Made by a program: the position numbers and the translations under genes. The notes beneath the pieces are model-generated. The model saw only the letters and a program-made list of their open reading frames with translations, had not been told where the DNA came from and made no database searches. Shown one piece after another: positions 1 to 64,000 of a stretch of DNA of 64,000 nt; within the stretch, counting starts at the first letter, position 1, and the number at the start of each line of letters is the position of its first letter. The DNA comes from Hypericum androsaemum (taxonomy: Eukaryota > Streptophyta > Magnoliopsida > Malpighiales > Hypericaceae). The stretch spans positions 960,001-1,024,000 of the forward strand of contig OZ023192.1 of NCBI GenBank assembly GCA_963995505.1, in the 5' to 3' direction.

Positions 1-2
1 GC

Positions 3-239
3 GAGCAAGCACTGAGGTGCATCCAAGTCGGTCTGCTATGCGTTGAGGACAATGCACTGGACAGACCATTAATGTCTGATGTTATTACCATGTTAAGCAA
101 CGAGACATCCCAATTGCCAACACCAAAGCAGCCCGCGTTTACCAATCCAAGAGGCGTTACACACGTGGAACCAAGTGTTAGTAAACCTATTGATAACTCT
201 ACAAATGAGTTGACGATGTCCATTATAGAGGCACGATAG
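3..239 (+). CDS. S-domain-type receptor-like kinase, 3' end only
   Basis: This is the last coding stretch of a plant receptor-like serine/threonine kinase; the rest lies before the window. In frame from base 3 it encodes the end of kinase subdomain XI (ALRCIQVGLLCVEDNALDRP, then MSDVITML) and a short tail ending at TAG 237-239. The pattern CIQVGLLCVED..DRP..S.V..ML with a TP..PAF tail is typical of G-type lectin S-receptor and cysteine-rich receptor kinases, which signal from the plasma membrane. Which of the two groups it is cannot be decided without the ectodomain. No break is visible in the 78 codons present. Confidence 0.85.
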   Translation, partial: EQALRCIQVGLLCVEDNALDRPLMSDVITMLSNETSQLPTPKQPAFTNPRGVTHVEPSVSKPIDNSTNELTMSIIEAR

Positions 240-1665
240 TGTATCATTTCATATGCAAGTCTATGTAATGGAACCTCATAGGGAGGTTTCTTCCCAAAAG
301 CAAACCAACAGCACCTAAAATTTCTTAGTTTTCTTCTCGAGTTCGCAAGAATTATGGCTTAACTTGTGATAGAATTGTGAAGGTTCCGTTGAAATGAAAT
401 TGTACTTCAAAACTCATCCATGCTGCTATATATCTCTGTGATCAATTTTCCTCTTTGCGAAGGTTCTAATTTGTTTCTGAAGTCTTTATTTACAGAGCCG
501 AGCATCGTGGTCGGATCATATTTTATAAAATAACTCTGTTTACAGAGTTGAGTACCCGTAATTTTTAAAATTAATAAAAATCTATTATCACTTCGATTAA
601 GTCTGTTTATTCTATTTCCCTTTGGAATCTGAAAGAATGGATTATTAGCTTTGGGCCCAATACCCCTTCTTTATAGTTGCTATCCTCACAACCTGGGCGT
701 ATCTCAACCTATAACATACTTGTAGGGGTCATCAAGACTAATGTAATTAGTGGTTGGGATGGGGTGAATCATTTTAGCGACGTCTACATTAAAATAAGAA
801 TTTTCATATGGAGTTGTTCTTTCCCAACACAGATTTTTTTCATCGAATTTCATCGTTCAGCGTTTTGATCAAACTTACGATCGCAACCCAGCAATAGATT
901 CGCTCTAATTAGATTATAAATATTTTTGGTATTACTAAAATTTGCTTACAAAAAAAAATCTCAAACCTACAACATAAGCCCACGCCACATTAGCTACGAC
1001 CAATTATCGCGAAAAGTAAACGCTTATTTTGCTATATAATTAATATTTTGTAAAATAAAATACAATTAACACATTATATTTAGAGTTTAACTATTTTATT
1101 TTTTAAGGCATGACAATCAATACTTTTTGCGCAAAATTTTCGACGACGACGGATAATAAATCAACATCCCACAAAGCATTCATACCAAACTTTAAAACGA
1201 TGGAAAGTAGAGAGGATAATTAGACTCTTAAGAATCTGAAATCGGATTTTTGATTCTGGATATGTGAAAAATGTTGCTTGCAACATGTAATTTTAGATTT
1301 GTTAAACTTTTATTATTCCGATTTTTCTGAAACTTGTATTAGAAATTTTACCTTTTCCGAATTTCGTTGTTGGAAATTTTCGCAATTCTTCCGAATATTT
1401 ATTGTCCGAAATACTACTAGGAAAAATAAGAGCTTCGTTGTAGACTTTTAGTTTTATACTATCTGGAATTTAGATTCGAGTTGGTAGGATATTTCAAAGA
1501 TGAAAAAAAATTTCATTAAATAAATAATCGTATTACATTTCTACAACTCGAACTCGAAACACATGTTTTAAATTTGAACATCATTTCTACCGGTCCTTTG
1601 CAGAAAATAAAAAAAAAGTTGGAAATGTGTCGAGGCTGAGAGCGGAAGGTACGTGGGAGTCGGAG
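240..1665. other. Intergenic, AT-rich, no gene seen
   Basis: Downstream flank of the receptor kinase, containing its 3' UTR. Open frames here are short and resemble no family known to me. I see no RNA gene. Confidence 0.6.
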
Positions 1666-2587
1666 TAGGGATGGCAATGGGCAGGATTCGGGTAGGATCT
1701 ATAGGACCCAGATCCTTACCCTCTTTTTAAATGGTGGACCCAGATCCTTACCCTTATCCTCTTTAAAAATAAGGATTCGGGCAGGATCTGGGTACTAAAA
1801 AATTGGGTAGGATCAGGGCGACCCGCGGGTCCGTATTTTTTAAAATATATTTAATTTTTAAAAATTAAATTATCTTTTGATAGTTTTCAAATAGCAATGA
1901 GACATTTTCATTCATTAAACATATCAATACAAAGAAACCAAAAAAACAAATATAAAAAAAGTTGAAGTTGGGTAAGTTAAAATTGAGAATTTGGTTTGTA
2001 ATTTTTGCTGCTATTACTTGGGGCATGTGGCTGCTTCGTAATGGTATTATCTTCAGTGAGGCGAGGTACGATAATGAGTTTCTCCTGTATTTTGTGTTCT
2101 TTCATGTCCAAGAGTGGATCCTTTGGATGGATGTCTTGATCATTCACAATCAATCACTGCTCACTTTCTTGATTGCCTACAAGAATTTATAGGTCCCTCT
2201 TCTTTACCTCTTGAGGTTGAGAGAACGTTTTGGTCGGGGTGAGGTTATAACTGATGTAATATCGGGCCCCTTTATCTTGTCTTTCCTTTTGCGCTTCCTC
2301 TGTTTTGAACTTTTGTTTTAATAAAAAATATTTACCTACCAACAAAATTGAGAATTTGTATTATGTCTAATAATTAATATACATGTATATTATTTTAATA
2401 TTAATTTAAAAAATTCGGGTAGGATCAGGGCAGGATCCTATAGATCCATATCCATGCCCTTATCCTTTTAAAATATCAGGATCCGGGTAGGATACGGGTC
2501 TAAACCCGGTCAAAGTCAACGGGTCTTGGACCCTTCGAGTCTGGATCAGGGTAGACCCTCAAGGTAAGGGTCTAATTGTCATCCCTA
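1666..2587. mobile_element. Non-autonomous hAT element
   Basis: A 922-bp element with terminal inverted repeats: left TAGGGATGGCAAT (1666-1678), right ATTGTCATCCCTA (2575-2587), one mismatch. Both ends continue into diverged inverted repeats rich in GGATC(C/T)GGGTAGGATC. An 8-bp target duplication flanks it, AGTCGGAG at 1658-1665 and AGTCGGAT at 2588-2595, with one mismatch. Short TIRs plus an 8-bp duplication are the hAT signature. There is no transposase; part of the interior is a later LINE insertion (1994-2343). Confidence 0.85.
1994..2343 (+). mobile_element. 5'-truncated LINE nested in the hAT element
   Basis: A 350-bp insert flanked by perfect 15-bp direct repeats, AAAATTGAGAATTTG, at 1979-1993 and 2344-2358. 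It begins inside the end of a plant L1-type ORF2: a frame reading ITWGMWLLRNGIIF resembles the region behind the reverse transcriptase. It ends with a non-coding tail rich in AATAAAAAATATTT. A long target duplication and severe 5' truncation fit target-primed reverse transcription. It is younger than the hAT element it sits in. Confidence 0.75.
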
Positions 2588-3278
2588 AGTCGGATTCGAA
2601 GTCGAAGTTGCGGACGCTACGGTCACTGTTATTGCGTGTAATAACTTCGTCCCTTCGCACACGAACCTGCGAAGAAATAGATAACTTGTCATCTTACGTT
2701 AGGTCTTGTTTGTTTCACACAAATTTATACATTCTCTTAGTTCATGACTTTATAGTGTCCGCCCTATTATAAACAATAATTTACACTAATTATTTTCTTT
2801 TTTTGCGGGATATAAGTTAAACTAATTGAGTTAAGAGTCTCGAGCAAAAAAGACACTATGTTATTAACTGAACTGTTGAGATTTTCGCATTAATATGTCT
2901 GGATTAATGCATAAGCTCTGTAACAGAATCTTCTTCCCAAGCCCATTGCCAGCAGCATCAACGAAGCTGCCACAATTGCTAACTGTCGTCTGCTTCTTCA
3001 TTGAGATAAGAGTATAGGCGAGGGAAAATCTCCCTTTAAGGGGGCATTAGCAATCCAGTGATCCTCCCAGTAGTAAGTCTTATCACCTCCAAGCGTCTTC
3101 ATAACAAAAAATTATTCAAACATAATTCACACATCATACAAACACATGAACCATACATAATCAAATAGGATGATAAATAATCAAACAGAATCTAAAACGC
3201 GAACAACAAATCACATAGAAGTGAAATTGAACCGAACATATACTCCATTGTCATAAGACAAAACCAACTTACATTTTA

Positions 3279-4250
3279 GGGATAATTACTATCAGATCCC
3301 TGGTGATTGGCATATTCGCCGCTCACCCCCTGGTGTTCAAAAATCGATTAAACCCCCCTCCTAGTTTGGAGAAATTATACTCTGAGGCCCCTCGGTGATG
3401 TCATCCGACGTCATCGATCAATTTTTTTAAGTAAATGACTTATTTACCTTTATAAAAAATAATAAAAAATCAACATCTTCTCTGGTCTACCTCGTCTACG
3501 TCGCCACCCTCATCTCTGATTCAATCAACCGAGAAGTGAGCGGGAGGAGACAGAGTCGTTTCCAACCATCTTCTCCGGCCTCAGATTTGGCTTCAATCAA
3601 CCCCCACCGACGGAGAGGACCATCGCGATGCCATCTCCTCCCAGGCACATGGCAGCCCAATTAAACCGTCCATTCTCCCAATTAAATTTCCTAGATGACG
3701 AAGGTGAAGAGTTGGGGACGAGGTAAGAGGAGAGAGAAAAGGGGAAGGGTAGGGACGAGCTCGTTCCTCAACCAGCAGTCTCCTTCCTCAGCTGCTCGTT
3801 CTCCTCCACGAGCTCCGTGCTCGGTGTTGTCGTCGCCAATCTACTTTTCGATGCCGAGAGATGCCCGCCAGCGAGATCCTCTCCACGCGATGGCGACGGT
3901 GAGGGACTTGCTTAGGGAGGGACTGTGCTAGCCTCGGTCGGCTCGAGCAAGGGCGGCGATCTTCAACCCCTCGGCGCGGCGGCAGAGACTGAGCTCGTCG
4001 ATTTGGTTGTAGGTGTTACCGATTGGAGCCCTAATCGGAGATTGATGGAGGTTTGACGAAAGCTTTTTTTATTTTTTGAAGGGTATAACAGTCATTTCAA
4101 TGACAAAAATGAAAAAATTTATTGCTGACGTTAGCGAGGGGCCTCAGAGTACAATTTCTCCAAACTAGGGGATTTTTTTATCAATTTTTGAACACCAAGA
4201 GGGTGAGCGACGAATATGCCAAATACCAGGAGTCTGGTAGTAATTATCCC
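3279..4250. mobile_element. Non-autonomous Mutator-like element A
   Basis: A 972-bp element with long inverted repeats of about 120 bp (3279 to about 3400, and about 4130 to 4250), starting GGGATAATTACTA. It is flanked by a perfect 9-bp target duplication, TACATTTTA, at 3270-3278 and 4251-4259. Long TIRs with a 9-bp duplication are typical of Mutator-like elements. The interior (about 3480-4060) is much richer in GC than the surroundings and may contain captured host sequence, but I recognise no gene in it. No transposase frame is present. Confidence 0.85.
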
Positions 4251-4400
4251 TACATTTTATTTAGACACCTCGCAATAGTATCTCATTCTCTAAAATTTTG
4301 TCCATGTTGTTAGAAATAAGCTATCACAGTTTCGCGGACACAATTTTACCGTTAGATTTTACCAACAACATTGTCACCCCCGAAGATAAATGTGACAACC

Positions 4401-4550
4401 GCTCGAGGTATTAAATTCCCGCTCGAGGTATTAAATACCCGCTCGGCACCAGACTTTATTATAGATCAAACTTAAAATATCCAAATCTTCGAATTGAAAT
4501 AGCAAACTTAAAATATCCAAATCTTCGAATTGAAATAGCAAACTTAAAAC
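4401..4550. repeat. Two short tandem duplications (20 bp and 36 bp)
   Basis: Bases 4401-4420 and 4421-4440 are near-identical 20-bp units starting GCTCGAGGTATTAAAT, followed by a partial third. From 4467 a 36-bp unit (CAAACTTAAAATATCC...) is repeated at 4503 without visible change. The sequence around 4590-5020 looks like an old retrotransposon, but I cannot classify it. Confidence 0.8.
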
Positions 4551-5030
4551 AAAACCAAAATTGAAAAAATTGTGTCTTTATTAGCAAAAGGAAAACGTGT
4601 TGATGCATGTAGCGGAAGTCTTCTACGAGCCTACTCCCGATCCCGAACCCCTCCAGATCGATCTGTACACATAACATACAATCTGATGAGTTTATAAAAC
4701 TCAGTAAGCGGAACAAAATAGATTATCAATACACTGTCAACCTTTCGAACTGCACGAAGATCACTTATTCGACTATCTTATCTAACTAACATAATAGGAC
4801 TCCGGAGCCTAACAAAACCATGTCGGGATTCTCGTGGGGCACAGATAATACCATTTCGTTCCCATGCTGTGGGCCATATGACAAAAGGGTACCCCTCCAC
4901 GAGCCCGGATAGTTTCCACGATCCCCGTACATTCAATCATACACATCTAGGGTTACCCGGTATCCCCTCTATAGACTGTGCACAAACCACGGGGCCTAAA
5001 AGGGCGTGGGAGCCATCCTGCATGTCATAT

Positions 5031-5152
5031 TATATCGGAATATATCAAAACTTATCAGATCTTATCAGAACATATCAAAATTTATCAGAAGGTATCAGAT
5101 CATATCGAAGCATACAGAACATATCAGAAATCAATCGAGACTTATCAAAGAA
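5031..5152. repeat. 10-bp minisatellite
   Basis: Eight consecutive 10-bp units of consensus (C/T)(A/T)TATCAGAA run in phase from 5031 to 5110, followed by shifted, weaker copies to about 5150. Frames across it are low-complexity and not genes. Confidence 0.85.
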
Positions 5153-6487
5153 TCAAAAATCCGAATCCGGATCGCCGACGAGTCAAACATTAACATACAA
5201 AACTTAGAACTTGCCATATCTCATTTCATTATCCCCGATTTTCAGAACTTAGAATCACATGCATCGAATAGTAACATATAGCCACTAACTGAATGTTGCT
5301 CATAAATCCCTAGCCTTCACGAGGAAAGAAACTCTCCAACGATCTTCCCGAAACCCTACACGAGATCCATGTTATTTTTTTGAAACTCTACCACTCAGAA
5401 GAATGAGGTAACATAAAACTCACCCTTCTTCTCCTAAGAATTCACCTTGTCCCCCCCTTGTCCCCTCGAAGCCGTCGGGTTAGTTGGATTGTCTTCTCCT
5501 AACACTTCCCTCCACATCGAATCGTCCTCTTCACCTTCACAGTAAGAGGGAATTTCGTGGGTTTGGATTTTCTATAGAGACGGCATGTGGCAGTCTAGAG
5601 GTCTATTTATTCAAGATAAAATCCTAAATTGGCCCTAGGTGGGTTTCGTGAAAAATTATCATTTGGTCCCCCAACTTATTAAGGCATGCTGATTGTTCCT
5701 TAAACTTAGGAAAATTATCATTTGCTTTCTCAATTCTTACAAACATAGATTTCTACTAATTTGCGTAATTACCATTAGTTCATTTAATTTCCTATTATTT
5801 TTCTAATTTATTTTATGATTCTCACAAAAATAAGTTGATGACACTTTGATAAATTCAAAGTACATGTGATAGTCTTATCTATAAACACATTATTTTCTCA
5901 TTATATTCACGATTGGATTGGATAGAAAGAAAGTTTTAGACTTACCATTTCAACTAACTCTTATTCTCATTAATTAGAAAATATTCTGTGACAAGTGAGT
6001 CTATTCTTGGAAAAGAAATAAACGAGCAGAGAGATGGGCTAATGATAGTCCAGGTTTACACGGAAATGGACGAATCAATTTTTTTTCATCCCTTTTTTTG
6101 GTTGAACAACAGATAATTTGTTTTATTGTCAATAACAAATTTATTGTGGAAAATTGAATTGACTGTGGACAATGCTCGATAAAGATAGATACGGTAATAT
6201 ATTTGAATTTGTTTAAAGATATCTGATTTACGCCTTATAAATTTGTAAAATTTTATTGAGAGAATCATTATAAAATATGGTCGACAATGTTCGATCTTGA
6301 ATATAAATTTTCAAAAAATTAACAAATGCTAAAATACAGTGACGCTTCGAATCGGTATGAGCAAAATGGCAATTCTCAGCATAAATGTGACGGTGATGAA
6401 GTGAGAACGTAACAAATCCAAATCAGCTATCTCTTGAAAAAAATTGTATTTATGTTATTTTCTTGGGTAAAACTATGGAGTTTCAAA

Positions 6488-6641
6488 TATAACCCAACTC
6501 AAGAGATTGTGTATAATTATTGTGATAGCTTATTTCTAACCTAATAGGACACCGATGTTAGAGAAAAAGAGTAGGGTTATACACAATCTCTTGAGTTGGG
6601 TTATATTTTTTCTGTTTCTCTAACATCGATTTCCTATTAGG
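6488..6641. repeat. Interleaved inverted repeats (A-B-A'-B')
   Basis: Arm A (about 6488-6516, ATAACCCAACTCAAGAGATT) is the reverse complement of about 6574-6603. Arm B (about 6540-6566, CCTAATAGGACACCGATGTT) is almost the reverse complement of about 6614-6641. The order A, B, A', B' is interleaved rather than nested. Confidence 0.75.
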
Positions 6642-6966
6642 TGTTATTGCGGCATCATTTTCATGAGGTCTTCCGCTACAACTTTTTATTTGTATAAGGG
6701 AGTTGGACATGGTAGGATTTGACACGGAATAGTAAATTATGTTCTGTATGGAAAAGTTTAAAAAGGTCCGAAAAAATTGACACGCACGTGTGTCATGTGA
6801 TTTGGGGCGCACGCCCCCTTTTTTTTTTAAACTTAACTATATTCGTATAATACACTAAAAATAAATCAAACTCATATATTATTTAACTAATTATTTATTT
6901 GTATTATAAATATTTATAAATATTAATTATTTTAATATAACAGGTTATGCTATTGTATCATAACCG

Positions 6967-7265
6967 GGCATGTCATTTTACGTAACCAGACATGCCATTT
7001 AATCGTAATGAGACCTGTCATTTGATTAATTATTTAATTTATTATAAGTTTTATTAAATATTAGTCTGACATGCCTTTTGACATTACCTAGGCATGCCAT
7101 TTTACATAACATGGGGTGCCATTTGATATAACATGGGCATGCCATTTGACATAATTTGGGAATAACTTTTGACATAACAAAGACATGCCATTTGATAAAA
7201 TATGTGCATGCCATTTGAGATACCTGGGTATACTATTTGACATAATTTCGGCATGTCATTTGATA
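6967..7265. repeat. 23-bp minisatellite
   Basis: Degenerate tandem units of about 23 bp, consensus near GCATGCCATTTGACATAACA. Roughly ten copies can be followed, with an AT-rich interruption at about 7025-7065. Confidence 0.8.
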
Positions 7266-7267
7266 TA

Positions 7268-7796
7268 CACAGAGCTTGTAACTCGGTCGACTATTAACTT
7301 CAAACATATTTTTGACACCCTTACACTTCTAATTTGGAGAAGTCATGAACTATAAAGTTGTAGATATACGTCTCACCTTTACACAACAACTTGAATCAAC
7401 TCAATAGGACTATGAAGTAAAAATTTATGGCTCCCAACCGAACTCAGTCGAGCATAACTCGATTAGCTTTTGACTTTAAACATATTTTCGACATTCTTAC
7501 ACTCCGAATTTTGAAAAAATATAAACTACAAAGTTTTAGATATACATCTCAGTTTCATACAGCAACTTTAATTACCTTAATCGGACTCTAGAATAAGAAG
7601 TTGTGGCTCCCAACCGAAATTAGTTGATTATAACTTGACCGACTTTTGACTTCAAACGTATTTTCGACATCCTTCCACTCTGAATTTGGAGAAGTCATAA
7701 ACTATAAAGTTATAGATATATATCTCAAATTTTTACGATAACTTGAATCACCTCAATCGGACTTTGGAGTAAAAGGTTATGGCTTTCCAACCGAAA
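7268..7796. repeat. Three-copy tandem repeat, 176-bp period
   Basis: Three diverged units. The landmark TATAAAGTTG/TACAAAGTTT/TATAAAGTTA falls at 7351, 7527 and 7703, exactly 176 bp apart, and each unit ends near GGCT(C/T)(C/T)CCAACCGAA. It looks like an internal part of an old dispersed repeat; no coding frame is seen. Confidence 0.8.
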
Positions 7797-8917
7797 AATC
7801 AAAATGAAGGAAAAAATAAGGGAAGAGAAAAAAAAATACCTACCCCTTGAACACGCGCGTGATTTTAGTCATTTGATTTGGGTCATGACACGTGGACAAA
7901 CTAGATCTTTTGTCGTATCGCACGGAATAGACTATTAGTGTCCGTGCACAATCCAAACGCGAATTGGACACCCAAAATTGTAAATATGTAATTATTATTA
8001 AACAATTGTCTATAATAATAACTAATTGGATCTTAAATATATATAATCAATCGGCGCACCTAAGCATCTTTTCTGGTTGTTTCTTTTTCCCGTCATTCTA
8101 CCTAAATGCCAAAGACTCTTAGGTTGCATATTGCATCAACGACTTCCCCACTACCGCCATTGTACAAGGATCCAAAATAACACTACCATTTTTAACCAAA
8201 AAAATAACACTACCAGTGGACACCAGACTATATTTCATTTGATACAATTATTGTGGACAAAGTAAATATTGATCTCTATTTTTTTGTCTAATAAATGCGT
8301 AATCGTGGAATGAATCAGCGACAAAATAATACAATATATCAACAATTACTTAAATCAGTTAGCAATTAAGTTATTCTAATTTAACAAACTAATTTTGAAT
8401 TCAAGTCATTGAGAATCAGTGTGTTATATAATTGTTGGGACAACTTTAACACTTCATTCAAAAATCATACTTAGCTCAAATATGAATTATTCGGTGAACA
8501 TCCATATACCATATGATTTTAAAAAAATCAAATATCAAGTCAGAAACTATTATCTTGATATCTACACATCAATCAATCGATTAATTTAATTTCAGATCGT
8601 ACAATGCTACAAAAGTAACAAAAATTATTTTAAGAACTTTTAATTTGGTCCTTTTGAGAAAAGTTGATATCATTATAGAAAGAAGACAATTCACCCATCT
8701 ATTCAACACCTACTTACTCTATAACAAAACAAACAACTATCTACCAATGTGAATGAAAAATTTTCTCTAAAGAATATGAAATTTGAATTCTTTTAAGGAT
8801 ACGAATATAAAAGACAATATTAATAAAGTCACCAACTAAACAAGCCAACAATCTCGACTCTGAACCAATAAAAAACAAACACCTGTCTACAAGAGACCAA
8901 AAACACTTCCACACACA

Positions 8918-8925
8918 TATATATA
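8918..8925 (+). promoter_or_regulatory. Possible TATA box of the P450 gene
   Basis: TATATATA about 60 bp before the chosen ATG (8985), inside a CA/TA-rich stretch. Position and sequence fit a core promoter, but such stretches are common here. Confidence 0.35.
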
Positions 8926-8984
8926 CACACACATTATGTACTCTTACAGCACTCACTAGGAGAACTGAATTGGCAACTCCAACC

Positions 8985-11020
8985 ATGGAGCTCCTGTCCC
9001 TCCAACCCATCATCTTCCTCTTCTTCTTCATCATCTTCCTGTGGCTCTACCTCTCCTTGGTCCCTTCTTCCAGGAAGAAACCAAATACCAAAACAGGTTT
9101 CAAGAACTACCCTATTCTAGGAACCGTCCCAGAGTTCCTGAAGAACAGGCACCGGTTCCTGGACTGGACAACCGACGTCCTGGCCCGTTCCCCCTCCAAC
9201 ACCTCCGTGTTCCACCACTCCGGGAAGCTCCACGGCGTGATCACGGCGAACCCCGAGGTGGTAGAGCACATGCTGAAGACCAACTTCGAGAACTACCCGA
9301 AGGGCAACAGGTTTCCCAACAGAACCTTCTTCTTTTTATGTTCGGATTTGAACTCTGAATTTAGACTCCGGATCTCTTGTCTCACCTGGAATGTTTTGCC
9401 CGGCAGGTTCACAACGCTTCTTCAGGACATGCTGGGGCGGGGGATCTTCAACTCGGACGGGGAGATGTGGAAGGTCCAGAGGAAGACGGCGAGCTACGAG
9501 TTCAACACCAGGTCCCTTAGAAACTTCGTCATGGACAATGTCAAGGTCGAAATTTCATCCAGGTCTGTGGCATAATTAATAAGTAATTTTACGATGATCT
9601 TTTGATAATACAAAATTATAATATTTTGATCATTTATTTTTCATTAAAATTTAAGAGAGATATAAAATTCGAAGATAATGAAGGGTGGATTGTAAAATAA
9701 TACGATCGGATTCGTAATAATGACCGGTGGATTTTTCGGCAGTGTAGAATGACCGGTGGTAATCTGGAATTAAGTTTTAATATGGTATTTCATATGTGAT
9801 CTGGTTGGCTGAAATTTCTCAGCGTTTAACACGAGTTATGAGATATTTGTACATCTAAAAGTTCATCCATTCAAAATTTACAACTACTTTATAATCTTCC
9901 TATTTTATCCAAAATATTAAGTTAATAACAATTATTATATCATACTTTTACTTAGCGATTTGGTAATTTTTAATACAGGTTAATTCCAATCCTTTCCAAG
10001 GCAGCCAAGACCGACCAGGTCGTGGACCTGCAAGAAATATTGGAGCGTTTCGCCTTCGACAACATTTGCAAGCTCGCCTTCAACGTCGACCCCGGTTGCC
10101 TCGGCGGCGACGGGACCTCCGGCGCGGAGTTCATGCTGGCGTTCGAGACCGCCGCGACCCTCAGCTCGGGAAGGTTCATGTACGCCTTCCCGAGCGTTCA
10201 GAGGGTCAAGAAGTTCTTGAACGTTGGAGCCGAGAAGGACCTCTCCCGATCGATCAAGATCGTCCACGAGTTCGCGGACGAGATCGTTCGGTCTAGAATG
10301 GAAGCCAGGACGGAGATGAAAGACGAGGACTTGCTCTCTCGGTTCATGGCGAACCGAGAGAGCTCGCCCGAGTTTCTCCGGGATATTGCCATCAGCTTTA
10401 TCCTGGCTGGCAGGGACACGACGTCCTCTGCCCTGACGTGGTTTTTCTGGCTGCTGTCTGTGAACCCGGATGTTGGCAGGAACATCTCGAACGAGCTCGA
10501 AGTGATTCGAGCTCGTAGTGGGAAGATCATAGGAAGCAATTACAGTCTCGAAGAACTGCGAGAAATGCAGTATCTGAACGCTGCCATTTCGGAGTCCATG
10601 AGGCTGTATCCCCCAGTAGCGGTGGACACCAAGGCCTGCAAGTACGACGATGTGCTGCCCGACGGTACGCAAATCGGGAAGGGCTGGTTCATTACCTACC
10701 ATACGTACGCGATGGGGCGGATGGAGAGCATATGGGGGATGGATTGCAAGGAGTTTCGACCCGAGAGGTGGCTCGAAGACGGGATTTGTAAGATGGAGAG
10801 CCCTTTTAAGTACCCTGTATTTCATGCTGGGCCTAGGATATGCCTTGGAAAGGATATGGCTTTTATACAGATGAAGAGCATAGTTGCTGCATTAATGGAG
10901 AGATTTGACGTTAATGTCCAAGATAAGGAGAAGTGTCCTGAGCATTTGTTGTCTCTAACTCTCAGGATGAAGGGTGGTTTGCAGGTCAAGGTCAAGGAAA
11001 TTGGAGACAATTGCCATTAG
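8985..11020 (+). CDS. CYP94: Cytochrome P450, CYP94 family
   Basis: Exons 8985-9310, 9407-9562 and 9979-11020 join at AG|G sites into 507 codons plus TAG, the normal CYP94 length. ATG 8985 sits in a good context (CCAACCATGG). Visible parts in order: an N-terminal ER membrane anchor, CYP94 hallmarks (KNRHRFLDWTTDVL, GIFNSDGE.WK.QRK), oxygen-binding helix I motif AGRDTTS at about 304-310, ExxR (ESMR) at about 366-369, PERW near 420, and the heme loop FHAGPRICLG with the ligand cysteine near 449. CYP94 enzymes omega-hydroxylate fatty acids or jasmonoyl-isoleucine; the sequence looks closer to the CYP94A/D side than to the jasmonate-oxidising CYP94B/C enzymes, but the substrate is inferred. It is convergent with the transporter gene. 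From memory, most CYP94 genes have few or no introns, so two are unusual. Confidence 0.93.
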
Positions 11021-11468
11021 TTGCAAGAGAATTTTAGTGGCTCGTGGTTCCGGTGCCGAGAAGACTTTTTTTAATACGTGCTGAATCAAATATCGGTGGT
11101 AGATGGACTACTTTATCATGAATGGCAGATAAGAGGACAAGGCAAAAGTGAAATTGCGGTGGTGCCTGTAGTTGGTTTGTAATTGTTGTTTCTTAGCTTG
11201 TGTATGGCTAAAATTTTCAGGGATTGATTATAAGTTATGTACAGTAAGAACTGGATGAACAATTATTCATAGATATTTATTCATTTAGATAACTATCGAA
11301 GAAGTAGTTATAATTTAACTAAAAAATTTTGAGTTCTAGAACTTAGAACTCAACAATATTAAATTTTTGTATGAAAATTTTTGCCACATTTCAAAAATTG
11401 TACCAGAACTAACATCATGCAACTATGCAACTAATATATAAACACTCTGTCCTGAAATACATCATCTA
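11021..11468. other. Shared 3' flank of two convergent genes
   Basis: 448 bp between the stop codons of the P450 (+) and the NPF transporter (-). It is AT-rich with no gene or clear hairpin; both 3' UTRs must lie here. Confidence 0.6.
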
Positions 11469-14318
11469 TTAAACTCTCTCTTTTATAGAGAGCTCCTGCA
11501 ACTCTACCGAATTCCTAACATGATCATCACCATCTACCTCTTCCTTAGCCTCATCCAAAGGCTTACTAGTATAAAACCAAGCACAAAGGAAGAAATACCC
11601 AAGATTCACAACTTGGAGAATGGTCACAAGCCAATAATAATAATCCAACTTCCCAATGTTCAAGTTCCTATCAGGCAACCAATTGTCCCTCTTCCCTGAG
11701 AATTGGTGAACCATAGACACCATAAGAGTGCCCAAGTAGTTCCCCGTGGCATTCGCAATCCAAACCATGGCGATGGCGATGCTCCTCATGCTCTCGGGCG
11801 ACTGGTCGTAGAAAAACTCCAATTGCCCAACAGCTAAGAAGAGCTCCGCCACCCCATGGAAAAAGAACTGAGGGACCAACCAAAAAACACTTATTGGTAT
11901 CATGGCAGTTGGCTCATCCAACAGGTGGTGATCCGCTGCTGCAGATTTCCTCTTCGCTTCCACAAGAGCAGAAACCTGTTGATAAATTTTCGAGAGTCAG
12001 TACGGTGCTGATAGAAACAGGTGTTAGCACCGGAACTTAGCACGAACCATGGTGGAGAAGATGTTGAAGAACATCCCAACTCCCATCCTCTGCAAGTTGG
12101 TGACTCCCAAAGGGTTGCCAGTGAGCTTCTTGGCTAACGGCACGAGGAGGCGTTCGTAGAGAATTAGGCCGAGGATCAAGGTCAGGTTGTTGAAGATGGA
12201 GAGGCTGGCTGGTGGGACTTGGAAGGAGGGGGAGATCAGGTGGCGGTCCATGGTCCGAGCCTGCTGGATGGTGAATGTGTGCTGGTGCGAGTTCGCGGTA
12301 ACGTAGAGGATCCCGGCCGACCAAACGGGAAGCAATCTGATGAAGGATTTGAGCTCTTCCACTCTGTGGACCGAGGCTAGCTTCCAAAAGTTTGGTGGGT
12401 CACTGGAATGTGTCATTTCCTGATGATCTCCTTCTTTGACTATTGCAGCCTTGTCAATCCACCTGAGAAGAATCACATACATGTTTATATCGATTTAAGA
12501 GCGGATATCGGATAGTCATAGACACGAAAAATAAACACAGGATTGTTCTTACTTGAGGTCATTAGTGTGTAGAAGCCTTCCGTTGATCGAAATGGCCTTA
12601 TCAAGTTCATTATTATGGTACAACAGATCAGGATCCTCAGGAACCACCTCCTTTCTCTTCCTCAATGCAGCTACAATGACCTGAACCAACCTAACCAAAA
12701 CAAATTCACGAGGTCTGCGGCTCGAACCTCATACGGGGAAATTCTAAAATTTGACTTATCAAAAAACACCAACCTAACCAAAGGGCTCCCAGCTGGCTTC
12801 TGCTTTTTGTAAAGTGGAGAGCCACACACAAAGGCTATAAAGCTGAAGAACAGGGCAACAGTTGGTATCCCAAGGCCCCAACCCCATCCCACATTGTCTT
12901 GAACATAAACCACAATGGTCAGTGCACCTAGCTTGGCCACTCCCATGCAGAGGTAGTACCAGTTGAAGAAGTTCCACCTCCGGGAGGCCACGCTGGACCG
13001 GCGCATGTCAAGCTGGTCCGCTGCGAAGCTGACCACGCAGGGGCGGATGCCACCCAGCCCCGCCGCGATGAGGAGGAGGGAGAGGTAGAGCACTCCCGTT
13101 TGGGAGGTCGATGCTTCAATGCAGTTCACTTGTGTTGGACATGGTGGAGGCTGGAGTGACTTTAGTAGTGCTGTTGTTGTGATGCTGATTAGTCCCTGAA
13201 ATTAAATTAAAAAGTTTGTTTCATCAGCTTTTGTGTTACATTGGAGGAATTAATATATTTCCAAATTGAAATTAAACTGATTCCATAACTCTCTTGAGTC
13301 ACAAAATAATTGTGGATCTTATATTATTTATCTTATTATTAATCAGAGTTCTCGTATATAGTTAGAACGAAGTTCACAAACTACAAACATTAATTTGTTT
13401 TAAATAATCAGATTGAAGTTATAGCATTATCATTTTCAGGAATCGGTATATCTTCGAAATCCTGATCATCAATTAAGATGAAGCTATAGCATCATCATTT
13501 TTAAGAATCGGCATATTCATAGTTGTGTCAATAAAAAAAATTATTGGAGTGATTGAATCATAAATTTTTATCAATTTTTGTCTAATCCGAATTGGCAATT
13601 GAGTAATATTATTTATTTCATTCGTTATTAGATAACTTTATGCCTTCTTTCACCCACTCAAAAAATGAAAAGGAAAAAGGATTATTTGGATCCTGTATTA
13701 ATCAATGAATTAGAGTCAAAAATAAGAAGACAAATAAAAGAATAGTTTCGTGGGAGCAGAAAAAGAGGGAACCAACCAGTTCATAGATAATAGAGGCGAC
13801 GAAGATGGTCCAGTATCGGCCGGCGAAAGAGTCGGCGACCAGAGCACCGAGCAAGGGCGTCAAGCTGGCCGTCCCGTCGAGGTTGGTGATGACGTTGGAC
13901 GCCCTCACCAGCGGCATGTTCAGCTCCTGCGTCAAGTAACTTATCATGTTCGCATGGAATCCCACCGTCGCGAACCTATCACACACTTCCGTCGCTGCAT
14001 GCAAACGGATAAATTCTTGAGTGGAACTAATCTATCGTATTTAACTCAAGAGTGTAAGTCATTAAGATTAAGATCAATGAAAATGTAATAATAAATTTTT
14101 AAGAGAAAAACGAACCTAATCATAATTTTAAGACATGCTAAAATTTTGTTATTCCGATATACTAAGTTGTACTTACCGAGAATGAAAGGCATTGTTTTGA
14201 TGCCTCCAAGCTCTGAGCTCTTTTTCCCATCGTCTGCCTCCTCTTTCTTCTTGATCTCCTCCTGCTTCGATTCTTTGTTCGAGTTACTATTGTCCTGCGA
14301 CTCCCGGCTGGCCTCCAT
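11469..14318 (-). CDS. NPF3.1-like: NRT1/PTR-family (NPF3-like) transporter
   Basis: Exons in coding order are 14318-14177, 13994-13777, 13195-12774, 12690-12553, 12462-12048 and 11975-11469. They close to 613 codons plus TAA, the usual NPF length. The family are 12-helix, proton-coupled plasma-membrane or tonoplast carriers of nitrate/nitrite, peptides or hormones. Seen: a charged Ser/Lys/Glu-rich N-terminus, FATVGFHANMISYL in helix 1, the FNWYY motif (RRWNFFNWYYLCMG), the long charged loop before DKAAI, VEELKSFIRLLPVW, and LEFFYDQSPESMRS in the C-terminal half. These match Arabidopsis NPF3.1, a nitrite/gibberellin carrier, closely; the substrate is inferred. The ExxE(R/K) signature of helix 1 reads ATEVCDR here, so the first Glu is replaced by Ala or Thr. 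The third exon is split by an extra 83-bp intron (see 12685-12782). Confidence 0.92.
12685..12782 (-). mobile_element. Short insertion acting as an intron, with 15-bp target duplication
   Basis: The identical 15-mer ACCAACCTAACCAAA (plus strand) is present at 12685-12699 and 12768-12782, around 68 bp of non-NPF sequence. On the coding strand each copy contains AG|GT. Splicing from the upstream copy to the downstream copy removes exactly 83 bp (12691-12773) and restores an uninterrupted NPF reading (PLVRLVQV). Without splicing the frame shifts and meets a stop soon after. The insert contains GGTTCGAGCC on the coding strand, like the pol III box B of tRNA-derived SINEs; that origin is inferred. 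Confidence 0.85.
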
Positions 14319-15153
14319 TTTTTTTATCTCATAAGGAGATTATGTTATTTCGGTGATTTGATGTAATTTTTAGTGTAGGATGTTCAAATGTATGTAAGAA
14401 CCCAATTATACTTATAATCCAAGTATAAAAGGATAAAATCCAACCAGGATTCGTCCATTATAAGGAATAGCGGCTGCTTGAGGAGCAGAAAAAACAGAGA
14501 GAAGTATCTGTCTTTAACAAGTGCATCATTAGAAGAAGAAAAAACATAAGGTTGTTTGGTCTCAATATATGTTGTTCTAATCATCAATATCCGATAAATA
14601 CTAATTTCCAAATACACGATTTAATGTTTAGCATATTTAAAATGCCGGAAAAATAAATTCAGATGTTGGAAGCAACGAAGATCCTTTTGTTTTATTATTG
14701 ACCATAAAGAAGTTTGAATGAAATTATAACGATTAATATTGTACGAAAATTCAGATTCAATTCTTAGCCAGTGTATATTTGTGTAAATGTACTTTAACAA
14801 GAAATATTAGTACTCCATGATTACTTTTACCACTAATAATTTCCAATGTGTGACTTTCACTTGTCATAAACTATTGCTAGATTTGTCATGGCTTTCCTAT
14901 TTATTGGTGTTTGAAGTACTTACTATGTTCTAACAACCATTCTGATGTTTGTCTCAAAGTTTGTTTTTGATTAGTAGATTTTTTTATACCATGATAATGT
15001 CAGGGTTTGAACCATGGACCTCTAACATATTTATAACGCCTTGTGCCATTGTGTTACAAGCCCTTTGGCAATTCTGATGAGTTTTATTCACTCATAAATA
15101 CATTAATTACATTTCTTGAGTCGATAGTCTAGTAATAAAGTAGTTTTGGCCAA

Positions 15154-15210
<57 letters not shown>

Positions 15211-17233
15211 TCAATTTAAGCACTGTCTTTTGATGTAAAATAGGCTATCAATTCAGACAGAGAACCGTTTTATGTCTAATCTTACACAAATATGGCTGTT
15301 TTGAGGTCCTAAATTGGGTTCTATTTTGGAACATTATTGGTTTCAAGTGGGGGACATGATCAGCGATTTTCGATCAAAATCTTCAATGGTATGTTACAAA
15401 ATGTCAAAATATCGGATAATTTTGAGATTTTTTTACCTCCGAAATTAGAAAACTGGCAAATACGTGATGCAAAATTAGAAACGATATTCATATTGAGAGA
15501 AGTAAGATGGGATTATATTAACTTGATGACAAGAAATTAGTAAGATTTGAGGTTTAGATATTTAAGGTACAGAAATCATGGCGATATACGTTTTTTATGA
15601 GCGAAAAGAATAGTAACATGAACTTATGAGCTACATGTGATTCACGAAATATAACATGCTCCATTTTTTTGAAAAACTCTCAATAAAATTCAAGTCCTTT
15701 ATGGACCCGTACGTATACCCACTTTTGGAAATTGAATACGTGCTTGCTTTTGTTTAAGTCCACAATCCTGGTTTCCAGGCCCATTTCTTTATTTATGCCG
15801 AACAGAGGCCATAAGGGTGGATCCATTTAAATTGTCACGAAGTTAATGAACGTCAAATTCGAATATGTTCCAATTTTAATTCAATTAGCAGCACGACATC
15901 AAAATCTATCATTCAAAACTTTTATCCAAATCAAAATTTGAATTTTTCCAAATAATCAGCCAAATTTGGATATGTAAGTACTTAGGGGTGGTAACAATAA
16001 TCGTGGTAGACATGTTCACACAGCATCTGAAGCCCTCGCTCCCCATATTCCGTGTGATCCATGCACACGCAGTGCATGGATCGTCGTCATCATCATCATC
16101 GTCAATCACAAACCTCTCCAACTTCTTAACGGCATCCTCATCCGCGGCCCGGTTGATCATTCTTCCTCCTCCAACATCGTAACGTACCAGGATGTGGAAT
16201 GCCACAGAAATCAATATATCAGTAGAGGTGGAGGTGGAGGTGGAGGTAGAGGTAGGTGAAGCAGTTCCAAATCTGATTTAACTTATCTAGAACTACCGTA
16301 GATAGAATGGGAATAATGTAGAGCTCTAGTATAAATAATCTTTCTGAATTACGTAGTTACTACCTGAAGCTACATTGGCACCGACGTACTTGTTTCTCAG
16401 TTTCGTTTTTGATGATGATCATCGGGAACGTTGAGTGCTTGAAAAATACGATAGGTAGGTTTTGGTAATTGTATCGGTTGTAGTTAGGATGATGTGATTT
16501 TGAAATGGAGGTTAAAAATTAAAACTGAATGAAGCAAAAGCTGATCTGGGTCACAAAAGTTGACAGGATTTTCGAAAGATAAAGAAAACTGTTGAATCGG
16601 AAACTCTCTTCCACGTTTGACATGAAAACTCACTGATAAGATTTGATCAGAGTTATATTCTACTTAGATATGGATCCTGAGTTGAAATGGTGGAAATATG
16701 GATCCAAATTATGTTAGGAGATTACAATTAAAAAGGTTATAGAAGTGTACTCGGAGCTTTTGATTATCAACATTCAAGGTTAGATATCATCCTCGCTGAT
16801 TAGAAATGTAACAGCAGATGATTACATCCTTAACTCTTAAGAAAATACCTCCGGCTTAAACTTTAGATTAACTGGTGATAACGTGCTAGATTAACCAATT
16901 CGAGTTTTTGGAAAAAGGAAAGCACCTCCGGGCATTCAGCTATTTAGCAGTTTAGAAAAGTACAGAAGCACAGCTGAAGAGAACCAAAATTGAATTGCCA
17001 AGCTAAGTTACCAGATTAGGGACATCCTCGGAATAGATCGGAATGTCACCTGTCTAAGCACAACAGCTGTAATGACAAGTATGCAGAAGTTTGTATAACT
17101 TCTTCTGTTCTCTCATAACAGCATCGCTCCCTCAACCATTGCCGAAGCCAAGTAGGCTGTCGACGACTGCTACTTTTCGACGGGGATCCGAAACATCTTA
17201 AACAGGATCATTGCTTCCTCTATGAAACATGCA
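14319..17233. other. Gene-poor intergenic region
   Basis: Contains the promoter side of the NPF gene, the (AT)26 tract and short GGTGGA and GAT-type microsatellites near 16230 and 16080. A minus-strand frame at 15909-16214 with an Asp run and several cysteines has no ATG before its middle and no recognisable family; I do not call it a gene. Confidence 0.5.
15157..15208. repeat. (AT)26 microsatellite
   Basis: 52 bp of perfect alternating AT, a likely polymorphic site. Confidence 0.95.
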
Positions 17234-17363
17234 TCAAAAACCTGTAACTTCACCTGGCACTGAAGCCAACTCATTCTTACTAAACCCGAGTAACTGTCCC
17301 ATATTTGGCACATTCAGATGCAACCTCGTCCTCTAGCTCATCATCCACCTCTCCAGGGCCGAC
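17234..17363 (-). pseudogene. SPF45/DRT111 splicing-factor fragment
   Basis: On the minus strand, 17363-17286 encodes GPGEVDDELEDEVASECAKY plus GTVTR, the start of the C-terminal RNA-recognition domain of SPF45-type splicing factors (plant DRT111/SFPS). It is preceded by an intact acceptor (CTTGAAG|GT). It is joined, one base out of frame, to 17284-17234, which encodes the family's C-terminus FSKNELASVPGEVTGF and a stop. The middle of the domain is missing, so an internal deletion or exon loss joined the two parts at shared G residues. With only 42 codons left this cannot make the protein. It lies about 700 bp beyond the F-box ORF. Confidence 0.75.
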
Positions 17364-17632
17364 CTTCAAGGACCAAAAGACAGAATCGTCAGATACTCTT
17401 TCTTCTGTTTCTCCATCACTTTATTATACTTCAGTAAACAACCAAATGTGATCTCATGGAATATTTAAGGCAAAATCAATCAAGACCATGAACACGGGTA
17501 TAAACCATTCGATCTTTAGAAGGAAATTGCAGCGGTCATACATAACATTGCTACACCCAAAACTATCACTTAGGATGGGTTCAACACTACCGGCATTTAG
17601 GTCCACTAACCTTAAAGACCACCACCAAGTTT

Positions 17633-18050
17633 TAATAGCAGTTGGCATAAAACAAAAGCAAAATGCTCAAAAGCTTCAACCTCAACTCAAGCACACTAAA
17701 AAAAACACTACGGCTAACAATCTGATAAAGTACAAAACTATCCCGTTCACTAGCCATAAATACTACCACCAAGATACAATAGCACTTGCAAAAAACATAA
17801 TTCGTACCAGCTGCGGTCTCAACTCAAGCACAGTAAAACACAACCCTATAACAATCACGACAAAGTCTGAAACTTTCTGGTTCACTACACAAAAACACCA
17901 GCGCCCCAAGATCCAATAGCACTTGGCACAAAAAAGCGCAATGCCTAACAGCTTCAACCTCAACACAGGCACACCAAAAAACAACAGCAAAACAAAACAA
18001 TCATGACAAAGTCCAAATCTTTCCAGTTCAACATGAGACCCAAAAGCTAG
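17633..18050. repeat. Three diverged tandem units of about 140 bp
   Basis: AATAGCA(C/G)TTG landmarks occur near 17634, 17778 and 17915. Each unit continues with CTTCAACCTCAA-like and ACAAAGTC-like blocks. The array lies directly beyond the stop of the F-box ORF, so it may be in its 3' UTR. Confidence 0.7.
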
Positions 18051-18062
18051 AAACCGCACCAG

Positions 18063-19379
18063 CTATTCTGCAGCATCATCCATGTCTTCGTGGAACGTCA
18101 CTTTCCTCCCATCCGCCTCACCAACAGAAACAATGCTATCAACTAATAATGTTGTGAATTGCGGAGCCCAATATTCATCCTCCATCAAATCAAGGTCGCT
18201 GCGTATGTATGCCTCCCTCGTCTCAAAGTCCAACCACTCAAAATCTCTCCAATAGCGAGGCAACAGAACCTCTTTCAAGCTCTCTGAATATTCCAACGTG
18301 ATAGCATGAGAAACGGACGGAAAAGGATAACGAAGATGAGGGAAACGAAGCCGAACCATCTGGGTCCATGACTCCTCCTCGCCACCATAATCATTTATCG
18401 TCCACACTTCAATCTCTCTGCTATCAAAAAATTGGAGCACCACGGAGAGTTCACCTCCCAAGACTTTAAGATCGAAATTTACAGCATCATTAGGCAGCCT
18501 TGTGAGCTGCCGAAACTGCTCTGTATGCAAATCAAAAGCCACAACAACGAGCTGGAGATCCATATTGATAAACACAAAGTGAAGTGCATTGTGGGCAACA
18601 GCACATTGCACGTCATCATTTCCAATGGCAATTACCCAATAGAAGATGTTCCTTATATGCCTCCAGACATTACACTTGAAGCTGTAAACCCAAACTTCGT
18701 CACCAACTGGTTCATAAGGCTCTTCAAAAACTTGGACTATCCAAACCGACTTGTAATCGTCAGATAGAGAATCATATCCCAACCCGTGAGCATATTCGTA
18801 TCCATCCTTAGGGTAGGGGCCAGGGCCAGTCACGATGCGGTGCTTTCTAGTGTTCGGGTTCCATATAAACAAAGTCTTGCGCGAGAAGTCAGAGAAGATG
18901 ACTAGACCATTGCAGGAACCACATAACCGGAGGTCAGGGGAGTCTATCGCAAGGGTTACGAACTTTTCCTCGCTTGCAGAATTGAGGAGGTCCTCACATA
19001 GTTGGTATTGGAATTTGCGACGACGACTGCAATGACGACGTTGGTATTGGAGTCTGTGATTGCGACGGAAGATGAGTGCTCTAGTGGAGCCGCTTTTGAG
19101 TGAGTGGTGGAGATGCAGTTTGACGAATATTGGATCGTCAATCTCATGGCAGAACCACTTGGACACGGACTTGAATCGGAGCACGCTCTTGGATGGCAAC
19201 CGGGCCAGGACCTCAGTGATCAACTCCGGCACCAATGGCCTCCTAGTCTTGCGATTCTCAAACGATTCATCGTGGAAAACATTTGAGGATTCATTGCTGA
19301 TGGCAGACATATTACAGAGTGCTTCCTTAAATATATCCAACTCCTTCTGAGCAATCTCCAACTCCTTCTGAGCACACAT
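18063..19379 (-). CDS. F-box protein with FBA-type C-terminal domain
   Basis: An intronless ORF of 438 codons from ATG 19379, ending in TAA-type stop at 18063. F-box proteins are the substrate receptors of SCF ubiquitin ligases. The F-box lies at about residues 48-90 (LVPELITEVLARLPSKSVLR, then FKSVSKWF). An FBA/kelch-like region follows with the typical LCGSCNGLV and WNPNTRKH. The first 20 residues hold a small duplicated Q-K-E-L heptad, a possible short coiled coil. The true start is uncertain: a second ATG lies at codon 24, and upstream the frame stays open into the last AIR9-like exon without a stop. It may thus be the 3' part of a chimeric gene instead of a separate one. The target is unknown. 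Confidence 0.85.
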   Translation of the reverse strand: MCAQKELEIAQKELDIFKEALCNMSAISNESSNVFHDESFENRKTRRPLVPELITEVLARLPSKSVLRFKSVSKWFCHEIDDPIFVKLHLHHSLKSGSTRALIFRRNHRLQYQRRHCSRRRKFQYQLCEDLLNSASEEKFVTLAIDSPDLRLCGSCNGLVIFSDFSRKTLFIWNPNTRKHRIVTGPGPYPKDGYEYAHGLGYDSLSDDYKSVWIVQVFEEPYEPVGDEVWVYSFKCNVWRHIRNIFYWVIAIGNDDVQCAVAHNALHFVFINMDLQLVVVAFDLHTEQFRQLTRLPNDAVNFDLKVLGGELSVVLQFFDSREIEVWTINDYGGEEESWTQMVRLRFPHLRYPFPSVSHAITLEYSESLKEVLLPRYWRDFEWLDFETREAYIRSDLDLMEDEYWAPQFTTLLVDSIVSVGEADGRKVTFHEDMDDAAE

Positions 19380-19399
19380 ATGGCACACAATTTTAATAC

Positions 19400-22300
19400 C
19401 TTGTTTCACTGTGTTAGATACAACTGACACAGTTTCTCCCTCCTGCCCTGAAAATACATGGCAGACACCACATTACTGTTTTGTGCAAACAAGATGCAGA
19501 AAAACTTGTTGCCATGCAGAGAGAACCATGCTAGAAAATTTGTATGTTGAAAGTAAGGGCGCAAAGGCAAACCTTCAAGGTTGATGGGCACATAGACAAA
19601 AGTCAATCGCCGCCCAACATCCTCTGTGCTCAGGGTATAGTCAGATGTTCCAATCAAAACTGACACGAAGTCTCTGTGGAGAAGCACCGAAGATCAAGAT
19701 ACAGCAAATTAAAAACTCTAGTGAGAAGAGAATTTATTGAACTTGTTCTATATTCGTTGGTACTTACAGCAGCTGCCATATATACAGCAGAGAGGGCTGC
19801 CAAGCCACTCAGGATTTTAATAAAGAAAGAGCAGTTGCCAGACACAGTAGGCATGGGAAAAAAGCTGACAAAGGCATCTACTTTTACAGGTATGGACATA
19901 AACTTAAATAACAGACTTATAGTACAGTTGTACTGCCCTAGGACTAAATTAATAACTGAATGACTAGGAAGGAGAGAGCAGCAGTGCTTGAACTTCCCGT
20001 TGCAGAATTTGTGGGTCAGTTAACCAAGGTTAGAACAAAAACTTACTGAGATAATTCAACACACTCACACTTTAAGTGGTTAATCCAACACTGGTTAATC
20101 CAACACAAATACATATGAACTAATATAAATAGCATGATCAAAGGTCCACAGAAACAGGAAAATAGTTGATGAAAGGAAAAAAATGAAAGAACCAGAACAA
20201 AAATCATGATGTCTAACTTATGACCTCCATGAAGCAGGTACCCATTGAGGGACCTTTACAATCACAAAATTGAAGTTCAAACAAACAGAATTATAATAGC
20301 AACAAAAGATATTATCCTTAAAAAACAAATCAGCAATATAAAAAGGGAATTCTTGACAACAAACTTTGTTGAAAAGAGAGATGTTGCACTAACCCAGTGT
20401 CCTTGTTCTCGAGCAACCACTCAAACTTGCTGGGGCCCTCTCTTCCTCCAAAGTAATCACCCGTGCCTCTTATGGTATTCCCTTCAACAGCATCTCCAAC
20501 AATACCAACATTGCGAACACATGGAGGAGCTGTCAAATTATGGAAACTTTAGCTGCTTGAATCATAGTTTTTTTTGTCAAAAGAGAATAACCGAGAAATC
20601 AGTAAGAGCCAAGCAAGTTCCACAAAATACTCTAGTCAAAGAAAGAACAACAGGGTATCCTTGAAAAGGTAACCATACAGAGTAAATTGGGGTGGAAGAA
20701 GACACATTCTAAGCTCAAAAGCACCAACACACCTGCTTTGAAAAAATTAGTGTACTTATACTGAGGTTCTCCCCTGGCACCTTCCTTGGTGACGGGTGTG
20801 TACATAAAACCCAAACTAGAATCTCAAAAGCATCAACACACCTGCTTTGACAAAATTAGTGTACTTATACTGAGGTTCTCCCCTGGCACCTTCCTTGGTG
20901 ACGGGTGTGTACATAAAACCCAAACTAGAATCTATGTCATCAAGGGTCAGATGATACTCTTCATCTTCCGCTCCCCCTATAACCACCGGACTACCATTCC
21001 ATCTTCTCCTCAGCCAACTGGAGAATGAAAAAACAACAGTAAAGCTGAATTCGTCTTATTTGAAATCATGATTACATGCACTTGAAGAATACTTTGAAAT
21101 GGTTATCTACAGCCAGAACCGTTTCAACTTACCTAGCAACACCTTTGCCTGGTGTCCCGCCACACCATGCAACATGCGCAAGGCCTTTGATAACATTTCC
21201 TTCCACTAGCTCTCCACTAACTTCAAGACTTGTCACTTTTGGAATTCCACTTCCTTGCAAATTAACAATAATTTTATGAGGAACCGAGAAAAAGAGCACG
21301 GGAAACATTCTGGTTAGCCCCATGCATCAGAAAAGATTGCAATGTTACGCACTCTGATGTATTACAAGGCCTTGTCAATCGTAGACCTGGAGCTATTTTA
21401 ACTTGAACTATGGCCGAAAATCTATAATTTAGCAGCAAGAAACAAGTCCAGCTTAAATGGGGGCACTAGTTTATTGCCCATTTTAAGTTAGAACCTACCT
21501 CGTGAAACTCTTCCTGTTATGGCAAAAACAGCAGGATACTCTGTATCCCCAAATAAAGGGGTACATTGCACTTCTAGGAACTTGTTGATATCTCCATGCT
21601 TTGGAAAGTACACCTGTAACAGCTCAGAGCTATCAGTGATACAGGAAAAGGCAACACTGATTGGCCATTTGCAGGACAAAATTGCTAGTGTGCTTCATGA
21701 AGTGGGTACCTCTTCATTGGCATCAGGAATGGCAGCAAAGTTTGCAAGTAGTCTCTCCCCTATAAACCACTGATATCTTAAAACTATCTGCTGATCAACT
21801 CTGGAACTGCCAGATTGGAAAAATGTAAAATGGCAGCAGCAAGCATCTTCTTCAGACGGTTTATCAACAGATGCATCCTTCAGCAAATAGCCAGGCGGGA
21901 AGTTCTCTTTCCATTGCTCATATAGAAAGTTAAAAGTTGAATCTGTCCAATGTACAAAGTAATTTTTTCAGTGTGTAGCTATCATTTGAGTCAAGATTAT
22001 CTATGCAATAGAATTGAAGCTCGATACAGTAACCAATACCAACAGATATCTTTTTTCTTATAATTAATCTTAGGGAAAAAACCTGCTGCACTTTCAGGAC
22101 GACAGAATTCCCAACCCTCTCGAAGACACAAGGCTGTGCATGGTGGATACCGACTCGCAATTGAAAATTCCTCTCTGGACAGATCTACAGACACGTTATT
22201 AGAGTACACATCAGAAGAGTCCATAAGTTAAACATGACAGAGGGAGAAAACAAATAAAGCAGCTGTGTTCAGGTTTCATTAAGAAGCAAATCAGTGCATG

Positions 22301-24413
22301 GAAAAGAATGGCACCTCTATCATTGAACTTTTTCAATGTAGGACCAACAAGCAAAACGGTAGCTGCTTCCAAATGGGGCATCTTAAGGATAGGATTCTCC
22401 TCCACCCGCAGATGCTGCAGCGTGACAAGGTAGTATACTAATCATCAGCATGTCATCCTACAGTAACACTTTGTGCATGTTTCATCAAAGGTCAAGAACA
22501 TGAAGTGAGGCAAAATCATACAGTTAAATGTATTAACAGCACTTGCATGATACAGGGACCTAGGTTCTGATGTGCCCATTTCATGAGAGTATATCGAAAG
22601 AAAGACAAGGTAGTTCTTTCAATGAGCTCCAGACAAAATTATCATTCTTGTACTTCGAACTAACCTCTAGAGCTGGCAAATGCGGGAACCCTTTAAGCGT
22701 GGTTATTTTGTTTTTGCTTGCAGCTAGAACCTGTGGAGGAAACAATGAAAGAAGTTAGAAGATACAAAGGCCATCATGAGAAGAAACAAGAATCATATCT
22801 TTTTGCAGCAACAAACCTGCAATCGAGGTTGACTTGCCATGGAAAGTGTTTTCAGTTTATTTTGAGCAACTGACAAAAACTAGACAGGAAAAGGTGAAAA
22901 CCAAGCATGTCTGTTTTCTGCATATATTTAGAACAAGAAGCTCCACAAAACAGCAATACTGATGACGAAATCTACACAGTTCGCAGTTGTTACCTCCAGG
23001 TTAGGTAGCTGAGGAAGGCTCGCAAGAGACGTGATTTGATTCCCGGCAAGATAAAGTTGCTGAAAGTGGTAAGACAGTCAGCTGGATATATGGGTTGCTT
23101 GCAAGCCATATTATCCCAGTAGCCACACAATCTAAGACAAAAAGTTTGGAGAACAAACCTGGAGGAACTTGCAATTCTCGAGAGGTTCAAAACCTGGTCC
23201 CTTAAATTCATTGAAGCTCAAATCAAGGACCTGGTAATCGCCAACAACATTAATGGATCCATTTGTCACTTTTATGATAAATATAAGAAAATATTTAAAT
23301 AAAAGCCATCAAAGGGTTGCACCCATGAACATCAAGAAGATCATTTATATTCCTCTACAAAATCCACAAAGTGTAGAACGGTACTAAAACATCTTCCTAT
23401 TCACCCAAAAGACAAAAGTCTATATTTTCTCAGAAAGAGATATTTCCTTTCTCTCAAACACCCTCCTATTCACCCCAAAAAACAAAACCCTCCTATTTCT
23501 TTATCTTCATGTGGACCCAAAAGATAGCAAACGGATGGACCATCTCTACACATTTCCTCTTACTGTAACAAAAAAAAAACCCACAAGAAGCCATTAGCTT
23601 CTTCCTCACATCCTTACTCGACATCTACTCGATCTGTGATATAGGTTTAGATAACTAAAATGTGATAAATGCTTCCCAAAATGAAGATGCTGACTCAAAA
23701 ATGACTAATGAATTTACAAACCTTGACTTTCTTCAGTATCTCAATTCCTTCCAATGCTGATAATAGGTTGTCACGGAGGTCAACAAACTGTCAAAATGAG
23801 AATCGACTAAGCTTTTTTGAAGATGCAACTTTGTTTCATAAGTCAAAGCACATGAATGAGCAGCATAATCCTAGGCCAACGCACACTTACTTCAAAATTT
23901 GGTGACAAGTTCAAGCCTCTGGCATTGAGAGTACGAACTCTGTGACCCCGAAGATTTAATCTCTGATCACAAATGAAAAAAAAGAAGAAAAAGATAGGTT
24001 CACAAATGAACAAGAGAACTGGATCTTAAAAATGATGGGGATCAAGCGGATGGAGAAGAAACCTTGGATATTGTCTTCCTACTCACACTACTTGCCACTG
24101 AAGTAGAAGAGACCCTTTTAATAGATGACGACAACGAAGATGTTGACAATGCTGGCTTAACTGCAGGCTTCCTGACAGCCACTGTCTTACTAATATCAGA
24201 CCTGGTTGATGTCCTCGAACTCGTATCTGCAGAACTCCGTGTAGAAGCTACAGCTTGTTTGGAAACATTCAAGCTTGAATCAGAAACATCGCGGGTTTCA
24301 GTTTTCTTTCTGATGGAATCATGGCAGGCACCAGAAGAGGACCGACTCTTCTTATGGGCTTGACGTTTTCTAATGTGTTCTTCTTTCCCCGATGAAACTG
24401 CTTCGTCCTCCAT
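19400..24413 (-). CDS. AIR9-like: AIR9-like microtubule-associated protein, N-terminal half
   Basis: AIR9 binds cortical microtubules, the preprophase band and the division site. Exons in coding order: 24413-24063, 23962-23891, 23787-23722, 23230-23159, 23059-22994, 22879-22817, 22730-22665, 22414-22315, 22184-22083, 21942-21710, 21613-21499, 21253-21133, 21017-20842, 20529-20394, 19673-19573, 19447-19400. All have canonical borders and the phases fit. The product has a Ser-rich basic region (1-117), leucine-rich repeats, one per short exon (about 118-286), then about three to four A9-type repeats (GDAVEGNTIRGTGDYFGG, SDYTL.TEDVGRRLTFVY). Full AIR9 is about 1,700 residues; here only about 629 are present and no later exon is seen before 18063. 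The last exon's donor, CAAG|GTATT, is the expected AIR9 site, but reading through it leads in frame into the F-box ORF. Confidence 0.85.
20720..20937. repeat. 109-bp tandem duplication of an AIR9 exon end
   Basis: The 3' end of the exon 21017-20842, with its splice donor, is repeated 109 bp further on: CCTGCTTTG falls at 20732 and 20841. The second, intronic copy differs at a few bases. It offers a decoy donor near 20733. Confidence 0.85.
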
Positions 24414-25004
24414 GTCCTGATCAGCGCTTGTTCGCACGGGATACCTACAAAAGCAATAAAAACTGTTACTCAACGTCAGATATTCGACGGGACATTGTTC
24501 TTCAACTAAGAAGAGTAGCAGAATACAGAGTTTCGTCAAACTAAACAAACATCAAGTCAGTTGAAACCACCAGCTCCCTCAATCCATAAAAAGAAAAAGA
24601 AGCAACCACTCTCTCTTTTTTTTACAAACTAAAATTTAGGCAGGTTGGACTAAACCCCGGGACTGGACGGCATTGGGCTTTATTTCTCTCACAAGCAAAG
24701 TTTTGCCATTTTTACAAGGCGTGGGAATTGACCCACCCACTACTGGAAACGAGATAGAAAAAAATAAGCCTCAATTACTCTACTGGAGCTCATGCACAAG
24801 AACAACCACACGCACTCTTTTAAAACTAGAAATTCAAAGAAAACCCCAACATAAACAAATGAATAAAAAAATTTTAAAAAAAAAGCTGAAATTAACCCAT
24901 ATTGGACCTCCACCAGGTTAACTTGGAAACTTCACTTATTCTTAACCAGATAGAAAAACCCTTTCGACCAAAACAAAGTGCAAACGCCAATACATAATTT
25001 AAAA
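22252..25004. repeat. Tandem segmental duplication, copy A
   Basis: 2,753 bp repeated head-to-tail as 25005-27757. It covers the AIR9 region from upstream of the coding start to the intron after the eighth coding exon. The translated exons are identical in the two copies. The one difference I noticed is T versus A in the A/T run near 24875/27627. The junction lies in an A-run (about 25001-25007). Confidence 0.9.
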
Positions 25005-27757
25005 AAATAAAGCAGCTGTGTTCAGGTTTCATTAAGAAGCAAATCAGTGCATGGAAAAGAATGGCACCTCTATCATTGAACTTTTTCAATGTAGGACCAA
25101 CAAGCAAAACGGTAGCTGCTTCCAAATGGGGCATCTTAAGGATAGGATTCTCCTCCACCCGCAGATGCTGCAGCGTGACAAGGTAGTATACTAATCATCA
25201 GCATGTCATCCTACAGTAACACTTTGTGCATGTTTCATCAAAGGTCAAGAACATGAAGTGAGGCAAAATCATACAGTTAAATGTATTAACAGCACTTGCA
25301 TGATACAGGGACCTAGGTTCTGATGTGCCCATTTCATGAGAGTATATCGAAAGAAAGACAAGGTAGTTCTTTCAATGAGCTCCAGACAAAATTATCATTC
25401 TTGTACTTCGAACTAACCTCTAGAGCTGGCAAATGCGGGAACCCTTTAAGCGTGGTTATTTTGTTTTTGCTTGCAGCTAGAACCTGTGGAGGAAACAATG
25501 AAAGAAGTTAGAAGATACAAAGGCCATCATGAGAAGAAACAAGAATCATATCTTTTTGCAGCAACAAACCTGCAATCGAGGTTGACTTGCCATGGAAAGT
25601 GTTTTCAGTTTATTTTGAGCAACTGACAAAAACTAGACAGGAAAAGGTGAAAACCAAGCATGTCTGTTTTCTGCATATATTTAGAACAAGAAGCTCCACA
25701 AAACAGCAATACTGATGACGAAATCTACACAGTTCGCAGTTGTTACCTCCAGGTTAGGTAGCTGAGGAAGGCTCGCAAGAGACGTGATTTGATTCCCGGC
25801 AAGATAAAGTTGCTGAAAGTGGTAAGACAGTCAGCTGGATATATGGGTTGCTTGCAAGCCATATTATCCCAGTAGCCACACAATCTAAGACAAAAAGTTT
25901 GGAGAACAAACCTGGAGGAACTTGCAATTCTCGAGAGGTTCAAAACCTGGTCCCTTAAATTCATTGAAGCTCAAATCAAGGACCTGGTAATCGCCAACAA
26001 CATTAATGGATCCATTTGTCACTTTTATGATAAATATAAGAAAATATTTAAATAAAAGCCATCAAAGGGTTGCACCCATGAACATCAAGAAGATCATTTA
26101 TATTCCTCTACAAAATCCACAAAGTGTAGAACGGTACTAAAACATCTTCCTATTCACCCAAAAGACAAAAGTCTATATTTTCTCAGAAAGAGATATTTCC
26201 TTTCTCTCAAACACCCTCCTATTCACCCCAAAAAACAAAACCCTCCTATTTCTTTATCTTCATGTGGACCCAAAAGATAGCAAACGGATGGACCATCTCT
26301 ACACATTTCCTCTTACTGTAACAAAAAAAAAACCCACAAGAAGCCATTAGCTTCTTCCTCACATCCTTACTCGACATCTACTCGATCTGTGATATAGGTT
26401 TAGATAACTAAAATGTGATAAATGCTTCCCAAAATGAAGATGCTGACTCAAAAATGACTAATGAATTTACAAACCTTGACTTTCTTCAGTATCTCAATTC
26501 CTTCCAATGCTGATAATAGGTTGTCACGGAGGTCAACAAACTGTCAAAATGAGAATCGACTAAGCTTTTTTGAAGATGCAACTTTGTTTCATAAGTCAAA
26601 GCACATGAATGAGCAGCATAATCCTAGGCCAACGCACACTTACTTCAAAATTTGGTGACAAGTTCAAGCCTCTGGCATTGAGAGTACGAACTCTGTGACC
26701 CCGAAGATTTAATCTCTGATCACAAATGAAAAAAAAGAAGAAAAAGATAGGTTCACAAATGAACAAGAGAACTGGATCTTAAAAATGATGGGGATCAAGC
26801 GGATGGAGAAGAAACCTTGGATATTGTCTTCCTACTCACACTACTTGCCACTGAAGTAGAAGAGACCCTTTTAATAGATGACGACAACGAAGATGTTGAC
26901 AATGCTGGCTTAACTGCAGGCTTCCTGACAGCCACTGTCTTACTAATATCAGACCTGGTTGATGTCCTCGAACTCGTATCTGCAGAACTCCGTGTAGAAG
27001 CTACAGCTTGTTTGGAAACATTCAAGCTTGAATCAGAAACATCGCGGGTTTCAGTTTTCTTTCTGATGGAATCATGGCAGGCACCAGAAGAGGACCGACT
27101 CTTCTTATGGGCTTGACGTTTTCTAATGTGTTCTTCTTTCCCCGATGAAACTGCTTCGTCCTCCATGTCCTGATCAGCGCTTGTTCGCACGGGATACCTA
27201 CAAAAGCAATAAAAACTGTTACTCAACGTCAGATATTCGACGGGACATTGTTCTTCAACTAAGAAGAGTAGCAGAATACAGAGTTTCGTCAAACTAAACA
27301 AACATCAAGTCAGTTGAAACCACCAGCTCCCTCAATCCATAAAAAGAAAAAGAAGCAACCACTCTCTCTTTTTTTTACAAACTAAAATTTAGGCAGGTTG
27401 GACTAAACCCCGGGACTGGACGGCATTGGGCTTTATTTCTCTCACAAGCAAAGTTTTGCCATTTTTACAAGGCGTGGGAATTGACCCACCCACTACTGGA
27501 AACGAGATAGAAAAAAATAAGCCTCAATTACTCTACTGGAGCTCATGCACAAGAACAACCACACGCACTCTTTTAAAACTAGAAATTCAAAGAAAACCCC
27601 AACATAAACAAATGAATAAAAAAATTTAAAAAAAAAAGCTGAAATTAACCCATATTGGACCTCCACCAGGTTAACTTGGAAACTTCACTTATTCTTAACC
27701 AGATAGAAAAACCCTTTCGACCAAAACAAAGTGCAAACGCCAATACATAATTTAAAA
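25005..27757. repeat. Tandem segmental duplication, copy B
   Basis: Second copy, on the promoter side of the AIR9-like gene. Its outer edge falls in an A-run (about 27754-27759), directly before sequence that is not duplicated and probably holds the transcription start. Confidence 0.9.
25068..27166 (-). CDS. Duplicated 5' exons of the AIR9-like gene
   Basis: Coding exons 27166-26816, 26715-26644, 26540-26475, 25983-25912, 25812-25747, 25632-25570, 25483-25418 and 25167-25068, each exactly 2,753 bp from its twin. They encode the Ser-rich region and leucine-rich repeats. This copy lies next to the unduplicated upstream sequence, so a transcript probably starts here. Its last exon ends in phase 1. 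Joining it to the twin's first exon (acceptor before 24444) would shift the frame, while skipping the whole twin and joining exon 22184-22083 keeps the frame. It is therefore either the working 5' end with copy A skipped, or a dead 5' duplicate. Confidence 0.6.
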
Positions 27758-27960
27758 AAGAGAGAGAAAAAAAAAAGGAACAAACCCTTTCCAAACGACG
27801 CCGTCGCCTAGTCAACCCCAGTCTTCAAAAAGGTTTTTCCCTCTTTTTCTTCTTCCTTTCGCTTTCGTTTGGGAATTTTTTTTTTTTTCAGATTGTTTTC
27901 GTTGAGCTCTAAGAAGACGAATTTCGAAACGAGGTGGGGGGAAGTTGGAATGTTTATTAT
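27758..27960 (-). promoter_or_regulatory. Probable 5' UTR/promoter of the AIR9-like gene
   Basis: Unduplicated sequence just upstream, with long A/G-rich runs and a GACGGCGTCG block on the minus strand, as in plant leader sequences. No clear TATA box. Assignment rests on position. Confidence 0.4.
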
Positions 27961-29172
27961 AAGACCCTGGGAAATGGAATATTTACAAACAGGGCCCCCA
28001 AAACTTGAAGAAGCTTTTTTTTTTTAAATAAAAAATCGTATATATCATTTTGACATGTTATTGGACTACGGGAGAATTGGGATTTTGTCCACCTTAATTG
28101 GGGAAAGATCAAAATGTCGCTCGATTACACTATTAAAATAAAGATTAACCGGTGATACATTATACTATTTTAATAAAAAATCTGAAGTTGTTAAAATTTG
28201 ATAAAAAGTATTATTTTTTTCTTTGTAGATTAACTCGACTCAAATCCGAATTTATGCCGGATATCAAATGTCGCTGGAATATGTTTTAATTAGGTGCGTA
28301 TGAAGGGAACAAGCTATAATTAGGTATGTAATGCATGATTGTAAGTTTTAATATGATATTTTCTTAAGCAAGCACGATGTTTTGGTTACAGGGAGTAACG
28401 TTTTAACACAAAATAGCCAAGGCGAGCCTTGGGCTACTCAATCATGAACATTTTTTATTTTTTAAATCGTAGTACGTTCAATATCGTTTTACCAAATACT
28501 CTTTGGCAATGTTCTTGCAACCAAATTATCTATTTCGTTGTTATCTTGTCTGGACGCATAATTGGATGATCCGAAGAGGTGTAGTATTCCCCACTATAAC
28601 TATTATGTATTATCCATTCGTTGACCCATGTTCCGAATATTCGAATTGTCTTTTCAATTATTCAAATGTGTATCCAAATCTTAAATATAAATTTTGGATA
28701 AATAAAAATATCTGAATCCCAATCCAAAGAAATTTTGGACGTGGGTTACGAATATCAAATTTTTTTGCTTGAATGTAAAATATATATCATCTATCCGAAA
28801 ACCAAAGTTCTATAAATGATGTTCAACGGTTTAGACTGATATGTTATATGATCTATCAACTAATCAGCTATGGTCTGCAACATCAAGGGGACCGACCAGG
28901 ACACGATCAAATTAACTTTCCAATTTTTCTGATTGATTTATTTTCTGTCTAATTTGCTGCAACTGCAGATCAACACTGTCTTTTTATCCTATGCATACAA
29001 GGAAATATGATTGCAGAGGACCTGTTAAAGTAGAAAATGATTACAGGATACAGACGTGGTCCGAAATGGCGAAAATCGGGCTAAGCTGCTACTCAAAATC
29101 AGCTCCAATCCTCGTCGGAAATAGCTGTTGTGGAGCTGCAACAAAGGGGTTTGCATTTGCAGATGGTGGCTC
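27961..29172. other. Intergenic, AT-rich
   Basis: Lies between the AIR9-like 5' end and the 3' end of the EIN2-like gene. The part nearest 29172 should hold that gene's 3' UTR. No other gene or repeat recognised. Confidence 0.5.
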
Positions 29173-30268
29173 TCATTTACTGTCTTTGTTGCCTAACCGG
29201 CGCTTGTAGCGTTTAAGTACAGAAACCAGATTCCCCTTTCCCTTCCGGAAGGCGTCGCCAGCTGCAGTTCCCGATCGACCTTTTCGACCAGATATGGCGA
29301 CCTTGACGTCCTCGATCAAGTCAAGAAGCGTTGATGCGTTTGTGCATTTCCCTCTTTCAGGTGTCGAGGCAGGCGGTAGCATACTGTTTGAAGGCTGTTG
29401 CTTGTGCGCAGCGGATAATTGAAGGCAGAGACACGGGGGCATTGGCGTTCGAGGCTCGGAAAATGCTGGTTCTACGATCCCCTAAGATTCCAATGCATAA
29501 ACAAACATCTCATTACACAAACAATGTACAGAGTCTTGCAGCAGAATGGCCGAGACGAATACGCTCGTGCATTACCTGAAGACGATTTAGAACGTAGGTA
29601 TACTTGCCCCACAACTCCGGCCGGCTTTCCATCAATGACAAGTCAAGAATCCGGCGAATGCACCAAACCCCGAAGCTTACTATCAAATCCTTTTTCCACA
29701 AACATCCTTCTCCACAATGAGGAATGGTTCCGGACTTGTCGCGATACAGAGGATCACCAGATTCGATACCACAACTCATCTTTGTTGTTTCAAATTCATA
29801 TAGACACCTCTCCATTGCCGCCACACGATCAATAAGATCCTCATCAACTCCACCATTTTGCCTAAACAACCAATCAGATCCTTCAAGCCTTAGAAGTTGA
29901 AGAATACAGCACCTGAAAGACTCGAGAATTGTAGCTTCTGCTGCATCTACTGGATTGCAAGTTTGAGGAGAGTTTAACGATCCTCTTTCACGACAACCTC
30001 GTACGTAAGCATCCAACATCTTCGTGTATGGCCGATACGATCCTCTTTCACTAATTGGCTGTCCATGGAGATCATACAATTGTCCCCAGAACTCATCAAG
30101 AAGAGCCGCTAATTGGCTTCTTGATGCACGCCCCAACCCTGCTAATCTTGAGCTACTTCCAAGAACTACTCTCGATATTTCTTCATCATCACGTACATCA
30201 TTGACCAAAGACGTAACTGGTGGTTGATCTTCTTCAATGGTAGTCAAGTGTTGTTCATGCAACCCCAT
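29173..30268 (-). CDS. EIN2-like: Compact EIN2-like protein, C-terminal domain only
   Basis: Two exons, 30268-29576 and 29481-29173, joined at a canonical intron, give 333 codons plus TGA. They match the end of ETHYLENE INSENSITIVE 2, the ER protein whose cleaved C-terminal part moves to the nucleus to turn on ethylene responses. Seen: DDQPP-like start (about 12-20), [18 protein letters not shown] (about 53-71), [20 protein letters not shown], then [20 protein letters not shown] and [13 protein letters not shown], the PCLCLQ block, and the nuclear-signal region LKRYKRRL at about 320-327. EIN2 is normally about 1,300 residues; the NRAMP-like membrane domain and several hundred residues of the middle are missing. 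The frame has no stop and splicing is intact, so it could be expressed as a soluble protein. It could equally be a truncated duplicate. The first Met is chosen as the only one ahead of the homology. Confidence 0.82.
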
Positions 30269-31106
30269 TCTCTGTCAACCCGCCGCGGAAAAAGACTCTC
30301 AGCTTACGGGCCCTCGAATAGTAGTTGCTCCATGCGCGAGTTAGCTTCTTGTTAATAAGGCTACGTTTCTTGACTTCGATATGAACAGCTATCTCGGTTG
30401 ACCTCAATATTTTCCTTGGCTTGTCTATCTATCTCCTAGCTTTTGTTATTAAAATTTCTTATTTAGAGTGATTTGGATAAATTTAATCTTTTTCCATGGC
30501 TATCAAAATAAGTTATAGCTTTGAACTCGGATCGGAGTTCTGAGAAATGTAACTATGTTAATATTCAGATTATAGAATTTTGACGACCTTTATTATTCAA
30601 CCCGTTCCAATCCAAATTCGTAAGCCGAGTGAATGACCCGATATTGGCTAGACTCGGGAAAAAAAAATCTACCACAAAACATAAAGTAGTGTCGTAAATC
30701 ATAATCATAACATAATTGGAACACATGAGCTTAATATTTTTTGGTAGGAAAACACACGAGCTTAATTGAGGAAAAGGGTTTTCAAGTGTATAATTTTACT
30801 CGCTGAAGAGCAAAGACTCGTCTATATATAAGTATGTACGAAGCAATTGTTCAATCCGGCAGGAAAAGTTGGTATCTCCCAAGTCTCCATCCTGATAATG
30901 TACATAAACAACCTGTTCTTTTTCGGACCTTCTTGTACATTGAAGAAACATCCTCGTAAATGAATGTCCGGTCGCTGACATTTTCGACCGCGATATACAC
31001 ATCAGTTGATCGGAGGCAAGATCCCGGCAAGCTTCCTATCGACTGACAAGAAAAACTAGACATCCAGAAGCGATTCGTAACACCAACGACGACGAGGAGT
31101 CTGAGC
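30269..31106. other. Intergenic between EIN2-like and LSD1
   Basis: Holds the upstream side of the EIN2-like gene and the 3' UTR of LSD1. I find no further EIN2 homology upstream of the ATG; the truncation point is close to 30268. Confidence 0.5.
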
Positions 31107-33093
31107 CTATTTCTTTTCCGTTGTAACACCGACGACCACGTTGCTCACCTGTCATGTTCGGAAAATTATGGGCAGTCAAGGATGGTTGAAAATTTTGGGC
31201 AAAGATAAATGACTGAACCGTAGCTTACCAATTTTCCGCTTTCGTCCACCGACATAGGGTTCTCCACGACGACAGTTTGAGTCTGAGGAAGAGGTAATGG
31301 CTGTTAAGAAGGCACAAGATAAAAGGAGAACAAAAGATTCCGCAAGGACCAAAAAAGCCAGCAAGTAACACATATCAAATGCAATACTAACAACAAACTG
31401 TGACGTTTGGTTGCTTACCGTTGAAGTAGATGGTGTCGATCCCGTAGTACCATTCGGTCTGTTCACCGGAATTGGAACCCTCATGTTACCCGCCTGCAAA
31501 AATTATTAATAAATCTCCCTGTAGGCTTAGGAGTACTTGGCTGCCACCAGAATCTTTCACGAGGAAAGAACTGAAGTGCTAAAATACTTTTTTCCCACTT
31601 GTTAAGAGTGACGGACGATGTTAACCAGATTCTAGGGTACTGAATATCATAATCTATCATTAACAGGAAATAAAATTTTCAAGTGTGGTCATGAAATCTA
31701 TGTCTGAGCAGAATAAATGTAAACAGCCACAGAATATCGAACCTAGACCACTTTCATTATCGAGATTCATATAGATAGTGGAATCCCGTCTGAAAGTCAA
31801 GGGACTCACATTGACATTAGTAACATACTGGCATACTGCACACTTGACGGATGGGGCTCCATAAGGATACATGAGAGTTGTCCGGCAGTTACCGCAGTTG
31901 ACATGAGCAACCTGACCAGTTACTGAATCTCATCCACAAAATTAAAATCCGGAAGAGAAAAGAGCAAATTATTTAATGTACACCAAAAACAATATAAAAC
32001 CAGCATAGAAAGAACAACGGAAAAAAAACAACTTTGCAACTATTTTGTGTCATTTCCTAGCTATAACAATAACCTTTTTCAGACACTAATTAGACTTGAC
32101 TATGTAATCTTTTCACGTTTTATTGGATTTGAATGACGTGGAAATCTGACTGGACACAGATGCAACTGCTAAGATGGAAACACCTTCACTAGCTGGCCAC
32201 CAGAAATTACACTAATATTGGCATAGAATGTGTTGGAACTCTCTTGTACTTAAACCAGCAACCAGACATCGTAACTATAAGGCCAAATGTCAAATTTCTC
32301 TTAAGCTTAATTGGCACAATCAACCCCGTATATGTACAACTACTAAATTCAAGTCTTTTAGTTGTATAGAAATGTTATGCAGTTCCTTGGTGGTCAATGG
32401 AGTCAAAGTCTGAAATAGAGGAGAGGGCGAGAGATGGTGGTTTTCTTAGTTTTAAATGAAAATCGCTAATGACAGGAATCAAGTGGTAGACTAGGGACCA
32501 GATGATGTTAAGCCGACAAAGGCCTTTTCAGTTATTGTAAGCTGGCGTTAAGTTTTCATATGCTTGGGATTTAAACTTGTAAGTTTCCACTTTCGGTGCA
32601 GCAATACTCCACAGGACCTCTACAATAATAGGTGCATTGTTTGTGATAAAATACCTGGAGCAAGGTTAACAGTGTGGCAGCAGGAACATCTCACACTAGA
32701 AGCCCCACGAGTATACATTAGCAATGTCCTGCAACCTCCACATATAAGTTGGGCCATTTCCATTCCTGCACATTAACATCATAACAAGATAATCAGCACC
32801 AAAGGAGACTTCTGCCTTTGCTCAAGACTTGATGCATCAAGCAATTTTTTTCTTATTGTATCATCTCTCTCTTTTGCTTACGCACTCGATAAAGAAGGAA
32901 ATGGGGTCGCTCAGGTTAAACACTCCGCTTAGGAATCACGCTAAAGACTGAACATTCAAAAGAAAATACAATTGAACGTACCAGGAGGAGGGACCGTTGT
33001 AATGGTATTGCACAACGCACAGCACACATTCGAAGCACCCCTTGGATAAAGGAGCATGGTCCGACACCCGGAACACACAAGCTGGCTCTGCAT
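31107..33093 (-). CDS. LSD1: LSD1-type zinc-finger protein
   Basis: Exons 33093-32982, 32765-32655, 31922-31810, 31493-31419, 31282-31229 and 31148-31107 give 168 codons plus TAG, close to Arabidopsis LSD1 in length. LSD1 is a plant negative regulator of superoxide-triggered cell death that binds metacaspase and bZIP partners. Three zf-LSD1 fingers of pattern CxxCRxxLxYxxGAxxVxCxxC begin at about residues 7, 46 and 84 ([45 protein letters not shown]). A Pro/Thr/Ser linker ([10 protein letters not shown]) follows, then the conserved tail [17 protein letters not shown] with [10 protein letters not shown]. In finger 1 the usual Arg before CALC is Cys (residue 24). All introns are GT–AG. An upstream non-coding exon is likely but not placed. 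Confidence 0.93.
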
Positions 33094-33866
33094 TGCTACA
33101 CTAATGAAAAAACCAAGTAAGAAGCTTCACACCCAAGGATCACAAAGCTTCACAAAGATACCCGCACACGAGGGCCGAAGTACAGAAAACTAAGCTACAT
33201 TAGGCTATAACACGATTAAAAGCTTGCATGCCATCTTCAACCTAAGGAGAAACTTGTACCAACTCTGAAAATTCGGTACTGGCCACACACAAACAACCAA
33301 AAGAACAAAAAATGGAGGACCCCAAATCAACAAATTCTTAACAGAGAAAAGGAAACAATCTCGTGAGACAATAACTCAGGAATTCCTATAATTTTAAGGC
33401 ATCAAACCACAAGAAAACAAAAAAAAATTTCAAACAGTTTTCCCGATTCAAATTCCCTGATCTAAAAAAACACATACCCAGAAGACAATTAACCAAATAA
33501 TTAACACAGCAATCAAAAAAACATTGAATACCCACAAAAAATATAGCCAAGGGGAGCCAAAACCAAGGAGAAAGTACCTAACTTGAAGCCTCCAACACCC
33601 AAATGAAGCTAAAGGGCGGCTCTTTTCCCCGAATATATATTAATTAAGTTTGGCCTCGAAATACCCAGAATTGAATTACGGGATAAGAGAATAATTAATT
33701 AAAGGAGAAGAAGGGAATCCAAGGGAGCTTCGAGGGTTAGGGAGGGGTATCCTCCTTGGGATAAATAAAAAAGATTGAATAAACCAAGGAGGATCCGTTG
33801 AATTCTTCTCACCTCCTTTGTTTTTACCTTCTTCTTTTTTTTTCTCTTATTGGTTGTACTTTTTTC

Positions 33867-34321
33867 CATGGTTTTAAAACCCGGCCCGGAGCTACGACCC
33901 GGAATTTTTACCATTTTTCTGGGTCAGTTGGTCGGACCGCTCGGACCATCGGTCGGACCAAAAATATTTTTATTTTAAAATATTTTAAATAATATATATA
34001 TGTATGTTAAAATATACTTATTATCCATAAAAAAAAAGTAGACTTAATTTTTTATCACTCTACTCTATAAATCTACTCTATTTATTTATTTATTACTTTA
34101 TAAACTTGTGAAATCAATTTTTTTCCACGAAAACTACAAAAAAAGTCAATTTTGCCCATTTTTTACTAACCGAGTTCGACCGGTCAGGATGGACCTCAAA
34201 ATTAGTCGGTCCGACCAGATTTAGTCTGGTTAATACAGACCCCTGTCAAAAGCCTAAAAATGACCTGGTCTTGTGCCCGTTTCGTGGTCCAACCGATCGG
34301 ACCGTATTTTTTAAAACCATA
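33867..34321. mobile_element. Non-autonomous hAT element, copy 1
   Basis: A 455-bp element with ends CATGGTTTTAAAA and TTTTAAAACCATA, flanked by the 8-bp target duplication CTTTTTTC (33859-33866 and 34322-34329). Subterminal regions are rich in GGTCGGACC-like motifs. A second copy lies at 54744-55205. No transposase. It sits upstream of LSD1. Confidence 0.88.
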
Positions 34322-34693
34322 CTTTTTTCCCCTTTTCCCCTTTTTATTTTAAACTTTGGAGCCGGGCCCCACCGAAGTGTATGTGGATTTGCAGGGCGAT
34401 GTTTTTTAATAGAGATAATTACATACAGAATCCGAGGGTATAGTCAAATAGACTCTGAGGACCCTGTAGTTTCCCTACTAATTACTGAGCCCCTGTAGTT
34501 TGGTTATTATTAAACTTTCGGGTCCCTGGCTCAAGTAAATGACTCAAATACCCTTGCAAAAAAAATTAAAAAATCAATTTATTGGTACGGGAGTCCACAC
34601 CGCCGCCGGCGCTGGGGGTCTGGCCGCTGCCGGCGAGGCTCAATCGTGAGCGGTCAGACAACCGGTGGAGGAGTAAACGGAGGGGCCCACCTA

Positions 34694-34851
34694 TTAGACC
34701 TGGTTGAAGCTGCCCTTGGCGGCGAGGTCAGCAGGGTCCTTGGCCACGGAGCAGCCGCCGCCGTCCATGTAGGCGGCGAGGGCATGTGAGCCAACCATCT
34801 TGGGGGTTGTTGGGTTGATGGCCCACGAGATCCAACCGTCGGATTTTGAAG
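34694..34851 (-). pseudogene. DOMON-domain gene fragment inside the Pack-MULE
   Basis: The minus strand reads GWISWAINPTTPKMVGSHAL, then AAY, the conserved centre of the DOMON domain of plant AIR12/cytochrome b561-type proteins, and ends at a stop at 34694. About 50 codons are open. Assignment is by motif only. Confidence 0.5.
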
Positions 34852-34862
34852 GGCTTACCGCG

Positions 34863-35000
34863 TTAGAACCCAGCTCTGCCCGACGAGGACGAGGAGTGGG
34901 GCTTTGCGAGAAAGTTGGTGGCAGAGCGGATCTCAGCGACATCGTAAATGTGGGGGTTTTGGGGGATGAACTCGTGGAGGCTGGTGAGGGAGGTTCGGCT
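34863..35000 (-). pseudogene. Receptor-kinase juxtamembrane fragment inside the Pack-MULE
   Basis: 45 codons on the minus strand with SLHEFIPQNPHIYDVAEIRS, then ATN.FLAK and a serine run. This resembles the segment just before the kinase domain of LysM-type receptor-like kinases. It ends at a stop at 34863. The family is recognised from memory and could be a related kinase. Confidence 0.5.
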
Positions 35001-35556
35001 GGAGACTAATAATAATAACCAAACTACAGGGCTCAGCAATTAGTAGGGAAAACTATAGGGTCCTTAGAGTCTATTTGACTATACCCTGGGGTCCTGTCAG
35101 TAATTATCTCTTTTTAATACCGTCTTGTGTAAAAACTTTTAAAGATAGAAAAGTTATCCCAACAGTTATTTAACTCTGTTACATATCTCAAAAATTCGAA
35201 CTTAATATATAATTAAATTAGAACAATATCAATTGATCTAAGTATTTTTTAATTTTATATTTTGCATTAATGCTTTGTAAATTTAAAATTGTTTGATTTT
35301 ATGTTATTATGTAATTTTTTATCCCAATATTTATTGAATTTGCTAATCAAATCGGGTATAATTTTTTAAAATGATAAAACTCTCTCAAAAATTTATGAAC
35401 TCGAAACTGACACGTTTTCATTATGCTAAGTATAATAATCTATTACCAACTAATTTAAGTATTTGTTGTTCTATACTAGTACTATACATATAGGCATGAA
35501 TACCCAAAAGATGAAAAGAAAAGGCAACTAGGAGGTATATTAGATTGTATATTTAT

Positions 35557-36880
35557 GGGTAAATTACTCCCTAGTCTTTGGTCATCTTCCTCCTCGGGTT
35601 CCTGTATTTTAAAAATTATTTTACCGTCCTCTATCTTTGATTTTAGAAATTCTTAGGGCCTTGGTACCGGAATATTCCATATTCTCCGGCGAACTTCACT
35701 TGAAAAGATTAAAATGTTCTCATTTGTTAAAAAATAAAAAAAATTCTCTTTCCATCTTCTTCCTCCCATTAAATTAAAAACCAAATTAATTGAAACCACT
35801 AATTGCTAACAAAACTACCAGTAATGACTAATTTCTGGAATCCCTAATTCTTTAGATCTGTCCAGCTGCAAAGCCTTCTTCCTCCTCCTCATCTTCCTTT
35901 AGATCTGTCCAACTGCAGAGCCGCCATCGTCGAGTACGACCGGGCTGAGGAGCGACGGATGGCGACGGGTTCGACAAAAATGAACGGCGACGGGATCGAT
36001 GGAAAAGGATGGAGGTCGGGCAACGACTACCGACGTCTGGGCTCCTGGAGGTCGGGCGACGACTGCCGCCGGTGCTCAGGAGAAGACGACCCCACAGTGA
36101 GGTTCAAAGCGGCAGCCACAGTTGGTCTACTCGTTGACATGGGGCGGGGAGGATGTGGAGAGGAGCTGGCTCAGCCCCAGCCGAGATGCCGGCTCCGGCG
36201 AGGCGATAAATGGAGCAGCGCGCGTGCGGGCTGGCTCTGTCACCGTCCCCAACCTCCCACGACATCGCCCCCTTTCTCTCGTCGCCCTGAGCTGCCCTAT
36301 TTGAATTTGTCCAGAAATAAATGGGGTTGGTTCTGAGGAATTGGAAGATGATAGGGTTTTGGGTTTTTTTTTGCGTGAAGGATAAAAAACTTGATCTATG
36401 ACCAGCTCACGAGGAATTGAAGAAGGAGCAATTTATCAGGATGATGGGTTTTTTTTTATAATTGAGTTGGTCTAAATCAATTCATTTAAATTAATTAGGG
36501 TTCTTGTATTAGAGTTTCTCTAATTGAATTATCGATTATTTCAATCAGATTTTGAGGTTCAAGTTTCCGTATTAATTAATTTTGATTCTCACTGAGAATC
36601 TTTGAATTTGGATTTGAGTTTTTTGTTGGAGGTGGGAGGAAGAAAATGAAGTGAAAGGAAAGAGGAATTTTTTATTTTTTAAGTATGAGGAGTATTTTTG
36701 TCTTTTCAAGTGGAGGTTCACCAGAGAAAATAGGATATTCGGACAAAAAAGGAATATTCTGATACCAGGGACCTGATAGTTTCTAAAACCAAAGACGAGT
36801 GATGGTAAAATCATTTTTGAAAATGTAGGGACCCAAAGAAGAAGATGACCAAGCACCAAGGACTAGGAAGTAATTTACCC
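35557..36880. mobile_element. Non-autonomous Mutator-like element B
   Basis: A 1,324-bp element with inverted repeats of about 190 bp starting GGGTAAATTACT(C/T)CCTAGTC, flanked by a perfect 9-bp target duplication, TATATTTAT (35548-35556 and 36881-36889). The interior (about 35870-36330) is GC-rich with an open plus frame at 35959-36336 that I do not recognise; it could be captured sequence. Confidence 0.88.
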
Positions 36881-36889
36881 TATATTTAT

Positions 36890-38013
36890 TTACCTTGTAG
36901 GGATGCTCCTATTGATACACTGATAAATGCGTCCGATATATCGTACTTCGAGATCTTCGAAATTGCGATTTTCTAGATATCTATCGATTAATTATTGGGT
37001 ACCATTTCTTAGGTGTCATTAATTATTTAAGTTTTTTCAACCAAAAACAATTATTTAAGATTACGGGCAAAAGCGAATTTTCTAGAATAATGGTGTAAGC
37101 TGGCACGTACTTGGTTTAATATAAGATTTACAAAGAGAATCGATGAATTTTAAGATGGATTTTAAATATAAAATAATTTATAAAATTAGGTTATATCTGA
37201 CCCAAAATCTACTACAAATACGTGAATTTTTTATGCTAGTAAATAAATCTATTGTACTTGTAAATAATAATGTGATAACTTTAATACGTCTCATAAATTT
37301 ATTCGACAAAAATGTGCACAACTTTGAGTTTAACATGGTGTGACACTAGGTGGTATAAGAACAACTACTCACTTGGAACAAAGTAAAACATACATAATTA
37401 ATTAGGCGCAAACTGGCATGTACTTGGAACATAAAGGTAAATTCTTTGGCAATGCCGATTACATCATCTGCGGAAGCCTGTCGGTTTCTGAAAATTGCAC
37501 GCACTTCTCTTCCACGGCCAAACAATGCGTCAAAATACTTTAGGTCCTTAGAGAAAAATAATTAAAATAGATTTCTGTATTCCCATGGCTATACCAAGCC
37601 TAGGTTGCTGTATAAAGTGTACTCTCTTTTCATTTTAAAAATCGAGTATTGTAGAATTCTATTTAAATAAATTCTATGAATGTCTTATTTGAGCTTTGTT
37701 CATGAAGCCATCTTTGGATCCTGACACCAAGCATCAGCTTCAACCAAAAATTGGGTTTAGAGCAAAATGAAAGTTCAGAAGATAGGATTTTGGCTCCTTA
37801 AAGGAAGGAAGTGCAAGTTTTTAGTGAAGGTCATCTACAGCCATTATAGGTAGGGGAAAGAACAAGCCAGTACTTTATACATTACAAAAACCATCATCAT
37901 GATGCTAAAATATGCTCATTTGTTATGATCTCAATCCAGTGCCACTTGTAAAGATTTGTACAAAAGCTCAGTCATATCGCCGCCGCCTTTCGCAAGCCAT
38001 CTTCGGATATCCG
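36890..38013. other. Intergenic; 3' flank of VPS2.2-like gene
   Basis: Holds the likely 3' UTR of the VPS2.2-like gene. A short minus-strand stretch near 37440-37545 reads like coding sequence (FDALFGRGREVRAIFRNRQA) for about 35 residues; I cannot identify it. Confidence 0.4.
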
Positions 38014-40677
38014 TCAGACTCGTCGGAGAGAGGCCAGCCTTTTCTCAAGGTCATCAACATCAGGAGAAGATTCAGGTCTGCACATCAACAGAACATTTGT
38101 TCCTCCTCTGTTATTGCAGAACAAACATCAACCATTTTTATGAAGTAACAGCATCGAGGTAACCTACCTGACAGCAACATTAGTGGCAGTCTTTGAGCCG
38201 ATACGACCCTTTGGTGCTGAAGATAGCTGTTGGAAGCAGAGTGTAAGAATCTGACAACGATCAAGACGGAGAAGACGAAGGCATAATGGTGGGTGCAAAC
38301 TAACCTGAGATGCAATATCGACGCCAATCTCATCAAGCACCTACAACGCGTAGAAGCCAAAATGAAGGAAGTCAGAAAGGGGTTGAAATCCTGAAACAAA
38401 CATTTGAGACTGCAATGGAAGGAGGGCTTGTGAAATCCTGCCTGGTTTGTGAGCTCTTCTGTCTCTTCTTCAGCCTCGTCTTTGTCTAGTGTTTCGTCAA
38501 TAGACTCCGACATCATCTCAATCTACAAAAAGAGATCATGAAAATGAGCACACTCATGAAGCACAACTAGTAGAATGACAATAAGACGCGTGGAATTTCA
38601 TCCTTTCCACTGCCGAAGCTTTAATATCTTGTATCGATGTAGATGCCATTAGTCATCCTATCAAGTAATCACAAGCAATACGAGAGGAGGCCTTACCGTC
38701 ATGTCCAGTTGTGCAGACTGCTTCTGGAACTCTTTGATCACTTTAATTTGCTTTTCAGGAGCCATTTGCTGCGAAAATCACGAAAAGAATAAGTTGGCTT
38801 GAACCAGAAAACCAAAACAGTCGTTTAATCCCAAGAATACTTGTACCTTGTTCATGGCCGTCATTGCCTTGGTAGCACCTTTCATCCCTGTCGATATCGA
38901 AGTACTAGCATACAATGCCTAATAAAATGGAAACAAAGACAATGTTGTCAGTTAACTGGAATAAGGGACATGAACAATTAGGCATCATAGTCTTGAGATA
39001 GATATTCTGCTGGAAGAAGCTGACCTGAGTGTGTGTAGCGACGCCTCTGATCTGCGCACGACTCCCCTGCAAGTTTGTTATCTGCTGACGTAGCCGAACA
39101 AGTTGACGGGCTAATATTTTGGTGGCAGCCTGATACAATTTTCCATTACACAGTAGATAAGAAATGAATAAAGAGTTGATGGGAAGTGGGTAACAATTTT
39201 CGACAGACAGTTGAAACAACAGATTCAACAAGAGCAGATCAACCATTAAGTCCTGTCTGACGTTTGAACATCCCACTGATTACAATGTACTTAATATTAT
39301 CAATGCTAAATAAACAGAAGTTACCTCATTTCCGGTCTTCGCTGTTTTCTTTATTTCTGCGACCAACCTCTTTTCCTTGAAACAATCACGCAAGTGAACC
39401 ATCAGGGGAAAATAAAAGGAGCGCGTGTACAGAAGTTCGTCGAATGAGGCCAGCAGCTTACCTCCATCTGAAGCGACGCAATTTCACGTTCGATACCTAA
39501 GACCAAATGGCACAATTAGTCTACCAGGTTAAGCATACGATCGAGATTCAATAGTATGCCACTGGGTATGTCCATGCTTAATTCAAAAGTTATAAATTCC
39601 TTGCTTGCAGAATAACCATATCAAAGTCAGAAAGACGAAGCTAGATAGAACATTTGCTTTCATTTCCCAATTTATGGTAAATACTCAGCTCCTAATGATC
39701 ACGGATGAGTAACAACAGATCAGCTTAGCTGCCCCGACTGCTCTAGGTTGCTCCTTCTTGCATACAATTCTCTATCAACTGTGAATTTTCGGTAGCCTCT
39801 CACATTCTCAAACTATCTCATGTACTCTTAAAAATCAAAAACTGTAAAGTTCTGTTCTTTCCTAAGATACTGTCCAATACCTCCAAAACGAATTGAAGAC
39901 AAGAAAATAGTAAGCAAGGATACATACCCCTCGTGGCGACGGCCATCTCTCTCTTGCTGGTCCTGAGTGCATCTGGTGCAAATGGAGACACAACCCATCA
40001 TCACTTGCTCAACATTGTATGCATCAAGCACAATCCCCACTTCTTCCCAACAAATTGTTAACCAAAACAAGTAAAACAAGGGCATCCGGGACGCGTAAAC
40101 ACCTCGAATTACTAAACGGGTATGGGAGGACGAGGCACACTCTTATGCAGCCTAGCCCTTTCATTTATACGAAGAGGCTCCTTTCATGCCTATATCCCAT
40201 ACACTAACAACAAGACTAAATGGGCAAGATCTCAACTATAAATGTTCACAAAAAAGGGCACCAATCTATTTAAATCAAGCAACCCAACTTAGAAAAGAAG
40301 CACCACTGACCCATAAAAATTCTTTAGGGGATATAAATGTTAACAAAGAGAGTCGAGTAGGGCACCAAGCAACTCAAACCAAGCAAGCAACTTTAGGGGC
40401 TCCTTCCCCATGCCCTAAACAAAAACCCATCAATAACAACAGGACAAAATGGGAAAGATCTCATCTTTGCAGCTGCCGTCCCCTACTCTCACCGAACCAC
40501 CTTAGGGGCTATAAATGTCCACAAAAAAGAAGGCACCAAGCTACTCAAATCAAGCAAGCAAGCAACTTTAGAAAGAAAAAAAACATCAAACCTAAAACCC
40601 AAGTTACAAAAGAGAGGAAAAAAGGAGATACCTTTGGGTGAGGTTTTCTTCTTGAAGATGTTCATGTTCAAATTCAT
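38014..40677 (-). CDS. VPS2.2: ESCRT-III subunit, VPS2/CHMP2 (VPS2.2-like)
   Basis: Eleven exons: 40677-40632, 39972-39928, 39496-39462, 39375-39325, 39129-39025, 38918-38847, 38768-38697, 38522-38442, 38340-38305, 38226-38168, 38077-38014. They give 221 codons plus TGA, the family length. VPS2 polymerises with VPS24/SNF7 on endosomes to pinch off multivesicular-body vesicles and is removed by SKD1/VPS4. Seen: MNIFKKKTSPK start, basic N-terminal core (TRGIEREI, KILARQLVRLRQQITNLQGS), acidic region (DKDEAEEETEEL) and a C-terminal MIM1-type motif DDLEKRLASLRR. The MNIFKKK start points to the plant VPS2.2/2.3 branch, not VPS2.1. ATG 40665 gives the canonical start; ATG 40677 adds four residues and is taken as first in the transcript. 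The intron after 38442 appears to use a GC donor. Confidence 0.93.
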
Positions 40678-41136
40678 GGTTTACTCTCTATCTGCTTCTG
40701 AGGAGAAGGAACACAGCACCACTTGGGAAATTGAGAAGAACCCACCCAGCTACTAACGGTAATGTGAGGGTGTGTTTAATGAGTCAAAAGGCGAGGTTTT
40801 CTCAGTAGGGTAATTGATTTCTTTTCCTTTCTTTTTTTTTTTTTTGGCTTTCTTCTCATTTAATAAAGCAAATTTGGGGAAAGAAAAATACAGAGTAGAG
40901 AGAGAGAGGGAGGGAGGGAGGGAGTAGCGTGGAAGGGGATTTAGCAGACAAAGTCCAACTAGCCGTTACTTACACTGTGGGCCCCGCTTTCCCAATTTTG
41001 TTCCTGTTTTCGGTTTGCCACGTCATATTTTATTCTTAACTTTGTTTTTGTTAATACTATTTGATATCCGGACTTATTGAGTTGACTATACAGATTCGGA
41101 TCGATCGAGTAGTACTTTGAAAGATGATAAAATTTT

Positions 41137-42013
41137 TTGGGAAAAGTCCACTTTCGTACTCTGTGGTATCGACCAAAATCACTTTAGTACCCTGTGGTAA
41201 AAAATCGATCAATCGAGTCATACTTATTCCAATTAACATCAAAAAGGGCCTCGGGCAGCTGCCCGGAGCTGCCCGAACCTACCCGAGCGCTGCCCGGGCC
41301 ACGTGGTCAGCCACGTCACCAATTTTGATGACGTGGCGCCACGTCACCAAGAGGAGGAGGAGGAGGAAGAGGAGGAGGAGGAGGAGGAGGGGGAGGAGGA
41401 CGCGGGGAGGAGGAGGAGAGGAGGAGGGGGACGCGGGGAGGAGGAGGAGAGGAGGAGGGGGACGCGGGGGAGGAGGAGGAGAGGAGGAGGGGAACGCGGG
41501 GGAGGAGGGAGACGCGGGGAGGAGGAGGGGGACACGGGGAGGAGGACGCGAGGAGGAGGAGGATGCGGGGAGGAGGAGGACGCGGAGGAGGAGGGGGATG
41601 CGGGGAGGAGGAGGAGGAGGAGGAGGAGGAGGAGGAACGCGGAGGAGGAGGAGGAACGCGGGGAGGAGGAGGAACGCGGGGAGGAGGAGGAGGAGGAGGA
41701 GGAGGAGGGGAGGAGGAGGAGGAGGAGGAGGAACGCGGAGGAGGAGGAGGCGGAGGAGGAGGAGGAGGGGAGGAGGAGGAGGAGGAGGAAAATCGGAGGA
41801 GGAGGAGAATTGGTGATGTGGCGCCACGTCATCAAAATTGGTGACGTGGCTGACCACGTGGCCCGGGCAGCGCTCGGGTAGGTTCGGGCAGCTGCCCGAG
41901 GCCCTTTTTGATGTTAATTGGAATAAGTATGACTCGATTGATCGGTTTTTTACCACAGGGTACTAAAGTGATTTTGGTCGATACCACAGGGTACGAAAGT
42001 GGACTTTTCCCAA
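41137..42013. mobile_element. Mutator-like element around a polypurine tract
   Basis: An 877-bp element with near-identical inverted repeats of about 210 bp (about 41137-41350 and 41800-42013), from TTGGGAAAAGTCCACTTTCG inward. Within the TIRs is a further small palindrome, GGGCAGCTGCCCG-like. An 8-bp, self-complementary AAAATTTT borders each side (41129-41136, 42014-42021); since the flanks are themselves palindromic, the exact ends are uncertain by a base or two. The interior is only the GA-rich tract. No transposase. Confidence 0.75.
41350..41808. repeat. GGA-rich polypurine tract, about 450 bp
   Basis: Nearly pure G/A on the plus strand: (GAGGAG)n and GGGG blocks, interrupted by ACGCGG or ATGCGG about every 25-40 bp. 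Long open frames of Gly/Glu/Arg or Pro/Leu/Ser on both strands are by-products of the triplet repeat. Confidence 0.93.
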
Positions 42014-42021
42014 AAAATTTT

Positions 42022-42694
42022 AACAAATATATAACATTGTTGTGTTTTTAATAACTCAAACTCAAGATATGTTTAAGATAAAACAACATCATTACTTTTT
42101 TTTCTTAACTTTTCTATTCACACTGTAATGTTTAATTACTTTTTTCTTGAGAAAAAAATATTCAGGTACTTGATGCGTATGTTTATGTATTTTATTTGGT
42201 TAACACAAAAAAATGTATTTTATTTGGTGTATCTGAATGAAAATATATAGAGTTAAATAAATGTTAGGAGAATTTTTTCCATCTTTTAAATATTTTCATC
42301 GCCTCGAATATTAATTAGTCGGTGCAGTAAATGTTAAACAATTGCAACCAAAATAACTGTATTTTTATTTCTAAAATATCATATTGCTGATAGACCATAT
42401 CATGTTTCTATAATATATTTGGAAGCTACTGTTTTTTCTGGAATCCACGGTTTTCATTTTTTAATGTAGTATGATGTTTGTCACCGGTGAGCATCAAAAT
42501 ATTGGATTTAAAAAAATAAAGTTTGTCTAAATTGTAAAGAACTTAAACTCTTTGAGTATCAAGTCTTATAATTGGAAAAAATAATAAATAAAACTTGATA
42601 ATATCTGATTGAATATATATATTTATTATTTTCACTATTAGTTTCACCTGGGTAGATCGTTGTAGATACTTTTGGTCTTTTTGTTTGTATTTTT
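42022..42694. other. AT-rich spacer between two elements
   Basis: No gene, RNA or clear repeat seen. Confidence 0.5.
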
Positions 42695-43946
42695 TTTAAA
42701 CGGTGTTACTATTCATGGGTTTTTATCAAACTAGTGTTACAAAAAAAAGTTTTTCGGAAATGGTGTCCACGTAAGCATCAGGAAATTTTTTTCGTTTCTC
42801 AAACGAAGACACGGGAAAATTTTTCATTACCAAGAAACGAAAAAAAATTTCGTGTCTTGGTCAGAAACAGAAATTTTTTCCGTGTCTCGGTCATACATAT
42901 ACCAATACGCGGGATAATTTTTGTGTTCACACCTCACAAAAACCATCTGAATCCAGCTTGCCAATTTCGCTCGTCCTCGCCTCGTCGAGGATCCGCCGTC
43001 TGCTTGCCCTTACTGCTCGCAGTCGCTGCTCCGCCCGCCGTCCGCTCGCCATCCTCGCCCGCCGTGGGTTAGTTTAATTTTATATTAATTAATTAGTTGT
43101 TTGGGATAATGTTAATTAATTAGTTAACCAATGTTGATTAGTGTTAATTAGGTTGATTAGATTGCTTTAATTTGATTTGTTTGTTGATAATTAGTTTAAT
43201 TGCGAATTAATTAGGTTAATTAGTTCACTATTTTTTGTTGTTAGATTGAATTGTTTTTGGTAATTAGGTTGATTTGATTTGTTAGCCATCCTCATCTTGC
43301 CCGTCGTCGGTTTGTTTGTTGTTAATTAAGTTAATTAGTTCACTATTTTTGAATTAATTTTTGTAATGCTAATTAGCATTAATTAAGTTGATTAATTATG
43401 TTAATTTTTTATAATTAATTGCATAATTATATTGGATCTGATAAATTAATAAATTTAAGTCATTTTTTTAATTAGCAATGTTAAATTATATAATTCAGCA
43501 TATTGATTTGATTAATTTCATATTAATGATATTTGTATCTTTGATTATTATGTTTTATATGTTGTATTTCTTATTTGTTAATTAGGTTATTGCTTTCGTA
43601 TGTTTATTATTTTGTATAGATATATGGATTCACAGCGATACGGGGATATTTTTGGGGATAGAGGACCCTCAGATGCGACCTTATTAAGGCACCAGGATGT
43701 CCATCGTTCATAGGCAGTATGGAACGTTGAGGTACATAGAGAAATTGATGATAGCGTTGATAATGCGTTAAAGATCTATTGACGGAAATGGAAGGAGTCA
43801 TTCGTGCAGAACGAGGCCTTCATAGCCTATATGAAGGTGGCAGATTCCTGGGATGTTTGATGCATTGGCCAGGTCGTTGTCGAGGCGGTAATTATTACAG
43901 CTTTGGTCGAGTAGTGGCGGCCTGAGACACATGCATTCCATATGCC

Positions 43947-43966
43947 GGGGGGGGGGGGGGGGGGGG
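43947..43966. repeat. G20 homopolymer
   Basis: Twenty consecutive G inside the decayed mobile-domain gene, very rare in such AT-rich DNA. May be under- or over-counted in the assembly. Confidence 0.85.
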
Positions 43967-45643
43967 TTAGGGGGGAGATGACCATCACTCTCCAAGACGT
44001 AGCTGTGTTGTTCGGCCTACCTATTGATGGACACCCAGTCACGGAGAGGCAGACACCTCGTCAGTGGCAGGAGTTATGCATCCGGCGGAGACCCTAGGAA
44101 TTGTTTCAAACAAGCAAATTGCCCTGAGATAGTTCGAGGCTAATTTTGACCCTGCTACTATCCCAGTTGATGCTAACGATGAGGTCGTGAAGCGATATAT
44201 TTGAGCGAACATATTGTGACTTATCAGATGCATATTGTATCCGAAGATAATTGAGTCAAGGGTCAACTCATGCTCGTTGCCACTTCTATTGGATGTAGAT
44301 GCAATTCACACCATTAATTGGGGCAGTGCGTGTCTTGCACACCTCTACAACCAATTATGTAAAGCCACTGATGTCACTACAAAATCTATTTCTAGGTCTC
44401 TTACGCTGGTATCTATGTGGGCTTCGGAAAGAATCATCCCAATTCGGCCGGTTGTTATAAATCCGAAGGTGCAAGAAAATGGGCAGGCAATGGGCATCAT
44501 GTAATAATCATTGTGTTATACGCTTTAAATTTGAATAACATTCTAGACTTGACGCAGTATAACCGTGTTTTGCAGGTGGAGTGGTCCAATAGATAGAAGC
44601 GTCACCAAAAAATAAACAAGCGTGGCATTTTACAGGCGCAAGTTGGACGAGCTCAGAGACTCAGATGTAAGTGATTAAGGAAATAAGAAATCATAAATTA
44701 GTTAATTTATTTTGTTGAATTTGTTGATTTTGTCAACATGTGATTCTATGAGTGCATGTATTTAATGTAGGTAGTTTGAATGCCTTACACGATGAGATCC
44801 TTGGCAAGTTACCGGATATAAGTCATCGAGATCGCGTATTGTGGTTGGTACGAGTGCCACTAGTATCATTTTCCTGTATGGAGTGGCATTAACCTGATCG
44901 GGTGTTACGACAGTTCGGATACCTCCAACGGATTCCAGGTAGACCTAAGATAGATGATGGGACACATACTGCAGTGGGTGGCCGGGGCTAGGCTAGAACA
45001 AAGTGGGATGATGTTTACAAAGGCCATGTGAAGATATGGGCATAATTTTGACATAGATATGTGTTGCCTCCTGGAGTACCCACATCGCCATATATTCATT
45101 ATCATGATGGATATATAGATTGGTATATGAAGCATACTTTGTGATCTATTAGCCCCGCCGGTGCAATGCGGTACATGAGTGTAAGTAAATTTATATGCGA
45201 GTTCAATATTATTATTTGACTATTGTAATAATTTTATGGTTTTGTTTGTAGGCGGATGATGTTGAGCATATACGACACTCGTATGGGGAGAATTCTTAGA
45301 TTTTGAAGTTGTCACAGGCGGCAGTTGGGTTTGTTGGCGAGCAGAGATGGTATTTTAGTCTGCCGCACAGCCAGCAACCTATGACACAGGCGAAGACCAT
45401 GTCATACGATATTTCGGATACAGAAAGGACTTCTGTTGTTAGACGTCGAACAAACCTTTTTAGCAAGAGAAAACTATTGCTGAGGGGCGAGCTGTACCAG
45501 ATTTTCAGGTGCAGCCCATGGAATGACAAGATTATTAGACGGTGTTGCATATACCATCACAGACGTCGACATGTCGCAGGATGGAAACCTCTGCCTTCTA
45601 GCCGTTCTTCCATCATACGAGTCAGCACATCCACGCCACCGCT

Positions 45644-47252
45644 TGAAAGGAAGGATTTTTACCCCTCTTGCAATAAAGAGTAAGTAAGGGATTGTTGTCC
45701 CACAAGGACTAAGTTCTAGGCCACAAATACGACTCGACCACTAGTTTAGGACTACAAGTAATGGATTTGTCAATTCCAAACACGAGTTGGTTACTACAAC
45801 GACTAAACTAGAAGATTGTTTTAACAATAAAGAAAAGAGTGGGCTTGGCACCAATGACACCTAGATAACCAAATAGCTTATGGGATTTATTAAGTTCGTG
45901 TTATGGTCCGAGTATTTCTAAAGTAACTAATCAATGCTCATGCCATTAATTAGTCTAAATTGATTATTAATTAATCTTAGTTGAACTAATCGTACTCTCG
46001 TGACTAATTAGCTACCTAATCCAACTAATTACTAATTATAACTATCACCGTTTGGACAACTAACCACCTAATGAGATCTCTTATCAAAAGGCAATTAATT
46101 AACTAGTTAAATGGTCCATTAATTCTAACCCCTCTTGGCGATTAGCATTAATTATATTCGTAATTAAGATGATCAAGCAAGATTAAATATTAAACTCATT
46201 AACTAGTTCACAAACTTTAGCATTTTAATCCCACTAAACCATAGGCTAAATAGATGCCATCAAGGCACCAAACCCACTAATCAACTACTCACACATATCA
46301 ACTACACAACTAAACACATCCATTAAATAAAGCAAGTAAACCATGAACATAAAAGAGAGGGTTAAAGAAAGCTCAAGATGATCTTCAAGCTTCCAAAAGT
46401 TCTCCTTCAAGTTCTCTACAAGCTCCAACAATGGTGAGCCAAATTTTCTTCCCCAAAGAGAGAGAGTGGAGTGGGTGAGTGATTGTTGAGAAAATATCTA
46501 AAGTTGTCCAAGTGTTAGCTTCCAAGAAAAGCCAAGGAAGCTATATATACAAAAATTTCCAACTAAAAACTAACTAAACTATTCCTAAAGTTCCAACCAA
46601 GTAAAGCCATGGACAGTCCCGAAATGGGCCCAAAATGGTTCATAAATTTCGGCCCATTTCGGCTAGGCAAGTTCTCAGATTTGAAGCTTGACTTTGGACA
46701 TATTTTTCACCCTCTTAAACTTCGAATTTAAAGAAGACTATTAGAGACAAAGTCAAAATAGTTCATGAATTTCGGCCCATTTCGGCTAGGCAAGTTCTCA
46801 GATTTAAAGCTTGACTTTGGATATATTTTTCACCCTCTTAAACTTCGAATTTAAAGAAGACTATTAGAGATAAAGTTGTAGCCACAGATGTCTTCTTTCT
46901 AGAACCACCTCGCTCGTCTCCATCGGACTTTGTATGCGAAAGTTAACTTTATTTGAGTTGCTCGAGGTCAGTCTATCCAATGTCGTCGTGGTCCCAATCG
47001 TGCACCATTCTTCACGGCTGATCCAATCGCCTTTGACATGCTTCAAGGTGCACCAATATCCTCCTCACATCACCACAAAGTCTCCTAGCAATAAACATGA
47101 ATGAAATGCAATAAAAATCACAAGAACTACACTAAAATATTCAAAGCATGAAATATGACACTACATCACTACATAACAAACATAAACACTAGAAACAACA
47201 GAAAATCAACACTAAAACATACATAGATGATAGAGTATTTTCACACTCATCA
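45644..47252. mobile_element. Putative solo LTR
   Basis: A 1,609-bp insertion that begins TGAAAGGAAGG and ends CACTCATCA, thus TG...CA. It splits the C-terminal part of the mobile-domain gene and is flanked by CCGCT (45639-45643) and CTGCT (47253-47257), a 5-bp duplication with one difference. No coding sequence, primer site or second LTR is seen, so a solo LTR or short non-autonomous element is most likely. Contains a tandem repeat at 46629-46876. Confidence 0.6.
46629..46876. repeat. 123-bp tandem duplication
   Basis: Two near-identical units (GGCTAGGCAAGTTCTCAG at 46661 and 46784) inside the putative LTR, with a few substitutions. Confidence 0.85.
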
Positions 47253-47410
47253 CTGCTTCCCATTCGCCCCATCAGCATTTCAGCCAGCCTAGTCAGATGT
47301 TTGGTCTCTTAAATTTTGTGTAGTTAATTACTTAATTTTTAAAATAAGTGATAAATATTTGACATAATTTTGTTGAATTTGATTATTTTGTTAATAGCAT
47401 TGGAGAGCAT

Positions 47411-47860
47411 TTGTCTGGTGGGACGTCCTACTATCAGCCAGGTTTCGGTGTGACCACCTCCGCCTTTGCTTCTCACCCGTCCCAACACGACCAGTCGGGT
47501 TATGGCTTGGTCCGCTCTGAATCCCAGCCTTCCCAGCAATTAACTCCCCTTGGTCAAAGGTTTAGTTTCTTTTATTTTGTGGTGTTGATTTTTAAGTTAA
47601 TTAATATATTTTCAACTAATCTTCTTAATTTTTTTGTATTTTATTATTTTGTTAATAACAGTGGTCTGTTTAGAGAGAATTTATCTGGTGGGACATCCTA
47701 CCTTCAGCCAAGTTTCGGGGTGACTACCTCCGCCTTCGCTTCTCACCCGTCCTAACACGAGCAGTCGAGTTACGACTTGGCCTACTCTGGATTCCAGCCA
47801 TCCCAGCAGTTAACTTCCCTAGTCAAAGGTTTGGATTCTACCCTCAGCCGGGTTTCAGCA
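47411..47860 (+). repeat. 270-bp tandem duplication of an exon
   Basis: CTGGTGGGAC(G/A)TCCTAC recurs at 47415 and 47685. Each unit encodes a Ser/Gln/Gly-rich segment (FGVTTSAFASHPS) of the mobile-domain gene plus AT-rich intron-like sequence. The second copy has an early stop after HPS. Confidence 0.8.
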
Positions 47861-47869
47861 TGAGTTAAT

Positions 47870-49000
47870 TAATTTTGCAAAGTTAACAAAGCATAATTTA
47901 GATAAAGAAAATGTCATATTTAAGGACACACAACTACTGAATATTCCTAACTAATACATAATTAACTAGCAACATCTACATATAAAATTTGATTATGAAA
48001 ACAAAATTACTTTCCCTTGTAATATAATATAATATAATTTTGTATTCAACAAATATGAAGGGTTCTTATTAATCAATTTCAGCAAATACAATTTAACTTT
48101 AGATTAATCAACTACAAAAATTTAGAAAAGTAAAATAAATCTAAAAAATAATAGCTTCGACTACTCGACTAAGTGCTGCCATTTAAAAAAATAATAGCTT
48201 CAACTACTCGACTAAGTACATAACTCACATAAACCAATTTAAGTTAATTACAAAATTTTGGACTTTTGACCGTAATAATTTATGCCTGGTTCGTTGGTAA
48301 TAAATCATAAATTAGGTACATGCAAGTATAAATTGAATACATGTAAGCATAAATAAGTAGATGTCAAACCTAAAAACATACAAAATACCTCGTACATATT
48401 TAATTTCAACAATTATATTATATTAAACTCATAATTAAAACTAACCTCAAAAGCTTTTTATAGTCCAAAATCTCCGGATCTAACAAATCACCATATATTT
48501 AATCTGCACATAATACTAAAAATTATTAGATAATAGATAATGGATATTAGTCAAGCAATAATTAAAAAAAAACAAAATTCTGAAATTAAATAATAAGAGA
48601 ACTAATTACAAAGTTATATGGTACCGAGTCAAATTTTCATACCTAATAATATAATTAATTAATTTTTGGAATATGCATAACCAATTTATCAACTACCAAT
48701 TTCTGAAATTTAATTATCTAATTATATAATTTTTATAATATAATTACAGAAGTGTATAAACTAACATACAAAAATATTTATCATTAAAAAAATATATTTA
48801 ATGCTGAACCAATTTAATTTTAACCAAAAAAATTCATTACATTCATTAATAACACAGCCTTTCTCTCTTCAATTTTAACCACTCTCTCTGTTTTCTTTGT
48901 CGTATTTTGTGTGCAATGTTAAAGTTACAAACTCAATTTATAGAGCTGTGTTGACAAAAAATCAGGAAAATTCCCGGATCTTGGTGGATAGGAAATCAGA
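47870..49000. other. Very AT-rich interior of the large element
   Basis: No gene or RNA recognised. Confidence 0.5.
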
Positions 49001-49575
49001 AATCTCTATTCCGGATAGATAGCCCCTATCGACCGAGGCACGGGAAAATTTTTTGTTTCTGACCGAGGTACGAAATTTTTTCCCGTTTTTTGGAAATGGA
49101 AAATTTTCCCGTGTCTCGGTAGAAACAGGAAAAATTATAGTGTCTTGCTTCAAAAAATGGGAAAAAATTTTGTATGCTTACGTAGACACCATTTTTGATT
49201 TTTTTTGTAACACTAATTTGATAAAAACCCATGAATAATAACACCATTTAAAAAAAAATCCTTTTGTTTCCGTTGTACTTTTCTTTGTTTTTTTAATAAA
49301 GCACTTAACTTATCAAAAATAATATATATATATTCAAACATCAGAATTCGCACGGAAACGTGGAAGGCCTAACAAATTAGATTTTCTCAAAGCAAAAGAT
49401 ATGCAAAATTATTTCATAGAAAATGAGACTTACTAGATGAGGCAGGATCACCCTCCATTGATTCGTACTCCAAATCTGTGTGTAATGGCCTTCTCCGAGG
49501 AGACGGAGATTCTTCCAATCTTTCGGAATTGGTAGGATGGCCGGATTCTGTAACATATTATATAGGTTTTTGGAT

Positions 49576-49979
49576 AATTCACCTCTTTGAATTCACAAGG
49601 AGCCGGTGATAAATTCTTCATCAAACTACCAGGAGACTTGGGAAAAACTGTACATGATGAATGGAAAAAATAAGTAGGTGATAGACCAAGAATTACATTT
49701 GTTTTTAGTAAATTAGAAAAAAAATGTAAAAAAATGACTATGCAAGAACAGATTAAACGGCATGTCTGGGCTTTCTGCAAAACAGCTATATATACTCCGC
49801 AGACCTATGGATATTATGATCATAAGAAAAAGAAAAAATATGTTAAGAAAAGTACATCCTATAGAAAAGATAAACTATGGAAAAAAAATGTTACTAAAAA
49901 ACCTAGGAATAGAAAATGTACATGTTTTATTTGTGGTGATCCAAGTCACCTAGCAAACAGATGTCCAATAAATAAATAA
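49576..49979 (+). pseudogene. Endogenous pararetrovirus (Caulimoviridae) coat-protein remnant
   Basis: About 130 codons in one plus frame resemble the end of the coat protein of plant pararetroviruses: a nucleic-acid-binding region very rich in Lys, followed by a CCHC zinc knuckle (CxCxxCxxxxHxxxxCP) just before the stop. The frame is broken by an in-frame TAA at 49671-49673 and begins without a start after another stop at 49575. No movement protein, protease or reverse transcriptase is seen nearby. It is a short dead relic of an old integration. A retrotransposon Gag knuckle is the alternative; the CxC spacing and Lys-rich context favour caulimovirids. Confidence 0.6.
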
Positions 49980-50515
49980 ATAAATATAAATATATGATTC
50001 CACTACACTTTTGAGGGATGGGTCCAAAATAAATCTAGTAGCACCACACGGATCCGAGGAATATCTGTAGATGTTAAATATCAAATTTGTAATATTATAA
50101 ATTACATATATATAATTTTAAAAATTCGTATCTAAAGTATAGTGCGGTAGACACTGTTAAAATCATAAGTCATGCGGCGGGACCAACAATAAAGTCTCGA
50201 GGTGCGATTTAATAATAAAGTATATCTTATGCTTAATGCACTAGTTTCATTTTCGATGGAAGAGGCGGGACCAAAAATATCCTTCTTTCTCATTCTGTGA
50301 TGTTTCCCAGCCGTGTGATATGCAGTGTCTATTCCACTCTAATACAAATTCAAACGGTTTTATTTGGATGGTGTTGATCTTGATCATCTTATTAACTTCA
50401 GTACCTAAATCAATTTTCATTTTTGAGTAATCCAAAATGAAATTACCTTAACAATCTAACCCCATGTTTATCAAACCTCTCGTTATTCCTCAAATTTGTT
50501 GCAGGTTTTTGTTCT

Positions 50516-50680
50516 TTTAGTGTGAAAATTTAACCGCCTCGTTATTACGGAGCCGACATCGACTCAACTTTTTCTTACAATAAGTTTGTCTTAAAATTTT
50601 AGAAAATTTTACCGCCTCATTATTACGGAGCCGACATCGACTAAACTTTTTCTTACAATAAGTTTGTCTTAAAATTTTAG
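50516..50680. repeat. 78-bp tandem duplication
   Basis: ACCGCCTC(G/A)TTATTACGGAG occurs 78 bp apart (50533 and 50611), with the following TTTTTCTTACAATAAG also repeated. Two units, few differences. Confidence 0.85.
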
Positions 50681-50724
50681 GTATTAGAATGATGGGGCCA
50701 AATCTAACCAAGACCGTCTTGGAC

Positions 50725-50940
50725 GATTCAATTGTTGATTTAGTTATGATTCAATGGTTCACTTAATTATGATTCAATGGTCTACCTAGTTATGATTCAA
50801 TGGTCCGTTTTTTCCCATCCCGAATAAATCGGGGTCCGTCCCAGTTACCCAGTTACGATTCAATGGTTTACTCAGTTACGATTCAATGGTTTACTCAGTT
50901 ACGATTCAATAGTTTACCCAGTTATGATTCAATGGTTGTG
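50725..50940. repeat. 23-bp minisatellite
   Basis: Seven or eight units near AGTTA(C/T)GATTCAATGGTTTAC, with a 40-bp interruption at about 50795-50845. Confidence 0.85.
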
Positions 50941-51067
50941 AGCTTTTTTATTTTGCACCCCCGTATTTCTGCATTTTTGCAAAATAGTCTCCGCGAGTCC
51001 TTCAATAAAAATTCTCCAGCACCGTACTGAATTTGGCCTCCGAGATCAAATCCGGTTCCATTAGAAT

Positions 51068-51340
51068 GAGTTAATATCACGATCTATTATAATCTAACGG
51101 CCTATCATTTGATGGCACTTTGACGGACTCAATTAAGTGTGGGACGGAAGAATTTATGACATGAATTGGCCTAAAAGTCCTCCGTGTATGATTGGTTGGT
51201 TAACATAACTTTTTTTTAACCTAACTTTTGACCGACCACGTGTAAAAAGTATTTTTTTAATGATAAAAGCTCTAATAAGTGATATCCAGTCGGATCCTAT
51301 TCTAGAAGTGTCTATCTTAATATTATTTTTTGGAAAAAGT
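51068..51340 (+). repeat. Diverged repeat, copy 1
   Basis: Similar to 53130-53390 in the same orientation: shared GTGTGGGACGGAAGA, GGTTAACATAACTTTT, AAAAGTATTTTTTT and TATCTTAATATTATTTTTT blocks in the same order, with small indels. Confidence 0.75.
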
Positions 51341-52417
51341 ATATATAAGTACTCTGTAGTTTAGTGCATTTCAAGATAAGGCCATGTGATTTTTTCCGTC
51401 CAAAATCAGTCGCTGTGGTTTGTTTTCTCTGACATTTCCGAGTTCCGGATAGCCCGGGAAGATGCCCAGCCACATGTTTGTCCATGCGGGCGCCACGTCT
51501 GCCAAAACGATGCCGTTTATTGTCTTAACTGGATAGTCCACTTGTGTAAGTCGAGATGACATGGCATATGGAAAATATCCAAATTAGTCTCAATTTGAAA
51601 TAAATTATTTTTAAAAGCCCCACGATATTTAAATTTTGGCATATAAAATAGGATATAAGTCAGATTGAGCTGAAATTTGATATGGAGAATTCTCTAAATA
51701 CTTATAATTTTCGAAAAAAATTTCAGAAATTTCCTCGACCTAGAACTATTTTTTTATTTTTCTCGAAATGACGTTCATAAATATATTTCAATGAAAAAGG
51801 CTCAAACTCAATGGATTTAAACAAGAGATATAAAGAATTTTCGATTCTAAGTCTCTAGTTTCAATATATTTTTTATTGGACTTTAACGTGACAAGCGTTA
51901 AAGTGGGAAATGTTTCAAGGAAATAATGATATCCCCTCCCTTTATTTTTATTGCCGTTTTACTTCTTTGGAAAACGTCTGCAGAGACATTTTAGTAACTG
52001 TGACTTGGCATTAAACGTTTTTCTTTATTTGGATTTTGATTTATGAGTTGGAATTCTAATTGTGGCTGTTATTGTCCAAGTTATTAATGGCTAATATTGA
52101 TGAGATTGTGGAACATTAGCCACGGTACAATTGAAACTAAAGCACTAGGGAGATGCAAGAAGCTTCTCGATGTTGACTTTATTTGGGAATTTCCTTTCCT
52201 TTTTCCCCCCGAGGAGAAGGAGGCCAGATTCGATACATAATGGTGCATCATGTACGGTGCAAACCAAAGGACACAACAATGATATATTTGTAAAAAGGAA
52301 AAGAGAGGAGTAAATTTGATATTTAAAATTTAAACAACTAGCCTTTTTAATTAGGAGTTATGAGAACTAAATTTATTCCTAATCACCTGATTATCTATTC
52401 AAGTCAAAAAGAGAAAA

Positions 52418-52780
52418 TTACAAAACTAACTTTATCATATGCCATTTCATATAGAAGAAAATTCTGCAGGTACACTTATAAAATTCTTCACACATTTCAA
52501 CAATCTCATGAACATGAGCTAGAGGATGAGCCGGAGCATCTGCCTGTGGCCTCTCAATAATTTCACCGACCTTCTCCTTGTCATGATCCACAATTTGAGG
52601 CAAGGGAGCCGTCGATGCTGAAGCATCTCCAGTAGTTGCAAATGGATCCTGAAAATCTTCACAACTAGCATGATCTAATTGAGATGGAATATAGTCTGGG
52701 TCAGATTGGTCATTCGTCGTGTCGTAGACAGCAATTTCTGCACTCTCACGCTGCTTCACCTGATATAGCATAATAAATGG
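52418..52780 (-). other. Unidentified open frame
   Basis: A minus-strand open stretch behind a good acceptor-like TATCAG near 52760 encodes an acidic, Asp/Pro/Ala-rich segment (DTTNDQSDPDYIPSQLDHAS). It has no start and no family I recognise. It could be an orphan exon or transposon coding sequence. Confidence 0.25.
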
Positions 52781-53129
52781 CATGAAATAAAATATGTATT
52801 CTTGATACATCATGCTAAATAACACTGTCGAAAAATTAAATCTCGGGGTGAATGAAAATTGGCATCGAAGTGACACAGTTTTATCGGCTGTCACGAATTT
52901 GAGATTTATGACTGATATAATTGTTTATTTATTGACCATGGTTAATAGGGAGTGTTAATGGCTGTAACCGCTCATCTAAGAAGGTAGTATTCCTACGGTT
53001 TGTTCAAATCGTGATTGTGAGTATTTTCTACTATTTTAATGTTGTCCAATTATGTGTTTCTTATGTTATTTATATTATATGCCCTATGATTGCATGACAA
53101 TAATAACACACCAATATCTAAATAATTGA

Positions 53130-53390
53130 CTAAATTAACATTAATGTCGCGATCCATTATACTCTCAGTGCTACCACTTGATGACACCTTGAGGTCCTCG
53201 ACGAACTCAATAAAAGTGTGGGACGGAAGATTTTGACATGAATTGGAAAAGTTCTCCTTGTATGATTTTGATTGGTTAACATAACTTTTGACCACGTGCA
53301 AAAAGTATTTTTTTATGATAAAAATTTTTAGAGTCGAAAATTATCGTATCCTATTTTAAAAATATCTATCTTAATATTATTTTTTACATT
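53130..53390 (+). repeat. Diverged repeat, copy 2, upstream of the alpha-glucosidase
   Basis: Pairs with 51068-51340. It ends about 130 bp before the alpha-glucosidase ATG, so part of this gene's upstream region exists twice. Confidence 0.75.
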
Positions 53391-53520
53391 CTTGAAAATA
53401 AAATGTTTTAAATAAATTCAAATCTATGCTGCCGACACTGGTTGTCTAAGCATAAAAAGTATTTAAGCATGCATACACCCTTTGCTTATGCTAATTTCCT
53501 GCAAACACAAAACAACAGAA

Positions 53521-56500
53521 ATGGACGAGAGTCACAAGTACAGACCCTCTCATTCCCTTAACGTCTCACCTATCTTCTTCTTCTTCCTCCAAACTTCACT
53601 TCTCCTCTTGTCCCCATGGATTCCATTGTCGAATGGCCAAGAAGCTGTTGGGTATGGCTATGTTGTTACCGAGGTTGAATCTGATCTACTAAGAGGGTCG
53701 CTTACAGCCGAGCTTGGCCTCATCAGTTCTTCCTCCGTTTATGGCGATGACATCCCTAGTCTCACTCTTTCTGTTAGGTAAACTCGAATTCGGGAACCTC
53801 TTGTGGTTAATACACTTGTCATTTTTCAAAAATAAAGATCTAAAACTAGATACAATTAAAATCAACAGATTTTGGACCCGTCGGTTGGAGATTCAAGTAG
53901 GGCCTAATTGCAATCCGTACTTAGTAGTAAAGTATATGGAATTCTGCCTTGTTTTATAATGGAATTCTTGTGTAATTACTGACGTGCAGTTTCGAGAAGA
54001 AAGACATGCTAAGAATCAGAATAACAGATTCCAAGAAGCAAAGATGGGAAATTCCACAAAAAATAATCCCCCGCCCCCAACCAAAAACACAGGAAAGTGT
54101 ATTATTATTACGAAGGAGGAACTCAGTGCATTACCACAACCACCAGATGCTCAGAGCCTCCTCCAACCTCAACTCCGACCTCTCCTTCACCCTCCACAAC
54201 ACCACCAAGTTCGGGTTCTCCATCGCGCGCAAGTCCTCCGGCGACACGCTCTTCGACACTTCCCCGGACCCTACGTACCCCTCCACGTGCCTCGTCTACA
54301 AGGATCAGTACATCCAGCTCTCCTCCAGTCTACCATCGGCTAGGTACGGGTGAAAACCATTACATTGTACACAGCAGCAGCGGAGCTAGAAAATTTGGAG
54401 AACGGAAACAATATAATTCGTTTCAAAAAATTCAAAGCATGTATTTTTTCATTATGTGTTTGTTTGCGTGGGCCACTGAGCTAGGTAGGTACTATATTTT
54501 TAATATTTTTTAGTTGATTTTATTTATTTATGGTAGTATAGTTAAACTAATTAAGATCTTGTAATATATATTAAAAGATTAAAGAATGTCTAAATTTTTT
54601 TAAGATTTAGTTTCAATTTTTAGGTAGATTAATTTTTTAGTGTGGTCAATTTTTAATTTTTGTGAGAACATATATTAAAAAATATACCTAGTTAACAAAC
54701 AAAAAAAATTAAGTGGAGTGCCTGCGCCCCTGATTGTACATATCATGGTTTTAAAAAATGACCCGGAGGCCGACCCAGGATTTCTCCCGTCCTCCGGGTC
54801 GGCCGGTCGAACCGGGCGAACCACCGGTCGGACCAAATATTTTTATTTTTATTTTTAAATAATATATATATATATGTAGGTTAAAATATACTTATTTTTC
54901 TTAAAAAAAAGTAGACTTAATTTTTTATCTCTCCACTCTATAAATCTACTTATTTATTTATTTATTACTTTATAAATTTGTCAAATCAATTTTTTCTTCG
55001 AAAACTACCAAAAAAGTCAATTTCGCCCATTTTTGTACTAACCGGGTTCGACCGGTCATGATGGACCTCAAAATCGGCCGGTCCGACCAGATTTGGTCCG
55101 GTTAGTACAGACCTCGGTCAAAAACCTAAAAACGACCCGGTCTTGTGCCCGTTTTACGGTCCAACCGGTCGAACCACCGGTCAGACTGCGTTTTTTAAAA
55201 CCATGGTACATATTACTTATAAACTGGTACTTCATAACGATAGTTTTAATTTTCTACGGGGCTAATCTTGCGTTGTAAAATAAATTTGTTCAAAACAAAT
55301 TAATTTAGACACTAAGACAATTATGCGTTTTTGGATTAGTAAATGGTAAAATTTGATCGTGAACATTTTGAAAGTGATTTAGACATAAAATGCAATTATA
55401 CATTTTCCGGACAAATATATGATGAAAATTGACCGTTTATTCTCTTATATTACTAATGTACGTGTTACTTATAAACTTAGGTACTTTTATAACTATAATT
55501 TAATTTTCTACGGGGTTAATCTTGCGTTGTAAAATAAATTTGTACAGAACAAATAAATTTATACACATAAGACGATTATATATTTTCGAACTAGTACATG
55601 GTAAAATTTGATTTTGAACTTTTTGAAAGTAATTTAGACAGATAAGATAATTATACTTTTTCCCAACTAATATATGACAAAACTATCGTTGGTCTAAGTG
55701 GTAAGAAATATAGAGTTACTTAAGTACATTTCGATTCAAGATTAACGAATGTCGAGAAAACTATTTATTTATTTTAATAATGTTTGATTCTGAATAGAAG
55801 AGATTATTGGTACAGGTCATCCATCTATGGTATTGGAGAGCACACAAAGAGCACGTTCAGGTTGGTCCCCAACACCAGCCAGACGCTGACCCTGTGGAAC
55901 GCCGACATCTTCAGTGCCCTATACGACGTCAACTTGTACGGGTCGCAACCATTTTACATGGACGTCCGGTCGTCTCCTGTGGCTGGAAGTGCACACGGGG
56001 TGCTGTTGATGAACAGTAATGGAATGGACGTCGTTTATGGAGGCGATAGGATAACGTACCATGTGACCGGTGGTATCATTGATTTGTACATTTTTGCTGG
56101 GCCAACACCCCAGTTGGTCGTCCAGCAGTATACTGAGCTCATTGGTCGTCCGGCTCCCATGCCTTATTGGTCATTCGGTACGTACCTAAACCCTTTTCAT
56201 AATTTTCTACAAGCTTTCTAATAACATAAGTCAAAAATTTCTTGGATAGAATTGGTTTGTACGATACAAAACAATTTTGAGCTGTTTAGATTATCTGGTT
56301 AGCGTGGTGTGATTGTTTATAGGTGTAAAAAATTAGAGTTTTATTTAATGGTTTACTGTTGCTTACACTGCCTCTGTTTAGTCGTACATTGGAAAAATTA
56401 AATTTTGAGCAAATTTTGACACGAAAGAATTGATTTTTACAACATGGTTTGTCAGTTAGATCTATTGAGATTATCACATCGTGAACTACGTGTATATTAG

Positions 56501-59042
56501 CTTTGTTTATTAAGTGAAAAAAATTTACGTACACATTGTATTAAATTTTGAGCCGCGTATAAATTTTTTAACATGATTCCAGATCAAGTAGATCTCATGA
56601 TGCACTGTAAATCAGTATAGACTATAGAATGAGTTTAAAAGGCATAAAACAAGATTAATTATGCAACTAATTCCTACATTCATAATTAGTATATCAGATC
56701 AGATTGATCTCTTCTGATCTTTCCTAAGTTTCCACATAGGATTCCACCAGTGCAGATATGGCTACAAGAACGTGTCGGTTCTTGAGGGAGTGGTCGCGGG
56801 GTATGCAAATGCAAATATTCCTCTTGAAGTGATGTGGACGGATATCGATTACATGGACGCCTACAAGGATTTCACTCTCGATCCTCTCAATTTCCCCGCC
56901 GATCAAATGAAGGCATTCGTCGATAAACTTCATGCAAGTGGCCAAAAATATGTTGTCATCGTAGAGCCCGGTAAATCTTTTAGATCAATTGGTAAAGTAT
57001 TGGTCTTGGTTAATCGGATATTTTAAATTTTTGATTCAAAAAATACATATGCATCAAAGCTCTGATAGGAAAATGTTGTCGTCGTTCGTAGTCTAACCTG
57101 ACTTAAATTCGTATTAATCTTCAAATTTCATGAAAGTGGACAAAAATATGTTATTCATAGACATATATCAAGTGAAAATCTAGGTTAATAAGATGTTTCA
57201 AATTAGAGTTTCAGAAATACATATGCATTGGAACTAGGAGGAAAAATATTTTGCCCATGTTTGTACTCCAACTTAACTTAAATTCAGATTAATTGACCAG
57301 TCGGTGCTTCCTCTGTATCACCTAGTCGACTGTATCATTGTAATATCTGGTGCTCTACTGTGATTGTGCTTCCTCTACAGGCATCAGTATAAATGAATCA
57401 TATGCCACTTACACCAGAGGCATGGAAGCCGATGTCTTCATCAAGCGCGACGGAGTTCCATACGAGGGCTTAGTCTGGCCTGGACCGACCTACTTCCCTG
57501 ACTTCCTCAACCCGAAAGCCGAGGCTTTCTGGGGCGAGGAGATCCGAATCTTCAGGGATCAGCTCCTCCCTGTCGACGGACTCTGGATCGACATGAACGA
57601 GATAGCCAACTTCAACACGTCGCAACCAACACCGAACTCCACCCTCGACGATCCACCTTACAGGATCAACAACGGGGGAGTGAGGAATCCTATCAATCTA
57701 AAAACCGTCCCTGCATCGTCCCTGCATTATGGCAACATCACGGAGTACAATGTGCATAACATGAATGGCCTACTGGAGTCGAAGGCGACGCATGCCGGTT
57801 TGATCAATGCAACAGGAAGAAGGGCTTTTGTGCTTAGCAGGTCGACTTTCGCCAGTTCGGGGAGATACACCGCGCACTGGACGGGCGACATTGTCTCCAC
57901 CTGGGATAATTTGGCTAACACGATTCCTGCCATCCTGAGTTTCGGACTCTTCGGGATTCCAATGGTTGGTGCTGACATTTGTGGTTTTGTTGGAAATACA
58001 ACTGAAGAGCTATGTCGACGTTGGATTCAGGTATAACACAGCCGTCCTTTTCTCAATAGTCAAAACTACTTAGTATTCATACATCCACTAGCTCGATTAA
58101 TCCGGGTTAGAATCTTACACATAACTCGAACTGCAGGTAGGTGCATTCTACCCCTTCGCAAGGGATCACTCGGACAACAACACGATCAACCAAGAGCTGT
58201 ATGCCTGGGAATCAGTGGCTGCAACGGCCAGGAAAGTTCTCGGCCTCCGCTACCAACTGCTTCCGTACTACTACACACTAATGTACGAAGCTCACATCAA
58301 CGGGACACCGATTGCAAGGCCGCTCTTCTTCTGCTTCCCCGAGGACACCAACACCTATGGAATCAGCCAGCAGTTCCTGATAGGCAGAGGGATGCTGGTG
58401 TCACCGGTTTTAGTGTCGGGGGCGAGCACAGTGGAGGCGTACTTCCCTGCAGGGAACTGGTTCAGCCTGTTCAACTACTCTGAATCGGTTAGCATAAAAT
58501 CAGGAAGGAACATCACCCTCGACGCACCTGATGATCACATCAATGTCCATATCAGGGAGGGGAACATCTTGGCAATGCAAGGGGAAGCAATGACCACCGA
58601 AGCTGCTCGAAAGACGCCTTTTCGGCTCATGGTGGCGCTTAGCGACGAGGAGAATAGCACGGGGGAGGTGTTCTTGGACAATGGGGAGGACTTGGAGATG
58701 GGAGGTGGCAACGGGAATTGGACTTCGGTCAAGTTCAGTGGCGGGATATCCGGAACAACTGCGTTGGTCATATCAGAAGTCACGAATGGCGGGTTCGCTC
58801 TGAACCAAGGTTGGGTTATAGAGAAGGTGAGTTTTGTTGGGTTGGACAAGGATTTGAGTGGTGAGGATTACCAGGTACATGTTAGGACGGGATCCAACTA
58901 CAGTGAGATGAATCCAATAGCAAGCTTCAGCACAGATGGGCAGTTTTTGAATGCTGAAATATCAGAACTCTCACTTCAACTGGGGCAAGAGTTTTACTTG
59001 GATGTTGAGTTCAAGCAAGCCAGGCGAATTGGTGAGACTTGA
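53521..59042 (+). CDS. Alpha-glucosidase, glycoside hydrolase family 31
   Basis: Six exons, 53521-53777, 53990-54343, 55816-56177, 56740-56970, 57381-58030 and 58137-59042, give 919 codons plus TGA, normal for plant GH31 enzymes. These secreted enzymes release glucose from maltose and starch-derived oligosaccharides; relatives act on xyloglucan xylose. Seen: hydrophobic signal segment (about 17-38), VGYGYVV start of the mature part, [43 protein letters not shown], nucleophile motif WIDMNE with Asp near 472, and acid/base motif HWTGD with Asp near 571, then [13 protein letters not shown] and the beta-sandwich end. It resembles the Arabidopsis At5g11720 type more than alpha-xylosidase. The residue after the acid/base Asp is Ile, where relatives have Asn. 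An upstream in-frame ATG (53488) is possible. Intron 2 is 1.5 kb and holds a hAT element. Confidence 0.95.
54744..55205. mobile_element. Non-autonomous hAT element, copy 2, in an intron
   Basis: A 462-bp relative of 33867-34321 with perfect terminal repeats CATGGTTTTAAAA/TTTTAAAACCATG. The 8-bp target duplication GTACATAT is intact (54736-54743 and 55206-55213). It lies within intron 2 of the alpha-glucosidase gene, well away from the splice sites. Confidence 0.9.
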
Positions 59043-59700
59043 ATGATAATAATTAGATTGAATCTTCCAATAATCAGTTTCATTTGTAAGATTTGAACCG
59101 AAGATGTCGAACTACTACTTGGATGTGTTTATAAATAAAAGAGAGATTCTTTTCTGCTACTATATTGATTGTACAAATTGTACAGACTTGAATGACATTT
59201 GACATTTGCTCAAACAGGGGCATTTCGAAAGAGAAGAACTGTAAACAAAATCGAATCTTTAAGAAAACAAGATAACCAAAGCCTCAATTTTGTTAGCGTT
59301 GGTGACACCGAAACTCTTAGAGCGAACATGCAGTGCGATGCGTCAATGGCTGACTTTCGGATAACTTGCTCAATTTTTTTTTTGTTGCTAAAGGTGGGAA
59401 GGTGAATTGTGACACTGAAATGAGTTGTTGAAATTGCACTTCTGATACAATTTGTGATACATGATATTCGAACCTGAGCATCTTGACGATATGAAGTTTT
59501 TCCAATTTCCCCTTAAAAAAAAGTTTTCCCAGTTCCAAAAGAAAACTATAAAACTATGTAACCAAGTGTACAAAACTCTGCTTCAAAGACTTCCCGCAAA
59601 ATTACTTGAACGTGACACAGTATTCCGCTCTCTCTCTACTCCAAAGCAATCATAACTTGAAACACTTGGACCTAGCTTCCCTTATCTCAACCTTATGAAT
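59043..59700. other. 3' flank of alpha-glucosidase
   Basis: Includes the 3' UTR (AATAAA-like ATAAATAAAAG near 59130). Nothing else recognised. Confidence 0.5.
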
Positions 59701-59713
59701 CGAGGCATCATGG

Positions 59714-60345
59714 TTAGAACATGGGTTCCATCGTTCGAAGGAGACTCTCCCAACCCCCGATAATTGGGGTCTTCGTGTTGTGGTAATGCCAAGAGTCTAC
59801 CCTCAATTGTTTCAACATAGGCTGAGCGAGAGGTGGTAGCTCTATGTGTGACACTCCATCGCCAAGGCGTTGGGACGCTTGTTGAGGTGGCTCATCCATG
59901 TGGTCCTGAGCTCCTGGAAAGGCATTGGTTTCATGCCTGAAGAACTTCTCATCGGGCCTGAAGTCTTCATCTGTATGTCTCATCACCTCTTCCATATGCC
60001 TTTGAGCTTCCTCGTCGTCCATCATCATCCGCTTTAGCTGAGCGACTAGAGCATTAATCGTCCTAGATATGGCTACGATTTAATCATCCTCAAGTTCTCT
60101 GATGCTGTGTTGGATGAGCTCCTCCCAATAACCGCTTGAGTAGTTGGAAGGGTCGGCTCCATGTCGGGAGCCGTGTTAGAAGTATTCTTCCCAACGTGTT
60201 GCGGGGAAAAGGTGGTAGTGTCACCTCATTGGAGGAAACATGTGGAGCATGGCCTTTTGTCATCTTGGCTGGGTTAGGGTTAAACCACCTTCCCAGATGT
60301 CCTCCTAAGTCTCATCGAGCGTGCCAGAAATAATGTCGAGTAAAA
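59714..60345 (-). mobile_element. LTR-retrotransposon fragment: LTR end, primer site and gag-like leader
   Basis: On the minus strand an LTR-like end (...CTCGACA near 60333) is followed by TTATTTC and TGGCACGCTCGATGAGAC, a candidate primer-binding site starting TGG. Beyond it is an open, acidic Gag-like stretch (60028-59714) with frame breaks further upstream. The layout matches the unit near 61380, so two related elements are present. No polymerase is seen. Confidence 0.45.
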
Positions 60346-61393
60346 AATTGGGAGAATGTCGATTGATCTCAAAGACAGTCTAGAGTGATCGTCCCAAGGT
60401 CGGTCTAATGCGGGGGAGAAAAAAGATTGGATAGGGAGAGATTTTCTTGAACAAAAAAGTAAAATATACAAAGATAAAGCCGAAGCTTGGGGTTTTTTGT
60501 GTGTGATAATGAATGTCCCTCTACGGCTTTGAATTGAGTACGGAGTGAATGAATTGATTCCAAATTGTTTGGAGTGAAGGGAAGACCGCGGCGGCAAATG
60601 CAGGTATGTGATAATGGCAAGCGCAATTATTATGTGATAATAGTAAGTGCACTTATGTTATAATGACATTTTTTTGTGACAACAAAAAGTTTCCTTTACG
60701 AGAATGGTGTGCCTAGTTTTTTTATTTTGGTCCTCATATTTTAGCATTTTTACAAAAAGGTCACACTGGTATGCGCAGTTATATGATAATGGCATTTGTA
60801 TCCGGTCTGTGTTTGCTCGTGGTTTTTTCTTTTTACTTTGCAACTGTTTCTATTTTTTCCCCGTAGCTTATCACTTCATAGTAGTTAGTTTGCATTTCGG
60901 TCCTACTTTGTTTGGTTTTAGACAAATTTGATTCCAGCTTTTATTTATTGTTAATTAAGTTCACAACCATCTCTATTTAATTCGGATCAAATTATATCTA
61001 ACCACATTTCTAGAATTTCTTAATGACCAATTAGTGTCGCTACTTCGCAACATTTTATTATACCAATCTACCGAATGACTTAACATACTTGATTAAATCC
61101 AACTAATTTTAATTCTCACGCACCGGGTATCACACCTTGATATCCGCAGAAAGGTGAAAGATCTTTCTTTAACTTTTATGATATGAGTTCTTCAAATTCG
61201 GCTCAGAAAAGGACCAAAATGCCCTCCAAAGGCGGCTGGCCTTGCTGGATATTTTCTTTTAGCACAACTTTTGACCAATTTTTTCTCTTTTGAGAAAGGA
61301 CTCGAAACAGTATGTGGAAGCTTGTGTATTTGGACGCAACAATCACTCTTCTCAGACGTCCCTCCTTAGTACCACAGAGCATGCCAAAAATAA

Positions 61394-61940
61394 TGTTGTG
61401 GATAAATTGTAGTAGAACGTCGAAACGAACTTACGAACGGGTTCGAAGTAGTCATCCCAAGAGTGATCAATCGAATAGATAAAGATGGAAGAAGTGTGGG
61501 AGAGAGAGGAGAAGATCTAGAATAGAATAGGTAGAGGAGAAAAGAATTGGTAGAGGGAAAGAGGAAAAACATAAAAGATAAAAGCTATGAATAAGGGTTT
61601 GATGTTTGGTTTATGAGTTTTTTTTATGCCTATTCCTAACTTTTATTATATAAAAAAACTAACCCAGCCCCATACAAAAAAATTCTAAGTCGTATTCAAT
61701 ATAGAAAAATCTAATAGAGTCTCGGCCTAATAAGGAAAAATATGTTTCCAAAATATTGAAGCCAATTTGGACCTTATTTTATGCAAAATTTGGAGAATTC
61801 ATGAACAACAAAGTTATAGATCTATGTCATATCTTTCTGTAGCTTTTAGAATCTTGTCAATCTGATAAATGAGCAATAAGTTATGGCTGTTTTGTCATAA
61901 CAGATTCAGCAAATTCAGAAATTAATTTTTCGCTCTAACA
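61394..61940 (-). mobile_element. Probable LTR
   Basis: On the minus strand a 547-bp stretch begins TGTTAGAGCG and ends CCACAACA, followed after six bases by TGGCATGCTCTG, a primer-site-like sequence. The end region CTCTTGGGATGACTAC resembles the LTR end near 60333. No matching second LTR was found in the window. Confidence 0.45.
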
Positions 61941-61999
61941 ATGCCCGCCACACATCAATGTTTTGATGTGAGGAAAAGTGTTTGACGTGTATCTGCCCT

Positions 62000-64000
62000 T
62001 TAATATGCAAAAAATTAACTCCATTCCCGTATAACTGGCTAAGTAAAGACCGTAAATTTGTAGAAAATGTACCATCAAAATCGGTCGGGACCTAACCATT
62101 GTGGGCATGCGGATGATCACGGACTCGAGATATCCGTATGTTCACGACTTTCTCGAAAAGACTTAATCTAGGCTTACATGGTTGAGTAGGAGCTTCATGT
62201 CCTTCATCAAAATGGCCATACAATTGTTGTTGAAGGTCTCTAAGTTCTTCCTTTTGTTTCTGAATTTTGAGCTCCAATCTTCTTCATTGAGTCTTCCTGA
62301 ACGTCAGTCGATGAGACTTCGGACACTTGCCCCCTGAGTGTGGGTTCAGTTTTCTTAGTATTTCCTTACGCACATGCATCGTATGATAACCTGAAGACCT
62401 TATAGGCCGACACTCCTTGCGGGTTGTATCTCGCATGGTTCTTTCTTGGACCTCGAAAGTTCTTCCTTGGACACCCAAACCTTGAAGGGCTTTTTTTTCG
62501 GAGAACTCCTTGTTCGATCGCCAATCAAGTGACCATATCCTTCTTAACCCATGCTTACTCAGGCAGCCTCTAGCCAGTGTCGGCTATGGCTGATTTTGGT
62601 TGTGTGACTTGAGAAGACTCTTTGTAATTTGAAAATTTTAACGGTCGAGATTGGGCCGACATGTTAGGTTGTTGCTTCCATGCACTCTTGCTTGGTTTTT
62701 GAGGAGGATTCAAAGACTTAACTTTATCATCATCATATATATTCTTTAATACGTGCATGTCTTGCCCCCAGGCCGGGATAATTTTGGCCGATGTAGGAGC
62801 TTCAACTGCAATGTTGCAGCACTCTTTATACCCCTCGGGTGATGTAGAATTCTCACTGATATTTTGAGGATAATTTTGTCTCCCAGTGTCTTGTTGTTGA
62901 GTTGAGACAGAATTGGGCAAGCGAAGGTGGTTCACTATGCATGGAACAAAATGTGACTCGGATCTCCGCAATGGATGACTCATTAGAGGCCCTAAAATTT
63001 TCTTTGCTGGTGAAGGCCTAAAGATTCTATTAGCCGGCGGAGGCCCTAGAATGCCTTTCGTATTTAATACAGTACTTAGGGTTGTCTCGGTTATCGATAG
63101 AACTTGTGATAGAACTTGTATCGAGAATTGCTCTTCCTTTTCCTTGAATGTGGGGACTGGCTCTTCCTTTCCCCGAATGTGGGGCTTGCTTGCTTGATGG
63201 CCATGGTGTCGGCCCACTATTGGCTTTACTTGTCTCAGAATCGTGTGAGTCGAAACCTTTTCGATATTCAATCTCACATACGCCACTTGATGGTACCTCT
63301 ATTGGGTGATTTGATACAGAGTTGGCTACATGTATTGCCGTAAATTCGGCATTCTCAAGCCTTCTTTTCAATTCTTGAATTGCCTCCTAACTAATGAGAG
63401 TTAAAATCATGTACTTGATATATTCCATTAATTTGTACCACGTAGTTATACTATAACCTGCTTTACCATATTTATACCAAAGTATTCGAACATGGTGCCT
63501 CCTCCTGTATTCAACTTCCTCAACGAGAGTTTCAATATTATCAACCAAATAATCAGACAATTTAAAATCACTATAGTTATAATGAAACCATCTTGAAACT
63601 GCTAAGATTGTCTTCCCAATGGTCTCTCAATTAGCAAGTTTGAAGTTTTCAATACACGACAACCTTTCCCTAATGGCTATCAAAGACGTCATGCTTAATA
63701 CCCAAATTCAAAATCAAATTTCAAAACGACCAATTTTTAGTATTGTGGTTGTAACTTTTTCGTCCAAACTCCGATTGAAGCAATCTTAGTGTCCTTAGAA
63801 AGCTGAAAGATAGATCTTCAATTTTACCAGAAATAGATGTATTTAATATCGGCTGGAAAAAAGACCAAAACGCTCTCCGATGTTGACTAAATTTGCAATC
63901 AACTTACTGATCGACTAGTCTGTAGTATTTCGGTCGTATCTTCCTGGTACAAACTCCGATTTCAGCGTTCTTGATATACACAAAAAGAGAAAAGACCATT
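62000..64000 (-). other. Retrotransposon-derived region, unclassified
   Basis: Minus-strand frames at 63371-63030 and 63286-62570 are open for 113 and 238 codons in two different frames. They are rich in Ser, Pro, Lys and Gln, and no enzyme motif is recognised. Near 63710-63970 are two copies of an AAACTCCGATT-type dispersed-repeat motif. The neighbouring LTR-like sequence suggests a decayed retrotransposon with a non-standard reading frame. Confidence 0.35.

Follow-up and report, generated by a model that had tools for sequence, protein, structure and literature searches.

Our analysis of a 64-kb stretch of DNA from Hypericum androsaemum (hereafter, the window), which belongs to an assembly of 385 Mb in 29 contigs, indicates that an NPF3.1-like gene carries what, judged from its sequence, is a gained spliceosomal intron of 83 bp, with both splice sites lying within the target duplication of a 68-bp insert. 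That the intron was made by an insertion and is spliced, whatever the source of the inserted DNA, we consider probable, on the basis of the geometry of the repeat and the splice sites, the rarity of that geometry, the co-linear protein and the unbroken exon in the listed relatives; the unusual donor GTTGGT and the variation in intron number in other NPF subfamilies were counted against it. The gene and the parts of the intron are arranged as follows.

11469..14318, minus strand: NPF3.1-like (PTR2/POT) gene; six-exon model of 613 aa, with PF00854 and homologs named NRT1/PTR FAMILY 3.1
14318-14177, 13994-13777, 13195-12774, 12690-12553, 12462-12048 and 11975-11469, minus strand: exons of the NPF3.1-like gene in the gene model
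12691..12773, minus strand: predicted intron 3, 83 bp, GT...AG, phase 2; its excision restores the NPF3.1 protein gap-free, and it is absent in 120 of 120 listed relative fragments
12768..12782, minus strand: upstream 15-bp copy of the putative target duplication, TTTGGTTAG|GTTGGT (9 nt exonic, 6 nt intronic), which gives the donor
12685..12699, minus strand: downstream 15-bp copy of the putative target duplication, identified by repeat comparison, which gives the acceptor
12700..12767, plus strand: 68-bp insert containing a tRNA-like motif and an A-run; it may be part of a SINE, truncated at its 5' end and lying antisense to the gene

The assignment to NPF3.1 was supported by both similarity and clustering with NPF3.1 proteins, as NRT1/PTR FAMILY 3.1 is the name of many listed homologs of the 613-aa protein, PF00854 is present and the tree agrees. 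The tree (FastTree, midpoint-rooted) comprised 117 sequences, namely, the query and 116 of 120 listed homologs, the other four, of 700 aa or more, having been excluded from alignment and tree. In it, the sister of the query is a Hevea protein (support 0.96), and the two are nested in a group of nine that also contains Turnera (two), Populus, Dovyalis, Erythroxylum and two further entries; we take these five genera to be Malpighiales. A pattern search of viral_contigs for relatives gave 18 matches, none of which encodes one.

On the plus strand, the direct repeat is ACCAACCTAACCAAA, with 15 of 15 nt identical between the copies at a spacing of 83, and it directly flanks the 68 bp that lie between them. 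Read on the minus strand, the intron is GTTGGTG...TTTTGGTTAG, and at each of its splice points 9 nt of the repeat lie to the left and 6 to the right; AG|GT is the only combination of donor and acceptor that can be read in register inside the repeat. The junction is in phase 2, where AG|G completes an Arg codon and the spliced protein would run GSPLV-R-LVQVIVAA. It was co-linear with the family, 116 of the 117 aligned sequences (query counted) being of equal length over a 31-residue stretch and the single exception having one extra residue further on. If the 83 bp are left unspliced, the frame shifts and a stop is reached at 12671. Thus, the GT-AG ends go together with exact restoration of the frame, and the preliminary description was correct in stating that the 15-bp repeat is perfect with AG|GT in both copies, that splicing restores the family sequence exactly and that retention shifts the frame.

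To judge how rare this geometry is, we counted, over the two strands of the window, the possible GT...AG pairs with a spacing of 60-199 bp. Among 53,282 such pairs, an in-register repeat of at least 15 nt occurs in four, of which one is the 83-bp intron and the other three belong to one 109-bp tandem array, and one additional pair has 14 nt in register. The array, at about 20,725-20,934, has identical runs of 82 and 17 nt. At six other measured introns of the NPF gene and its neighbour, the in-register repeat extends over 1-6 nt. In simulated windows (n = 5), no direct repeat of at least 13 nt outside low-complexity sequence was present at a spacing of 40-250; direct repeats of at least 12 nt, however, number 60 in the real window, where many belong to tandem arrays, and 0-2 in the simulated ones, so that the simulation understates real repeats and the count of GT...AG pairs is the better control. 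An intron can also arise by tandem duplication of an AGGT-bearing segment, a known route that includes a potato gene in the available part of the source (PMC4974935). We regard this route as extremely improbable here, as it predicts that all 83 bp were copied from neighbouring sequence, whereas only the 15 bp are repeated within 12500-12950, and a 131-bp region has no other match in the genome.

Absence of the intron from relatives was examined with a profile of exons 3 and 4 built from 8 sequences, with which a protein search gave 462 matches, the best 120 of which were examined; the protein collection holds many single-exon readings and served as a stand-in for gene DNA. Residue 261 was spanned gap-free in all 120 of these listed fragments; in this comparison, made at the protein level, the relatives show no additional residues at the position of the intron. 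Of the 120, 104 terminate precisely where the exon does (residue 306/307), and 81 of these 104 also start at 109-125, the exon beginning; 32 of the 81 have read-through residues upstream, and 21 have a Q, that is, a CAG acceptor read through, right before residue 121. The remaining 16 of the 120 are longer gene models or partial pieces. Because a spliced cDNA would continue into the next exon, the 104 exon-end fragments were read as unspliced, intron-free DNA, although some may have been cut at contig ends or derived from unspliced RNA. One fragment (P0165; 165 aa, residues 143-307), which stops at the exon end and is 90% identical to a Populus euphratica protein, falls inside the query's own subclade (support 0.99) in a tree that took in 67 of the 120 fragments.

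These results bear out the earlier statement that the exon is unbroken in the family, and an intron shared with relatives, which was to refute the gain, was found at residue 261 in none of the 120 listed relatives (of 462). They also make it highly improbable that the intron is an old ancestral one, lost elsewhere, with a repeat that arose by coincidence: none of the best 120 of 462 matches contains it or offers any point in its favour, and, one tandem array aside, 15 nt in register occur at no further GT...AG pair of the window. In the available parts of two family surveys, all NPF3 genes of apple have four exons, compared with six in the query gene, and the other apple NPF subfamilies have 2-7 (PMC6164405), and in cucumber, most NPF genes share three conserved intron sites, with 1-6 introns per gene (PMC10057324).

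Splicing of the 83-bp intron in the plant would be in keeping with its composition (40% T, 40% G+C) and with its length, which is near that of the conserved intron 4 (90 bp). Its donor, GTTGGT, is weak and departs from the usual plant donor consensus; intron 2 of the same NPF model, the position of which is taken to be conserved in the family, also begins GTTGGT. It is conceivable that the insertion is disruptive and is spliced inefficiently or not at all, leaving a null allele or young pseudogene in which clean excision is only apparent. The weak donor and the stop reached upon retention would agree with this, as would the seven near-invariant positions, out of 181, at which the query differs (across the 117 sequences, the median is 1 and the highest count 10). 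However, three subclade relatives also differ at 7 or 8 such positions; among the seven tabulated subclade members of the query, the differences number 6-8 in four and 2 in three, and the count is thus clear evidence neither of decay nor of a clean bill of health. Furthermore, AG|GT falls exactly within both copies of the repeat, the 613-aa frame is fully open apart from the intron, and the intron is T-rich and of a length close to that of intron 4. We therefore consider a disrupted gene unlikely and a gained, spliced intron the better reading. As to its age, approximately 11 free intronic positions of the repeat are identical, which, by computation, is compatible at the 5% level with a neutral divergence of up to roughly 0.24. 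The proposal that the event is recent, drawn from the perfect repeat alone, was therefore overstated. Judging from these comparisons, the gain can be dated no more closely than to some time after a Salicaceae-like relative had split off, because the closest listed homologs reach at most 69% identity over most of the NPF3.1-like protein and at most 73% over the region of exons 3 and 4.

Further predicted introns beyond the family patterns, which the preliminary description had missed, were encountered in the same gene and in its neighbour.

11976..12047, minus strand: intron 5 of the NPF3.1-like gene, the second extra intron, 72 bp, at residue 445/446, with 4 nt in register at its ends
8985-11020, plus strand: P450 gene (PF00067), modelled protein of 507 aa, which needs introns at 9311-9406 (96 bp) and 9563-9978 (416 bp)

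Residue 445/446 was gapless in 120 of 120 listed fragments (the best 120 of 1133 exon-5/6 matches), 42 of which start near the exon start. As intron 5 has only 4 nt in register, it is either older or differently made. The P450 gene is presumably CYP94-like. No stop interrupts the frame of the 96-bp piece (ORF 8970-9575), which could thus be retained; it also holds a box-B-like AGTTCAAATCC, antisense to the gene. Two neighbouring genes would have four introns beyond family patterns, of 83 and 72 bp in the NPF3.1 gene and of a predicted 96 and 416 bp in the CYP94-like gene; three of the four follow AG and one follows TG, and GT starts both the intron and the next exon in all. Elsewhere in the window, two identical 168-aa ORFs, 2753 bp apart (24042-24548 and 26795-27301, minus strand), are likely a recent tandem duplication, and an ORF at 29513-30268 (minus strand), which to us resembles the C-terminal end of EIN2, contains an in-frame 15-bp direct repeat with copies 60 bp apart. 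According to the parts of the literature available, the CYP94 genes of rice generally lack introns (PMC5764023), as do most of those of Medicago, where two CYP94 genes are exceptions (PMC8467197).

With regard to the source of the 68-bp insert, motif scans identified two stretches of interest.

12710-12728, plus strand: GAGGTC TGC GGCTCGAACC, tRNA-like, inside the insert
About 15067-14975, minus strand: SINE-like stretch in which box B, preceded by GAGGTC-NNN, lies 43 nt after box A and has A7 downstream; it contains the second GAGGTCNNNGGNTYRAACC copy, at 15022

The succession GAGGTC-NNN-T-arm is the order of variable loop and T-arm in tRNAs. At its 3' end on the plus strand, the insert reads CTTATCAAAAAAC, with six A and then C, and adjoins the second copy of the repeat. 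The plus-strand motif of the insert, GAGGTCNNNGGNTYRAACC, has two occurrences in the 64 kb, compared with about 0 expected (at most one mismatch), the motif having been chosen after the insert and the second copy had been inspected. A loose scan for box A and box B also matched two unrelated places. Around the 15022 copy, 123 bp are enclosed by a 9-nt repeat, CATCAGAAT (15079-15071 and 14947-14939), which may or may not be the target duplication of that SINE-like copy. Box A is absent from the 68-bp insert, which has the box-B-like sequence and the upstream GAGGTC; 5' truncation would account for the missing box A. Box B alone fits the opposite orientation, that of the gene, slightly better (1 versus 2 mismatches). 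In the available part of PMC8825457, plant SINEs have target duplications of 8-16 or 10-20 nt and tails of A or T; the insert has a 15-nt duplication but only six A and then one C before the second copy.

Searches for relatives of the insert gave little. The genome search with the 68-bp insert, suggested as the way to a parent family, found in the 385 Mb at E ≤ 10 nothing beyond the insert itself, very common words being skipped by the tool; as no dispersed copies were seen under these settings, the insert was not filed as a SINE. Nor does it form a family in the manner of Introners, as there is one copy and, at E ≤ 1, the insert matches none of the other three introns discussed here. When a 21-nt core of the insert was searched in the genome with 2-3 mismatches, 12 other sites were found (13 with the insert itself), which is close to the 7 of a backwards control, and to us these 12 look like coding sequence. 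Matches to a possible parent in the window were weak (best E 0.13), ARAGORN found no tRNA gene in the window, and no Rfam family reached its gathering score, three scans giving 7, 1 and 4 sub-threshold matches, including one at chance level (E 3.4). A 36-bp match of 80.6% to the 3' part of the insert in L002 (E 0.003 in 264 kb) has no evident box B upstream; it was rejected as probable A-rich chance similarity. Variants of the tail showed no clear enrichment in 264 kb, the insert itself being among the matches: observed and expected numbers were 2 versus 2.2 for TTATCAAAAAA, 1 versus 0.2 for CTTATCAAAAAA, 1 versus 0 for GACTTAT[CA]AAAAA, 4 versus 1.0 for [AT]CTTAT[ACG]AAAAAA, 7 versus 3.8 for TTATAAAAAAA and, in total, 4 versus 6.4 for five further variants.

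The terminal A-run, the GAGGTC-box B motif and the 15-nt duplication were counted for a SINE piece, whereas the single genome copy, the post hoc motif, the missing box A, the slightly better fit of box B in the orientation of the gene and the lack of a tRNA or Rfam match were counted against it, and we put forward a SINE origin of the insert tentatively, as a tenable possibility. The box-B-like sequence that had hinted at a SINE does exist and, when read on the plus strand, is accompanied by a tRNA-like variable-loop motif and a 3' A-run, but the genome search at E ≤ 10 gave no second copy of the insert. Likewise, the idea of a transposable element landing on a proto-splice site stands as regards the gained intron and its splice sites in a duplication, but the origin from an element lacks support from genome copies. 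The same gained intron could have formed without any mobile element, its 68 bp being filler that was copied or newly made when a staggered double-strand break was repaired by end joining; this account is opposed only to the SINE part of our explanation. That the insert alone was found genome-wide at E ≤ 10 would agree with it, as would the 72-bp intron of the same gene, which is without a long repeat. In the available parts of the sources, Daphnia neointrons are ascribed to the repair of blunt or staggered breaks (PMC4202315), and this route is among the known ones of intron gain (PMC3443670); however, the exon-intron repeats of Daphnia measure 4-12 bp (PMC4202315), and 15 bp fits SINE duplications better (PMC8825457). 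Repair also leaves the tRNA-like motif and the terminal A-run beside the repeat unexplained. We regard repair filler as possible, if somewhat doubtful.

Taken together, the intron may have arisen as follows. The empty site would have held a single TTTGGTTAGGTTGGT, and a staggered cut in the NPF3.1 exon at TTTGGTTAG|GTTGGT would have let the 68-bp piece of DNA enter. Fill-in of the stagger would then have duplicated 15 bp, thereby placing AG|GT in both copies, and the spliceosome would take its donor from the GT of the upstream copy and its acceptor from the AG of the downstream one, so that one repeat unit and the insert are removed and the mRNA is the same as before the insertion. Both the cut and the insertion might have been made by the machinery of a non-LTR retrotransposon, which would have brought in part of a SINE, truncated at its 5' end, in antisense orientation to the gene. 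It is uncommon for the birth of an intron to be observed while its molecular scar is still intact, and here the scar explains both splice sites and the preserved frame, which opens the proto-splice-site model to testing. In addition, with three further candidate gains within 4 kb, it would be worthwhile to count such events across the genome. That introns are being actively gained in this Malpighiales lineage, with 5'-truncated antisense SINE pieces as one source, is a quite unlikely proposition; if true, such a lineage would be, to our knowledge, the first land-plant counterpart of Daphnia or of introner-rich lineages.

This type of event is already known, and the NPF intron is an unusually clean new case. 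The insert in the rice catalase intron (Iwamoto 1998) is reportedly a SINE, and that in the maize Ds case (Giroux 1994) is said, per the title of the paper, to be a named element. Like the NPF intron, both are insertions turned into introns; for the 68 bp of the NPF insert, by contrast, the searches yielded no parent family. Both cases rest here on their citation in a review (PMC3443670), the available part of which names only Oryza and Zea among plants for introns from transposon insertion and presents a model in which AGGT at the transposon target gives both splice sites and leaves the mRNA unchanged. Introners can likewise recruit splice sites from the insertion site, both of them in Florenciella, but they form multi-copy families, some with duplications of 3-9 bp, whereas the NPF insert is a single copy with 15 bp; in the available part of that survey, they were found, as far as animals and land plants are concerned, in two groups, both of animals, and in no land plant (PMC9860276). 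Daphnia neointrons resemble the NPF intron in having direct repeats at opposite ends and an insert of unknown source, and, in the available part of the report (PMC4202315), their repeats are of 4-12 bp, whereas the NPF intron has a repeat of 15 bp, a tRNA-like motif and a short run of A.
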